Shown here one piece after another: positions 1 through 64,000 of a DNA stretch of 64,000 nt; the first letter of the stretch is position 1; each line of letters begins with the position of its first letter. The stretch is taken from the NCBI RefSeq assembly GCF_000421765.1, contig NZ_ATXQ01000001.1, positions 372,001-436,000 on the forward strand, read 5' to 3'. The position numbers and the translations under genes were made by a program. Under the pieces are notes generated by a model, which did not search any database, had not been told where the DNA came from, and was given only the letters and a program-made list of their open reading frames with translations. The DNA is from Denitrificimonas caeni DSM 24390 (lineage in GTDB: Bacteria > Pseudomonadota > Gammaproteobacteria > Pseudomonadales > Pseudomonadaceae).

Positions 1-1017
1 CAACTTATCTTTATTATAATCAACGCCAGCTAAAACAGAGTGCTGATCATTAATAGCAAATGTATTTAACCAAGCAGCTGACTCTTTATAAGTATTAAAA
101 TCACTACCTGCATTTGATAGCTTGTCACGATTACCAGATTTATCTTCACTATGACCGAGCTCTAAACGGCTAGTTAACTGTTCAGTCGCTTGCAATTCAA
201 GAAAGGTAGATACAGAGCTAACAGAAAATTCATCATACGGTTTTCTTGGCACGTAAACATCGTATTCTGTTTTTCCACGCTGGTCTAAAACATTAACGCC
301 TGCGCTTAATAGCTCATTAAATGTGTGTGACAAACTAAAACCAATAGCTTTATTGCGATAAGCATCATGGTCTGCGTCTACGGCTGTAGATTTACCCGTA
401 CGATCAAAACCCGTCATCTCATCAAGACTAGCGCTTAGGTTAAAGCGCGTATTTTCATCACCACCCGAAATACCTGCACTACGCTCCCACACACCTTTGT
501 TACCTGCAGCGACACGCAGACGAGCTTGCAAGCCTTCGCCCGCGCTGCGACGCGTAAAGATCTGAATTACACCACCAATCGCATCAGCACCATAGACTGC
601 GGAGCGTGAGCCACGGAGTACTTCCACACGTTCAATCTGCTCCAGGTTTAAATGCTGCAGACTTGCACCACCTGCTGATGCAGAACCAACACGAACACCA
701 TCAATCAGCACTAAGGTTTGCGTATTACTTGTACCGCGAATAGATACACTTGTAGCACTGCCGCGACCGCCAGATTGTCGCATCTGCACACCCGGCACAC
801 GACCTAACAAATCAGCCACATTCACCGGCTGCAAACGATCAATATCAGCACGGGTAAAGACTGTCACAGCTGCGGTGGAGTCTTTACGCTCTTCAGCGGT
901 ACGGTTGGCAGTAATAACTGTCTCAGAGAGTTTAATTGCTTCTTCAGTTTTATCAGCTGCATACAAGTGAGCTGCAGGCAACAGCGCTACAGCAAGCGCA
1001 AGGCGGGACAATTTCAT
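1..1017 (-). CDS. btuB: BtuB-type TonB-dependent outer-membrane receptor (5' part, runs off the window)
   Basis: Outer-membrane gated channel that takes up vitamin B12 using TonB energy. Only the first 339 codons are present. The translation begins MKLSRLALAVALLPAAHLYA, a signal peptide, followed by a TonB-box-like segment (LSETVITANR, near residues 31-40) and a plug domain with PVNVADLLGRVPGVQ, SIRGTSNTQTLVLIDG and a VEVLRGSRSAVYGADAIGG-type region, all typical of BtuB. Beta-barrel strands follow to the window edge. The assignment to B12 rather than another ligand rests mainly on the cobalamin riboswitch directly upstream. The start ATG at 1015-1017 has GAGG 11 bases upstream. A sibling cobamide receptor is possible, but the regulation makes a corrinoid ligand very likely. 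Confidence 0.9.
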   Translation of the reverse strand, partial: MKLSRLALAVALLPAAHLYAADKTEEAIKLSETVITANRTAEERKDSTAAVTVFTRADIDRLQPVNVADLLGRVPGVQMRQSGGRGSATSVSIRGTSNTQTLVLIDGVRVGSASAGGASLQHLNLEQIERVEVLRGSRSAVYGADAIGGVIQIFTRRSAGEGLQARLRVAAGNKGVWERSAGISGGDENTRFNLSASLDEMTGFDRTGKSTAVDADHDAYRNKAIGFSLSHTFNELLSAGVNVLDQRGKTEYDVYVPRKPYDEFSVSSVSTFLELQATEQLTSRLELGHSEDKSGNRDKLSNAGSDFNTYKESAAWLNTFAINDQHSVLAGVDYNKDKL

Positions 1018-1028
1018 TTAGGTTAAAT

Positions 1029-1054
1029 CCTCAAAAATAAAAACACTTTTGAGG
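1029..1054 (-). promoter_or_regulatory. Hairpin sequestering the btuB ribosome-binding site
   Basis: On the minus strand CCTCAAAA (1054-1047) is exactly complementary to TTTTGAGG (1036-1029), with a 10-base loop. The GAGG at 1032-1029 is the only good Shine-Dalgarno for the btuB start at 1017, so this stem would block translation. It lies downstream of the cobalamin aptamer, where an expression platform is expected. The pairing is seen directly; its function is inferred. Confidence 0.6.
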
Positions 1055-1104
1055 AGGGCAGAAACAAGCGCTTGCGCCGAAATGCTAGACGGCAGGCAGC
1101 ACTT

Positions 1105-1315
1105 GACGGTGAAGCCCTCCGCAACACCCGTCGAAATCCATAAGGCAGGTCTACGGGCTAACGAATTCATCTGTTCACCTTCCCAGCATTTAAGCCAGTG
1201 GTTATCGAACAAACGTGCGCACTCAAGCGCGTCGCTTACCGTTGCGGGGGCAGCGTAAGTAGGCAGAACCTCTTAACTTCCCTTTTCAGGCTGGGATAAT
1301 CCAGCACACCTTACA
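1105..1315 (-). promoter_or_regulatory. Cobalamin riboswitch
   Basis: Reading the minus strand, the leader contains in order AAAAGGGAAGTTAAGAGG, GCTGCCCCCGCAACGGTAAG (about 1249-1230), CCACTGGCTTAAATGCTGGGAAGG (about 1202-1179) and the B12 box AGCCCGTAGACCTGCC (1159-1144). These are the conserved blocks of the AdoCbl riboswitch in their normal order and spacing. A further hairpin closes at 1132-1105 (GACGGGTG / CACCGTC). In Pseudomonadaceae such elements repress btuB and cobalamin genes when B12 is plentiful. Boundaries are approximate. Confidence 0.95.
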
Positions 1316-1331
1316 GAATCAAAGTGCGCGC

Positions 1332-1360
1332 ACAATAAACGTACTCAAGCAAAGGGTCAA
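1332..1360 (-). promoter_or_regulatory. Sigma-70 promoter of btuB
   Basis: On the minus strand TTGACC (1360-1355) and TATTGT (1337-1332) are separated by exactly 17 bases. Transcription would start near 1325, just ahead of the first conserved block of the riboswitch, which fits a riboswitch-led transcript. Confidence 0.7.
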
Positions 1361-1722
1361 GTTTTGGACAAAGCGTCACAGTCAGTTTCAATCTGACAGA
1401 CTTCAAACGCATGGCAATATTTTTATGCCAGAGCCTCAGGAGCGCAACCTGACACGCAACGGCCTGACGGTGTATGGTGTTAGATGCTGCGTCGCTGACA
1501 ATACAAAGGGTTAACCTGCAAGCTGCGTTATTGACGTGACCAGCGAAGCCATGGATGACGCAGCGCCTGAATGGGGTTCAGGATGAACTCATTGAGGGAA
1601 AACGGCAATAATGCCGTTTGCATAGCGCACACCTGTCCGACAGAGAACCCGCGACACGCAAGCCTGCAGAAAATATCAATTTAGATGTCGATTATGCGGG
1701 CAAACGGCCCGCGCTCCCAAGA
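1361..1722. other. Intergenic region between btuB promoter and dxs; no gene seen
   Basis: No supported coding sequence was found here. Two small inverted repeats are visible: an AACGGCA/TGCCGTT hairpin around 1600-1619, and GCGGGC (1696-1701) with GCCCGC (1707-1712). The second lies 11 bases beyond the dxs stop codon and could end the minus-strand dxs transcript, but it lacks a strong U tract. Confidence 0.5.
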
Positions 1723-3591
1723 TCAAGCTAAACGCTGTTGCACTGCTTGCAAAATACCTGCGGCATCTAGCCCGCATTCAGCCAGCATTTGTGCCGGCTG
1801 TGCATGCTCTACATACAGATCAGGCAAACCGAGTTGCAATAACGGTACGTTCAGTTGCTTGGCGGCTAAAAACTCACCGACAGCACTGCCAGCGCCACCC
1901 ATGACAGCATTTTCTTCAATGGTGACAAACAAGCTATGCTCGGCCGCCAAACGTTTAATCAACGCTTCATCAAGCGGTTTAACGAAGCGCATATCCACGA
2001 CAGTAGCATCCAGTTGTTCTGCCGCTTCTAAAGCTGCGGTCAACTGCACACCAAACACCAAGAAAGCCACACCCTGGCCTTCACGGCGCACGACACCTTT
2101 ACCCAGTGGCACAGCATCTAAACTTGCACTGATTTCGGCATTCGGGCCAGTACCGCGTGGATAACGCACGGCAGCAGGACCCACATGGTGATAACCGGTA
2201 TTTAATAACAAACGTAATTCGTTTTCATCACTGGGCGTCATCACCACCATCTTGGGGATACAACGCAAGTAAGAAAGGTCAAAACTACCCGCATGAGTCG
2301 GACCATCTTCACCGACTAAACCCGCGCGATCCACAGCAAACAAGACATCTAAGTCCTGTACCGCCACATCATGGATCAGCTGATCATAAGCACGCTGCAA
2401 AAACGTCGAATAAATCGCCACGACCGGCTTAGCGCCTTCACAGGCCATACCCGCAGCCAAGGTCACCGCGTGCTGCTCAGCAATCGCCACATCAAAGTAA
2501 CGCTGAGGATACTGCTCACTGAAAGCAATCATATCCGAGCCTTCTTTCATCGCTGGGGTAATCCCCAGCAAACGTTCATCTTGCGCAGCCATATCACACA
2601 GCCACTGGCCAAATACGCCAGCATAACGCGGACCACCGGGTTTACTGGGTGCAGCGGCTTTTTTGGTCATCGCATGATAAGCAATCGGGTCAAGCTCAGC
2701 CGGTGCAAAGCCTTTACCTTTTTTGGTCACCACATGCAGAAACTGCGGGCCTTCCAGCTCACGCATATTGCGCAAGGTGGTCAATAGCGTTGGCAAATCA
2801 TGCCCATCGATTGGGCCAATATAATTCCAACCCAATTCTTCAAACATGATGCCCGGAGCAAATATACCTTTAGCATGCTCTTCAGTTTTGCGGGCGATTT
2901 CCCAAGCACCTGGCAAGCGCGAAAGAATTTTCTTACTGCCTTCACGCATGGTTGCATAAGTGCGACTGGTGAGGATTTTTGCGAGGTGATTGGACAAGCC
3001 ACCGACGTTATTTGAGATCGACATGTCGTTATCATTAAGAATAACCAACATATCCGCGCCTGTTTCAGGCGCATGGTTAAGCGCTTCAAACGCCATGCCT
3101 GCGGTCATTGCACCATCACCAATCACCGCAACGCTTTTACGGCCACTGCCTTGTAGCTTTGCGACAATCGCCATGCCTAACGCGGCACTGATTGAAGTAC
3201 TGGAGTGGCCAACACCAAAAGTATCGTACTCGCTTTCACAACGGCGCGGAAATGCAGCAATGCCATCTTTCTGACGCAAACTGAGCATCTGCTCACGGCG
3301 ACCGGTCAAAATTTTATGCGGATAGGCTTGATGACCCACGTCCCAAACCAGACGGTCATCCGGCGTATCAAACACATAATGCAAAGCCACGGTTAATTCA
3401 ATAACGCCTAAGCCCGCAGCAAAATGCCCACCAGTCTGTCCCACGCTCCACAATAAAAATAAGCGCAACTCATCGGCCAAAGTCACCAGTTCAGTTTCAG
3501 ATAGACGGCGCAATTCTTTCGGCGTTAGCGCACGGTCTAACAACGGAGTACTTGGGCGTTCAGCAGGGATTTCATGAAAAGTCGTAGGCAT
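1723..3591 (-). CDS. dxs: 1-deoxy-D-xylulose-5-phosphate synthase
   Basis: Condenses pyruvate and glyceraldehyde 3-phosphate to DXP, the entry step of the MEP isoprenoid pathway, and also supplies DXP for thiamine and pyridoxal phosphate. The 622-residue protein has the full family length. GDG at 158-160 and the NDND stretch near 186-189 form the thiamine-diphosphate/Mg motif. The AIAEQHAV segment carries the catalytic cofactor-activating glutamate, and the C-terminal transketolase domain ([12 protein letters not shown]) is intact. In Pseudomonas dxs usually follows xseB and ispA; here the upstream neighbour is a divergent membrane-protein gene, so that operon is broken up. A weak hairpin follows the stop. 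Confidence 0.97.
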
Positions 3592-3791
3592 TGAACTGTC
3601 GTGTTAATTCATCAAGAGGGTGAAGTTTACCTTAAAGCGTACAAAGTCCACAGTGCTGCAATGTCTAATCACGGATTTAGTCGTTTTATCTAGCTTTTAA
3701 TCCGCACTTATCTGTCCATCCACTCAAGTCTGCTAAAGTAGCGCTGAGTTTTAAGTCAGGCAAAAATCCTAAACACGCAGCAGGGCAAACC

Positions 3792-4475
3792 ATGATTGCA
3801 AGCATGTTGTTAAATGAAACCACATTGATGTGGGGCTGGTTAATCTATGGCCCGATCCTGTTTTATGCGATCTACCGTGCACCTTGGGTTGAACTGTTTA
3901 GTGACAGCCGCCGCCAGCACTTATTGTTTGGTACTGTTTTAGTGCTATGTGCGCTGTGGCTGCTCAGGCGTGATTTCCCCAGTGGTCTGTCTTTTCATTT
4001 TATTGGTATGACTGCAGTCACTTTGCTACTTGATTGGCCGCTGGCGATTCTAGCTGGCTTTATCGCACAACTGGCGCTATTAGCTCTAGCCAAACAAGAG
4101 TTAAGCGTACTCGGCAGCAACGGCCTATTGTTAATTATTCTTCCTGTTTTGATTGCCCACTGCTGCGCCAAAGGCATTGAGCGTTTACAACCCAGAAACT
4201 TATTTATGTACATCTTTTTTTCTGGCTTTTTCCCTGCAGCCTTAACCGCCGTACTCTGTATTATCAGCGCCGCACTTTTGCTGTGGGGCAATGGCATTTA
4301 TGAGTTCCCACCTGAACTGGAAGACTTTTTTGGCATGCTGCTACTGGTGGCTTTTCCCGAAGCCTTTATTAATGGCGTAGCGGTCACCGCCTTTGTTGTG
4401 TTTAAACCCGAATGGTTAGAAACCTTTAATTACAGCCGCTATTTACAAGCACCATGGAAAGATGAGCGCGACTGA
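3792..4475 (+). CDS. CbiM-like energy-coupling factor transporter permease (orphan membrane protein)
   Basis: A 227-residue hydrophobic protein with about six membrane segments (near residues 12-28, 42-60, 68-100, 112-128, 140-165 and 180-205). The segment FPEAFINGVAVTAFVVFKPEW resembles the C-terminal part of CbiM-family (cobalt/nickel ECF) permeases as found in Pseudomonas. The N-terminus lacks the His-containing start (MHI) of classical CbiM that binds the metal. No CbiN, CbiQ or CbiO partner is adjacent. It lies 43 bases ahead of rfbB in the same direction, and near the B12-controlled btuB. Family assignment is from pattern memory and the substrate is unknown. An AGGG lies upstream of the ATG. 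Confidence 0.55.
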   Translation: MIASMLLNETTLMWGWLIYGPILFYAIYRAPWVELFSDSRRQHLLFGTVLVLCALWLLRRDFPSGLSFHFIGMTAVTLLLDWPLAILAGFIAQLALLALAKQELSVLGSNGLLLIILPVLIAHCCAKGIERLQPRNLFMYIFFSGFFPAALTAVLCIISAALLLWGNGIYEFPPELEDFFGMLLLVAFPEAFINGVAVTAFVVFKPEWLETFNYSRYLQAPWKDERD

Positions 4476-4518
4476 TAACAACAAAGCACTCTGCTACTGA
4501 TCGAGTAAGGAATACAGG

Positions 4519-5682
4519 ATGAAACTTTTGATAACCGGCGGTGCGGGCTTTATTGGCTCTGCAGTGATTCGTCATATCATTCAACACACGCAAGACTCTG
4601 TGGTGAACATCGATAAACTCACTTACGCTGGCAACCTCGAGTCACTCAGCGCAGTCAGTGCCAGTGCGCGTTATCGTTTTGAACAGGTCGATATCTGCGA
4701 CAGAGCGGCGCTAGATCAAGTATTTTCTGAGCACCAACCTGATGCGGTGATGCATCTTGCCGCCGAGTCTCACGTTGATCGCTCAATTGATGGTCCAGCG
4801 GAGTTCATTCAAACCAATATTGTTGGCACCTATCAGCTACTCGAAGCAGCGCGCGCCTATTGGAATAGCCTCGACAATCAGCGCAAACAGGCTTTTCGCT
4901 TCCACCACATCAGCACCGACGAAGTGTACGGCGATCTGCCACATCCCAATGATGAGAATTCTGTAGATCGGGCTTCAGCCCGACATGTCGGCCTAAAGGC
5001 CGACCTACAAGAGCAACAAGGCTTACCTCTATTCACCGAAGCAACCGCCTACGCGCCGAGTTCGCCCTACTCTGCCAGCAAAGCCAGCTCCGATCATTTA
5101 GTTCGCGCCTGGCAGCGCACTTATGGTTTACCGATATTAGTCACCAACTGCTCGAACAACTATGGCCCCTATCATTTCCCAGAAAAACTCATCCCTCTAG
5201 TGATTCTTAACGCCCTAGAAGGTAAACCTCTACCCATCTATGGCGCTGGCGATCAGATTCGTGACTGGCTGTATGTCGAAGATCACGCTTGCGCGCTCTA
5301 TACAGTGATATGCCAAGGGCAGGTTGGCGAAACCTACAACATAGGTGGGCACAATGAGAAACAGAATATTGAAGTTGTTCGCACCATTTGTTCATTACTC
5401 GATGAATTAGCTCCGGCAGCAACACGTCAACTCACAGCGCCTAACGGCACGCCATTGGTAAACTATAGCGATCTACTGACCCATGTTGCCGACCGCCCAG
5501 GCCATGACCGCCGCTATGCCATTGATGCCAGCAAAATTCAACGAGAGCTCAACTGGCTGCCCGCAGAAACCTTTGAAACAGGATTAAGAAAAACCGTGCA
5601 ATGGTATTTAGATAATCAAGCTTGGTGCCAACGGGTACAAGATGGCAGCTATCAAGGTGAACGCTTAGGAGCACAACAATGA
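4519..5682 (+). CDS. rfbB: dTDP-glucose 4,6-dehydratase with in-frame REP-derived insertion
   Basis: Second enzyme of dTDP-rhamnose (and dTDP-fucosamine/quinovosamine) synthesis: NAD-dependent 4,6-dehydration of dTDP-glucose. GGAGFIGS at residues 7-14 is the Rossmann motif, STDEVYG holds the catalytic Thr-Asp-Glu and YSASK the Tyr/Lys pair. The 387 residues exceed the usual 350-360. The excess is residues V149-Q164, encoded by a palindromic repeat (4963-5010), in the variable loop between YGDLPHP and LPLFTE. The frame stays open and both flanks match the family, so the enzyme is probably functional. SD AAGGA precedes the ATG by 7 bases. The stop overlaps rfbA (ATGA). Confidence 0.95.
4963..5008. 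repeat. REP doublet (REPIN/BIME-like) inside rfbB
   Basis: A 46-bp imperfect palindrome bounded by GTAG and CTAC. It holds two hairpins, TCGGGCTTCAGCCCGA and GTCGGCCTAAAGGCCGAC, separated by CA-T, each with a GTAG head at the outside. This is the layout of two inverted REP sequences as found in extragenic space of Pseudomonas and relatives. Here it sits within an open reading frame and is read as [16 protein letters not shown]. The palindrome is seen directly; the REP identity follows from form and the GTAG heads. Confidence 0.85.
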
Positions 5683-6587
5683 CTGCACACACAACAAAAG
5701 GAATTATTTTAGCTGGTGGCTCTGGTTCGCGTTTACACCCCATTACTCTGGGCGTCTCCAAGCAGTTGCTACCGATTTACGACAAACCGATGATTTACTA
5801 TCCGCTGTCGGTGCTGATGCTGGCCGGCATTCGTGAAATATTAATCATCTCCACTCCCGAAGACCTGCCTAACTTCAAAAAACTACTCGGTGATGGCAGC
5901 CAATTCGGAATTGAACTGAGCTATGCCGAACAACCTTCTCCTGATGGCCTCGCGCAAGCTTTTATTATTGGCGAAGATTTCATTGCCGACAGTAATGTCT
6001 GCCTGATTTTAGGTGATAATATTTTCTACGGAGATGGTTTTACTGGGATGCTTAAACGCGCCATGCAGCAGCGTGTCGGCGCAACAGTGTTTGGTTATCA
6101 TGTGACTGATCCTGAACGCTTTGGTGTCGTCGAGTTCTCAGCAGCAGGTCAGGTTCTTTCTATTGAAGAAAAACCAACTAAACCTAAGTCAAACTACGCC
6201 ATCACGGGTTTGTATTTTTACGACAACGACGTCGTGGCGATGGCCAAACAAATAAATCCTTCAGCGCGTGGTGAGCTGGAAATCACTGACCTTAATAACG
6301 CCTATTTACAGCGCGGCGACTTACAGATTGCCCTGCTCGGCCGCGGTTTTGCATGGCTTGATACCGGCACCCACGACTCGTTAATGGAAGCTGGGCACTA
6401 CGTGCAAACCATTGAAACACGCCAAGGTTTAAAAATCGCATGTCTAGAAGAAATCGGCTATCGCAATGGCTGGCTGAGTAAGCAGCAGTTGCGTGACAGC
6501 GCAGCCGCGCTCAAGAAAACCAGTTATGGTCAATACCTACTGCGCTTGGCCGAAGAAAACAATTACCTGCAATTGGCAAACACGTAG
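5679..6587 (+). CDS. rfbA: Glucose-1-phosphate thymidylyltransferase
   Basis: Makes dTDP-glucose from dTTP and glucose 1-phosphate, the first step of the dTDP-sugar pathway. The 302-residue protein has GGSGSRLHP near residue 12, the [18 protein letters not shown] substrate segment, ILGDNIFYG (metal-binding Asp) and [20 protein letters not shown], all in normal order. The start overlaps the rfbB stop by four bases (ATGA), indicating translational coupling. rfbC follows after 7 bases. Length and motifs match the RmlA family throughout. Confidence 0.96.
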
Positions 6588-6594
6588 TTACCTT

Positions 6595-7125
6595 ATGAAA
6601 ATCACCTCTACCGCACTCCCTGGCGTATTAATTATTGAGCCCAAAGTTTTTATTGATGCGCGAGGCTTCTTCTTAGAAACCTATCATAGTGAACGCTATG
6701 CAAGCGCCGGTCTAAGAGAACCCTTTGTCCAAGATAATCATTCCCGCTCACAGCGCGGCGTACTACGTGGTTTACATTTTCAGCGTACGCGCCCACAAGG
6801 AAAACTGATCAGCGTCAGTCGTGGTTCGGTGTTTGATGTCATTGTCGACATCAACCCGCAATCAGCCACCTTTGGTGAGTATGTTGCGCTAGAACTCAAT
6901 GATGAAAATCATCTGCAAATGTGGATTCCCGCAGGCTATGCGCATGGCTTTTGTGTACTCAGCGATGTTGCTGACCTGCATTACAAATGCACTGATTTTT
7001 ATGACCCAGAAGACGAAGGTGGTTTGATCTGGAACGATCCTGATGTGAACATTGCTTGGCCTTCAGACTCGCCGCTGCTATCGCTCAAAGACCAGCAACT
7101 GCCACGTCTGCGCGAGCTAAAATAA
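6595..7125 (+). CDS. rfbC: dTDP-4-dehydrorhamnose 3,5-epimerase
   Basis: Third enzyme of dTDP-rhamnose synthesis, a cupin-fold epimerase. The chosen ATG at 6595 gives 176 residues beginning MKITSTALPGVLIIEPKVF, the usual start; a longer reading frame upstream overlaps rfbA and is not homologous. FLETYH, RGLHFQ (catalytic His), GSVFDVIVDI and WIPAGYAHGF are all present. It is the last gene of the cluster and is followed at once by a strong terminator. The reductase gene rfbD, normally part of this operon, is not in the window. Confidence 0.95.
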   Translation: MKITSTALPGVLIIEPKVFIDARGFFLETYHSERYASAGLREPFVQDNHSRSQRGVLRGLHFQRTRPQGKLISVSRGSVFDVIVDINPQSATFGEYVALELNDENHLQMWIPAGYAHGFCVLSDVADLHYKCTDFYDPEDEGGLIWNDPDVNIAWPSDSPLLSLKDQQLPRLRELK

Positions 7126-7152
7126 AAAACCGACACACAGGTCGGTTTTTTA
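7126..7152. terminator. Bidirectional terminator between rfbC and purA
   Basis: AAAAAACCGAC, a six-base loop ACACAG, then GTCGGTTTTTT. The stem has A runs on the left and T runs on the right, so it can end both the rfbBAC transcript (plus) and the purA transcript (minus). Confidence 0.9.
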
Positions 7153-7205
7153 TAAAACGACTCTGCCAAGCTTAAAACGAATAAGCCTGACAGAAAACAG
7201 CGCTA

Positions 7206-8573
<1,368 letters not shown>

Positions 8574-9755
8574 TTATAAAGGTTGAACCTGCCAACCTGA
8601 AGAATTCTCGACTAACTGACGATCGCAACTGGCTTGCTCAGCATCGCTAACAGTCTGTCCTGGTAGCGCTTGCACAACACGTTGACCTTTATTACGTAAC
8701 GCACAAATCGCTTGCCATAAATCAGCCTGCGCACCCACCGGAGCCCAAATACCGCTGGCTAAAACAGCAGGCTGGCGCTGGCCAAGTGTGACCAGTGTTT
8801 TTAAATCTGTAGAAAAACCTGTGGCTGGACGGGCACGACCAAACACCGCACCAATATCATCATAACGTCCGCCTTGCGCGATCGACTGACCGACACCTGG
8901 CACAAATGCAGCAAAGACCACACCAGTATGGTAGTGATAACCGCGCAACTCACCTAAATCAAAATAAAATGGCAAGTGCGGGTAACGCAACATCAATGCA
9001 TCAGCAATCACAATCAGCTGATCAAGCGCGGCCAAGACATTGCTCGGCGCAGCTGCTAAAACAGTTTTGGCTTGATCCAGTACTTCGCGGCCACCACATA
9101 AATGGCTGAGCTCATTGAGCATTAACGCGAGATCTTTAGGCAGTTGCTCAGTGAGCGCTGCCACTTCATCGACAGCTTTACGCTGTAATGCATCAAACAC
9201 CTGCGCTTCCAACTCATCCGATAAATCAGCCGCGCGCGCTAAACCACGATAAACGCCAACATGGCCTAAATCCATATGGATGTCGGCAATTTCAGCGTGC
9301 TCCAGTGTCGCCAGCATCAAACTAATGACTTCAATATCTGCCGCTGGGCTGGCGTCACCGTACAACTCAGCACCGAGCTGAATAGGACTGCGCGAGCGCG
9401 ACAAAGAACGAGGACGGGCATGCACAACACTACCGGCATAGCACAAACGTGACGGACCTTCACGGCGCAAGCTATGCGCATCCATACGTGCGACTTGCGG
9501 AGTGATATCCGCGCGAAAGCCCATCAGATGACCTGACTGTGGGTCGGTCACTTTAAAAGTACGCAGATCAAGTTTTTGCCCAGCACCGGTTAATAACGAC
9601 TCTAAAAACTCGATATGCGGGGTGACAACAAACTCATAGCCCCAAGCCTGGAACATATCCAGTACCTGTCGACGAGATGCTTCAATCTGCGCCGCTTGCG
9701 GCGGCAGTACTTCTTCAATGCCATCTGGCAGCAGCCAGCGGTCTACCGTTGCCAT
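8574..9755 (-). CDS. hisZ: ATP phosphoribosyltransferase regulatory subunit
   Basis: HisRS-like protein without aminoacylation activity that forms the active enzyme with the short HisG, at the first step of histidine synthesis. The start chosen ([19 protein letters not shown]) is the conserved N-terminus and gives 393 residues. Class II synthetase-like motifs are visible ([27 protein letters not shown], motif 2-like). GGRYDDI and [11 protein letters not shown] resemble the HisRS core. hisG is not in the window. The location between the hfl genes and purA is the standard Pseudomonas one. Confidence 0.94.
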
Positions 9756-9814
9756 TGCGCCGTTCCTCATTATAAATACAGTTGCCTGCTGGACATTTTA
9801 CATGACCACAGGCG

Positions 9815-9840
9815 CAAAAAAGCCGGGAGTTTCCCGGCTG
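9815..9840 (-). terminator. Terminator upstream of hisZ (end of the hfq-hfl transcript)
   Basis: On the minus strand AGCCGGG, loop AAACT, CCCGGCT is followed by TTTTTGC. This is a typical Rho-independent terminator, separating the hflC end from the hisZ start. Confidence 0.85.
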
Positions 9841-9931
9841 CCGCATGATATCACAGATCATTCTGTGCATGCCTGTCGCTTTTCGCCCGACACTTCTAGT
9901 CTTTTAGCAAAGCTAGCAATGCCCTTGCTGA

Positions 9932-9968
9932 AACAGCACAGGCCACTACAAAAGTAGCCTGTGCTGTT
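9932..9968 (-). terminator. Long hairpin just after hflC
   Basis: AACAGCACAGGC (9932-9943) pairs with GCCTGTGCTGTT (9957-9968), extended by TAC/GTA around an AAAA loop with a three-base bulge. It starts 8 bases beyond the hflC stop. Only three Us follow it on the minus strand, so it may act as a 3'-end stabiliser ahead of the true terminator at 9815-9840. Confidence 0.6.
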
Positions 9969-9976
9969 TACTCAAG

Positions 9977-10846
9977 TTAGGGTTTAACTTGTTCCATATA
10001 CTTGAAAAAATCGTTATCTGGCGATAGCACCATGATATCGCTTTTATCAGCAAAGCTCTCGCGGTACGCCATTAAGCTACGGTGAAACGCATAGAACTCT
10101 TGATCCATACCATAGGCTTTAGCGTAAATTGCAGTGGCCTTAGCATCACCCTCACCTCGAATCTCTTCAGCTTCACGGTAAGCTTCAGCCAGCAAAACAC
10201 GACGCTGACGATCAGCATCGGCACGAATACCTTCTGCCAACTCTTGACCTTTAGCGCGGTGCTCACGAGCTTCACGAGCACGCTCAGAACTCATACGCTC
10301 AAACACACTGAGGTTGACTTCCTTCGGTAAGTCAATCGACTTAACCCGCACATCAATCACCTCAATGCCCAGTTCTTTACGCGCCATACGATCCAGCGAC
10401 GCAGTGATGTCAGCCATCAACTCATCACGCTGACCACTGACCACCTCATGCAAGGTGCGCTTACCAAACTGATCACGTAAACCTGACTCAAGACGACGCG
10501 CCAAACGCTCATCAGCAACCTGCTTAATGCCTGACGTTGCGGTGTAGTAATGATCTGCATCAGCCACACGCCACTTAGCGAAAGCATCAACCATCACTGC
10601 TTTTTTCTCTAGCGTTAGAAAACGCTGAGTCGGTGCATCAAGGGTCAACAGACGCGCATCAAACTTGCGCACTTGGTTGATATAAGGAATTTTCACATGC
10701 AGACCAGGCTGCACATTCGCTTGCTCTACCTTTCCGAATTGCAGCAGTACTGCACGCTCTGTTTGCTGGACAATATAAAAACTGTTCCAAGCCACCAGTG
10801 CAATTACAGCACCTACAATCAATACGAATGTCGATTTATTACTCAT
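9977..10846 (-). CDS. hflC: HflC, protease modulator (SPFH family)
   Basis: Inner-membrane SPFH/prohibitin protein that with HflK forms a large cage around FtsH and modulates its proteolysis. The 289-residue protein has one N-terminal membrane anchor (about residues 6-26), then an SPFH domain (VQQTERAVLLQFGKV), and a long charged helical region with ERARE and EAYREAEEIRGEGDAKA typical of HflC. The start codon overlaps the hflK stop by one base (TAATG), so the two are translationally coupled. Two hairpins follow the gene. Confidence 0.96.
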   Translation of the reverse strand: MSNKSTFVLIVGAVIALVAWNSFYIVQQTERAVLLQFGKVEQANVQPGLHVKIPYINQVRKFDARLLTLDAPTQRFLTLEKKAVMVDAFAKWRVADADHYYTATSGIKQVADERLARRLESGLRDQFGKRTLHEVVSGQRDELMADITASLDRMARKELGIEVIDVRVKSIDLPKEVNLSVFERMSSERAREAREHRAKGQELAEGIRADADRQRRVLLAEAYREAEEIRGEGDAKATAIYAKAYGMDQEFYAFHRSLMAYRESFADKSDIMVLSPDNDFFKYMEQVKP

Positions 10847-12009
10847 TAGCGGCTACCTCTGGCACGTAGATCACGAGACAGCGCATCGCTACTTAAGCGA
10901 ACGCTGTTGTCAGAAGAACTGTTACTGCTCCCTGTCGTCGTGCTGGTGGTTTTCGGTGATGCGGCATTGCGCCCTTCCAGCATTTTATCCAAAGGTAAAT
11001 ACAGCATGCTGTTTTGACCTTTATCGCCAGTTAGCAATACTTTGCTGGTGTTGCTGAGCACTTCTTGCATGGTTTCCAGATACAAACGCTGACGCGTGAC
11101 TTCCGGTGCTTTACGGTATTCAGTGACCAACTTAGTAAAGCGGTCGGCCTCACCCTCGGCACGCGAGATGGTTTCATCACGGTAACCATTGGCTTCTTCA
11201 CGTAAACGCTGTGCCTGACCACGTGCTTCTGGAATCACACCATTGGCATAGGTTTCAGCTTGGTTCTTTTCGCGCTGCTCATCTTCACGCGCACGAATCA
11301 CATCGTCAAATGACTCTTGCACTTCACGCGGGGCTTGGGCGTTTTGTACGTTAACTTGAGTAACGGTAATACCGGTACGGTACGTATCAACAAAACGCTG
11401 TAAGCGCTCTTTCACTTCAACCGCTAAGACTTCACGACCTTCAGTGAGCACCTGATCCATCGCGGTAGAACCAACGACATGGCGCAGCGCACTTTCAGTA
11501 GCTTGCTGCAAACTCACCTCAGGCTCATCAACATTCAGCACATAATCTTCTAAACTGCTGATTTTGTACTGCACAGTTAATGGCACTTCGATGATATTTT
11601 CATCTTCAGTCAGCATCGGACCTTGGCGGGTATAAGCACGTTCACGGGTGACGTTTTGCTCATACTTACGATCCATCGGCGGGAAGTAAATATTCAGACC
11701 TGGACCCACTGTTTCGTGGTATTTACCCAGACGTAAAATAACTGCCTGCTCTTGCTCATCAAGCGAGTACACCGCTGTGTACAGCCACATGGCCGCGAGC
11801 ACAGCAAGCACTACTGCAACTAAACCGAAACCACCACCCGAGCTTTTTGATCCTGGTTTCTTCGGCCCGCCAAACAGGCTTTTTAGATTATCTTGCAGTT
11901 TACGCAAGGCTTCATCCAGATCCGGAGGACCCTGTTTCTGGCCACCGCGTTTGCGGTCACCCCAAGGATCCTGATTATTCGAGTTACCACCGGGCTCATT
12001 CCAGGCCAT
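10846..12009 (-). CDS. hflK: HflK, protease modulator (SPFH family)
   Basis: Partner of HflC in the FtsH-regulating membrane complex. The start at 12009 is set by GGAG seven bases upstream and gives 387 residues beginning MAWNEPGGNSNNQDPWG, the conserved HflK N-terminus. A Gly/Lys-rich cytoplasmic tail is followed by one membrane helix (about residues 65-85). The SPFH domain (DEQEQAVILRLGKY) comes next, then a coiled-coil region and a Ser/Thr-rich C-terminus. The 103-base gap to hflX contains a TATAAT (minus, 12064-12059) that could give hflKC its own promoter; no good -35 was seen. Confidence 0.96.
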   Translation of the reverse strand: MAWNEPGGNSNNQDPWGDRKRGGQKQGPPDLDEALRKLQDNLKSLFGGPKKPGSKSSGGGFGLVAVVLAVLAAMWLYTAVYSLDEQEQAVILRLGKYHETVGPGLNIYFPPMDRKYEQNVTRERAYTRQGPMLTEDENIIEVPLTVQYKISSLEDYVLNVDEPEVSLQQATESALRHVVGSTAMDQVLTEGREVLAVEVKERLQRFVDTYRTGITVTQVNVQNAQAPREVQESFDDVIRAREDEQREKNQAETYANGVIPEARGQAQRLREEANGYRDETISRAEGEADRFTKLVTEYRKAPEVTRQRLYLETMQEVLSNTSKVLLTGDKGQNSMLYLPLDKMLEGRNAASPKTTSTTTGSSNSSSDNSVRLSSDALSRDLRARGSR

Positions 12010-12112
12010 AGTGTTCTCCATCTATTTGAAAGGCAAAATGCACATAAAAGCGCACTATATTATAATTAATCTACGCAACCATCACAGTGTTCAGTTGCGC
12101 AGTTTATCGCGA

Positions 12113-13414
12113 TCAATGCTCGGCAAATTGTGCAAAAAAGTCGCTGGGCGTTACCCCTTCGCGGCTTAAGAGCTTATCCATTTCGATTTTGGCCACGCGC
12201 AGTTTTAATACGCTAGCACCATCCTCAGCATGAGTTTCTTGCTGTACAGCATTCAGATCAAACAATTTGCCACGCAAACGGCTGTGTTCTTGAGTGAGGC
12301 GCACTGTAGCAACATATATTTCTTCTTCCAACAGCTCAGCAATCGCCTGCTGCAGTAAATCAATACCCTGCTGCCCTGCCGCAGACAACCATACACGCTG
12401 CGGCACACCCTGCTCATCACGTTGAATGTGCGGCTCAAGATTATCCATCAGGTCAATTTTGTTATAGACCTCAAGAATGCGTACATCATCAGCGTCAATT
12501 TCTTGCAGCACTGTCAGTACTTGCTTGATTTGCTCATCACGCTCTGGCGAGTGGGCATCAATCACATGCAGGAGTAAATCCGCATTGGCCGACTCCTCCA
12601 ATGTCGCCCGAAACGCCTCAACCAACTTGTGTGGCAAGTGACGAATAAAGCCTACCGTATCAGCTAAAGTAGCCGCGCCAAGATTTGGTATTTCGATACG
12701 TCGAACCGTCGGGTCAAGCGTGGCGAATAACTGGTCAGCCGCATACACCTTGGACTCGGTCAGTAAGTTAAACAACGTTGATTTACCAGTGTTGGTATAG
12801 CCTACCAACGAGATTCCTGGCATATCAGCGCGCTGACGGCTGCGCCGTGCTAATTGGCGCTGATTGCGTACTTTTTCTAAACGGCTTTTAATCTGGCGCA
12901 CGCGTACACGCAGCAAGCGTCGATCAGACTCAAGCTGGGTTTCACCCGGACCTCGTAGCCCAATACCACCTTGCTGGCGGCTTAAATCTGTACGACTGTG
13001 CACTAAGCGCGTGCTGATGTGCTCAAGCTGAGCCAACTCAACCTGCAATTTACCTTCATAGGTTTGCGCACGCTGCGCAAAAATATCCAGGATCAAACCA
13101 ATACGGTCCAATACTCGACAGTCTAATTCACGTTGTAAATTACGCTCTTGGCTCGGCGTCAAAGCATGATTAAAAATCACTAAATCAGCTTTTTCTGCCA
13201 GCACTAATTGGCGCAACTCTTCAACTTTGCCTGAGCCAATTAAAAAGCGCGCTGTTGGCTGGTGTCGTGAGACACTGACAAAGCGCGCAATTACAGCGCC
13301 TGCAGAGACGGCAAGCTCTTGAAACTCATAAGGATCTTCGCGCACATCTGGTGCGTGGCCATCCAAATGTACAAGAATGGCGCGCTCACCTTGCTGAGGG
13401 TGCTCAATGATCAA
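12113..13414 (-). CDS. hflX: Ribosome-associated GTPase HflX
   Basis: GTPase that splits stalled or heat-damaged 70S ribosomes. The 433-residue protein has the N-terminal HflX domain, a coiled coil (residues about 160-200, RLLRVRVRQIKSRLEKVRNQ) and a G domain with GYTNTGKST (G1), a DTVGF segment (G3) and NKID (G4). The start codon is TTG at 13414 with GGGAG six bases upstream. The resulting N-terminus (IEHPQQGERAILVHLDG) aligns end to end with Pseudomonas HflX, supporting the rare start. It lies 12 bases after hfq, as in other gammaproteobacteria. Confidence 0.96.
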   Translation of the reverse strand: MIIEHPQQGERAILVHLDGHAPDVREDPYEFQELAVSAGAVIARFVSVSRHQPTARFLIGSGKVEELRQLVLAEKADLVIFNHALTPSQERNLQRELDCRVLDRIGLILDIFAQRAQTYEGKLQVELAQLEHISTRLVHSRTDLSRQQGGIGLRGPGETQLESDRRLLRVRVRQIKSRLEKVRNQRQLARRSRQRADMPGISLVGYTNTGKSTLFNLLTESKVYAADQLFATLDPTVRRIEIPNLGAATLADTVGFIRHLPHKLVEAFRATLEESANADLLLHVIDAHSPERDEQIKQVLTVLQEIDADDVRILEVYNKIDLMDNLEPHIQRDEQGVPQRVWLSAAGQQGIDLLQQAIAELLEEEIYVATVRLTQEHSRLRGKLFDLNAVQQETHAEDGASVLKLRVAKIEMDKLLSREGVTPSDFFAQFAEH

Positions 13415-13426
13415 AATAGTCTCCCG

Positions 13427-13681
13427 CTAAGCGTTGTCCAGCTCAGCATCTGCAGCGTCGTCGTCAGTTGGCAAGCGCACTGGACGACCTGGCACAACTG
13501 TTGAAATAGCGTGTTTGTAGACCATTTGGCTGACTGTATTTTTCAGTAAGATCACAAACTGGTCAAAGGATTCAATTTGCCCTTGCAGCTTAATACCGTT
13601 GACCAAATAAATTGATACCGGTACGCGCTCTTTACGCAAGAGGTTTAAGTAAGGGTCTTGTAGCGTATGCCCTTTTGACAT
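13427..13681 (-). CDS. hfq: RNA chaperone Hfq
   Basis: Hexameric Sm-like protein that pairs small RNAs with mRNAs. It has 84 residues. The Sm1 motif ([24 protein letters not shown]) and the Sm2 motif ([10 protein letters not shown]) are intact, including the proximal-face YKH residues and the arginine-bearing rim (LRKERV). The acidic C-terminal tail is short, as in Pseudomonas. TGGAG lies 8 bases before the ATG. It is cotranscribed with hflX downstream; miaA lies 79 bases upstream. Confidence 0.98.
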
Positions 13682-13760
13682 GTGGTGTACTCCATTTAAT
13701 TAATTAACAGCCTGTGCAGTGCTTTCAACACTGACGGACTACAATACTGCCCAATCATCT

Positions 13761-14729
13761 CTATATGGAGAGTCGTTCGAGCCTTTTCAAGACCTGAGAC
13801 ATTTTGTTACAGGATAAAGAATCAAGCCATTCAACATCATCCCAACTGCGCAGCCATGTAAATTGTCGCTTAGCCAGTTGCCGTGTCGCAATAATACCGC
13901 GTTCAATCATCTCATCGTAAGCATATTCACCATCAAGGTAAGCCCACGCTTGCCGATAGCCAACTGCGCGTATTGATGGCAAATCAACGTGCAAATCGCC
14001 ACGCTGACGCAATGCTTCGACCTCAGCAATAAAGCCTTGTTCAAGCATCTGTTGAAATCGCTGGGCAATTCGCTCATGCAAAACACTGCGCTGCTGCGGT
14101 GCAATTGCAAAAGTAGCTACATTGTACGGCAAATGAGCGCCGTTAGATGCGAGTAATTGCTGTTTTTCTAGGCTTTGCTTGGCACGCAATTGCGTCATGG
14201 TTTGCCCGCTAATATGCCAAACCTCTAATGCGCGCAGCAGCCGCTGTGGATCGTTAGGATGAATCCGCTGCGCAGAGACAGGATCAATCCGCTGCAATTC
14301 AGTATGAAGCGCCGCCCAACCCTCGCTTGCTGCCTGCTGCTCAAGCCGTGCGCGCACCTCTGGATCAGCTGACGGCATGGCTGCCAAACCTTCAGTGAGC
14401 GCCTTGAAATACAGCATAGTGCCGCCCACCAACAAAGGTATCCGACCACGCGCGGTAATATCTGCCATGGCCTGCAGGGCATCGTCACGAAACTGCGCCG
14501 CAGAATAGCTCTGCGCAGGATCAAGGATATCGATTAAGTGATGCGGATATTTCTGCAAAATCTCTGCGTTCGGCTTAGCACTACCTATATCCATACCCCG
14601 ATAGATCAACGCTGAATCAACGCTGATAATTTCACAAGGCAAGGCATCGGCCAATTGCAAAGCAAGATCAGTTTTTCCTGATGCGGTCGGCCCCATCAGG
14701 AAAATAGCCGGTGGCAGCGTATCTATCAA
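13761..14729 (-). CDS. miaA: tRNA dimethylallyltransferase
   Basis: Adds a dimethylallyl group to N6 of A37 in tRNAs reading codons that start with U, an isoprenoid-using step. GPTASGKTD is the P-loop, [18 protein letters not shown] and the Pseudomonas-like [16 protein letters not shown] are conserved, and [12 protein letters not shown] near the C-terminus is typical. I place the start at TTG 14729, which has GAGGG seven bases upstream and gives 322 residues ([14 protein letters not shown]), matching family length. A GTG at 14750 is an alternative with a poorer SD. mutL, the usual Pseudomonas upstream neighbour, is absent. Confidence 0.95.
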
Positions 14730-14805
14730 AACAAAACCCTCAGCAGCCACTTACTCTGGCCATATTTAACAATTGTGCAACCACACAGCAACCTGACGTC
14801 GAGCC

Positions 14806-15390
14806 TTACTGAGCCAGTAACTGACCAATTGCAGGATCGTTGAATACGCGCTGCAAGCCTTCACTCAAAACTTTACTCACCAATTTGGTGTTGGTCAGCT
14901 CATTAGGGGCTTTCGCGTAGCCTTGGGTTAGATTTGCCGCATAACGCCCATTGTAGCGACGTGTGCCGTTTTGTACTTCTAGTGCATACACCGCACTCAG
15001 CTGCGCTTCTTTAATCACGCCATTGCCATCAGTGGCTTTATAACTCAGCTCAACCAGCTTTAAATTAAGCTGAGCTTCACCTGCGCCCTGCTGCATCGGC
15101 GTAAAACCGAGCATGCGTACTGCTGCATCAGTTTCCGCTTGTAAGCGCGGCAAAAAGGCTTTTGAGTTAACCGTAATAGCGCTGCTCTGCGCATACAGAC
15201 CTCCACGTGTGCCAATCACCGGATTAGAGCGCGCGTCAGAAACACGGACAACGACTGGTTGACCTTGTCCAACAGCGACCAACTGGCCACTAAAGCGAGG
15301 CTCTGGGGTCAAATACTGCGGACTCAAACCGCAGCCCACCAGACTTACACTGACAATAATGGCCGCACTTGCAAATAGGTAACGCAACAT
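14806..15390 (-). CDS. YajG-family lipoprotein
   Basis: A 194-residue predicted lipoprotein: N-terminal hydrophobic signal followed by the lipobox LVGC with Cys20 as the lipidation site. The mature part (VVVRVSDARSNPVIGTRGG, LNLKLVELSYK, VSKVLSEGLQRVFNDPAI) follows the YajG family of periplasm-facing lipoproteins with no firmly known function. AAGGA lies 8 bases ahead of the ATG. It is in the same direction as miaA, 76 bases upstream of it, and could be cotranscribed, though no functional link is known. Confidence 0.85.
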   Translation of the reverse strand: MLRYLFASAAIIVSVSLVGCGLSPQYLTPEPRFSGQLVAVGQGQPVVVRVSDARSNPVIGTRGGLYAQSSAITVNSKAFLPRLQAETDAAVRMLGFTPMQQGAGEAQLNLKLVELSYKATDGNGVIKEAQLSAVYALEVQNGTRRYNGRYAANLTQGYAKAPNELTNTKLVSKVLSEGLQRVFNDPAIGQLLAQ

Positions 15391-15582
15391 AATTTAGATC
15401 CTTTGAAAAAACCGATGAGAATTTTACTAAGTTTAACCAAGCTCTACAGGCTTGCACAGTATAAAGGGTCACAGACCAAATACCCTAAGTTATCCATGCC
15501 ACTTGATGGCCTAGAAACATTTTATGACACCTTTCGACTAAAGAAATTTTGCATAGATGATCGTTTTTTCTGATTTCATCGT

Positions 15583-15588
15583 TATAAT
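15583..15588 (+). promoter_or_regulatory. Candidate -10 element of a long-leader mqo promoter
   Basis: Perfect TATAAT in an AT-rich stretch. At 16-18 bases upstream there is no good TTGACA-like hexamer, so an activator or a weak -35 would be needed. Support is modest. Confidence 0.35.
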
Positions 15589-15686
15589 TACTTCCCAACT
15601 ATGTACGACACCCCGGTATTTAGGCTGTTACACCGTCTTTGATGGTTTATTTGCTCTAAATCGAGGTTGCCGAGTGCCCTATTTAC

Positions 15687-15766
15687 GGCGCTCAAGCGCA
15701 CGCTGAACGAGACAATTCTGCACTTTTTATCCTGTGCATCATTCACGCGCAGCTTTCTTGAGCGTC
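15687..15766 (+). ncRNA. Candidate structured RNA element in the mqo leader
   Basis: GGCGCTCAAG (15687-15696) pairs with CTTGAGCGTC (15757-15766): ten pairs with one G-U. Inside, GCGC can pair with GCGC across an asymmetric bulge, and TGCAC...GTGCA forms an apical hairpin with a ten-base loop. The nested pairing suggests a folded RNA. I do not recognise it as a known riboswitch. Confidence 0.4.
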
Positions 15767-16001
15767 TGCGGTAAAAACATTTTAAAGATCCGTTACTCCA
15801 AAAGATGGCGGGACAACTGTTTCACAACTTCACAAGAGTGTGGCAAGCAATGAATAGTTTGGCGTTTACAGTTCCATGCACCAGCAGCCCTCCTTCTTGC
15901 AGCGGTTAAAGAATTGACTATTTCGCAATAACCTAACCCTTAACGAGGCTGACTACAGTTTTTTGTGTACAGCCCAATAGCTGCATTTTGGAGACACACT
16001 G

Positions 16002-17489
16002 ATGGCGCAAGATAATCAAGCACACTTGGATGTTTTACTGGTGGGTGCCGGTATTATGAGTTCCACTTTAGCCGTAATGCTAAAAGAGCTCGATCCAAGC
16101 CTTCGCTTAGAACTTGTTGAGCAAATGGAAGATGGGGCTATGGAAAGCTCTAACCCATGGAACAACGCAGGCACCGGCCATGCTGGGCTGTGCGAACTCA
16201 ACTACACTCCAGAAGCAGAAGACGGCTCCATTGATATTAAAAAAGCTATTAATATCAACGCCATGTTCGAAGAGTCCAAACAGTTTTGGGCCCACCTGCT
16301 CGAAACTGGCACCTTCGGTGATCCTGATACCTTTATTCACTCAGTGCCTCATCTCAGTTTTGTGCAAGGCGAAGACAACGTTGCCTTCCTAAAAAAACGC
16401 GCAGACATCATGCAGCAACACCATGCGTTTAAAGACATGCAGTTCACCACAGACAAAAGTGTGATGGCTGAATGGTTGCCGCTGATGATGGCTGAACGTA
16501 AAGATGATGAGTCCATGGCAGCGACTCACATTGCCAACGGTACCGACGTTAACTTTGGCGCATTGACGCGTCAGCTACTGAGCTACTTAAGCAAGCAAGA
16601 CAACTGCAGCCTGCACTACAAAAGCAAAGTTGTAGGGCTTAAGCGTGTTGCTGCAGGCTGGCAGGTCAGCATCAAAAACCTCGCCACAGGCCAACGTCGT
16701 GAAGTGACTTCACGCTTTGTTTTCTTAGGTGCAGGCGGCGCAGCTTTACCACTGCTGCAAATGTCCGGCATCCCTGAAGGCAAAGGCTACGGCGGCTTCC
16801 CCGTTAGCGGCCAGTGGTTACGCTGCGACAAACCTGAAGTTGTTGAACAGCACCAAGCCAAGGTTTACAGCTTAGCAGCAGTGGGCTCGCCACCGATGTC
16901 CGTACCGCACTTAGATACGCGCGTCATTGATGGCAAAAAATCCCTACTATTTGGACCTTATGCAGGTTTCACTACTAAGTTCCTCAAACGCGGCTCATTC
17001 CTCGATTTACCGCTGTCCGTACGTTTCGGCAATATTTTGCCGATGCTGGCAGTCGGTCGCGACAATATGGATCTGACCCGTTATCTGATCAGCGAAGTCA
17101 TGCAGTCAATGGAACAGCGTTTGGATTCTTTGCGCCGTTTCTACCCACAGCTTGACCCAGCAGACTGGAAACTTGAGATCGCCGGGCAACGTGTGCAGAT
17201 CATCAAAAAGGACGCGAAAAAAGGCGGCATACTGCAGTTTGGTACAGAACTGGTCAGCTCTGCCGATGGTTCACTAGCTGCCTTACTGGGCGCTTCACCG
17301 GGTGCTTCAGTGACCGTGTCGATCATGCTCGACTTGCTCAAGCGTTGCTTCCCAGAGCAAAGCGCATCGGCGGCATGGACAGAGAAGCTCACGGCTATTT
17401 TCCCAGCGCCACTTAAAGATCTGGAAACTAACGCCGAGCTTTACGCACAAACGCAAGAGCGTTCAGATCGCTTGCTAAAACTGCGATAA
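16002..17489 (+). CDS. mqo: Malate:quinone oxidoreductase
   Basis: FAD-dependent peripheral membrane enzyme that oxidises malate to oxaloacetate and passes electrons to quinone, in place of or beside NAD-linked malate dehydrogenase. The 495-residue protein starts with the dinucleotide fold [20 protein letters not shown] (residues 12-31). [45 protein letters not shown] and QIIKKD are characteristic Mqo blocks. GGAG lies 8 bases before the ATG. It is monocistronic: a long leader in front and a terminator immediately behind. Confidence 0.96.
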
Positions 17490-17494
17490 CCTAT

Positions 17495-17526
17495 AAAAAA
17501 AGCCCGCTTACTAGCGGGCTTTTTTG
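17495..17526. terminator. Bidirectional terminator between mqo and yajQ
   Basis: AAAAAAAGCCCGC, loop TTACTA, GCGGGCTTTTTTG. A and T runs on both sides allow termination of mqo (plus) and yajQ (minus). Confidence 0.93.
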
Positions 17527-17564
17527 TAGCTCAATACAAGCAGCGACTCTGGGCAGCAGAGGTT

Positions 17565-18044
17565 TTAATCCCTGAAGTTATCAAACTGCAATGGCATTCC
17601 CAGCTCTTGCGTGCGCAATACAGCGATTGCTTCTTGCAAATCATCACGCTTTTTACCCGTAATACGCACCTGCTCGCCTTGAATAGAAGCCTGCACTTTC
17701 AGTTTTGCTTCTTTAACTACAGCGACAATTTTCTTAGCTAATTCTTTCTCAATGCCCTCGCGCAAGACCACCTCTTGCTTAACGACTTTTCCCGACGCAT
17801 AAGCATCTTTGTATTCAAGGCATTGCACATCAATTTTACGCTTAACCAGAGACAGCTTAAGAATCTCGATGAGCTGCTCCAACATAAAATCAGCTTCTGC
17901 AGTTAAGGTCACTGTTTTATCTTTAAACTCAAAGCTGGCTTTGCCGCGCAAGTCGTAGCGACGCTCCAATTCTTTAGCCGCATTATCAACCGCATTCGTT
18001 ACCTCATGCGCATCCAACTCAGAAACCACATCAAAAGATGGCAT
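17565..18044 (-). CDS. yajQ: YajQ-family cyclic-di-GMP-binding protein
   Basis: A 159-residue member of the YajQ (DUF520) family: [22 protein letters not shown] at the start (shown in part), FEFKDKTV, and [16 protein letters not shown] near the end match the family along its length. In Xanthomonas and Pseudomonas members bind cyclic-di-GMP and influence gene expression and virulence. GGGAGG precedes the ATG. A divergent gene for a receiver protein with a degenerate GGDEF domain lies 146 bases away, a pairing also found in P. aeruginosa, hinting at a shared second-messenger role. Confidence 0.93.
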
Positions 18045-18190
18045 CGCTATCCTCCCAACTCATTTTTATTAACATTAAAAGTACTTTGATCACAACTGCA
18101 CATAAGAGCGCTTGCCATTCCAATGTGCCACTATTATAAGGTATCTAATTTGCAGCACACTCATTCAGTTTTACCAAAAATGGTCCAGTT

Positions 18191-19159
18191 ATGCCAAATC
18201 CTCTTCTAAGCATTCTTGTTGTAGATGATGCCAAGTTTTCCAGCGTCATGATAGGTCGCACTTTAAATCAAGCGGGCTATAAAGACATTCGTTTTGCCAA
18301 CAGCGCTGCAGAGGCGCTTAAACTTTTAGATGAGCGCTCAGCAGGAATTTTACTGGCTGATTGGTTGATGCCGGAAATGGACGGTTTAGAATTGACCGCT
18401 CAAGTACGCCAGCAAGACGAGCAAAAAGATCATTACACTTACATTATTTTATTGACGGGTAAAGAAGGCGACAATGCCTTAGCTGAAGCCTTTGATCGCG
18501 GCGTCGATGATTTTATTAGTAAAAACGCCATGAACGAGCAGTTACTGCCTCGTGTTTATGCTGCCGACCGCCTATACAACACCCTGATTCGTTTACTTAA
18601 GGAAAAGCAATTACTCACTCGTAATATTGCTTCGTTGGAATCGCGCAACCAGGTTGATTCTCTTACAGGCTTAGGTAATGTGCGTTATTTAAAACAGATG
18701 CTGACAAGCAATCTAAAACAAATTGAATCGCGTGGCGGCACTCTTTGCTACCTATTGATTGGTGTTGAAAACATGGCAGCGCTCTCTAAGCAATTTGGCC
18801 GACAAATTCATAAAGAATTGCTGTGCTCAATAGCAAGACGCCTGCAGCAATTGGTTCGTCCATTGGATGTACTGGTACGCATAGATGGTAATCATTTTGC
18901 ACTGATCACCTTGCTCGATGACCTGCAAGAGTGCACGCCAGTGAGCTTTAAACGTTTATATGATGGCTTAAACGTAAAATCTTTCAAAACTAGCGAAGGT
19001 TTTATCAATATAAAAGCTGGCATCAGTTTAATCGGTCTTAATGCTAAAGCATTACCAGCCACTCCAGAGCAACTGATTAATCTGGCAACACAGCGTCTAC
19101 CTGACTCTTATGCTAGTGGCCGCATTGATGCTTTGCGTCTAAACATACCATCGCAGTAA
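18191..19159 (+). CDS. Response regulator with degenerate GGDEF domain
   Basis: A 322-residue protein. Residues 1-130 are a receiver: acidic pair D12-D13, phospho-acceptor D57 (LLADWLMPEMDG) and the LLTGK segment. A linker helix leads to a GGDEF-type domain (DSLTGLGNVRYLKQML onward). At the active site, where GGDEF is expected, the sequence is DGNHF (in VRIDGNHFALI), so diguanylate cyclase activity is very unlikely. No upstream RxxD inhibitory site is evident. It may bind nucleotide or act through protein contacts. Its cognate kinase is not in the window. The order yajQ / this gene / panE matches P. aeruginosa. Confidence 0.9.
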   Translation: MPNPLLSILVVDDAKFSSVMIGRTLNQAGYKDIRFANSAAEALKLLDERSAGILLADWLMPEMDGLELTAQVRQQDEQKDHYTYIILLTGKEGDNALAEAFDRGVDDFISKNAMNEQLLPRVYAADRLYNTLIRLLKEKQLLTRNIASLESRNQVDSLTGLGNVRYLKQMLTSNLKQIESRGGTLCYLLIGVENMAALSKQFGRQIHKELLCSIARRLQQLVRPLDVLVRIDGNHFALITLLDDLQECTPVSFKRLYDGLNVKSFKTSEGFINIKAGISLIGLNAKALPATPEQLINLATQRLPDSYASGRIDALRLNIPSQ

Positions 19160-19165
19160 TCATTT

Positions 19166-20086
19166 ATGCTCTGGCATATCCAAGGCCCAGGCAGCTTAGG
19201 CTGTTTATGGGCCGCGCGCTTCGCGGCAGCACAGCAGCCTGTGCGTTTAATTGTACGTAACCCAGATGCTCTCGCGCGCTATCAGCAAGTCGGAGTCGTG
19301 CGTCTCAGTGATGCCAACCTGCAACAAACACAAAGCTATCCAATCAACGCACAGCTGCCAGCACACAGCGAGCCTATCAGCCACTTATTACTGACCTGCA
19401 AAGCTTACGACGCTACAGCGGCCATTGCCCAAGTTGCCCATCGCCTCAATCAAGACAGTCTAGTGGTGCTATTACAAAACGGCCTCGGTAGTCAACAAGC
19501 AGTGCAAGCGCTCGTACCTGATACATGCTGCATTGTCGCCTCCAGCACCGAAGGAGCTTATTTAACCGAGCCTTTTCATAGTGTCTTTGCTGGTCAAGGC
19601 GAGATCGGGCTAGGCAGCTTAGATAGCAAACCAGAGCCTGAAGGACTGATTAATAACTGCCATAGCGCTCAGATCCCCTGCGCTTGGACAACAGCAATAG
19701 ATACCACCTTGTGGCGCAAACTGGCGATTAACTGCGCGATCAATCCGCTTACGGTGATCCTCGATTGCAACAACGGTGCTTTAATTGCGCACGCCAACTT
19801 GATCAATACGCTTTGTGCGGAGTTACAATCTTTACTCAAGGCAGCACAACACCCGGCAGCAGCTCAAGACCTGCAACAGCATGTTTGGCAAGTGATTGAA
19901 AAGACCGCAGCCAACTCATCGTCCATGCGTCAAGATGTGCACAACAAGCGCCGCACAGAAATCAGCTACATGACAGGCTTTGCTTGTGCGCAAAGCATCG
20001 CGCTAGAATGCCCCACTCCTGCCCTGCATGCGCTGCATGCACAGCTACAAGCCGCTTTATCGATGCGGGGCTTACCGATTAGCTAA
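19166..20086 (+). CDS. panE: 2-dehydropantoate 2-reductase
   Basis: NADPH-dependent reduction of ketopantoate to pantoate for coenzyme A synthesis. The 306-residue protein has the N-terminal nucleotide motif IQGPGSLGCLWAARF, the catalytic lysine in LLTCKAYD, LQNGLGS and NCAINPLTVIL. NKRRTEISYMTG carries the second catalytic residue (Glu). It starts 6 bases after the receiver/GGDEF gene, suggesting cotranscription. The adenosyltransferase gene follows 25 bases later. Confidence 0.93.
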   Translation: MLWHIQGPGSLGCLWAARFAAAQQPVRLIVRNPDALARYQQVGVVRLSDANLQQTQSYPINAQLPAHSEPISHLLLTCKAYDATAAIAQVAHRLNQDSLVVLLQNGLGSQQAVQALVPDTCCIVASSTEGAYLTEPFHSVFAGQGEIGLGSLDSKPEPEGLINNCHSAQIPCAWTTAIDTTLWRKLAINCAINPLTVILDCNNGALIAHANLINTLCAELQSLLKAAQHPAAAQDLQQHVWQVIEKTAANSSSMRQDVHNKRRTEISYMTGFACAQSIALECPTPALHALHAQLQAALSMRGLPIS

Positions 20087-20111
20087 CGACCTACATACGG
20101 AGATTATCAGT

Positions 20112-20690
20112 ATGGGTTATCGTCTCAGTAAAATTTATACACGCACTGGTGATGACGGGCAAACCGGCCTTGCCGATGGCCGCCGCGTCAACAAAAGCCA
20201 CCCACGCATTGAAGCCATTGGCGCGCTGGATGAGTTCAATAGTTCGCTGGGTTTATTGTTGGCTGAACTGCAGGATCAACTGAGCGCCGCACCCAAGCTC
20301 GAAGCAATCATTACCGCGCTTACACCCTGTCAACACCGCATCTTTGATATGGGCGGCGAACTTGCCATGCCTGAATATCAAGCACTGCACGCCGATGAAA
20401 TCACCCGCATCGAACAGACCATTGATGCTTGGAATGTGCAAGTTGGACCGCTCAAAGAGTTTATTCTACCGGGCGGCTCACGCTTGATTGCGCAAGCCCA
20501 TATGTGCCGTAGTAGTGCGCGTAACGCCGAGCGGCGCTGCCAGGCATTGCACAGCAGCGAAGGCTTACGTCCCGAAATACTTGGTTATATTAACCGCTTA
20601 TCCGACCTGCTGTTTGTTGCCGCTCGGCTGATCGCACAATACCAAGGCTGCGCTGAAATCCACTGGCAAGCGGCAGAAAAACCGCTATAA
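20112..20690 (+). CDS. Cob(I)alamin adenosyltransferase, PduO type
   Basis: Transfers the adenosyl group of ATP to cob(I)alamin to make coenzyme B12. The start at 20112 gives 192 residues beginning MGYRLSKIYTRTGDDGQTGLADG, whose TRTGDDGxTxL block is the ATP-binding signature. Residues near the C-terminal third (SSARNAERRC, YINRLSDLLFVAARL) are the conserved cobalamin/ATP motif of the PduO family. A 28-codon upstream extension overlaps panE and is not homologous. Its 3' end overlaps the convergent Nudix gene by 6 bases. With btuB it shows that the organism salvages and activates B12. Confidence 0.93.
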   Translation: MGYRLSKIYTRTGDDGQTGLADGRRVNKSHPRIEAIGALDEFNSSLGLLLAELQDQLSAAPKLEAIITALTPCQHRIFDMGGELAMPEYQALHADEITRIEQTIDAWNVQVGPLKEFILPGGSRLIAQAHMCRSSARNAERRCQALHSSEGLRPEILGYINRLSDLLFVAARLIAQYQGCAEIHWQAAEKPL

Positions 20691-21635
20691 AGCCTTTGGC
20701 CAGAAACCACGAATGGCCGCCACACCTTGCCCACCGATAGCTCTAGCACGCTCAATATCCTGCTCAGTTAAACCACCGAGCAGGAAGGCCGGTGCATTAA
20801 ACTGACCCAGTAACGCCTGCGCCGCAGGCCAACCCAAAGGCTCGGCATCTGGATGAGTTTGCGTGGCTAAAATGGGCGACAGCGTAACAAAATCAACCTG
20901 CAAAGCTGTGGCCAAAGCGAGCTCTTGCGCATTATGACAGGACGCCGCCAGTAGGCGGCCGGTCGCCAACGGACGCTGCAGCCCCGCCAACCCACGCAAT
21001 TGTTGCGCGGTTAAATGCCAACCTGCATCAGCAAACTCTGCCTGCCAGGCCAAATCACCCTTTAGCATCAACTGCGCGCGCCCGGCGCACAGCCCCTGTA
21101 AGCGCCGCGCTAGGGTTTTGTACTCGGCTACTGGCAAGTGTGCTGCGCGCAACTGCAACAACTGACAGCCCACTGCAAGCGCTTGCTCAGCGCCAGCATA
21201 GAGTTGCTCCGAGGTGAGCTGCTCTGGGGTAATAAAATACCTATTGGGCAAGCGCGCAGCAGTGACAATACTGCGATTGGCAGCTGGAAACTGATAGTCA
21301 GACAAAGCACTGGGCGCAACCCAGCTCACTTCCTGTCCCTCAGCACCATGCGCTGTACCGCTAAACTCATGCACCGCATAGACATCTAAAAGTACATGCA
21401 GATCAGGATAGTCATGGCGCACCTGAATCAGCGGTTGAGGATTGGCGATGACAATCCCCAACTCTTCCTGCAATTCACGCTTAAGCGCCTGTTGCGGGCT
21501 TTCGCCAACCTCACACTTACCACCAGGAAACTCCCAGAGACCGCCCATATGCTTAGCACGGGGACGCAGCGCCAGTAGAATCTGCTGCGCAGCATCACGG
21601 ATCACTGCGGCCACTACATGCACACGCTTAGTCAT
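20685..21635 (-). CDS. Nudix hydrolase / ThiE-like fusion protein
   Basis: A MutT-type Nudix domain (residues about 1-130) fused to a thiamine-phosphate-synthase-like barrel (about 135-316). The Nudix box GKCEVGESPQQALKRELQEELGI (only its key Gly, Glu, Arg-Glu and Glu-Glu matter) is complete, so removal of oxidised dGTP is plausible. The ThiE-like part keeps the fold pattern (LQLRAAHL, FVTLSPILATQTHPD, LLGGL), but the usual GVHLGQxD block reads AGWHLTAQQL, so synthase activity is doubtful. The fusion is common in Pseudomonas. ATG 21635 has GGAG eight bases upstream; a GTG two codons earlier is too close to it. Confidence 0.9.
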   Translation of the reverse strand: MTKRVHVVAAVIRDAAQQILLALRPRAKHMGGLWEFPGGKCEVGESPQQALKRELQEELGIVIANPQPLIQVRHDYPDLHVLLDVYAVHEFSGTAHGAEGQEVSWVAPSALSDYQFPAANRSIVTAARLPNRYFITPEQLTSEQLYAGAEQALAVGCQLLQLRAAHLPVAEYKTLARRLQGLCAGRAQLMLKGDLAWQAEFADAGWHLTAQQLRGLAGLQRPLATGRLLAASCHNAQELALATALQVDFVTLSPILATQTHPDAEPLGWPAAQALLGQFNAPAFLLGGLTEQDIERARAIGGQGVAAIRGFWPKAL

Positions 21636-21662
21636 GCCCACAACTCCAGCAGCAAAACACCC

Positions 21663-22880
21663 TTAGGAGCGGTATTCAGCATTGATACGCACATACTCAT
21701 GAGAAAGATCAGTAGTCCAAATGGTTTCACTACTGCCGCCGCGCTCTAATTCAATACGAATCAGGATCTCCGCTTGCTGCATCACCGCTGCACCTTGCTC
21801 TTCGGTATAAGCCTGCGCACGACCACCCTGGGCAACAATGCACACATCATTCAAATACACATTGACCTGTTCGGTATTGAGATCTTTCACCCCAGCATAG
21901 CCAATGGCGGCAACAATTCGACCCCAGTTTGGGTCAGACGCAAAGAGTGCTGTTTTGATCAAAGGTGAATGTGCAACCGCATAGGCCACATCCAAACATT
22001 CTTGCTGATTGGCGCCGCCTTGGACGTGCACGGTAACAAATTTAGTCGCGCCTTCACCGTCTCGCACAATGGCTTGCGCCAACTGCATGGCAACCTTATT
22101 AATGGCCTCACGCAATGCTTCATACAACTCACCTTGCGCCTCGGTAATCGGCGTTAGCGCAGCTTTACCGGTGGCCACCAGAATGCAGGAGTCATTGGTT
22201 GAAGTGTCGCCATCAATGGTGATGCGGTTAAAAGACTTATTCGCCGCATCATGCAAAATGTTTTGCAAAATCTCCTGACTGACTGCCGCGTCGGTCGCAA
22301 TATAACCAAGCATCGTCGCCATATTCGGGCGAATCATGCCTGCTCCTTTGCTGATGCCCGTCACTGTTACGGTCACGCCATTATGCTGAAACTGGACACT
22401 GGCACCTTTCGGTAAAGTATCAGTGGTCATAATGCCTTCAGCCGCTAAAGCCCAATTTTCTTCAGCTAAATCACTGATAGCAGCCGGCAAGGCGGCAACA
22501 ATTTTCGCCACCGGCAAAGGCTCGCCAATCACCCCAGTGGAAAAGGGTAATACCTGCTCAATTGGGCAACCTAGCAAACCCGCCAACTCTTGGCATACTG
22601 CGTTAGCCGCCTGTAAGCCAAGCTCACCAGTGGCCGCATTGGCATTACCGGTATTGACCACCAAGTAACGCGGACTCGATTGCATGCGCTGCTTACATAG
22701 CAACACCGGCGCTGCGCAAAAAGCATTCTGTGTGTAAACGCCGGCCACTGTACTACCCTCAGCACAACGCATGAGGACAACATCGCGACGGCCTGGCTTT
22801 TTAATGCCGGCACTGGCAATACCCAACTCAAAACCTGCAACTGGGTGCATTACTGGTAATTCACCTAAGCCAACCGCCAT
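21663..22880 (-). CDS. argJ: Bifunctional ornithine acetyltransferase / N-acetylglutamate synthase
   Basis: Recycles the acetyl group from N-acetylornithine to glutamate in arginine synthesis. The start [20 protein letters not shown] at 22880, with GGGAG seven bases upstream, gives 405 residues. The self-cleavage site lies in [18 protein letters not shown], where cleavage before Thr produces the alpha and beta chains and the nucleophile. [12 protein letters not shown] and the C-terminal [13 protein letters not shown] are typical. It lies downstream of secA, separated by a strong hairpin, the same order as in P. aeruginosa. Confidence 0.96.
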
Positions 22881-22922
22881 GACAATTCTCCCGCTAATCA
22901 AATGCGCTGCGCGCGAAAAGAA

Positions 22923-22954
22923 ACGCCGTACGCAGAAAACATCTGGTACGGCGT
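22923..22954 (-). terminator. Terminator after secA
   Basis: ACGCCGTAC and GTACGGCGT form nine perfect pairs, extended by CAGA/TCTG around a short loop. On the minus strand the stem is followed by TTCTTTTC. It would separate secA from argJ. Confidence 0.8.
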
Positions 22955-22983
22955 AAAACTTATACTCTTACCACTTTAAAACA

Positions 22984-25719
22984 TTAACTGATACGGCCAC
23001 AGCAATGTTTGTATTTTTTGCCAGAACCGCAAGTACAAGGTTCGTTACGGCCAATTTTCACTTCATTGCGCACTTGCGTTAATGGCGCTGCTGGCTCAAC
23101 TGCGTCGCTGTCTGGCTGCTCATCGTCAAAACCTGCAGCTTCTTCGTGCTGGAATTGCATGCGCTGCGCCATGGCCTGCGCCTGCTGACGTAAACGTGCC
23201 TCTTCTTCCTCTGGATCTTCTTTACGAATTTGTACGTTCGATAAGACGCGAATCGAATCACGTTTAATCGAATCCAGTAGTTCACGGAACAAGTTAAAGG
23301 ATTCACGCTTGTACTCTTGCTTTGGATTCTTTTGCGCATAGCCGCGCAAGTGAATACCGTGACGCAAGTGATCCATCGCGGCCAAGTGCTCTTTCCACAA
23401 ATCATCCAGCACACGCAGAATAATTTGCTTTTCAAAACTGCGTAAACCCTCTGCGCCAACCAGTTCTTCTTTATCGGTATAAACGGCAATCACCTCTGCG
23501 TTAATCCGCTCGCGCAAGGTGTCTTCGAACAAAGAATCATCGCTATCCAGCCACTCTTGAATGGGTAACTGTGCACCAAACTCTTCAGCAATCGCTTGTT
23601 CAAGTTCAGCAATATTCCACTGTTCAGGCAATGATTGCGGCGGAATAAACTGCTCAATGGTGTTGCTGAGCACTTCATGTCTAAACTCAGCAACAATGTC
23701 ACCCACATCAGTCGCTGCCAGCAAACTATTGCGCATGTGGTAGATGACTTTACGCTGCTCATTGGCAACGTCATCGTACTCAAGCAACTGCTTACGCATA
23801 TCAAAGTTACGGCCTTCAACCTTACGCTGCGCTTTTTCGATGGCATTGCTGACCATGCGATGCTCGATGGCCTCGCCTTCTTTCATGCCTAGCGCTTTCA
23901 TAAAGTTTTTCACGCGATCTGAAGCGAAAATACGCATCAGATTATCTTCTAAAGACAAGTAAAAACGGGTTGAACCTGGGTCACCTTGACGACCAGAGCG
24001 GCCACGCAGCTGGTTATCAATCCGGCGCGACTCATGACGCTCAGTAGCAATCACGTGCAAACCACCGGCTTCAATCACCTGCTGGTGGCTCTTTTGCCAA
24101 GCGGCTTTAATATCAGCAATTTGCTCAGGACTTGGGTTATCCAGCACCGCAACTTCAGCTTCCCAACTACCGCCCAAGACAATATCGGTACCACGGCCGG
24201 CCATATTCGTGGCAATGGTAACTGACCCCGGACGGCCGGCTTGCGCAATAATGTCCGCTTCTAAATCGTGATGCTTAGCGTTAAGCACTTTATGCTCAAT
24301 ACCTTCAGCCTTCAGCACATTGGAAACATACTCAGAGCTTTCAATCGATGCGGTACCCACCAACACTGGGCGACCTTGCTCTTGGCACTCACGGATATCA
24401 GTAATAATTGCCGCGTACTTTTCTGGTGCGGTTAAGAACACTAGGTCATTGAAATCTTTACGCGCAACTGGGCGATGCGTTGGAATCACCGTCACATCCA
24501 AACCATAAATCTGACGGAACTCAAAGGCTTCAGTGTCGGCTGTACCTGTCATACCCGACAGCTTTTCATACAAACGAAAATAATTCTGGAAGGTAGTGGA
24601 AGCCAAGGTTTGGCTCTCAGGCTGAATATGCACACCCTCTTTAGCTTCAATGGCTTGGTGCAAGCCTTCCGACAGACGACGACCTGGCATGGTGCGACCT
24701 GTGTGCTCATCCACCAGCACCACTTGCCCTTCTTGCACAATGTATTCAACGTTGCGGTGAAACAGCTTATGCGCACGCAAACCTGCGTTAACGTGGGTCA
24801 ACAGACTGAGGTTGCTGGCCGAGTACAAAGATTCATCTTCAGCCAACAAACCCAGCTCAGTCAGCTTTTCTTCAATATATTGATGGCCGGCTTCATTGAG
24901 TTCTACTTGGCGGGTTTTCTCATCAATGGTGTAGTGCCCTGCTTCCAACACTTCGCCTTCTTCATCTTCAAGTTGACGTTTAAGGGTTGGAATAATCAGA
25001 TTAATTTTTTTGTACAACTCAGAGCTGTCTTCGGCTTGCCCTGAAATAATTAGCGGCGTACGTGCTTCATCAATTAAGATCGAGTCCACTTCATCGATCA
25101 CGGCAAAGTGCAGTTCGCGCTGGAATTTATCTTCGATACTGAACGCCATATTGTCGCGTAAATAATCGAAACCAAACTCGTTATTGGTACCGTAAGTGAT
25201 ATCACAGGCATAGGCTGCACGTTTTTCTTCGGGATCCTGAAAAGGTACAACAACACCCACTCTGAGCCCTAAAAACTCATACAAAGGACGCATCCAGTTC
25301 GCATCGCGACGCGCAAGATAGTCGTTGACTGTCACCACATGCACGCCTTTGGCAGGCAGAGCATTTAAGTAAACCGCGAGCGTTGCCACTAAAGTTTTAC
25401 CTTCACCGGTGCGCATCTCAGCAATCTTACCTTGGTGCAAGGTTTGTCCACCGATCAACTGCACATCAAAGTGACGCATACCCATTACACGCTTACCGGC
25501 CTCTCGGACGACGGCAAAGGCTTCAGGCAGGAGCTTATTAAGACTTTCACCACCCGCTAAACGTTCACGAAACTCATTGGTTTTTGCTGTTAGCTGCTCG
25601 TCTGAGAGTGCCACCATCTGCTCTTCGAACGCATTAACGGTATTAACCATTTTGTACATGCGTTTGACATCACGATCATTCTTGCTTCCAAGGAGTTTTC
25701 TGAATAAAGGCGCAAACAT
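22984..25719 (-). CDS. secA: Preprotein translocase ATPase SecA
   Basis: Motor that drives unfolded preproteins through SecYEG. The 911-residue reading starts [21 protein letters not shown], the Pseudomonas SecA N-terminus; six upstream codons lack a Shine-Dalgarno. MRTGEGKT (Walker A, near residue 102), [21 protein letters not shown] (DEVD, nucleotide domain; cited as landmarks), [10 protein letters not shown] and [10 protein letters not shown] are intact. The C-terminal zinc site [14 protein letters not shown], which contacts SecB, is complete. No secM-like leader was recognised in the 283 bases before the divergent gene. Confidence 0.98.
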
Positions 25720-26002
25720 AATTAATAACGCTTCCATTTTTGGGGGGTGAAGGCGCGCAAGTCAAACAACACTCACCCGCACAAAAAAACCATTCTACCC
25801 GTATTTGCTGTCGAATAAAGTAGCCTTAATCAACAAGCGCGCTGACGAGCGAATTAAACATACCTTTCTGGGTCACAACTACTGCTTTTTTGTCAGCTAT
25901 ACTGTTTAGAGTAACCTTGTGTCGCAAACCTGATATTTCAAGCAAGCGACGGTAAAAACTCAACAACCATCGTAACGCGATCTGTTTTTTATGAGGTAAT
26001 CG

Positions 26003-26458
26003 ATGAGCTATCGCCCTAAAAAAGCGCAAAAAACCGCACAACTACTGCAAGACAACAGCTCGCTACAGCGTTTAGTGCAACGTGCGCAAAACATTGATCG
26101 CTTACAACAACTGCTGAATCAATGCTTACAACCGGCCGGCCGCGAGCATTGCTACTTAGCCACCTTGCAAGAGACGACACTGACATTGATTGTCACTGAT
26201 GGGCATTGGGCCACGCGTTTGCGTTATCAGCAAAAACGTTTGTTGCAACAGCTGCAACAAGTACCCGAATTTAGCCAAGTGCTGCGCATTCAGTTTAAAG
26301 TACGCCCACCCATGCAGCCTGAAAAAGCACCCGCGCGCAACATTGATTTCTCAGAACACACTGGACAAGTGATCCAGGCTAGTGCCCAAGCCATCAGTGA
26401 TCCGACCCTGCGCGAAGCCATGGAGCGCTTAGCTCGGCATACCAAAAAACCCACATAA
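26003..26458 (+). CDS. DciA-like protein (DUF721)
   Basis: A 151-residue basic protein with a DUF721 core (residues about 45-105: HCYLATLQETTLTLIVTDGHWATRLRY and LLQQL then VLRIQFKV, in short pieces). The family includes DciA, which loads the replicative helicase DnaB in bacteria lacking DnaC. The divergent position next to secA is the usual one in Pseudomonas, where lpxC normally follows. Here hpt comes next, so lpxC has been separated. GAGG precedes the ATG by 7 bases (TATGAGGTAATCGATG). The helicase-loader role is from family knowledge. Confidence 0.8.
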   Translation: MSYRPKKAQKTAQLLQDNSSLQRLVQRAQNIDRLQQLLNQCLQPAGREHCYLATLQETTLTLIVTDGHWATRLRYQQKRLLQQLQQVPEFSQVLRIQFKVRPPMQPEKAPARNIDFSEHTGQVIQASAQAISDPTLREAMERLARHTKKPT

Positions 26459-26466
26459 CCCTATCA

Positions 26467-27024
26467 TTACATGCCTTTCACAGCATAAATGGCAGCGGCA
26501 TTACGCCAGTAGCCTTTATAGTCCATGCCGTAACCGAAAATATAACGGTCTTCACAATACAAACCGACAAAATCAGCTTTTAAGTCAGCGCAAGCTTTAC
26601 GATCATGCACTTTATCGACCAGCACAGCGGTATGCACTTTACTGGCACCGGCACGCTTACAAAACTCAATAATGGCAGACAACGTGTGCCCTTCATCGAG
26701 AATATCGTCGATGATTAAGACTTCACGATCCATAAAAGAGATTTCTGGTTTAGCTTTCCAAAACAACTCGCCACCACTGGTCTCGTTGCGGTAACGACTG
26801 GCGTGCAAGTATGACTGCTCAAGCGGGAAAGTTAATTTAGTCAGTAAATTTCCTGAAAAAATCAAACCGCCATTCATCACACAAAACACCACCGGATTGC
26901 TATTGCACAGTTGCTGATTGATCTGCTCAGCCACCTGATCAACCGCTGCTTGCACCTGCTCAGCAGTGAATAAAATATCGGCTTCGGCCATGACTTGCTG
27001 GATATGCTCAAGGTTTGCAGACAT
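26467..27024 (-). CDS. hpt: Hypoxanthine-guanine phosphoribosyltransferase
   Basis: Salvages hypoxanthine and guanine to IMP and GMP. The start MSANLEHIQQVMAEAD at 27024 gives 185 residues; 11 upstream codons have no homology. VLIIDDILDEGHTL is the PRPP-binding loop, VVFCVMNGGLIFSG the pyrophosphate loop and EDRYIFGYGMDYKGYWRN the C-terminal base-binding part. It is divergent from upp across 142 bases, forming a purine/pyrimidine salvage block (hpt-upp-uraA) that also occurs as a unit in P. aeruginosa. Confidence 0.93.
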   Translation of the reverse strand: MSANLEHIQQVMAEADILFTAEQVQAAVDQVAEQINQQLCNSNPVVFCVMNGGLIFSGNLLTKLTFPLEQSYLHASRYRNETSGGELFWKAKPEISFMDREVLIIDDILDEGHTLSAIIEFCKRAGASKVHTAVLVDKVHDRKACADLKADFVGLYCEDRYIFGYGMDYKGYWRNAAAIYAVKGM

Positions 27025-27166
27025 TACGGAGCTCTTTGTTAAACAATTAAGTCGCAAAAGGTACTGCTACAAACGTTTTAGAGCAAGCATTGCTGGCAAA
27101 CAAAGTGCCGTTTTAGCCTGATTTCGTTTAATCTACGCGCCTACCTTTTAGATTTTGGAGCCTTTC

Positions 27167-27805
27167 ATGTCCGCCCATGAAATCCGTCACCCGCTGATCC
27201 GCCACAAACTCGGCTTAATGCGTCGTGCTGATATCAGCACAAAAAACTTTCGCGAGCTTGCGCAAGAGCTCGGCACCTTACTTACCTACGAAGCCACTAA
27301 AGACTTACGCTTAGAAACTCATGCGATTGATGGCTGGAGCGGCGTGGTTGAGGTTGAAAAAATTGCTGGCAAAAAAATCACTGTAGTACCCATTCTGCGT
27401 GCTGGAATTGGCATGCTCGAGGGTGTTCTAAATCTTCTGCCGAGCGCCAAAGTCAGCGCAGTTGGTGTGGTGCGCAACGAAACCACGCTGAAGGCTCACA
27501 CCTATTTAGAAAAGTTAGCGCCTGACATGCCATCGCGCTTATCGCTGATTATTGATCCGATGCTGGCCACCGGCAACTCAATGATTGCCACAATCGACTT
27601 ACTAAAAAAAGCCGGCTGTAAAGAAATCCGTGCAATGGTTTTAGTTGCCGCTCCGGAAGGCATCAAAGCCGTTAACGATGCTCACCCTGATGTCGAGATT
27701 TATACTGCCGCAATTGACCAAGGTTTAGACAGCAACAGCTACATCGTGCCAGGATTAGGCGATGCTGGCGATAAGATTTTTGGTACCAAGCAAAAGGAGA
27801 GTTAA
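27167..27805 (+). CDS. upp: Uracil phosphoribosyltransferase
   Basis: Converts uracil and PRPP to UMP. The ATG at 27167 with GGAG six bases upstream gives 212 residues, the exact family length, beginning [34 protein letters not shown] and [20 protein letters not shown] (PRPP loop) are intact, as is the C-terminal [12 protein letters not shown] uracil site. uraA starts 3 bases after the stop, so uptake and phosphorylation of uracil are encoded together. Confidence 0.97.
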
Positions 27806-27808
27806 GCA

Positions 27809-29089
27809 ATGCTCTCTCATCCTCCTGAGCCAACCTGGCGGCAGGCTTTAGCTGGCGCACAGATGCTGTTTGTTGCCTTTGGCGCTTTAGTACTGATGCC
27901 GCTGATTACCGGCATGGATCCCAATGTCGCGCTGTTTACTGCAGGTATCGGCACCTTAGTTTTCCAACTGGTGACTAAGCGTCAAGTACCTGTATTCGTG
28001 GCTTCAAGTTTTGCTTTTATCGCGCCAATCTTATATGCCAAAACCAACTTTGGTTTACCCGCGGTACTCGGCGCAATTATGGCATCAGGAATGGTCTATG
28101 TACTGCTCAGCGCTGCGGTACGTATGAAAGGCACCGGCTTTATCGACAAGCTGCTACCGCCTGTGGTGATTGCACCAGTGATCATGTGCATTGGCTTGGC
28201 GCTGTCACCGGTAGCAGTGAATATGGCGATGGGTAAATCTGGCGATGGTGCTACGCAGCTGATTGCTTACCCCACGGCAATGATCATTTCAATGTCAGCG
28301 CTGGTGACAACCCTTGCTGTTGCTACCTTAGGTCGTGGCCTGTTTCGTTTAGTGCCAATCCTTGCCGGCATTATCGTTGGCTGCACGCTCGCGGTTATCT
28401 TAGGTGAAGTCAGTACTGAAGCGATTACCCTTGCGCCGTGGTTAGCTTTACCCGCTTTTGTGACGCCAGAGTTTCACCTCGGAGCAATTCTGTTTATGTT
28501 GCCAGTGGCCTTAGCGCCAGCCATCGAGCATATCGGTGGCGTGATTGCGATTGGTAGCGTTACAGGTCAGAATTACATTAAGCAGCCGGGCTTGCACCGC
28601 ACCTTACTCGGCGACGGCTTAGCCACCACCACCGCAGGTCTGTTTGGTGGCCCACCGAACACCACTTATGCTGAAGTCACTGGCGCAGTAATGCTCACCA
28701 AGAACTACAATCCAAAGATCATGACTTGGGCAGCAGGCTTCGCCATTGCATTAGCCTTTATCGGTAAGTTTGGTGCCGCACTACAAAGCATTCCAGTACC
28801 GGTGATGGGCGGTATTTTATGCTTGTTATTTGGCTCTATTGCCGTGGTAGGCCTCAACACTTTAATCCGTAACCAAGTCGATTTATCCGAAGCACGTAAC
28901 TTAATTATCGTCTCAGTAACGCTGGTTTTTGGGATTGGCGGCATGAGCATTGGTAGCGGTGATTTCACTTTATCTGGCATTTCTTTATGCGCGGTGATTG
29001 CACTGCTGCTCAACGTGATTCTGCCCGGCAATAAAGGCTGGAAAACTAAACTGCCTGACGAGGATGAAGAGTCAACCCCACTGTATTGA
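27809..29089 (+). CDS. uraA: Uracil permease (NCS2 family)
   Basis: Inner-membrane uracil transporter of the nucleobase/ascorbate (NCS2) family. It has 426 residues, almost all in about 12-14 hydrophobic segments. The NCS2 signature region lies in PVALAPAIEHIGGVIAIGSVTG, whose Glu binds the base, and in FGGPPNTTYAEVTGAV. PVPVMGGILCLLFGSIAVVGL is the second conserved segment. AAGGAGAG precedes the ATG by 7 bases. It lies 3 bases after upp and is followed by a terminator. Confidence 0.95.
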   Translation: MLSHPPEPTWRQALAGAQMLFVAFGALVLMPLITGMDPNVALFTAGIGTLVFQLVTKRQVPVFVASSFAFIAPILYAKTNFGLPAVLGAIMASGMVYVLLSAAVRMKGTGFIDKLLPPVVIAPVIMCIGLALSPVAVNMAMGKSGDGATQLIAYPTAMIISMSALVTTLAVATLGRGLFRLVPILAGIIVGCTLAVILGEVSTEAITLAPWLALPAFVTPEFHLGAILFMLPVALAPAIEHIGGVIAIGSVTGQNYIKQPGLHRTLLGDGLATTTAGLFGGPPNTTYAEVTGAVMLTKNYNPKIMTWAAGFAIALAFIGKFGAALQSIPVPVMGGILCLLFGSIAVVGLNTLIRNQVDLSEARNLIIVSVTLVFGIGGMSIGSGDFTLSGISLCAVIALLLNVILPGNKGWKTKLPDEDEESTPLY

Positions 29090-29124
29090 TTACGCCATAA
29101 GCATCATGCTTAGCGCTCTAAACT

Positions 29125-29153
29125 AAAAAGCCCAGCTTAATGCCGGGCTTTTT
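29125..29153. terminator. Bidirectional terminator between uraA and the acyl-CoA dehydrogenase
   Basis: AAAAAGCCC-A-GC, loop TTAAT, GC-C-GGGCTTTTT with one mismatch. A and T runs on both sides serve the convergent genes uraA (plus) and the dehydrogenase (minus). Confidence 0.88.
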
Positions 29154-29170
29154 AGTTTTAACGCTGTACG

Positions 29171-30421
29171 TTAACTGCGCTCAGGCGGCGTCAGATACGC
29201 AGCGGTATGACCACGCTTGGCTTCACTTTCCTGTAACTCCATGCGCGCAATGCTACGCAAATGCACTTCATCTGGGCCATCAGCAAAACGCAAGCAGCGA
29301 CCGCCAATCCACAAGTCAGCCAATGGTGAGTCAGGGGTTAATCCCATTGCGCCAAACACTTGGATTGCCCGATCAACGACGTTGAGGTGCATGGTCGGTA
29401 CCACAGCTTTAATCATTGAAATTTCTTTACGGGCCACGCGAGCACCGACTTCATCAATCATCCATGCTGTTTTCAAGACCAGCAAACGCGCCTGTTCAAT
29501 TTCCATCCGTGAGCGTGCAATCCACTCTGCAACGCTGCCATGCTGATGCAGGTAACGACCAAAGGTTTTACGCTCTTGTGAACGCTCGACCATCAACTCT
29601 AAAGCAAGCTCAGCCATGCCGATAGAACGCATGCAATGGTGAACGCGACCAGGACCAAGACGCGCCTGCGCCATCATAAAGCCGTCGCCTTCTTTAGCTA
29701 ACAAGTTGGCTGCAGGCACACGCACATTGCGCAGAACGATTTCACAGTGGCCTTCTGGGGCGATATGGTTCATCACTGGAATATTGCGCTCTACAATCAC
29801 GCCCGGCGTATCCATTGGCACAATGACCATACTTTGCTGGCGCTTGGCATCACCGTCTGGGTCGGTTTTACCCATAACAATCATAAAGGTGCAATTGGGA
29901 TGCGCAGCATTGGTAATAAACCACTTACGACCATTGATCACATACTCATCGCCCTCACGGCGGATCAAGGTCTGAATATTGCTGGCGTCAGATGAACCAA
30001 CATCCGGTTCAGTCATCGCAAAAGCAGAGCGAATCTGTCCTTCAAGCAAAGGATTCAGCCATTGCTCGCGCTGCTCAGGCGTAGCAAACATGTGCAGTAG
30101 CTCCATGTTGCCGGTGTCTGGAGCATTACAATTGAATACTTCAGAAGCCCAACTGACTCGACCCATAATTTCTGCTAGCGGTGCGTACTCAAGATTACTT
30201 AGACCTTGCCCCGGCTCACCCTCTTGCAATGAAGGTAAGAACAGATTCCACAAGCCTTCAGAGCGCGCTAAAGCTTTTAAATCTTCCATAAATGAAACTG
30301 GATAAACACCGGCAGCCACTTCCTGCTGCCATGCACCGATGCGCGGCACAATGTGTTGATCCATAAAATCAGTCAGTTGCTTGCGTAACGCTTGGGTTTT
30401 TTCGCTATAAGAAAAATCCAT
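29171..30421 (-). CDS. Acyl-CoA dehydrogenase family protein (ACAD10/11-like)
   Basis: FAD enzyme that introduces the alpha-beta double bond in acyl-CoA. GGAGG five bases before ATG 30421 sets the start (MDFSYSEKTQALRKQL), giving 416 residues. The central domain has AFAMTEPDVGSSDASN (flavin/substrate contact) and FITNAAHPNC. The C-terminal domain has GRYLHQHGSVAEWIARSRMEI and RFADGPDEVHLRSIARMEL, where the Glu is the likely catalytic base as in ACAD10/11. The preferred acyl group is unknown. The promoter region contains a 27-bp perfect palindrome. This gene and the salvage genes stand between dciA and lpxC. Confidence 0.9.
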   Translation of the reverse strand: MDFSYSEKTQALRKQLTDFMDQHIVPRIGAWQQEVAAGVYPVSFMEDLKALARSEGLWNLFLPSLQEGEPGQGLSNLEYAPLAEIMGRVSWASEVFNCNAPDTGNMELLHMFATPEQREQWLNPLLEGQIRSAFAMTEPDVGSSDASNIQTLIRREGDEYVINGRKWFITNAAHPNCTFMIVMGKTDPDGDAKRQQSMVIVPMDTPGVIVERNIPVMNHIAPEGHCEIVLRNVRVPAANLLAKEGDGFMMAQARLGPGRVHHCMRSIGMAELALELMVERSQERKTFGRYLHQHGSVAEWIARSRMEIEQARLLVLKTAWMIDEVGARVARKEISMIKAVVPTMHLNVVDRAIQVFGAMGLTPDSPLADLWIGGRCLRFADGPDEVHLRSIARMELQESEAKRGHTAAYLTPPERS

Positions 30422-30513
30422 GAAATCCTCCAAAGGTGCCAGGGTGCTAAGGCTTTGTCTTCAGAGTAGGTGAGATGCGCTGCAAGCTAAAGCATTATTG
30501 ATTTAAATGAACA

Positions 30514-30540
30514 ACAGTTATCATTAGTAATGATAACTGT
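30514..30540. promoter_or_regulatory. 27-bp perfect palindrome upstream of the acyl-CoA dehydrogenase
   Basis: ACAGTTATCATTA (30514-30526), a single G, then TAATGATAACTGT (30528-30540): 13-base arms with a one-base centre. It lies 93 bases upstream of the dehydrogenase start in a stretch without genes. With no U tract it looks more like a dimeric regulator's operator than a terminator. Confidence 0.55.
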
Positions 30541-30573
30541 ATAAATAGTCTGCTTGCTAACATAATACAGCAC

Positions 30574-30603
30574 AAAAAAAACCACCCATATAGGGTGGTT
30601 TAA
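30574..30603 (-). terminator. Terminator after lpxC, end of the dcw cluster
   Basis: On the minus strand AACCACCC, loop TATA, then GGGTGGTT and a run of seven Ts. A strong Rho-independent terminator 16 bases beyond the lpxC stop. Confidence 0.92.
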
Positions 30604-30618
30604 ATTTTAACGATTGAC

Positions 30619-31530
30619 CTACACCGCCGCCGCAGGGCGCATATAGGAAATAGGAGCTAAACTGGAATCTGCAAAAGTGACCACTTCCCAAGCATCAGGC
30701 TGCTCAAGTAGGGTTCTCAGCAATAAGTTATTCAAAGCATGTCCCGACTTATAGCCACGGAACTCACCAATCAAACTTTTCCCTAGCAAATACAAATCGC
30801 CAATAGCGTCGAGAATTTTATGCTTCACAAATTCATCTTCGTAACGTAGGCCATCTTCATTGAGGACTGAATCTTCATCGACAACGATCGCGTTATCAAC
30901 ACTGCCACCCAAAGCAAGATTATGCGTGCGTAAAAACTCAATATCACGCATAAAACCAAAGGTCCGTGCTCGACTGACTTCTTTTACAAACGAGGTGCTA
31001 GAAAAATCTACGCAGGCTGTTTGTGTACGTCCTTCAAACACAGGGTGGTCAAAGTCAATTTCAAAGCCCACTTTAAAACCTTCAAAAGGTACAAAAGTAG
31101 CGCGCTTCTCACCGTCTTCAACCGTTACTTCACGTAAAATACGGATGAATTCTTTTGGAGCGTCTTGCTCTTCTAATCCAGCGGACTGAATTAAAAATAC
31201 AAAAGGTCCAGCACTGCCATCCATGATCGGTACTTCTGAAGCAGAAAGCTCAACATAAGCATTATCAATGCCTAAGCCTGCCATTGCCGATAACAGGTGT
31301 TCAACCGTATCCACTTTAACGTCGCCTTTAACCAGCGTCGTTGACATGGTGGTTTCACCAACATTTTTTGCTAAAGCTGGTATTTCCACCACAGGATCTA
31401 AATCCATGCGACGAAATACGATACCCGTATCCACTGCTGCCGGACGCAAAGTCAGGTAAACCTTCTCGCCTGAGTGCAAACCGATACCAGTGGCACGGAT
31501 AATATTTTTCAAGGTGCGTTGTCTAATCAT
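30619..31530 (-). CDS. lpxC: UDP-3-O-acyl-N-acetylglucosamine deacetylase
   Basis: Zinc enzyme for the first committed step of lipid A synthesis. The 303-residue protein has [18 protein letters not shown] with the first zinc His (about residue 78), [17 protein letters not shown] with the second His and the Asp ligand, and GHALNNLLL with the catalytic His. The length and start ([15 protein letters not shown]) match Pseudomonas. It is the last gene of the dcw cluster, 105 bases after ftsZ, with a hairpin between them and a terminator behind. Confidence 0.98.
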
Positions 31531-31574
31531 GACTTAAGCCGCTGCTATACTGGTTGCGAATAGTTTTCAATAAT

Positions 31575-31600
31575 GCGCAGCATCTTAACAGATGCTGCGC
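31575..31600 (-). terminator. Hairpin between ftsZ and lpxC
   Basis: GCGCAGCATC and GATGCTGCGC form ten perfect pairs around a six-base loop. On the minus strand the stem is followed by ATTATTG, so the U tract is weak. It may partly end ftsZ transcription or protect the ftsZ 3' end, leaving lpxC with reduced readthrough or its own promoter. Confidence 0.6.
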
Positions 31601-31635
31601 GAATAACGAAACTAACTCGCAATATCCAATCCTTA

Positions 31636-32826
31636 TCAGTCTGCCTGGCGTCGTAAAAACGCGGGAATATCCAAGTAATCCATCTCTTCTTGGTTGCTCG
31701 GCTTACTGGCAGTAGCAGCACCACCACTAGCACGACGCTGCATTGCCGGACGATCGTAATGGTTGTAATTCACTTCCTTACTTTCATCCAGAGCCACAGT
31801 CATCGCAGGCATCGCTGCCGCCACTTTCAAAGTATTGGTGTTATCCACAACTTTAACTGGCTTTTCCATGCGTGGATCTAAGCCTGTCGCGACCACAGTC
31901 ACGTGCAATTCATCGCGCATATCTGGATCAATTACGGTGCCTACTTTGACCATTGCCTCGTCGGAAGCAAAGGCTTCAATGATGCTACCCACTTCAGCGT
32001 ATTCGCCCAGCGACAAATCAGGACCGGCAGTGATATTTACCAAGATACCGCGCGCACCATTCAGGTTCACGTCATCTAACAGTGGGTTGCGAATGGCTTC
32101 TTCAGTGGCTTCACGCGCACGGTTCGGGCCGCTAGCGCAACCTGTACCCATCATCGCCATACCCATTTCACTCATCACCGTTTTAACGTCAGCAAAGTCA
32201 ACGTTAATCATACCTGGACGCTTGATGATGTCGGAAATACCGCGCACGGCACCGGCTAACACATCATCGGCTTTAGCAAAGGCAGATAGCAAACTGGCGT
32301 CTTTGCCCAGAATGGTCAGCAGTTTTTCATTGGGAATAGTAATCAATGAATCAACATGCTCGGCCAGCAAACGAATACCTTCGTCAGCAATTTGCAGACG
32401 ACGCTTGCCTTCAAAAGGGAACGGACGAGTGACGACAGCAACCGTCAAAATACCCATTTCTTTGGCGACTTGAGCAATGATTGGCGCAGCGCCGGTACCG
32501 GTACCACCACCCATACCTGTGGTGATAAAGACCATATCGGTGCCTTGCAATACTTCAGCAATACGCTCGCGATCTTCTTCTGCGGCTTTACGTCCGACTT
32601 CTGGGTTGGTGCCAGCACCAAGTCCTTTAGTCACGCTAGTGCCTAATTGCAGCACAGTACGCGCAGTGATATCACGCAATGCCTGAGCATCGGTATTGGC
32701 GCAAATAAACTCAACGCCTTCGATATTATTGGCCACCATGTGATTGACAGCATTACCACCGCCACCACCGACACCAATTACTTTTATCACAGCGCTCTGC
32801 GGAGTCTGATCAACTAATTCAAACAT
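31636..32826 (-). CDS. ftsZ: Cell division protein FtsZ
   Basis: Tubulin-like GTPase that forms the cytokinetic ring. The 396-residue protein has GGGGGNAVNHM and the tubulin signature GGGTGTGAAP (near residues 107-116), the T7-loop region NVDFADV, and a variable linker. The extreme C-terminal peptide DYLDIPAFLRRQAD is the conserved tail that binds FtsA and ZipA. AGGAG lies seven bases before the ATG. It follows ftsA by 53 bases. Confidence 0.98.
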   Translation of the reverse strand: MFELVDQTPQSAVIKVIGVGGGGGNAVNHMVANNIEGVEFICANTDAQALRDITARTVLQLGTSVTKGLGAGTNPEVGRKAAEEDRERIAEVLQGTDMVFITTGMGGGTGTGAAPIIAQVAKEMGILTVAVVTRPFPFEGKRRLQIADEGIRLLAEHVDSLITIPNEKLLTILGKDASLLSAFAKADDVLAGAVRGISDIIKRPGMINVDFADVKTVMSEMGMAMMGTGCASGPNRAREATEEAIRNPLLDDVNLNGARGILVNITAGPDLSLGEYAEVGSIIEAFASDEAMVKVGTVIDPDMRDELHVTVVATGLDPRMEKPVKVVDNTNTLKVAAAMPAMTVALDESKEVNYNHYDRPAMQRRASGGAATASKPSNQEEMDYLDIPAFLRRQAD

Positions 32827-32879
32827 AGTAATTCTCCTACCCTTCTCGTTATAGTCCAGCTTTCGCCAGTTTTATTAAT

Positions 32880-34127
32880 TTACAATTGGTTTTGTAGCCA
32901 GCGCTTAATCTTGCCAAACACTGCCATTTTGTCTTCTGTTTGCTCATGGCTTTTCCCTGCCATGGTTCCGCCATCTGCTTGTTTGCGTAGCCCGTACACC
33001 AGTAGTCCAACCGCGGTTGAATAGACTGGATTACGCACTACATCGCCAATACCTTTCACGCCTTGGGGCACTCCTAAACGCACCGGCATATGGAAAATTT
33101 CTTCAGCTAACTCAACAGCACCTTCCATTTTCGAGGTGCCGCCAGTCAGTACGATTCCTGCAGGAATCATGTCTTCGTAGCCACTGCGACGCAGCTCAGA
33201 AAGAATTAAGGTAAACAACTCGTCATAACGCGGCTCGACCACTTCAGCTAAAGCTTGGCGGGATAACTCACGCGGCGGACGATCACCAACACTCGGGACT
33301 TTAATCGTCTCACCAGGTCCGGCTAATTTAGCCAGCGCACAGGCGTAGCGAATCTTGATCTCTTCGGCGTATTGCGTCGGAGTGCGCAGAGCCATGGCGA
33401 TATCGTTGGTGACTTGATCACCAGCAATCGGGATCACTGCGGTATGACGAATCGCGCCTTCAGTGAAGATCGCAATATCTGAAGTGCCACCACCGATATC
33501 CACCAAGCACACACCCAGCTCTTTCTCGTCTTCGGTCAAGACGGCATTGGCTGAAGCGAGTTGCTCAAGAATCACATCTTCAATTTCTAAGCCACAGCGC
33601 CGCACACACTTTTCAATATTCTGTGAGGCGTTGATGGCACAGGTCACCACGTGCACGCGTGCTTCTAAACGCACACCGGACATACCCAGTGGCTCACGCA
33701 CGCCTTCTTGCTTATCAATCACATAATCTTGCGGCAAGGTGTGCAACACTTTTTGATCAGAAGGAATCGCTACCGCTTGCGCCGCATCCAGCACACGCTC
33801 TAAGTCAGCACGACTGACTTCACGATCACGAATCGCCACGGTGCCATCAGAGTTCTGGCTGCGGATATGGCTACCAGCAATGCCGACAAACACCGAGTGA
33901 ATATGGCAGTCGGCCATAATTTGCGCTTCTTCGATGGCATGCTGCACCGACTGCACAGTTGACTCGATATTAATCACCACGCCTTTTTTCAAGCCGCGGG
34001 TTGGGTGAGTACCGATCCCAACAATGTTCAGTTCACCGTCAGGAGTCACTTCGGCAACCAATGCCACAACCTTGGACGTGCCTATATCAAGACCAACAAT
34101 CATGTTGTGGTTATTTTCATTTGCCAT
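32880..34127 (-). CDS. ftsA: Cell division protein FtsA
   Basis: Actin-like protein that tethers FtsZ to the inner membrane. The start MANENNHNMIVGLDIGTSKV at 34127 has AAGGAG upstream and gives 415 residues. VGLDIGTSKVVALVAE is the phosphate-1 loop and CLVDIGGGTSDIAIF phosphate-2; IVLTGGTSKMEGAVELAEE is the adenosine segment. The C-terminus (KMAVFGKIKRWLQNQL) is the amphipathic membrane-targeting helix. It follows ftsQ after 14 bases. Confidence 0.98.
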   Translation of the reverse strand: MANENNHNMIVGLDIGTSKVVALVAEVTPDGELNIVGIGTHPTRGLKKGVVINIESTVQSVQHAIEEAQIMADCHIHSVFVGIAGSHIRSQNSDGTVAIRDREVSRADLERVLDAAQAVAIPSDQKVLHTLPQDYVIDKQEGVREPLGMSGVRLEARVHVVTCAINASQNIEKCVRRCGLEIEDVILEQLASANAVLTEDEKELGVCLVDIGGGTSDIAIFTEGAIRHTAVIPIAGDQVTNDIAMALRTPTQYAEEIKIRYACALAKLAGPGETIKVPSVGDRPPRELSRQALAEVVEPRYDELFTLILSELRRSGYEDMIPAGIVLTGGTSKMEGAVELAEEIFHMPVRLGVPQGVKGIGDVVRNPVYSTAVGLLVYGLRKQADGGTMAGKSHEQTEDKMAVFGKIKRWLQNQL

Positions 34128-34141
34128 TAATTTTTTCTCCT

Positions 34142-34993
34142 TCACTGTGCCACCACCGCTGTAGTTTCACTTGCTGTCGGGGCGCGCCACGCCACAGCCA
34201 AACCATTGGCATAGCGCAAATCAACCCGTTCAATTTTATCAATCTGCTCTTTCAATTCTTTCTCATGAACCACAGCAAAACGACGCATTTTCTCTATTAG
34301 GTGATCGCGGCCAAACAGCACTTGTAGACCTGTTTGGGTCGTTACAAACCAACTACCGCGTTCACGCATTTCTAACTGTTTAATCGAGTAACCCAGCGGC
34401 CGTAAGGCTTGGCTAAAGGTTAAATATTGTTGCATCACGCGCTGCTGGGTATTTTTTGGGCCAAACAACAGCGGTAAGTTGGCATGTGCCTGCACATCTA
34501 ACACAGTAAACAAATGCCCCTGAGTACTGAGCAACGCGCCTTCACCCCAACGGGCCACTGGCAATTCTTCTTGCACTATCACTTGCAACTGGTCTGGCCA
34601 AATCCGGCTGACTTCAGCATGGGCAATCCAAGGTAATTTTTCTAAAGCATTACGCACCGCACCAATATCAACCGACAGAAACAAACCAGCGCTATAAGGC
34701 ATCAACTCTTTTTGTACCGCTTGCTGGTTGACAGCGCTCAACTCACCCAACACCCGAATAGTCGAGATTGGTGGATTAACATGCGGTTGCAGCAGCTGCC
34801 AAGCCCGATCTGCACTGAGCAGCAGCGCCAGTAATAAAACCGCTAACAACAGACGGCCAAGCAGCGTCCAGTTTGGCTTTGGCCACTGACGCGGAGCTTT
34901 CTGTACGGCAGCACGACGCGCTCCGCGAGCAGGCGCTTGGCGCGATGCTCCACGTTGAGCGGCAGTCTTGTTGCGCTGCAGTACGCTACTCAT
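34142..34993 (-). CDS. ftsQ: Cell division protein FtsQ
   Basis: Bitopic division protein linking early and late divisome parts through FtsL and FtsB. A 283-residue protein with a basic cytoplasmic N-terminus (Arg/Ala/Pro-rich, residues 1-42) and one membrane helix (about 43-62, LLGRLLLAVLLLALLLS). A POTRA domain begins PISTIRVLGELSAVNQQ and is followed by the FtsQ domain (HAEVSRIWPDQLQVIVQEELPVARW, in part). It lies 5 bases after ddlB and just ahead of ftsA. Confidence 0.95.
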   Translation of the reverse strand: MSSVLQRNKTAAQRGASRQAPARGARRAAVQKAPRQWPKPNWTLLGRLLLAVLLLALLLSADRAWQLLQPHVNPPISTIRVLGELSAVNQQAVQKELMPYSAGLFLSVDIGAVRNALEKLPWIAHAEVSRIWPDQLQVIVQEELPVARWGEGALLSTQGHLFTVLDVQAHANLPLLFGPKNTQQRVMQQYLTFSQALRPLGYSIKQLEMRERGSWFVTTQTGLQVLFGRDHLIEKMRRFAVVHEKELKEQIDKIERVDLRYANGLAVAWRAPTASETTAVVAQ

Positions 34994-34997
34994 TGGC

Positions 34998-37376
<2,379 letters not shown>

Positions 37377-37384
<8 letters not shown>

Positions 37385-38447
37385 GGGCCACCTCCAAACA
37401 CACAGCGACAACCTGCTGCGTAGCATCGGGCTGCGCCAATAAGCGCGCTTGTTCGCCCATGGTTTTAATGCGTTGCTTGTCCATCAGTACCTCTTTGAAC
37501 TGTGCAGCTAAACGGTCTGCATCAGTAGCATGTTGCGGCAATAAGACGGCAGCGCCTTGTTTTGCCAAAAATTCTGCATTACGGGTTTGGTGATCATCAA
37601 TGGCATGCGGCAGTGGCACTAAAAATGATGCCAAACCAGCTGCGGCCAATTCACTCACCGTCAGTGCACCAGCACGGCATACCACTAAATCGGCCCAACC
37701 ATAAGCGAGCGCCATATCACTAATAAACGGTACCACCTGCGCCTCAACCGCAGCGGCTTGATAGCGCTCGCGGGTCACTTGATCATTATTGCGTCCAGCT
37801 TGATGAGTCACTTGTGGGCGCACATCAGCAGGCAACTGAGCCAGCGCTGCCGGTAATAATTTATTCAGTGGCTCAGCACCTAAACTACCGCCCAGTACTA
37901 ATAAATTAACCGCACGCCCTTCTAGGCCATTGCGTGGTGTTTCTAAAAATAACGCCGCTCGCACCGGATTACCTGTGGTCACACAACGCTTGCGCTGCTT
38001 AAAAGTATTAGGAAAAGCTTCACACAGACGCGTAGCAAAGCTTGAGAGCAAACGATTAGCAGTACCGACCACGGCGTTTTGCTCATGAATCACCAGCGGA
38101 ACACCTGCCATTTTCGCTGCAAGACCGCCAGGTCCGGTGACATACCCACCCAGCCCTAACACACAGACAGGCTGCAGTTCGCGCATTAAACGTTTGGCCT
38201 GCCATAAAGCGGCCAGCAATTTAAAAGGCGCGATCAGCAATGAGGCAAAACCTTTACCGCGTAAACCATCAACCTTTAAGGTGTGCAAAGTAAAACCTGC
38301 AGCAGGCACCAACTCATTCTCAATGCCACGGCCTGCACCCAACCAATGCACTTGGTAGCCGCGCGCTTTAAACTCTTCAGCGCAGGCTAAAGCTGGGAAC
38401 ACATGGCCACCGGTACCTGCCGCCATAATTAAAATATTACCGCGCAT
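37377..38447 (-). CDS. murG: UDP-GlcNAc transferase MurG (lipid II synthesis)
   Basis: Membrane-associated glycosyltransferase converting lipid I to lipid II. The start [20 protein letters not shown] at 38447 (preceded by GGGGGTG) gives 356 residues, the family length. The N-terminal glycine loop [36 protein letters not shown] and [20 protein letters not shown] are standard MurG landmarks. It overlaps ftsW upstream by 11 bases and murC downstream by 8. Confidence 0.97.
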
Positions 38448-39657
38448 CACGCACCCCCTTGGCCATCGCAGCAATTTGCGCTTTGCTCATCGAGTCAGTG
38501 GACAGCAGCAAGGTGCGGCGCTCCCACTCAATGCGCAGTAGGATTGCCAAACTGATGCAGCACACCACCAACGAGCTACCGCCATAACTAATAAACGGCA
38601 AGGTCAAACCTTTAGTCGGCAATAACCCGGTATTCACACCCAGATTAATCACCACTTGTGCAATCCACAGCAGGGCCAAGCCATAGGCCACATAAGCGCT
38701 GTAATATTTTTTTGCTTGCTCGGCCCAAACGCCGATGTATAAAGCGCGCACGCTAACAAACATAAATAGCGCCAAAGTCAGCAACGCACCAAGCATGCCG
38801 AGCTCTTCTGCCAAGACTGAAAAAACAAAGTCAGTGTGTGCTTCAGGTAAAAAGAATTGCTTTTGGATACTGTTGCCTAAGCCCAGTCCTAACCATTCGC
38901 CACGGCCAAAGCTGATCAGCGCCTGAGTCAACTGATAGCCGCTGCCGTACTGGTCTTGCCATGGGTTGGTGAAGTTAGTGAGACGCGCGATGCGGTAACT
39001 TTCAAACTGCACCACGTACCAAAGCAAGCCACACAAGCCAAACAACAACGGCACTGATACACGCAGACCAACGCCGCCTAAAAAGAACATCACCACGATA
39101 CTGCCTGCCATCACTACTGTGGCGCCAAAGTCTGGTTCAAGGATCAGTAAACCGCCCATTGCCACCAAGATCACTAACGGCTTAACTAAGCCCATAAATT
39201 GACGCTGAACTTGCTCTTTGCGACGCACTAAATAGCCGGCAATGAAAATAACCATAAACAACTTGGCCAGCTCTGATGGTTGGATATTAAAAATACCCGC
39301 ACCCAACCAGCGCTTTGAGCCATTCACTTCACGACCAATCCCAGGCAACAACACCAAAATCAGCAACAAAAAAGCCAACCCCAATAACCAACCGCTGTGG
39401 CGCTCCCACATCGACATTGGCACAAATAGAGTCAAGCCACCGGCAATCAAGGCCAGCACGATATACACCAGATGGCGGACAAAATAGTGATAGGTGTTAC
39501 CGTTATTAATTTCTGCAACTGAGGCGGATGCCGAAGCAATCATCACCAAACCGATGCCCATCAATAACGCGCAAGCAGTCAGCAGTGGGAAATCGATATC
39601 CACTTGGTTGTTATGACGCCAAGGTGACGGCAGCGACAGCATATCAAGTAGGCTCAT
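38437..39657 (-). CDS. ftsW: Peptidoglycan polymerase FtsW (SEDS family)
   Basis: SEDS-family glycosyltransferase that polymerises septal peptidoglycan with FtsI. The 406-residue protein has about ten membrane segments. Conserved blocks include GSKRWLGAGIFNIQPSELAKL, EPDFGATVVM (with the acidic residue needed in SEDS enzymes), HTDFVFSVLAEELGMLGA and LPFISYGGSSLVVCC. The C-terminus is cytoplasmic and basic. The start overlaps the murD stop by four bases. Confidence 0.97.
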   Translation of the reverse strand: MSLLDMLSLPSPWRHNNQVDIDFPLLTACALLMGIGLVMIASASASVAEINNGNTYHYFVRHLVYIVLALIAGGLTLFVPMSMWERHSGWLLGLAFLLLILVLLPGIGREVNGSKRWLGAGIFNIQPSELAKLFMVIFIAGYLVRRKEQVQRQFMGLVKPLVILVAMGGLLILEPDFGATVVMAGSIVVMFFLGGVGLRVSVPLLFGLCGLLWYVVQFESYRIARLTNFTNPWQDQYGSGYQLTQALISFGRGEWLGLGLGNSIQKQFFLPEAHTDFVFSVLAEELGMLGALLTLALFMFVSVRALYIGVWAEQAKKYYSAYVAYGLALLWIAQVVINLGVNTGLLPTKGLTLPFISYGGSSLVVCCISLAILLRIEWERRTLLLSTDSMSKAQIAAMAKGVRDAR

Positions 39658-40985
39658 AACAACCTCCCGACAGCTTGTGCGAACAATTCACCACGCTCTT
39701 CAAAGCTTTTAAACATATCCAAGCTGGCGCAAGCCGGTGCCAATAACACTGAATCACCTGATTCGGCTAGCTGCGCTGCTTTAAGCACAGCCTCTTGTAA
39801 AGTGGTTACGTGTTCAGTTTTCACAGTGCCAGCCAGCGCATCAGCGACACGCTGTGCATCACGTCCCAGCAGGACGACTGCACGGCAATACTGCGCCACC
39901 GGTGCCTGTAAGCTGGAAAAATCTGCGCCTTTGCCATCACCGCCAGCGATCAACACCAGTTTGCCTGCATTGCCAGCACCGAGGCCTTCAATAGCTGCTA
40001 AAGCCGCACCAACATTGGTCGCTTTAGAATCGTTGTACCACTGGACACCTTGTACAGTGCGCAGCCATTGGCAGCGATGCTCAAGCCCAGCAAAGGCTTG
40101 CAAAGCCGACAGCATCGGTGCCATCGGCACGTTCATTGCAGTGCCAATGGCTAACGCAGCCAATGCATTAGCTTGGTTATGACTGCCACGAATTTTCAAC
40201 TGACTCACTGGCAATAACAATTCATCGCCATAGGCTAAGTAGGTTTCAGTGTTGTGCTCACGCAGACCAAACTCACCAACAGCAGGCACAGATAGGCCAA
40301 AACTGATCACAGTAGTGTCTGTGTGCTGCGGCTGTGAGGCTGGATCATCTCGATTAATCACTAGCGCCTGCGCATGGTTAAATACGCGTTGCTTGGCAGC
40401 GATATAGCCATTTAAATCGGCATAACGGTCCATGTGGTCTTCACTGATATTCAAGCAGACCGCAACACGCGCTTGCAGATGCGAGGTAGTTTCCAGCTGA
40501 AAACTGGATAACTCCATAACATACACATCCACGGTATCATCGAGCAGATCAAGCGCTGGCACGCCTAAGTTGCCGCCAACCGCAACATTTAAGCCAGCCG
40601 CAGCAAACATCTGACCCACCAAGGTGGTGACGGTGCTTTTCGCATTGGAACCGGTGATGGCAACGATTGGTGCACGGGCGTGCTGCGCAAACAGATCAAT
40701 ATCACCTGAAACTGTTACACCACTGGCAATCGCTGCTTGAATGGCCGGTGTACTCAGCGCTAGACCAGGACTGACATAGAGTATCTGCGCAGCGCTTAAT
40801 AAATCCACTGACAAAGATCCACAATGCACCGCCACTTCTGGATACTCATGCTGTAACCGAGCCAGTTCTGGTGGATTCTCACGGCTATCAGCGACGGCAA
40901 AAGACTGCCCGTGGCGCGCTAAAAAACGCACCAGAGACATGCCACTTTTGCCCAGGCCGACCACGACCTGTGTTTGCTGACCCAT
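39654..40985 (-). CDS. murD: UDP-N-acetylmuramoyl-L-alanine--D-glutamate ligase
   Basis: Adds D-glutamate to UDP-MurNAc-L-Ala. VVGLGKSGMSLVRFLARHG is the nucleotide-sugar site, ITGSNAKSTVTTLVG the ATP loop (about residues 115-129), NISEDHMDRY the metal-binding His/Asp region, and YNDSKATNVGAALAA the C-terminal block. I choose ATG 40985 with AGGTGA in front; GTG at 40994 is the alternative and would add three residues. The protein is about 443 residues. It follows mraY after 14 bases. Confidence 0.96.
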   Translation of the reverse strand: MGQQTQVVVGLGKSGMSLVRFLARHGQSFAVADSRENPPELARLQHEYPEVAVHCGSLSVDLLSAAQILYVSPGLALSTPAIQAAIASGVTVSGDIDLFAQHARAPIVAITGSNAKSTVTTLVGQMFAAAGLNVAVGGNLGVPALDLLDDTVDVYVMELSSFQLETTSHLQARVAVCLNISEDHMDRYADLNGYIAAKQRVFNHAQALVINRDDPASQPQHTDTTVISFGLSVPAVGEFGLREHNTETYLAYGDELLLPVSQLKIRGSHNQANALAALAIGTAMNVPMAPMLSALQAFAGLEHRCQWLRTVQGVQWYNDSKATNVGAALAAIEGLGAGNAGKLVLIAGGDGKGADFSSLQAPVAQYCRAVVLLGRDAQRVADALAGTVKTEHVTTLQEAVLKAAQLAESGDSVLLAPACASLDMFKSFEERGELFAQAVGRLL

Positions 40986-40999
40986 GTTATTCACCTAAC

Positions 41000-42082
41000 T
41001 TATCTCAGTTTCAAGGTGGCAAGTCCCACCAGTACGAGGACCACAGTGATGATCCAGAAGCGCACGATCACACGCGGCTCTGGCCAGCCTTTTAATTCAA
41101 AATGATGATGAATCGGCGCCATCCGGAAGACACGCTTACCGGTTAACTTAAAAGAAGCCACTTGAATCACCACCGACAAGGTTTCCACGACAAACACTCC
41201 GCCCATAATGAACAGGACAATTTCTTGACGTACTACAACAGCCACAGTACCGAGCGCAGCGCCGAGCGCTAGAGCTCCGACATCACCCATAAAGACTTGT
41301 GCTGGATAAGTGTTGAACCATAAAAAGCCTAAGCCTGCGCCAACCAGTGCACCGCAGAAAATGATTAACTCACCGACACCTGGCACATAAGGAATAAACA
41401 GATACTGGGCAAAGCTTACGTGACCTGAAAGATAGGCAAAAATACCCAACGCGCCGCCCACCAAAACCGTTGGCAAAATCGCTAATCCGTCTAATCCGTC
41501 AGTCAGATTGACTGCGTTACTGGTGCCAACAATCACTAAATAGGTCAGGACAATAAAGCCTGCACCCAATGGAATACTGATGTCTTTCAAGAACGGCACA
41601 ATCAGTGCTGTTTCACCTGGCGTTTGTGCAGTGAAATACAACACCAGCGCTGCCGCCAAACCAAACACTGACTGCCAGAAATACTTCCAACGACCCGGCA
41701 GGCCACGTGAGTTTTTCTCAACCACTTTACGGTAATCATCGACCCAACCAATGGCGCCAAACAGCAGCGTCACCAACAATACAATCCATACATAGCGATT
41801 ACTCAGGTCAGCCCAAAGCAAAGTACTAATAGTGATTGAAGCCAAAATCAATGCACCACCCATGGTGGGTGTGCCGGATTTAGACAGGTGCGATTGCGGC
41901 CCATCGGTGCGCACCGATTGGCCAATTTGCAAATTACGCAAAGTACGGATCATTTTTGGACCGAGCCACAATGACATCACTAAAGCTGTGAGCACGCCAA
42001 AAATCCCGCGCAGAGTCAGGTACTGAAAGACTGCAAAGCCTTTGTAGTACTGCTGTAAGTACTCTGCTAATAAAAGCAACAT
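41000..42082 (-). CDS. mraY: Phospho-MurNAc-pentapeptide translocase MraY
   Basis: Integral membrane enzyme that attaches phospho-MurNAc-pentapeptide to undecaprenyl phosphate, forming lipid I. It has 360 residues and ten membrane segments. The Mg-binding aspartates lie in [16 protein letters not shown] and [13 protein letters not shown], and the catalytic Asp in [12 protein letters not shown]. The HHH motif is in [12 protein letters not shown]. The start touches the murF stop by one base. Confidence 0.98.
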
Positions 42083-43458
42083 CAGAGTGTTTCCCCTAAA
42101 CCAGTGCGCAGTGCATTAACAACGTTTTCCATTGCCGCACTGCGTGAACCTTTAATTAAAAGCGTTGCCGGACCGCTAACTTGCGCCAGCAGTGCTTCGA
42201 TCAGACTGTTTTGTTCTAGAAAGTGCCGCGATACGCCACAATATTGTGCAATCGCATGCTGCATCAGTGGTCCTACCGCATAAACAGCATCCACTTTGCC
42301 ATTGGCATAGGCACCAATCTGCGCATGCTCACGCTCTGCCCATATCCCCAGTTCGCCCATATCACCCAATACTAAGACGCGCTGACCGGGCATGTTTTCG
42401 AGAACATCAATCGCGGCGCGAATCGAAGCAGGGTTGGCGTTATAGCTGTCATCAATCAACTGCACATGGTTGGCACACTCATGCACCACGCTGCGCCCAG
42501 AGATTGCGCTCATGCTTTCCAAGCCTTGCTTGATCGCTGTCAGTGGCAAACCTAAAGCATGCGCCGCTGCCGTGGCAGCTAAGGCATTACTGACGTTGTG
42601 CAAACCCAACACCGCCAACTGGATAAAGCCCTCACCCGCCACTCCGTGCAGGTTAAAGCCCATGCGTCCTTGTGCATTACTGCTAATAGCGCTGGCATAG
42701 ACATCGGCGGCAGGATTACTAGTAGAGAAGCTAAGCACTTGGCAAATAGTGTTGCGGGTACGCCACTGCTCAAAAGCGTCGTCATCAAGATTGAGAACGG
42801 CAGTATGCTCAGCACCTAAACCATCAAGAATTTCGCCTTTAGCTAAAACAATTTGCTCAGGACCACCAAACTCGCCAGCATGCGCCATGCCCGCATTGCT
42901 GATCACTGCCACCATAGGCTGGACTAGCGCAGCGGTATAAGCAATTTCACCAAGACGCGAAGCGCCTAACTCAACTACCGCTGCGCGATGCTGGGCATTG
43001 AGTTCCAGCAAGGTGAAAGGCACACCCAACTCATTATTGAGGTTGCCACGCGTGGCCAGTACCGCAGTTGCACCCAAAGCACTACGACAGATACTGGCAA
43101 GCATTTCTTTAACTGTGGTTTTACCGCTGGAGCCGGTGACTGCAACAGTCTTGCCGCTAAATTGCTGGCGATTGAGCAAAGCAATTTGTCCCAAAGCAAT
43201 CCGCGTATCAGCAACAAGTAACTGCGGGATGGCTAAATCAGCAGTAATTTCTTCCACAACAGCAGCCACTGCGCCACGTTTAGCCACATCGGCTAAATAG
43301 CTATGGCCGTCAAAAAACTCACCACGCAAAGCAACAAATAACTGCCCGTTCGTGACTTTGCGACTATCACTACTGAGTGCGCTAAATTCAACATCAGCGC
43401 CGATTAAGCGAGCATTGAGTGGATTAACCAGCTGGCTTAACTGCAATGATTTAAACAT
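42082..43458 (-). CDS. murF: UDP-MurNAc-tripeptide--D-alanyl-D-alanine ligase
   Basis: Completes the pentapeptide by adding D-Ala-D-Ala made by Ddl. The 458-residue protein has the Mur ligase N-domain ([18 protein letters not shown]), the ATP loop [14 protein letters not shown] (about residues 105-118), the carbamylated-Lys region AKGEILDGL, and the C-domain [17 protein letters not shown]. It overlaps murE by 8 bases. All family motifs are present. Confidence 0.97.
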
Positions 43459-44919
43459 TGTCCACCTGCCATGCAGCTAACGCCTGCTGTGCTTGCTCAA
43501 TGTCAGAAAAATGCTGACGCACGTGCTTTATCTCTTGGTAATCTTCATGGCCTTTACCGGCCAAAACGATGACATCTTCACGGCGCGCCTGAGCAATAAT
43601 TTGTGCAATAGCAGCAGCGCGTCCGGCTACTTCGGTGACGGCAGCATCGGCGCTAAAACCGCTCAATACCGCAGCACGGATGCTGGCTGGATCTTCGCCA
43701 CGTGGATTATCATCGGTGACCACCGCAGCATCAGCTAAACGCCCTACCACTTCGGCCATTAACGGGCGCTTACCGGCGTCGCGATCACCGCCACAACCAA
43801 ATAAGCACAGCAAGCGACCATTAGCTGCGACATGCGGACGCAAAGCGCTTAGCACTTGCTCTAAGGCATCAGGCGTGTGCGCATAATCAACCACCACTAA
43901 AGGCTGCTGTTGCCCACCAAGCACTTGCATGCGCCCAGCAGGACCTTGCAATAAAGGGATCACTGCCAGTGCTTGCTTGAGGGAATATTCCAAGCCCAAT
44001 AAAGCGCCAGCAACGGCTAATAAATTACTTAAGTTAAAACGACCAATCAGCGGGCTAGATAAATTACCTTCGCCATGCGCAGTGACCACCTCTGCTTCAA
44101 TGCCTGTGGCGCTGAAGCGAACATTGCGGCAATAAACAGTGGCACTGGAATCAGTCAAGCTATAGGTAATCAAACGTGCTGAACTGTGTTTTTCGGCAAG
44201 CTCGCGACCAAAGGCGTCATCCAGATTCAAGACTGTTGCACGCAAATCTGGCCAGCTAAATAAACGCGCCTTGGTTTCCGCGTAGGCCTGCATCGAACCA
44301 TGGTAATCAAGATGATCGCGGGTCAAATTGGTTAACACCGCCACCGCAACTTTAACGGCAGCAATGCGATGCTGCGCCAAGCCATGGGACGAGACTTCCA
44401 TCGCTACAGCTTTCGCACCGGCATTTTTCAGGTCAGCTAAAGTTGCTTGCACTGCTAATGGGTCTGGCGTGGTGAATTGTCCACTGACTAAACTGCCATA
44501 AAAGCCGCAGCCTAAAGTGCCAATTAAACCGCAGCGCTGACCGAGCAAATCTAAAGCCTGTGCCAATAATTGGGTGACGCTGGTTTTACCATTGGTACCG
44601 GTGACCGCTACAACGCGCATGGCACGGCTTGGCTCACCATAAAAACGCCCGGCAATTTCAGAAAGCTGCGCTTGCAAACCATGAGTAGGCAGCAGCAAGG
44701 CTTCACTGTCATGCATCGGTAATGCATCACCTGCTTCATAGGCGACTGCTGCTGCACCGCGTGCAATGGCATCACCAATGTAATCACGGCCGTCTTGCTG
44801 ATTGCCGTCCACTGCTAAAAATAAGTCGCCAGGGCGCACTTTCCGGCTGTCGAGAGTCAACTCACGAATCAGCGTCGAACTGGGTGCTTGCGCGAACAAT
44901 TGGTTCAGAGGCATTGCCA

Positions 44920-44920
<1 letters not shown>
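43451..44920 (-). CDS. murE: UDP-MurNAc-L-Ala-D-Glu--meso-diaminopimelate ligase
   Basis: Adds the third residue of the stem peptide. VTGTNGKTSVTQLLAQ is the ATP loop (near residues 112-127), MEVSSHGLAQHR and LTRDHLDYHGSM are catalytic-site blocks. VVTDDNPRGEDPASI holds the DNPR signature that selects meso-diaminopimelate rather than lysine. The 489 residues match Pseudomonas MurE. ATG 44920 overlaps the ftsI stop (TAATG); an ATG two codons later is also possible. Confidence 0.97.
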
Positions 44921-46933
<2,013 letters not shown>

Positions 46934-46937
<4 letters not shown>

Positions 46938-47875
46938 CGTAATTTCTCCGCGACGCGCATCACGGCACTGCGCGCTCGGGGGTTGGCTTTCAGCTCATCA
47001 GCGCCAGCGTATTGCGGCTTACCTATGACTTTAAGAATAGGGTCAAATTTTTCAGGAATAATCGGCAAGTGACGCGGCATCTGGTCAGCCTCGCCCTTCG
47101 CTAGACGACGCATAAACTGTTTAACAATGCGATCTTCCAATGAATGGAAGCTGATCACCACCAAACGGCCACCGACTTTTAATGACGCCAACGCGGCCTC
47201 GAGACCTTGCTCTAAATCGGCGAGTTCATTGTTTAAATGAATGCGCATACCCTGAAAAGCGCGGGTTGCAGGATTTTTACCTTTCTCCCAAGCTGGATTG
47301 GCTTCAGTTAATACCGCAGCTAAGTCCGCAGTACGGGTAAAAGGCTGCAACTGGCGACGCGCTACTACGGCATTCGCCATACGCTTAGCAAAACGCTCTT
47401 CACCGTATTCTTTAAACACACGCGCCATTTCTTCGGCACTGACCTCAGCCACCCACTGCGCAGCACTGATGCCTTCAGCAGGGTTCATGCGCATATCTAA
47501 AGGGCCGTCATGCATAAAGCTAAAGCCACGCTCAGCATCATCAAGCTGTGGCGAAGACACGCCAAGATCCAATAACACGCCATCAACTGCAGTCAGCAAT
47601 TGACGCTGCTGCAACTCTGCATCCATTTCTGCAAAACTGCGCTGCACAATCGAGAAGCGTGGGTCTTGCTGCTGCAATTCGAGGCCAGTTGCAATCGCTA
47701 ACGGGTCTTTATCAAAACCCAGCAACCTACCGGACTCATCTAACTGCTTAAGAATTAAACGACTGTGGCCACCACGGCCAAAGGTGCCATCGACATAACA
47801 GCCAGCCGGACGCATTGCGAGAGCGTTTACCGCCTCATCAAGCAATACCGTGATATGACTAAACTGTTCGCTCAT
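46934..47875 (-). CDS. rsmH: 16S rRNA (cytosine1402-N4)-methyltransferase
   Basis: SAM-dependent enzyme that methylates N4 of C1402 in 16S rRNA. The 313-residue protein starts with [13 protein letters not shown] and has the SAM site [16 protein letters not shown] and [51 protein letters not shown] and [17 protein letters not shown] are standard RsmH blocks. It lies two bases downstream of mraZ. Confidence 0.97.
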
Positions 47876-47877
47876 AA

Positions 47878-48333
47878 TTATAGAACCAGATTCATTAATT
47901 CTTCGGGCAGATGATCAGGATTTTTAATGTCCTGCAAATCGCTGGTGAGTAGCTCATTCCACTTATCTTCATCCCACAACTGAAACTTATTCAGCTGCCC
48001 CACTAGCATTACTTGCTTAGTTAGGCCTGCCTGCTCACGCAAACGTGCAGGAATCAGCAGTCGACCACTGCTATCGAGCTCTAAATCCACCGCGCTACCA
48101 ATCAGTAGTCGATTCAGCTGACGAGTTTCTGGGCGTAAAGAAGGCATTTGACTGAGCTGGGCTTCAATTCTTTCCCAGTCCGGCAAAGGGTAAATACACA
48201 GACACGGATCCGCTAAGTCGATCGTAATGACCAACTGTCCGTCGCAACGCTCGACAAGCTCCTCTCGATACCGACTTGGCATCGCAAGGCGCCCTTTGGC
48301 GTCAAGATTAATAGCGCTGGATCCACGAAACAC
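47878..48333 (-). CDS. mraZ: Transcriptional regulator MraZ
   Basis: AbrB-fold DNA-binding protein that binds repeats in front of its own operon and regulates the dcw cluster. The 151-residue protein has two SpoVT/AbrB-like halves, each with the DxxGRxxxP core: [16 protein letters not shown] and [16 protein letters not shown]. The start is GTG 48333 with AAAGGTG seven bases upstream. Four 10-base-spaced GTGKS repeats just upstream match the known MraZ operator. Confidence 0.97.
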
Positions 48334-48372
48334 GAGTGTGCACCTTTATTATTCGACATTTACGTGAAAAAA

Positions 48373-48407
48373 CCCACTTTTTCCCACTTCATGCCACTTA
48401 TGCACAC
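48373..48407 (-). promoter_or_regulatory. MraZ-box repeats (candidate MraZ operator)
   Basis: On the minus strand GTGTG, GTGGC, GTGGG and GTGGG begin every ten bases (48407, 48397, 48387, 48377), each separated by five bases. MraZ of E. coli and others binds TGGG-type repeats spaced by five. They overlap the predicted transcription start, fitting repression. Confidence 0.75.
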
Positions 48408-48435
48408 TATAGAAATCCGAGCCCCCCACCGTCAA
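48406..48435 (-). promoter_or_regulatory. Sigma-70 promoter of the dcw cluster
   Basis: On the minus strand TTGACG (48435-48430), an 18-base spacer, then TATAGT (48411-48406). Transcription would start near 48399, about 66 bases before the mraZ start, within the MraZ repeats. Confidence 0.75.
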
Positions 48436-48626
48436 GCTATAAACACAGAAAACCTTTTATATTTCTTGAACTTAGATACAGTTATTAAAATAATCACAGG
48501 TCTAAAAAGTGCTTTTTAAAAACAACCGCATACAGATGAACACCTTAACTATCGAAGTTAAAGTGAAGCATTAAGAGGAGATGTTATTTTCGCTCTGACC
48601 AACGGTCGTTAGGCAGAAAAAGAAGT

Positions 48627-48983
48627 GGAGAGTCGATCTGTAAGCCGGGTTTTGTCGTGAACAGTCATTCCTCTAGGGTCGCCATCACTGGCGACCTCAA
48701 GCAACCTACCCGAGTCCAGCGCGGGCCACGCCAATGGACTCCTATTTGGTCTTGCTCCAAGTGGGGTTTACCTAGCCACGGACTGTTACCAGCCGTGCGG
48801 TGCGCTCTTACCGCACCTTTTCACCCTTACCGGCACTTGCGTGCTTAGGCGGTTATTTTCTGCGGCACTTTCCATAGGCTCACGCCTCCCAGGAGTTACC
48901 TGGCACTTCGCCCTACGGAGCCCGGACTTTCCTCCCTCGCATTACCGAAGTAATGCAACAGCGACTGTCCGATCGACTCTCCG
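48627..48983 (-). ncRNA. rnpB: RNase P RNA (M1 RNA, type A)
   Basis: Catalytic RNA that removes tRNA 5' leaders. On the minus strand the 5' end (GGAGAGTCGATCGGACAG) pairs with the 3' end (GATCGACTCTCC) as stem P1. The universal GAGGGAGGAAAGTCCGGGCT block, CCCAGGAGGCGTGAGCC-like region, GGTAAGAGC and the 3' ACCCGGCTTACAG segment are all visible. The P1 stem is followed by CACTTCTTTTT, a likely terminator. Position upstream of mraZ is as in Pseudomonas. End coordinates are within a few bases. Confidence 0.95.
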
Positions 48984-49036
48984 CCGCGAAGAGTACGGTG
49001 CATTAACCAGCACCGCAAGTCTTTGCAATGAAAAGT

Positions 49037-50302
49037 TTACTCAGTCACTCGCCCTACAGATTCATGACTCGCCAGCCAACGCAGCATGCCATGCCCAGCA
49101 GCAAAGCCGCTGGCTAGACAGGCTGTTAATAAGTAACCGCCGGTAGGCGCATCCCAATCGAGCATTTCGCCAGCGCAAAACACACCGGGCAACGGCTTGA
49201 GCATCAGGTTTTGGTCCAACATCTCAGCCTTAACTCCGCCAGCCGTACTGATTGCTTCGGCCATGGGTCTGGCGTGCAGCAACCGTATCGGCAAAGCTTT
49301 AATCGCTGCGGTTAACTGCGCCATGTCATTAAAACTCTCTGCAGGTGCGCACTCGCGCAGCAAGGCTGCTTTCACACCATCCAAACCCAACTGTTGCTGT
49401 AAATGCTTGGTTAAGGTTTTTTTACCTCGCGGTCTCTGTAATGCCGCAAGCACCTCTGCGTAGGTTTTATGCGGCAAACAATCCATCTCAAGCAAGCAAT
49501 GTCCTTGTGCGGCAATCTGCTGACGAATCTCTGCCGACAACGCATACACCAAACTACCCTCCACGCCTGTTGCGGTTAGCAGCCACTCGCCTTGACGATA
49601 AACCTGTCCAGCAACACGCAACGCACAGTTTTTAACCGGCGCCGCCACCCATTTATCCAATAGAAAAGCACTCCAAGCGGCCACATCAAAACCACAGTTA
49701 CTCGCTTCTAAGGCCGCTATCGCCACGCCACGGTGCTGCAGTATGGGTATCCACGCCGCATCCGAGCCCAATCGCGGCCAGCTACCACCACCCAAGGCCA
49801 GTAGCACAGCACTCGCCTGCACTTGTTGCTCACCTGCGTCTGTCGCAATGCGTAGCGCACCTTGCGCATCCCAACCCAACCAGCGACTGCGCGTATGAAT
49901 TTTCACGCCCAAGCTCCTCAGGCGTTGCAACCACGCTCGTAATAAAGGTGCAGCTTTCATTTCTTTCGGGAAAACTCGCCCCGAACTACCTACAAAGGTT
50001 TCAATGCCTAAGCCATGTACCCAATGGCGTACGGCTTCTGCGTCAAACTGTGTCAGCCAACGCTCAACCCAATCTGTTTGCGCACTGTAGCGCTGCATAA
50101 AAGTCGTTTTATCTTCACTATGGGTGATATTAAGACCGCCAATTCCCGCCAGTAAAAACTTACGCCCGAGCGAGGGCATCGCATCGAACAGTTGCACGCT
50201 ATGCCCTGCCTGCGCGAGCACTTCAGCTGCCATTAACCCAGCAGGACCGCCACCGATAATACAAACAGGGGCTGCCATTGAGTTATGCTGAGAACCTGAC
50301 AT
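49037..50302 (-). CDS. FAD-dependent oxidoreductase of the HI0933/BaiN family
   Basis: Flavoprotein with an N-terminal dinucleotide fold (VCIIGGGPAGLMAAEVLAQAG) and the family block GRKFLLAGIGGLNITHSE. ETFVGSSGRVFPKEMKAAPLL, LALGGGSWPRLGSD and GVFCAGEMLDWDAPTGGYLLT, with a C-terminal flavin-contact motif, match the TIGR03862-type subgroup. The biological substrate is unknown. I start at ATG 50302 (MSGSQHNSMAAPVC); ATG 50278 is also possible and SD evidence does not decide. It follows rnpB, where Pseudomonas usually has rsmI. Confidence 0.88.
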   Translation of the reverse strand: MSGSQHNSMAAPVCIIGGGPAGLMAAEVLAQAGHSVQLFDAMPSLGRKFLLAGIGGLNITHSEDKTTFMQRYSAQTDWVERWLTQFDAEAVRHWVHGLGIETFVGSSGRVFPKEMKAAPLLRAWLQRLRSLGVKIHTRSRWLGWDAQGALRIATDAGEQQVQASAVLLALGGGSWPRLGSDAAWIPILQHRGVAIAALEASNCGFDVAAWSAFLLDKWVAAPVKNCALRVAGQVYRQGEWLLTATGVEGSLVYALSAEIRQQIAAQGHCLLEMDCLPHKTYAEVLAALQRPRGKKTLTKHLQQQLGLDGVKAALLRECAPAESFNDMAQLTAAIKALPIRLLHARPMAEAISTAGGVKAEMLDQNLMLKPLPGVFCAGEMLDWDAPTGGYLLTACLASGFAAGHGMLRWLASHESVGRVTE

Positions 50303-50454
50303 AAAGCTGGTGCCTTCATTGAAGATTAAAGGTGAAAGAATACCAGCCAAGTAATAGATAGCCGACAAAAGGTGAAAAAATCTTTAATATCACCGACCAA
50401 GCACACAATAATTCCATCAATCGCATCTATCTGTAAGCCCTCACGAGGAACCTA

Positions 50455-51342
50455 ATGAATTCAATTCTTGACCAACTAGTGTCGCTATTGAGCATGGAAA
50501 CCATTGAAGAAAATCTATTTCGCGGCGCCAGCCAAGACTTAGGTTTTCGTCAGTTGTTTGGCGGCCAAGTACTTGGCCAGGCCTTATCAGCCGCTAGCCA
50601 GACTGTTGACGGCGAACGTCAAGCCAACTCTTTACATGGCTATTTCTTACGTGCCGGTGACGCCAAAAAACCAGTGGTATACCAAGTTGAACGCGTACGT
50701 GATGGTGGCAGCTTTAGCACCCGTCGCGTCACTGCAATCCAAAATGGTCAAACTATTTTCACCTGCAGCGCCTCTTTTCATCAGCAAGAAGAAGGTTTTC
50801 GTCACCAAACTGAAATGCCTGATGTGCCCCAGCCTGAGGACCTGATTCCGGAAGAAGAACTCTCGCCGCACTTAGCTAAGGCCCTCAGCCAAGAAAAGCG
50901 TGAAAAAATGCTACGCGCCAAAGCCATTGAAACGCGCCCAGTGCAAGTGCTGGATCCTCTCAACCCTGCAATCAGCGCGCCGATCAAACAAGTTTGGTTC
51001 AAAGCCGCTGGTGTTTTGCCATCATCGCCAGCACTGCATAAATACTTGTTAGCCTATGCTTCGGACTTTGGCTTGCTCACCACGTCGCTACTGCCTCATG
51101 GTGCCTCTATTTGGCAGCCGCAAATGCAAGTTGCCAGTCTCGATCACTCAATCTGGTTTCACGAAGAAGTATGCCTTGATGATTGGCTGCTCTACTCCAT
51201 GGATAGCCCATGGTCAGGCAATTCTCGCGGTTTTGCCCGTGGCAGCATTTATACCCGAGACGGACGCTTAGTTGCTTCTGTCGCGCAAGAAGGTCTGACC
51301 CGCGCTCGTGGTGATTGGCAGCATAAGGATATTATGGGTTAA
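50455..51342 (+). CDS. tesB: Acyl-CoA thioesterase II
   Basis: Hydrolyses acyl-CoA to free fatty acid and CoA. The 295-residue protein is a double hot-dog enzyme: first half FRGASQDLGFRQLFGGQVLGQAL, second half with SLDHSIWFH (catalytic Asp), NSRGFARGSIYTRDGRLVAS and VAQEGLTR (catalytic Gln). The start MNSILDQLVSLLSMETIEENLFRG is normal, with GAGGA upstream. The HAD gene begins 3 bases after its stop and is probably cotranscribed. Confidence 0.95.
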   Translation: MNSILDQLVSLLSMETIEENLFRGASQDLGFRQLFGGQVLGQALSAASQTVDGERQANSLHGYFLRAGDAKKPVVYQVERVRDGGSFSTRRVTAIQNGQTIFTCSASFHQQEEGFRHQTEMPDVPQPEDLIPEEELSPHLAKALSQEKREKMLRAKAIETRPVQVLDPLNPAISAPIKQVWFKAAGVLPSSPALHKYLLAYASDFGLLTTSLLPHGASIWQPQMQVASLDHSIWFHEEVCLDDWLLYSMDSPWSGNSRGFARGSIYTRDGRLVASVAQEGLTRARGDWQHKDIMG

Positions 51343-51345
51343 GTC

Positions 51346-51945
51346 ATGTCCGCTTATTTACGCGATTGCAGGCACTGGGTGTTTGATATGGATGGCACCC
51401 TAACCATTGCTGTGCATGACTTCCTGTATATTCGTCGCATGCTAGAGATCCCTACGCATGCCGACATTTTAGGTCATCTTGCCTCACTGCCCAGCGCTGA
51501 AGCCGTGCAAAAACATGCATGGCTGCTTGAGCATGAACGCCAACTCGCACTCAACTCTCAGCCAGCGGCTGGCGCGATCGAGCTGGTTAAGCACCTGCAT
51601 GAACGCCAACGCAATCTCGCCATTCTCACCCGCAATGCGCAAGAACTAGCGTTGATTACGCTAAATGCTATAGGCCTGGCCGATTATTTCGCACCGCAGT
51701 CAATCTTGGGTCGTGAGCAAGCCATCCCAAAACCCGACCCAGACGGTTTGCTCAGGATCGCCGCACACTGGCAGGTTAAACCGCAGGAGCTGGTTATGGT
51801 CGGTGATTTCCAGATGGACTTAAAAACTGCACAAGCGGCTGGCTCTTATGCAGTACAAGTCAATACAGCAGAGAATCTATGGCCTGAGCTGACCGATTTT
51901 CACGCCATAGATTGCCAGCAATTATTACAAGCAGTGATCGACTGA
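51346..51945 (+). CDS. HAD-superfamily hydrolase (phosphoglycolate-phosphatase-like)
   Basis: A 199-residue haloacid-dehalogenase phosphatase. Motif I is FDMDGTLTI (nucleophile Asp near residue 14), motif II ILTRN, motif III lysine in IPKPDPDGLLR, and motif IV VGDFQMDLKTAQAAG. A helical cap lies between motifs I and II. The substrate cannot be read from the sequence. It is spaced 3 bases after tesB, suggesting a shared transcript. No clear terminator was seen downstream. Confidence 0.88.
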   Translation: MSAYLRDCRHWVFDMDGTLTIAVHDFLYIRRMLEIPTHADILGHLASLPSAEAVQKHAWLLEHERQLALNSQPAAGAIELVKHLHERQRNLAILTRNAQELALITLNAIGLADYFAPQSILGREQAIPKPDPDGLLRIAAHWQVKPQELVMVGDFQMDLKTAQAAGSYAVQVNTAENLWPELTDFHAIDCQQLLQAVID

Positions 51946-52038
51946 CTGCTGCCTTGCTACACCTGCAACTGGCTTACCACCCTAAGCAGCAACTAAAACT
52001 GCGCAAACTCGGCAAGGCTCAGCTGTGTTAGCGCACAC

Positions 52039-53382
52039 TTAGCGTGGCTTAGCATTACTCGGTTTAGGCTTATGACGGCTCGGCACCGCTAAACGAGGTG
52101 CCGGCCGAATAGCGACGATTTGCGGTTTACTGTTTACTGGAAACTCATCACCCAAATGAATATTACCGCCCGCAGAGGCTTTACTCTTTTTTGGTTTCTT
52201 CGGCTTTTTGATACTGCCTAGACCCAACATCGTTTCTGGCAAACGGTGTTCTGCATAAAAATCAGGCTCATCAAAGCGCTGTAAATTAATGCCCATTAAC
52301 TCTTCAATGGCAATTAACTCATCCAACTCATCTGCACTGACTAAAGAGATCGCCTCGCCACTCAGCCCAGCACGGCCGGTACGACCAATGCGATGCACAT
52401 AATCTTGCGCCACGTTAGGTAAATCAAAGTTCACCACGTGCGGTAACTGCTCAATATCTAAGCCGCGCGCTGCCACATCGGTAGCCACCAGTACTTGTAC
52501 TCGACCTTTTTTAAAGTCTTGTAGCGCACGCAAGCGTGCCGGTTGCGTTTTGTCGCCATGAATCGCATCTGCCGTCACCTGCGCTGCAATAAGCTTTTTA
52601 TGCAGCGATTCAGCACCTTTGCGCGTACGTACAAAGACTAAAACCTGCCCCCACTGCCGACTGCTCAACAAATGCAAAAACAGTTCTGTTTTGTCTTTTT
52701 TATCCACCACCAACAGATATTGCTTAACTGTCTCTGCTGCCGAGTGTTTCGGAGTGACATCAATACGTACCGGGTCAATCAGCAACTTACCGGCCAAGGT
52801 ACGAATCGGACCCGAAAAAGTTGCAGAAAATAATAAGGTTTGGCGTTCGCGTGGCATGACAGAGAATAGCGCGTTCAACTCTTCAGCAAAACCCAAGTCC
52901 AGCATACGATCCGCTTCATCCAGCACCAGCACTTGCATTTGATGGAAACGCACAGCATTTTGCTGATACAAATCCAATAAACGCCCAGGCGTTGCCACCA
53001 GCACATCAACACCGCGGCGCAAATTCATCATTTGCGGATTAATGCTAACGCCGCCATAGGCAACTGCAGTGCGTAAGGGTAATTCACCGAGATAATGACG
53101 AATCGATTCATGCACCTGTTCAGCCAATTCGCGAGTCGGCACCAATACCAAAGTGCGCACGCAGTTAGAGGTGACCTTTTCTCCCTGAGTCAGTAGCAAT
53201 TGCAGGACTGGCAAAGTAAAAGCGGCTGTTTTTCCAGTTCCGGTTTGCGCCGCAGCTAAAACATCTTTTCCGGCCAAAACTGGGGCAATCGCCTGCTGCT
53301 GAACGGCGGTGGGCTGCTGATAACCTAACTGCTGCAGATTGGCCAACAAAGCTGGCATTAACCCTAAGTGTGCAAAAGACAT
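52039..53382 (-). CDS. rhlE: DEAD-box RNA helicase, RhlE-like
   Basis: ATP-dependent RNA helicase involved in RNA turnover or ribosome assembly. The Q motif (GYQQPTAVQQQAI) is followed by AQTGTGKT (I), PTRELAEQ (Ia), DEAD in VLDEADRMLDLGF (II), SAT (III), ATDVAARGLDIEQLP (V) and HRIGRTGRAG (VI). The C-terminal tail is basic and low in complexity (KKPKKPKKSKAS), as in RhlE proteins that use it to hold RNA. The 447 residues fit the family. The symbol is by similarity among several DEAD-box paralogues. Confidence 0.9.
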   Translation of the reverse strand: MSFAHLGLMPALLANLQQLGYQQPTAVQQQAIAPVLAGKDVLAAAQTGTGKTAAFTLPVLQLLLTQGEKVTSNCVRTLVLVPTRELAEQVHESIRHYLGELPLRTAVAYGGVSINPQMMNLRRGVDVLVATPGRLLDLYQQNAVRFHQMQVLVLDEADRMLDLGFAEELNALFSVMPRERQTLLFSATFSGPIRTLAGKLLIDPVRIDVTPKHSAAETVKQYLLVVDKKDKTELFLHLLSSRQWGQVLVFVRTRKGAESLHKKLIAAQVTADAIHGDKTQPARLRALQDFKKGRVQVLVATDVAARGLDIEQLPHVVNFDLPNVAQDYVHRIGRTGRAGLSGEAISLVSADELDELIAIEELMGINLQRFDEPDFYAEHRLPETMLGLGSIKKPKKPKKSKASAGGNIHLGDEFPVNSKPQIVAIRPAPRLAVPSRHKPKPSNAKPR

Positions 53383-53599
53383 GAACTCTCTACCTTAAAA
53401 CTGAGCTACCTGAATAGGCGTATAAGGCATTCTATAACGTTTACTGGATAGACTCTCGAATAAGTTACGCTTTAACTGACGGCTACATAGTCTCCCGGTC
53501 GCCAACTGTATCTCGCTAACACTAGCCAGTAAAATCCATTATTCTGATAATTATGCGCTATGCTAAATCCGTTACAGCTAATCAGGTAAGGGGGTTGCA

Positions 53600-54340
53600 A
53601 TGAAAGTCTTACGCGCAATGTTATTAATCATCGGCCTGTTTTCTGGTTTTTCTACCAATGCCCAAGGGCGACAACTGATTACTGTAGGTTATTACGAGTT
53701 TCCCCCAGCGTCATATACAGACAGCTCAAACAACCCCGCGGGCCATATTATCGAACTGGGACGCACTCTGTTGACGGACGCTGGCTATGACGTTGACTTT
53801 AAAGCTTTACCTTCCGCACGCCTCTACTCAGAATTAATTTCAGGCAATATTGATCTCTGGTTCGGCGCTCCAAACAAGACTGAGCTGGCTGGCCACACCT
53901 TAGAAAGCTCAAGAGTCCTCGGCGAAATAACCCTGGCAGTTTATTACCATCCTGAGTCCAAGCCACCTCGATTACCGGATGATTTAAAAGGCAAAAAAAT
54001 TATTTTAATCGGCGGATACAGCTACTGGCCTCCAATCAGTCAATGGTTGACTGACAGCTCTCTTAATTTAAAACTGACACGCACCAGCAGGCACACATCT
54101 GCCATAGCAATGCTAATGCGCAAACGCGGTGATTACTTGTTTGACTATCTCGAACCCATGCGCGACGCCCAACAAAAACTGGGGCTTGATGAATTATCTC
54201 TACCCCATCTGATACTTCATAGTACGCCTGCAACATTTATTGTATCTAAGCGTGCACGCAATGCAGACAAGATATTAGCCGACCTAGAATTGCAATTTGA
54301 TAATTTCAGCACCTCACGCATCTATCAACATAATCGCTAA
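53600..54340 (+). CDS. Periplasmic solute-binding protein, family 3
   Basis: A 246-residue secreted protein with a signal peptide (MKVLRAMLLIIGLFSGFSTNA). The bacterial family-3 binding fold is suggested by ITVGYYEFPPASYTD, GHIIELGRTLLTDAGYDVDF, ARLYSELISGNIDLWFGA and LKGKKIILIGGYSYWP. Such proteins deliver amino acids to ABC transporters, but no permease or ATPase gene is nearby, and Pseudomonas has many orphan members, some serving as sensors. The ligand is unknown. An AAGGGGG lies upstream of the ATG. Confidence 0.8.
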   Translation: MKVLRAMLLIIGLFSGFSTNAQGRQLITVGYYEFPPASYTDSSNNPAGHIIELGRTLLTDAGYDVDFKALPSARLYSELISGNIDLWFGAPNKTELAGHTLESSRVLGEITLAVYYHPESKPPRLPDDLKGKKIILIGGYSYWPPISQWLTDSSLNLKLTRTSRHTSAIAMLMRKRGDYLFDYLEPMRDAQQKLGLDELSLPHLILHSTPATFIVSKRARNADKILADLELQFDNFSTSRIYQHNR

Positions 54341-54410
54341 GTAATTGCACGGGTGAGTTACATCATAATTTCACGTATAATTATTTTTTTATGTTGAAGA
54401 ACACATCACT

Positions 54411-55385
54411 ATGCCTTCATCCGAATCCATGATTGCTTCCGCTAAGCGCACCATTAGTCTTGAACAAGATGCGATTAGCAGCTTATTAACCCGCATCGAT
54501 GCTAGTTTCGTTAAAGCCTGCGAGCTGATTTTAGCCTGCAAAGGACGTGTAGTCGTGGTTGGTATGGGCAAGTCTGGGCATATCGGTCATAAAATAGCGG
54601 CAACACTTGCCAGCACCGGCACCCCAGCTTTTTTTGTTCATCCTGCTGAAGCCAGCCATGGTGACATGGGCATGATTACCCGTGACGATCTAGTGTTAGC
54701 CTTATCCAACTCAGGCACAACCAATGAAATTGTCACCCTACTGCCCTTAATTAAACGCCTTGGCATCACCCTAATTAGCATGACAGGCAATCCGGACTCG
54801 GCACTCGCAACCGCGGCGCAAGCTAATTTGGATACGCATGTTACGCAAGAGGCCTGCCCACTCAATCTAGCACCCACCTCATCCACCACAGTGACTTTAG
54901 TGCTTGGCGATGCTTTAGCAATCGCCTTATTAGAAGCCCGCGGCTTTACCCCTGAAGATTTTGCCTTTTCACACCCAGGCGGCGCACTTGGTCGACGTTT
55001 ATTGCTTAAAGTTGAGCATGTCATGCACAGCGGTGATGAATTACCCGCAGTACCGCGCGACGCATCTTTACGTACTGCCTTGCTCGAGATGACGCAAAAA
55101 GGCTTAGGCATGACTTTAATTCTTGCATCCGATCAAACCTTGGCCGGTATTTTTACCGACGGTGACTTACGCCGTGCGTTAGACAAAGGCATTGACGTAC
55201 GCGAAGCTAGCATTAACGAGTTAATGACCCATGGCGGTAAAACAGCTCGTCCTGAAATGCTTGCAGCCGAAGCCTTAAAAATCATGGAAGATCATAAAAT
55301 CAGCTCACTGCCAGTGATTAACGAACACAATCAAGCAATTGGCGCGCTCAACATGCACGACTTATTGCGCGCAGGAGTCATGTAA
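54411..55385 (+). CDS. kdsD: D-arabinose-5-phosphate isomerase
   Basis: Interconverts ribulose 5-phosphate and arabinose 5-phosphate, the first step of Kdo synthesis. The 324-residue protein has a SIS sugar-isomerase domain (VVVVGMGKSGHIGHKIAATLAS, SNSGTTNEIV) and a pair of CBS domains (VMHSGDELPAVPRDASL and ELMTHGGKTARPEMLAAEAL). FSHPGGALGRRLL joins the two parts as in KdsD. A TATAAT at 54376-54381 lies 30 bases before the start. The stop overlaps kdsC by one base. Confidence 0.96.
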   Translation: MPSSESMIASAKRTISLEQDAISSLLTRIDASFVKACELILACKGRVVVVGMGKSGHIGHKIAATLASTGTPAFFVHPAEASHGDMGMITRDDLVLALSNSGTTNEIVTLLPLIKRLGITLISMTGNPDSALATAAQANLDTHVTQEACPLNLAPTSSTTVTLVLGDALAIALLEARGFTPEDFAFSHPGGALGRRLLLKVEHVMHSGDELPAVPRDASLRTALLEMTQKGLGMTLILASDQTLAGIFTDGDLRRALDKGIDVREASINELMTHGGKTARPEMLAAEALKIMEDHKISSLPVINEHNQAIGALNMHDLLRAGVM

Positions 55386-55921
55386 TGCTGAACTTAAATA
55401 ATATTGATTTAATCCAACGTGCCCGCAGCGTACGTTTGCTAGTGCTCGATGTTGACGGTGTACTGACTGATGGCAAGCTCTATTTCTTAGCGGATGGGAG
55501 CGAAGCCAAAGCCTTTAGCACTCTCGATGGTCAAGGCATTAAGATGCTGATGAACTCGGGAGTCAATGTCGCCATCATTACTGGACGCACTTCAACGATT
55601 GTCGAGCGTCGCGCGGCAAACTTAGGCATCATGCACCTGATACAAGGCCGCGAAGACAAACGCACTGCCTTAGATGAATTACTCAGTTCTCTGCAACTTT
55701 CTTATGATCAAGTTGCCTATCTGGGTGATGATTTACCTGATTTAGCTGCGATTCGTTGTGTGGTTTTAGGCGTAGCTGTGGCCAATGCCAATACTTTTGT
55801 GCGCCAGCATGCACTGGCGGTCACTTCATTGCGCGGCGGTGAAGGTGCTGCGCGCGAACTGTGCGAATTCATTATGGCAGCACAAGACACTCTTAACGCA
55901 GCGCAAAACGCTTACTTATAA
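55385..55921 (+). CDS. kdsC: 3-deoxy-D-manno-octulosonate-8-phosphate phosphatase
   Basis: HAD phosphatase (type C0, no cap domain) that releases Kdo from Kdo-8-phosphate. The 178-residue protein has LVLDVDGVLTDGKLYF (motif I), IITGRTSTIV (motif II), GREDKRTAL (lysine) and YLGDDLPDLAAI (motif IV), all typical. The C-terminus GGEGAARELCEFIM matches KdsC. It is coupled to kdsD by a one-base overlap and followed by lptC, the normal Pseudomonas order. Confidence 0.96.
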   Translation: MLNLNNIDLIQRARSVRLLVLDVDGVLTDGKLYFLADGSEAKAFSTLDGQGIKMLMNSGVNVAIITGRTSTIVERRAANLGIMHLIQGREDKRTALDELLSSLQLSYDQVAYLGDDLPDLAAIRCVVLGVAVANANTFVRQHALAVTSLRGGEGAARELCEFIMAAQDTLNAAQNAYL

Positions 55922-55940
55922 TTTATTTATGGTTGTTTCT

Positions 55941-56510
55941 ATGTCTGCTAACCTAAGGCTTGTGCTATTTTTTGTGCCCTTTGCGTTACTAGTTGCCGCA
56001 TTAGGTTACTGGAACATCGACAGCTCCACGCCTGACAACCAGCACAGCAACGCGCAAGCCAAGAAAACTATCGATTTCTTTGCCCAAGGCACACAAACAT
56101 TACAGTTTACCGATGAAGGCACAGTGCAATATGAACTCAGTAGCCCTCATCTCGAACACACGCAAGATGATGATATTACGGTATTATTGCAGCCTGATTT
56201 GTTACTCTTTCGTGGCACTGAATTCCCTTGGCATATTTCCAGCGAACGCAGTGAGGTCAGCCCTGAAGGTAAAGAAGTTGAATTACTCAAAAATGTGCGC
56301 ATTGAGCGCACCGATGAACAGGGGCGTCCAACGATCCTGACCACTGAACAACTGACTTATGTGCCGGAAACTGAGTATGCTCATACCAAGCTTGCGGTAA
56401 AAATTGAAGCAGCCAACGGTGTAACTACCGGCGTTGGTATGCAAACCTATCTGAACGAAAGTAAAATGCGTTTACTTTCTAAAGTGAGAGGCCGACATGA
56501 AGTTCGCTAG
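55941..56510 (+). CDS. lptC: LPS export protein LptC
   Basis: Bitopic inner-membrane protein that hands LPS from LptB2FG to LptA. N-terminal anchor LVLFFVPFALLVAALGYWNI (about residues 7-26), then the periplasmic jellyroll (FFAQGTQTLQFTDEGTVQYEL, LLRNVRIER-like ELLKNVRIERTDEQGRP). I start at ATG 55941 (MSANLRLV, 189 residues); ATG 55929 four codons earlier is possible and neither has a good Shine-Dalgarno. A much longer frame overlapping kdsC is not homologous. It overlaps lptA by 14 bases. Confidence 0.92.
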   Translation: MSANLRLVLFFVPFALLVAALGYWNIDSSTPDNQHSNAQAKKTIDFFAQGTQTLQFTDEGTVQYELSSPHLEHTQDDDITVLLQPDLLLFRGTEFPWHISSERSEVSPEGKEVELLKNVRIERTDEQGRPTILTTEQLTYVPETEYAHTKLAVKIEAANGVTTGVGMQTYLNESKMRLLSKVRGRHEVR

Positions 56511-57036
56511 CACAACCGCTTTACTTATTGCCGCAAGTTTCAGCATGTTCAGTGGACTTGCTCAGGCTTTACCGAGCGACCGTAACCAGCCCATTAATGT
56601 CCAAGCTGATAGCGCAGAGATGGATGATAAGCGCGGCGTTGCGATCTATCGCGGCGATGTGATCATCACCCAAGGCACTCTCAAAATCACTGGTGACACA
56701 GTCACAATCACCCTTAACCAAGCTGGCGATATTGATGTGTTCACTTCAGTTGGAAAACCCGCCTATTACGAACAAAAACCCTCTGAAAACAAGGATATTG
56801 TTCAAGCTTACGGCTTGACCATTCAGTACTTTGCCAATAATGAAAAAATCATCATCATTGATCAGGCTAAAGTCATTCAACAAGGCAACACGTTCCGCGG
56901 CGAAAAAATCATCTACGATACGCAAAAGCAAATCGTCACCGCTGGACGCGGTAAACAAGGCACTATTAGCACGCCCTCACCACGAATTAACATGGTTATC
57001 CAACCCAAGAACAAAACAGAGCCAGCCGCACCATGA
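56497..57036 (+). CDS. lptA: LPS transport periplasmic protein LptA
   Basis: Periplasmic beta-jellyroll protein that polymerises as a bridge for LPS between the two membranes. The 179-residue protein has a signal peptide ending ...SGLAQA, then [28 protein letters not shown], the OstA/LptA core (described in short pieces), and [19 protein letters not shown]. It starts inside the end of lptC and overlaps lptB by four bases, so lptCAB are tightly coupled. Confidence 0.95.
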
Positions 57037-57761
57037 GCAGTACCTTGATCGCCAAAAACCTAGCCAAATCCTACAAAGGCCGCAAGGTTGTACATGACGT
57101 CAGCGTCTCCATTGAAAGCGGACAAATTGTCGGTTTACTCGGTCCTAACGGCGCGGGCAAAACCACGTGCTTCTATATGATAGTTGGCCTAGTCAAAGCA
57201 GATAAAGGCACGATTTTTATTGATCAAACTGATGTCAGCTTTCAGCCGATGCATGGTCGTGCTAGAGCGGGCATAGGTTATTTGCCGCAAGAAGCTTCGA
57301 TTTTTCGCAAGCTTAGCGTGGCCGATAATATTCTGGCCATCCTCGAATTGCGCAAAGACTTAGACCGCGCTGGACGTCTGCAAGCACTCGACGAACTGTT
57401 ACAAGAGTTCAGCATCACCCACCTACGCAACAACCTTGGTATGAGCTTGTCCGGCGGCGAACGACGTCGTGTTGAAATTGCCCGCGCACTAGCTACTAAC
57501 CCTAAATTCATTCTATTGGATGAACCTTTTGCTGGCGTTGACCCTATTTCAGTTGGCGATATCAAGCAGATCATTCACCATTTAAAAGATAAAGGCATTG
57601 GCGTTTTAATTACCGACCATAATGTGCGTGAAACGCTAGACATCTGTGAGACAGCTTATATTGTCAGCGACGGTCAGATTATTGCCGCAGGCGAACCAAG
57701 CAGCATCTTAGAAAACCAGCTGGTTAGAGATGTGTACTTAGGACAAGAATTCCGTCTCTAA
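57033..57761 (+). CDS. lptB: LPS export ABC transporter ATPase LptB
   Basis: ATPase that powers LPS extraction by LptFG. The 242-residue protein has [19 protein letters not shown] (Walker A), [18 protein letters not shown] (Q-loop region), [15 protein letters not shown] (signature), [16 protein letters not shown] (Walker B) and [10 protein letters not shown] (H-loop). The C-terminus [12 protein letters not shown] is the LptB-specific end. lptF and lptG are not in the window. A REP-like sequence and rpoN follow. Confidence 0.98.
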
Positions 57762-57773
57762 AGAGCCCTTCTT

Positions 57774-57803
57774 GTAGGGTCATTTGCGCTAAAACGCCCC
57801 TAC
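57774..57803 (-). repeat. REP-like hairpin between lptB and rpoN
   Basis: On the minus strand GTAGGGGCG, loop TTTTAG, CGC, then AAATGA and CCCTAC. The GTAGG-GCG...CGC-AATG pattern resembles the extragenic REP families of Pseudomonas. It is 13 bases beyond the lptB stop and might also act as an RNA 3' hairpin. One copy only, so the REP label is tentative. Confidence 0.45.
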
Positions 57804-57872
57804 TTTCAAGCAATCTAAAACTCACCTTTCACCATCAACTGTTTGTCAAGTCTAGGCAAACACGAAAAAATC

Positions 57873-57888
57873 AGGCATAAATCTTGCT
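57873..57888 (+). promoter_or_regulatory. Candidate sigma-54 (-24/-12) promoter of rpoN
   Basis: AGGCATAAATCTTGCT has GG (57874-57875) and GC (57886-57887) separated by exactly ten bases, and matches GGCA-N6-TTGCT of the consensus TGGCACG-N4-TTGCW. Transcription would start near 57899, about 39 bases before the rpoN ATG. Single-site pattern match only. Confidence 0.5.
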
Positions 57889-57937
57889 TAGCGCCAAACC
57901 GTGGCGTATTGATGATTAGGAGTTTAGCCCTGCCATT

Positions 57938-59431
57938 ATGAAAGCCTCGCTCGTTTTAAAGATAGGTCAAAACCTGACCATGACTCCACAACTGCAGCAA
58001 GCTATTCGCTTGTTACAGATGTCGACGCTGGATTTGCAAGCAGAAATCCAAGACGCTTTGGACAGCAACCCTATGCTCGAACGCGAAGAAGAAGGAGAAA
58101 CAGACAGCAGCGCTAAGGATACTAGCGATGACGGCCATGAATACACCGCAAATACGCAACAAAATTCGCCACAAGAGCCCAGTAATAGCGCAGAAAATCT
58201 ACCCGATGCGAATGAGTGGAACGAACAGATTCCGAGCGAGCTAGAGATCGATACATCGTGGGAAGATATTTATCAAACCAGTGCCAGCAGTCTACCGAGT
58301 ACAAACAGTGAAGAATGGGACTTCACTAGCACCACTTCAGTTGGCGTAGACCTGCAATCTCACTTGCTCTGGCAATTAAACCTAGCAAAAATGTCTGATG
58401 ACGACCGCATGATTGCGACAGTGATTATCGACAGTATTGGCGAAGATGGTTACTTGCAGGAATCACTGGAAGAAATTCTCGATGCCTTTGATCCTATGCA
58501 GCACATCGAAATGGACGAAGTGGAGATGGTTCTCAAACGCATCCAGCAGTTTGAGCCAACTGGCGTAGCAGCACGCGATCTCAGCGAATGCTTACTGCTA
58601 CAACTGCACAACATGCCCAGCGACACGCCCTGGCTAGCTGAAGCTCAGAAACTTTGTTCCGAGCACTTAGAGCTGCTGGGAAGCCGCGATTACGCTCAAT
58701 TAATGCGGCGCATGCGCATTAAAGAGGACGCTCTAAAAGAAATAGTGCAATTAATTCAGACTTTAAATCCGCGTCCTGGCTCTGTAATTGAAAGCACCGA
58801 GCCCGAGTATGTTGTTCCAGATGTCATTGTGCGCAAAGCCAATAACCGCTGGATTGTTGAGCTCAATCCTGACATTGCGCCACGCCTCACGGTCAACTCA
58901 CATTATGCGAGTTTTATCCGTCGCGCTGACAACAGTGCAGACAACACCTTTATGCGCACCCAGTTACAAGAAGCACGCTGGTTTATTAAAAGCCTGCAAA
59001 GCCGTAATGAAACACTGATGAAAGTCGCTACCAAAATTCTCGATTACCAGCGTGGGTTTTTTGACTATGGGCCAGAAGCAATGAAGCCTTTAGTTTTAGC
59101 CGAAATCGCGGAAGCGGTGGGCATGCACGAATCAACCATATCAAGGGTAACTACACAGAAATATATGCACACCCCGCGTGGCATTTTTGAGTTAAAATAT
59201 TTTTTCTCTAGCCATGTCAGCACTACGCAAGGGGGCGAATGCTCATCCACAGCCATTCGCGCCATCATTGAAAAGCTAGTTGCTGCAGAAAATCCTAAAA
59301 AACCATTGAGTGACAGCAAAATCGCTGGTCTACTGGAAGAACAAGGTATTCAAGTGGCACGACGGACCATTGCCAAATACCGAGAATCGCTCGGAATTGC
59401 CTCTTCAACTGATCGAAAGCAATTATTATAG
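57938..59431 (+). CDS. rpoN: RNA polymerase sigma-54 factor
   Basis: Alternative sigma factor for nitrogen, motility and other genes, dependent on AAA+ activators. The 497-residue protein has the Gln/Leu-rich region I ([19 protein letters not shown]), an acidic region II, the core-binding domain ([16 protein letters not shown]), a helix-turn-helix near residues 390-410 ([13 protein letters not shown]) and the C-terminal RpoN box [10 protein letters not shown]. The start matches homologues. The nearest SD, TAGGAG, is an unusual 15 bases before the ATG. A -24/-12 type promoter lies upstream. Confidence 0.98.
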
Positions 59432-59513
59432 ACATTGGTCAGTAACACTTAATTTACGCAGGCGTTACAATCCTGCTAACACCGCACTAAGCAGTGAATC
59501 TAAGGAGAACGGT

Positions 59514-59822
59514 ATGCAAATCACTATCACAGGTCATCAACTGGATATTACTGAAGCCCTACGTGAATACATTAATGGCAAATTCGCTAAGCTTGAGCGC
59601 CATTTCGACAAAATCACCAGCATTCGTGTCACGCTTGGTGTGGAAAAAGTGAAACAAAAAATTGATGCAACCTTGCTGATTGCTGGTGGCGAAATCATTG
59701 CCAATGCTGAGCATGACGATATGTATGCCGCGATTGACCTGCTGGTTGACAAGCTGGATCGTCAGCTAATCAAACACAAGGAAAAACAACTGGAACGTCA
59801 AAAAGGCGCGCTTGAACGCTAA
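59514..59822 (+). CDS. hpf: Ribosome hibernation promoting factor (short HPF)
   Basis: Binds the 30S subunit in stationary phase and, with RMF, helps form inactive 100S ribosomes. AAGGAG six bases ahead of ATG 59514 sets the start; 102 residues (MQITITGHQLDITEALREYI) make this the short form without the C-terminal dimerisation domain. The basic patch HKEKQLERQK is at the end. A longer upstream frame overlapping rpoN is not homologous. It lies 82 bases after rpoN, as in most gammaproteobacteria. Confidence 0.96.
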   Translation: MQITITGHQLDITEALREYINGKFAKLERHFDKITSIRVTLGVEKVKQKIDATLLIAGGEIIANAEHDDMYAAIDLLVDKLDRQLIKHKEKQLERQKGALER

Positions 59823-59829
59823 TAACCCC

Positions 59830-60288
59830 ATGATTCGATTAGAACACATCCTGACCCCGGCCCGTTCGCAAGTGAACGTGCCGGGAGGCAGCAAAAAACG
59901 CGTCCTAGAATACATTGCCCACCTGATTGCCACCGACCAACCTCAGATTGATGAAGACACGCTATTCGAAAGCCTAGTGGCAAGAGAAAAGCTTGGTTCA
60001 ACTGGCTTTGGTGATGGTATTGCAATCCCGCATTGTCGACTCATTGGCTGCACCGCACCGATCAGCGCCGTTTTGCACTTAGAAACTGCGGTCGACTTTG
60101 ATGCTATTGATGGCGAGCCAGTTGATCTTTTATTTGTGCTTTTAGTACCTGAAGAAGCGACCGATGAACATTTAGAGCTGTTACGTCAAATTGCTGGTAT
60201 TTTTGAGCAAGATGATGTTCGTGAGCGCTTACGCAATGCACCAGACAGTAATGCCCTGTATCAAACAGTGCTAAATGCACAACTTTAG
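59830..60288 (+). CDS. ptsN: Nitrogen-PTS enzyme IIA
   Basis: Phosphoryl acceptor at the end of the PTS-Ntr chain (EI-Ntr, NPr, EIIA-Ntr), which regulates rather than transports. ATG 59830 gives 152 residues beginning MIRLEHILTPARSQVNVPGGSKKR, the usual N-terminus. The phosphorylated His is in GIAIPHCRL (near residue 67). LLFVLLVPEEATDEHLELL is a conserved core segment. It starts 7 bases after hpf and is followed by rapZ after 12. Confidence 0.96.
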   Translation: MIRLEHILTPARSQVNVPGGSKKRVLEYIAHLIATDQPQIDEDTLFESLVAREKLGSTGFGDGIAIPHCRLIGCTAPISAVLHLETAVDFDAIDGEPVDLLFVLLVPEEATDEHLELLRQIAGIFEQDDVRERLRNAPDSNALYQTVLNAQL

Positions 60289-60300
60289 AGGTTTGACAAC

Positions 60301-61182
60301 ATGCGTTTAATTATCGTGAGTGGCCGTTCAGGTTCAGGTAAAAGTACTGCACTTGACGTATTAGAAGACAACGATTTTTACTGCATCGATAACCTCCCAG
60401 CCATGCTGCTACCAGAGCTTGCAGAGCGTACTTTGTTGGCGGCTGAATTAGTCCACCCACAAATCGCAGTGTCTATTGACGCGCGCAACGCCCCTAACCA
60501 ACTTGAGCGCTTCCCCGAACTGCTAGCAGGTCTGCGTGAGCGCCATATTGTTTGTGATGTTTTGTATCTGGATGCCGATGATGAAACCTTATTAAAACGG
60601 TTTTCTGAAACTCGCAGACGCCATCCTCTAACGAATGAATCACGCTCTCTGGCTGAAGCCATTCGCGATGAGAAAGTCCTGCTTTCACCGATTACCGATC
60701 TCGCTGACCTGACCATTGATACCTCGCACCTCAATCTATACCAATTACGCGACAGCATTAAACTGCGCTTACTGGATAAGCCAGAACCCGGCACTGCTTT
60801 TCTGATTGAGTCGTTTGGCTTTAAGCGCGGTGTGCCCGTTGATGCCGACGTGGTGTTTGATATTCGCTGCCTGCCCAATCCTTATTGGAAGCCCGACTTG
60901 CGCGCTTATTGCGGCCTTGATCAGCCGATCATTGAATATTTAAACGAACAAACCGATGTTGAAGAAATGTATGCCGACATTTATGCCTATCTTGCCAAAT
61001 GGCTGCCACGCTTTGCTGCCAGTAATCGCGCCTACGTCACCGTAGCGATTGGCTGCACCGGCGGTCAACATCGCTCGGTATATATGGCACAAAGGCTAGG
61101 CGAATCCTTACGCCAAGAGTTAAGTAACGTACAAATCCGCCATCGTGATGTGGTGCGTATCGACGAGAAACCCCATGCCTAG
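60301..61182 (+). CDS. rapZ: RNase adapter protein RapZ
   Basis: P-loop protein that senses glucosamine 6-phosphate and directs RNase E to the sRNA GlmZ in enterics; the pseudomonad role is less clear. The 293-residue protein has [16 protein letters not shown] (Walker A), [47 protein letters not shown] and the C-terminal [16 protein letters not shown] metabolite site. Located between ptsN and ptsO in the standard order. Confidence 0.96.
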
Positions 61183-61447
61183 TTGCAAAGTGACAATTAT
61201 TAACAAGCTCGGTTTGCATGCTAGAGCCGCTGCCAAGTTTGTCTCTGTCGCTAACAGTTTTCCTTGTCAGATTAGGGTCGGTCGTGACAGCCGCAACCTA
61301 TGTAACGGTAAAAATATTATGTCAGTGATGATGCTGGCCGCCAGCAAAGGCACGGAGTTGCAAATTGACGCTGACGGCGAGCAAGCCGAACAAGCACTGG
61401 CCGCTTTACAAGCGCTGATTGCCGACCGTTTTACTGAAGAGTGTTAA
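61175..61447 (+). CDS. ptsO: Phosphocarrier protein NPr (HPr-like)
   Basis: HPr-like carrier that passes phosphate from EI-Ntr to PtsN. ATG 61175 overlaps the rapZ stop by 8 bases and gives 90 residues ([22 protein letters not shown]). The phosphorylated His is in [10 protein letters not shown], and the second conserved site is [13 protein letters not shown]. It completes the rpoN-hpf-ptsN-rapZ-ptsO group. EI-Ntr (ptsP) is not in the window. Confidence 0.95.
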
Positions 61448-61469
61448 AGCACTCACACGCCAGCTCGAA

Positions 61470-62090
61470 TTAACCTGCATTCAAGCAGTGCGGCCCATCC
61501 ACTAACGGGTCGTTAATCAAAGTACTGACACGTCGCTCATGCAATTGCGGCTGCTCGGCACTCGCTAGCACCTCACGCAACTGTTCATCACTGCTCTCGG
61601 GATCCAACCACAACTGCTGTTGCTGCTGGTTAAGAATAATCGGGCGACGCAAGTGTGCAGCCTGCTGAGTGAGCAACGCAACACTGTAGTAGTCATGCCC
61701 TGGCACTGCATAGACATCCCACAGTCCAGCAAAGTAAAGCAGAGGCTCATTGGTGCTGAGCCAAAACGGCTGCTTACGCTGCACGCCGCGCCACTCAAAA
61801 AAACCATTGGCTGGCAATAAACACCTTTGTTTGCGCCAAGCATTTTGAAACATCGGCAAAGTGTTGACCGTTTCCGCTCGTGCATGCGCAACCGCTCGAG
61901 TTAAATCAGTCATCCAACTCGAAGTAAACCCCCAAAGCGCTAGAGCCGCATGGCGCTGCCCCTCATTTTGGTACAACATCAGTACTTGTGATTTCGGCGC
62001 TAAATTCCAGTGCGCACGCATGTGCTGCGGAAATCCTGGCAGTTGTCCCAGCGCCTCCGGCCAATTAAATAGCGCATAACGTCCTGACAT
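61470..62090 (-). CDS. SRAP-domain protein (YedK/HMCES family) with altered active site
   Basis: A 206-residue SRAP protein. Family members shield abasic sites in single-stranded DNA by forming a thiazolidine bond through Cys2 after Met removal. Here the start reads MSGRYALF, so position 2 is Ser. The segment NARxET of YedK reads AHARAET, placing His69 where the active-site Asn is expected. Conserved parts are retained: WNLAP (Asn29), NGFFEW (Glu99) and HLRRP (His146). The Ser codon is TCA at 62087-62085. The protein may still bind DNA, but the classical covalent link is not expected. It is convergent with ptsO. Confidence 0.88.
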   Translation of the reverse strand: MSGRYALFNWPEALGQLPGFPQHMRAHWNLAPKSQVLMLYQNEGQRHAALALWGFTSSWMTDLTRAVAHARAETVNTLPMFQNAWRKQRCLLPANGFFEWRGVQRKQPFWLSTNEPLLYFAGLWDVYAVPGHDYYSVALLTQQAAHLRRPIILNQQQQQLWLDPESSDEQLREVLASAEQPQLHERRVSTLINDPLVDGPHCLNAG

Positions 62091-62103
62091 TATCGGCTCA
62101 CTT

Positions 62104-62373
62104 CTAACATTCTAAAAAACCATGTGGGTCAACCAGAGCTTCTTGAGCCTCATCGATGAGCGGCGTGGCCTGCTGATAGTCAACAATTAACTCGCGCGCA
62201 CGAATGGCTTGTTGGTCATCAACCATGAGTCCAAGCAATCCCAAAGCAGGTAGCTCCCCCATGCCGCCAATCAAATCAGCACCCTGCAAATGCACGGAAA
62301 TACCTTCACTGTGCAGCATACTGATTAACATTTGCGCTTCAATCAAATCAACCGGCTCATGAATCCTTTGCAC
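62104..62373 (-). CDS. DUF2007-family protein
   Basis: A small 89-residue protein beginning at GTG 62373 (VQRIHEPVDLIEAQML), with GAGGAG seven bases upstream. A TTG six codons earlier overlaps that SD and is unlikely. The fold segment LISMLHSEGISVHLQGADLIGGMGELPALGLLGLMV and a following ARELIVDY helix match DUF2007, a ferredoxin-like domain often called a putative signal-transducing protein. Its function is unknown. It lies 13 bases upstream of the SRAP gene on the same strand and may be cotranscribed with it. Confidence 0.85.
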   Translation of the reverse strand: MQRIHEPVDLIEAQMLISMLHSEGISVHLQGADLIGGMGELPALGLLGLMVDDQQAIRARELIVDYQQATPLIDEAQEALVDPHGFLEC

Positions 62374-62478
62374 TGTAGAACTCCTCTGCAAGTAATCAAT
62401 GATTATAGGTATAATAGCCTAATTATCTAACCCAACAGCGCACTACGCACTGCACCGCTCCCCAATTAAGAGAGTCAC

Positions 62479-63639
62479 ATGGATCAATTTGACAGCATTC
62501 GCCCTTATAATGACGACGAAGTGGCGGCAGTATTGCAACGTTTACTGGCTGATGCAGATTTCTTATCCATGATCACCCAGTACCGTTTCCCTACTGCCTC
62601 TCGTTACATTGACTGGCTATTGCGTCCAGTCACTGCTTGGAAACTGCGCAACGAGATACGCAAAGTACACAGTGTAGCGGCCCTACAACAACGCATTGAA
62701 GCTTATGTCGAACAAAGCATTAGCCAAGTAACTGATGGCATTAGCTTTTCTGGCATAGAACATTTACAGACAGGCAAACCGCATCTGTATTTAGCCAATC
62801 ACCGTGACATTGTTATGGATCCGGCTTTTGTCAATTACGCGCTGTTTCAAGCAAAGCTGTCTACACCACGGATTGCCATTGGCGACAATCTTTTACAAAG
62901 ACCCTTTGTCAGCGACCTGATGCGCATCAATAAAAGCTTTATTGTGCACCGCTCACTCACCAACCGTCGTGAAAAACTAACAGCCTTTCAATTGCTGTCG
63001 GCTTATATCAATCATTCAATTCTGCACGATCAAGAATCAATTTGGATCGCTCAAGCAGAAGGTCGCGCCAAAGACGGCGATGACCGCACCGAAAGTGCTA
63101 TTTTGAAAATGTTTCACCTATCACGTAAAGATGAAGATTTTCAAACGGTGATCGCCTCGTTGCAACTGACGCCAGTAGCCATCAGTTATGAATATGATCC
63201 TTGCGATATTGCCAAAGCACGCGAACTCTACATCCGCGCCAGCACTGGCGAATACACCAAACAAATAGGTGAGGATGACGCCAGTATCGTACTCGGCATT
63301 ACTGGTTATAAAGGCCGTGTGCACGTGCACTTCTGTCCTGTTTTAACCACAGGCTTTACTGATACAAAACAACTGGCGCAACTGGTTGATCAGCATATCT
63401 GGCGTGATTACCGTCTATTTCCTGCCCATTACTTAGCATGGGGTATGTGGGAACAGCGTGATAGCAATTTGCCTGTACCTGATATCAAAGATGTCTTTGA
63501 CTCTCAAGAAATTCTCAATGCACAACAACACTGGCAGAAGCGCCTAGAGGCTTGCCCACCTGAGCATCGCCCCTATTTGATCATGCAGTATGCTACGCCA
63601 GTAGAGAATCAATACCGCAACACTCAATTACCCGCCTAA
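62479..63639 (+). CDS. PlsC-like 1-acylglycerol-3-phosphate acyltransferase family protein
   Basis: A 386-residue protein with a glycerolipid acyltransferase core. LYLANHRDIVMDPAFVNYAL holds the catalytic His motif, reading HRDIVMD; the usual motif is HxxxxD, and here five residues separate His from the second Asp. IAIGDNLLQRPFVSDLMRINKSFIVHRS is the second block and SIWIAQAEGRAKDGDD resembles the EGTRS-type substrate motif. There is an unassigned C-terminal region of about 150 residues. The substrate is unproven. AGAG precedes the ATG. prmA follows 36 bases after. Confidence 0.8.
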   Translation: MDQFDSIRPYNDDEVAAVLQRLLADADFLSMITQYRFPTASRYIDWLLRPVTAWKLRNEIRKVHSVAALQQRIEAYVEQSISQVTDGISFSGIEHLQTGKPHLYLANHRDIVMDPAFVNYALFQAKLSTPRIAIGDNLLQRPFVSDLMRINKSFIVHRSLTNRREKLTAFQLLSAYINHSILHDQESIWIAQAEGRAKDGDDRTESAILKMFHLSRKDEDFQTVIASLQLTPVAISYEYDPCDIAKARELYIRASTGEYTKQIGEDDASIVLGITGYKGRVHVHFCPVLTTGFTDTKQLAQLVDQHIWRDYRLFPAHYLAWGMWEQRDSNLPVPDIKDVFDSQEILNAQQHWQKRLEACPPEHRPYLIMQYATPVENQYRNTQLPA

Positions 63640-63675
63640 ACTTTGCAGATACCCGCATCCACTTTTGAGGTTTTT

Positions 63676-64000
63676 ATGCCCTGGTTACAAGTTCGTTTAG
63701 CGATTCAACCCGATCAAGCAGCCGCATGGGAAGGCACCTTGCTCGAACTCGGTGCCGTGTCTGTGACCTTTATGGACGGTGAAGATCAGCCTATTTATGA
63801 ACCAGACTTAGGCACCACGCCGTTGTGGAGCCATACTCACTTATTGGCTTTATTTGAAGGTGATGTTGATGCTCAGGCATTGCGTCAGCACATACAACTG
63901 CTGGGCGGCACAGACACTCCTGAACTGCACATTGAACAGATTGAAGACCAAGACTGGGAGCGCAGCTGGATGGATAACTTCCACCCTATGCGCTTCGGCC
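63676..64000 (+). CDS. prmA: Ribosomal protein L11 methyltransferase (5' part, runs off the window)
   Basis: SAM-dependent enzyme that trimethylates ribosomal protein L11. Only the first 108 codons are present. The start [20 protein letters not shown] and the segments [22 protein letters not shown] and [20 protein letters not shown] are the conserved PrmA N-terminal substrate-recognition domain. The SAM domain lies beyond the window. GAGG five bases before the ATG supports the start. Confidence 0.95.

Follow-up and report, generated by a model that had tools for sequence, protein, structure and literature searches.

The window, the whole stretch of 64,000 nucleotides of Denitrificimonas caeni that was analysed, contains the gene of malate:quinone oxidoreductase (mqo) with a divergently oriented lipoprotein ORF upstream. 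The features of the locus are presented in Table 1. The 610-base gap in front of mqo had been described in the original prediction as free of genes. Its borders were placed correctly, but the gap holds a conserved upstream ORF (uORF) of 19 codons.

Table 1. Positions of the features at the mqo locus (numbering of the window).
Feature	Positions	Strand	Description or basis
Lipoprotein ORF, divergent	14806-15390	-	5' border of the gap upstream of mqo
TATAAT, -10 box of the leader promoter	15583-15588	+	Sequence; aligned across 60 representatives
5' part of the leader, variable	15595-15784	+	Genus: 19% invariant columns, 62% identity
Nested hairpin of the original prediction	15687-15766	+	Modest genus-level support
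Hairpin A	15790-15811	+	Lower stem CCGTTA/TGGCGG, one-base bulge, short upper stem, CAAAA pentaloop
Hairpin B	15818-15849	+	TGTTTCACA-A-CTT-CACAA-GAG-TGTGG-CA-AGCA; MFE fold
Near-invariant core, ACTTCACAAGAGTGTGGC	15827-15844	+	0-4 substitutions in 134 distinct loci
uORF, MNSLAFTVPCTSSPPSCSG and stop	15850-15909	+	19 codons; open frame across relatives
Hairpin in the spacer between the uORF and the mqo ribosome binding site	15947-15974	+	GGCTG/CAGCC with TACA/TGTA; predicted in the leader MFE fold
mqo ribosome binding site region	15985-16001	+	GGAG at 15990-15993; sequence reading
mqo, malate:quinone oxidoreductase, 495 aa	16002-17489	+	Pfam PF06039 match 1.9e-226, window's genome

Layout of the mqo leader

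The perfect TATAAT named in the original prediction is present, and the promoter is conserved. A -10 box (TATAAT, TACAAT or TATACT) was located 130-290 nt 5' of the conserved element described below in 132 of 134 distinct loci, and the element lies about 190-240 nt 3' of the box in most loci. The distinct loci are L001-L194 after the removal of 58 duplicates and of L017 and L020, which lack the core of the element. Transcription would start just past TATAAT, resulting in a leader of roughly 407 nt. Measured from six bases past the -10 box, the mqo start lay 548-575 nt away in eight of the nine spacer-bearing g9 loci listed and 664 nt away in L144, the ninth of them.

The ribosome binding site region of mqo was 59% invariant with 89% identity in 11 genomes of the genus. 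Palindromes resembling the spacer hairpin were present in relatives from the genus. On the + strand of the window, no terminator-like site was detected at 15850-16001. A terminator-like palindrome, AAAAAAGCCCGCTTACTAGCGGGCTTTTTT, was located at 17496-17525, in the interval between mqo and the convergent gene.

In L031 and in the majority of loci from other genera, the leader opens just 3' of the -10 box with the hairpin CCCGAT-TATAAGGACGTCTCCTG-ATCGGG; this hairpin is lacking in the window's genus. The AAGGACGT within it resembles the RsmA/RsmE consensus. The common neighbours in the Pseudomonas loci were the lipoprotein gene, mqo, a PA4642-like gene and a phosphoribosyltransferase gene.

The search of the whole window against Rfam 15 resulted only in an RNase P class A RNA (48625-48980, - strand, 337.6 bits) and a cobalamin riboswitch (1127-1328, - strand, 80.5 bits). 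At 15391-16010, a sub-threshold snoRNA match was the only one obtained at E<=10, and the element remained without a match even at this cutoff in the Rfam scan that the original prediction had proposed. In seven relatives, nothing reached the gathering score.

The conserved element and its fold

The original prediction had assigned a possible undescribed RNA element in the long mqo leader to a nested hairpin at 15687-15766. A conserved element is present in the leader, but at 15785-15849 and not at the nested hairpin. The ten-base arms do pair, 15687-15696 (GGCGCTCAAG) with 15757-15766 (CTTGAGCGTC), by nine Watson-Crick pairs and one G-U, and the MFE structure predicted for the 407-nt leader includes this pairing. 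The fold did not stand out from chance: the z value of 15660-15790 was -0.65, with 50 of 200 shuffles equally stable. The corresponding value of the whole 407-nt leader was -1.39, with 7 of 100 shuffles as stable. Among the 11 genus genomes, 15% of the columns of the nested hairpin were invariant and the mean pairwise identity was 56%, and due to this low conservation it was rejected as the conserved element. When the hairpin was re-registered with the outer 5 bp kept, 86.7% of the cells were paired and 5 of 15 pairs were changed on both sides in nine distinct sequences. The covariation score of this version was 0.206 compared with 0.145 in shuffled alignments, and 5 of 500 shuffles reached it. 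The covariation term of RNAalifold for the nested hairpin was unfavourable, +0.83.

The element at 15785-15849 was 91% invariant in the 11 genus genomes with a mean pairwise identity of 96%, whereas the first 149 bases of mqo were 60% invariant. Positions 15833-15854 were 100% invariant in the same genomes. The element consists of two tandem hairpins of one design, A and B, and ends at an AUG. Across the copies, hairpin A has in most cases a one-base bulge, an upper stem of two or three pairs and the loop CAAAA. Hairpin B has CAC(A/U), a bulged A, the stem CUU/GAG and the loop CACAA or a variant of it.

The original prediction had suggested a search for compensatory changes in homologous regions. 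These were found, strong in hairpin A and modest in the nested hairpin. In a model-based alignment of 84 copies (81 distinct), which is biased toward structure, eight of the nine pairs of hairpin A were changed on both sides and 95.3% of the cells were paired. The MAFFT alignment of 54 distinct copies gave seven double-changed pairs of nine and 97.9% paired cells. For the whole structure, 60 double-change cells were counted compared with 13.3 in shuffled alignments, and none of 500 shuffles reached this number. As the cells of hairpin A contained 53 G-U but 3 A-C combinations, the fold is kept as RNA of the mqo-sense strand.

The evidence for hairpin B is partial. In its lower stem, two of the four pairs were double-changed (A-U to U-A in seven sequences, A-U to G-C in one) and 83.3% of the cells were paired, while the upper stem was invariant in the 81 distinct sequences. 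The lower stem is missing in several g15 genomes. The lower extension of hairpin B, which is predicted to cover the Shine-Dalgarno (SD) sequence, was mostly of G-U pairs with zero double changes. The other hairpin proposed by RNAalifold for this region was broken in several relatives. The alternative hairpin GUGAAAA/UUUUCAC was rejected as the main fold, showing no covariation though pairing was possible in 89.2% of the cells. The isolated element was not more stable than its shuffled versions (z from -0.15 to -0.90 in six sequences). Since the folding energy of a single copy is ordinary, the claim of an element rests on conservation and covariation.

Additional copies and partners of the element were searched as well. 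The motif CTYCAMAAGAG occurred 12 times in three genomes; four of these sites were the element and eight had no enclosing stem by eye, and further copies of the hairpin unit were therefore rejected. A second close match to the 18-mer core was not found in six genomes. A long pairing partner for the core was rejected too, as all the other matches in six genomes had three mismatches and were about as numerous as those of the reversed control. No match to the element was obtained in the plasmids searched.

Distribution, linkage to mqo and the frame at the AUG

In the first homologue search with 15400-16060 as the query, 20 of 57 genomes were matched: the window's own, all 11 of the genus and eight from other genera. 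The match of G005 covered the neighbouring gene only. In the other genera, the similarity was confined to about 60 bases near 15796-15865 or to the start of mqo. A search with the Mqo protein, from which the best 80 of 440 relatives were taken (L024-L103, mostly Pseudomonas), revealed the short block upstream of mqo in all 80 loci. The covariance model R1 had matches in 255 of 398 Pseudomonadaceae genomes, representing 10 of 19 genera, with one match per genome among the matches listed. Among 369 genomes drawn from the class, the model matched none of the 368 besides the window's own, with strict filters that may miss weak matches.

The element was linked exclusively to mqo. In the 61 loci found by the model (L104-L164), mqo adjoined the element in every case, and it was located downstream on the same strand in all 134 distinct loci. 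Of 20 family genomes tested that lack the element, 15 carried mqo, from which it follows that the control by the element is dispensable. Mqo was absent from G005, G017 and G033, and G023 and G060 had only a weak relative. In G005 (L020/L229), whose genome is a single contig and belongs to the window's genus, both the element and mqo are absent and the lipoprotein and yajQ-like genes remain.

The 15 element-less mqo stretches contained one degenerate copy fused to mqo (L221 of G057, E 4.6e-5) and two non-significant matches; where such a genome had several mqo genes, these results refer to the presumed orthologue alone, the identity of which was low, 57-63%, in L218-L220. The stem of hairpin A in the degenerate copy of G057 is wholly different in sequence yet complementary. 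L222 and L223 (G062 and G026) have a hairpin with a CAAAA loop on an unrelated stem, GGC-CAAAA-GCC, 171-175 nt 5' of mqo. The conserved core is lacking there, and the model score of L222 was not significant.

The AUG at the end of the element opens the uORF, followed by mqo at a distance, in 114 of 134 distinct loci, and in the other 20 mqo itself starts at this AUG. In the spacer-bearing loci, 67-412 nt separate the end of the core from the ATG of mqo. Because the same AUG serves either the uORF or mqo, the element appears to be the initiation region of whichever frame follows. Placed on a tree, 72 Mqo proteins require five or more switches between the spacer and direct arrangements, and three of these follow necessarily from branches with good support; the tree was built by a quick method, has long branches in L161 and L163, omits L171 as too short and counts the changes without direction. 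Direct fusion of the element to mqo is a repeated arrangement that probably arose in several separate fusions.

In each of the 127 distinct rows, the uORF frame ran for 14 codons or more, with the in-frame start and stop conserved, and its length was 14-34 codons among 124 unique uORFs. The median open lengths of the +1 and +2 frames were 0 and 2 codons, respectively, and 34% of the +2 rows reached 14. The peptide begins with the conserved MNS or MKS. The synonymous fraction of the uORF was 0.35 versus 0.28 expected (1110 pairs), which refers to a weak constraint on the peptide, and the act of translation therefore probably matters more than the product. The ORF at 15805-15909 (34 aa) was rejected as a conserved feature, its frame being broken between close relatives by one-base indels in the linker of hairpins A and B.

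Proposed control of mqo and its alternatives

There is good evidence that the mqo leader carries an orphan mRNA element with a uORF. Our main reading, to which we assign a probability of roughly 0.55, is that a cis-acting structured RNA controls the initiation of translation at the AUG and thereby mqo; most likely, the amount of the enzyme made is what the element controls. Hairpins A and B would act directly 5' of an AUG with a weak SD. Local MFE folds, obtained for the window and for several relatives, enclose the bases directly 5' of the AUG in hairpin B, and the SD-like sequence is weak; the occlusion of the ribosome binding site by hairpin B and its lower extension is accordingly a prediction of the folding. 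A putative factor would shift the hairpins and set the frequency of ribosome starts at the AUG. The most likely factor is an RNA-binding protein reading the twin loops, a metabolite or a small RNA being less likely. Translation of the uORF would be coupled to mqo either by opening a downstream structure or by keeping Rho off; the coupling is suggested by the interposition of the uORF and its repeated loss. In the lineages without a spacer, the element would work straight on the mqo start codon. The steps which we infer are the covering of the SD, the trans-acting factor, the coupling and the direction of control. A more specific form of this reading, in which the twin hairpins are a sensor for Pseudomonadaceae-wide control of malate oxidation, with a dedicated protein or metabolite reading the two copies and setting the translation of the uORF or mqo, is tentative.

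A constant spacing from an AUG whose SD is weak, the near-invariant core and the direct use as the start region of mqo in 20 distinct loci would also be expected from a constitutive element, i.e. a standby site or enhancer acting on translation initiation or mRNA stability with no signal input. We consider this rather unlikely, as two matching hairpins in which a stem covaries and a loop is conserved exceed the needs of an enhancer, and the uORF interposed in most species is likewise more than an enhancer requires. A putative riboswitch for malate, oxaloacetate or another TCA intermediate, with the twin hairpins as the aptamer, would explain the link to one gene only, a gene of the TCA cycle, the position near the SD and the competing helix, GUGAAAA/UUUUCAC, which 89% of the cells can form. 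However, that helix is without covariation, the element is small and simple for an aptamer, and the free variation of the A stem with conserved loops is more like recognition by a protein, so a riboswitch seems improbable.

Of riboregulation and an independent small RNA, the two options named in the original prediction, the cis-acting RNA element was supported, whereas the fixed place against the AUG favours translational control in cis over an independent sRNA. A trans-acting sRNA made from the leader is very unlikely also because the conserved part always abuts the AUG and no terminator-like site lies between the element and mqo in the window. The P. aeruginosa PAO1 transcript PA4639.1 is indeed listed as an ncRNA in the accessible text of PMC5870498, but its length equals the distance from the promoter to mqo. 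That the uORF encodes a small protein with a function of its own, the conserved upstream sequence being its translation start region, agrees with the intact frame in all 127 distinct rows and with the MNS/MKS start; the weak amino-acid constraint and the persistence of the element in loci without the uORF make it hardly credible. Hairpin A is an inverted repeat, as a DNA-level regulatory site would be, yet the excess of G-U over A-C cells (53 versus 3) places the pairing on the mqo-sense RNA only, and the location of the element, which in most loci is about 190-240 nt 3' of the -10 box, also speaks against such a site or an antisense RNA, which we regard as next to impossible. The preferred reading is still the cis-acting control of initiation at the AUG.

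Regulation that acts on a uORF coupled to the gene behind it would be common to the uof-fur system and the mqo leader. The difference is that uof is under sRNA control, while the mqo core lacks a second close match in six genomes. With the ilvB-II uORF, as far as described in the accessible text of PMC11109978, the mqo leader shares a conserved in-frame start and stop in the mRNA leader of one gene. Unlike there, no terminator-like site follows the mqo uORF in the window, structured RNA precedes it, and it was lost in the fused lineages. The sucA-II, sucC and icd motifs, listed in the available part of PMC2864571 for Pseudomonas, Pseudomonadales or gammaproteobacteria, are similarly orphan conserved RNAs named after TCA-cycle genes, and none of the motifs named there is called after mqo. 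The Rfam families sucA-II and sucC had no match at the mqo leader; the icd motif has no Rfam accession. In the accessible text of RNA-motif surveys including PMC2864571, the passages that mention malate or quinone do not deal with mqo, and Pseudomonas is absent from the main text of the later surveys. No published mqo leader element was found in a search of paper listings and of mostly freely accessible main texts.

According to the available text of PMC5870498, PA4639.1 (pant428, PA14sr_139) is 566 nt long, is located at 5,207,898-5,208,463, was confirmed by RT-qPCR and is fivefold up in biofilms. It is reported there as free-standing, and its description does not include mqoB control, the element or the uORF. 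In P. aeruginosa, mqoB is PA4640 (accessible part of PMC2246019). As the name, beside PA4639, and the length fit, it is very probable that PA4639.1 represents the homologous leader transcript before mqoB. The available texts of PMC8407307 and PMC2246019 describe MqoB as the more strongly expressed form in P. aeruginosa, needed for growth on acetate and ethanol. The controls of mqo genes described in PMC8407307, i.e. that of P. putida mqo-2 by Crc and the repression of mqoA and mqoB by BsrA, are, as presented there, not RNA elements like that of the mqo leader.

The element would give a meaning to a transcript that has so far been classed as an ncRNA. The occurrence of the same element in lineages with and without the uORF is a natural experiment. 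MQO acts at the oxidation of malate in the TCA cycle, and a family-wide RNA element would add a new layer of control there; if the twin-hairpin sensor is true, it would be a new class of regulatory RNA at a branch point of the TCA cycle.
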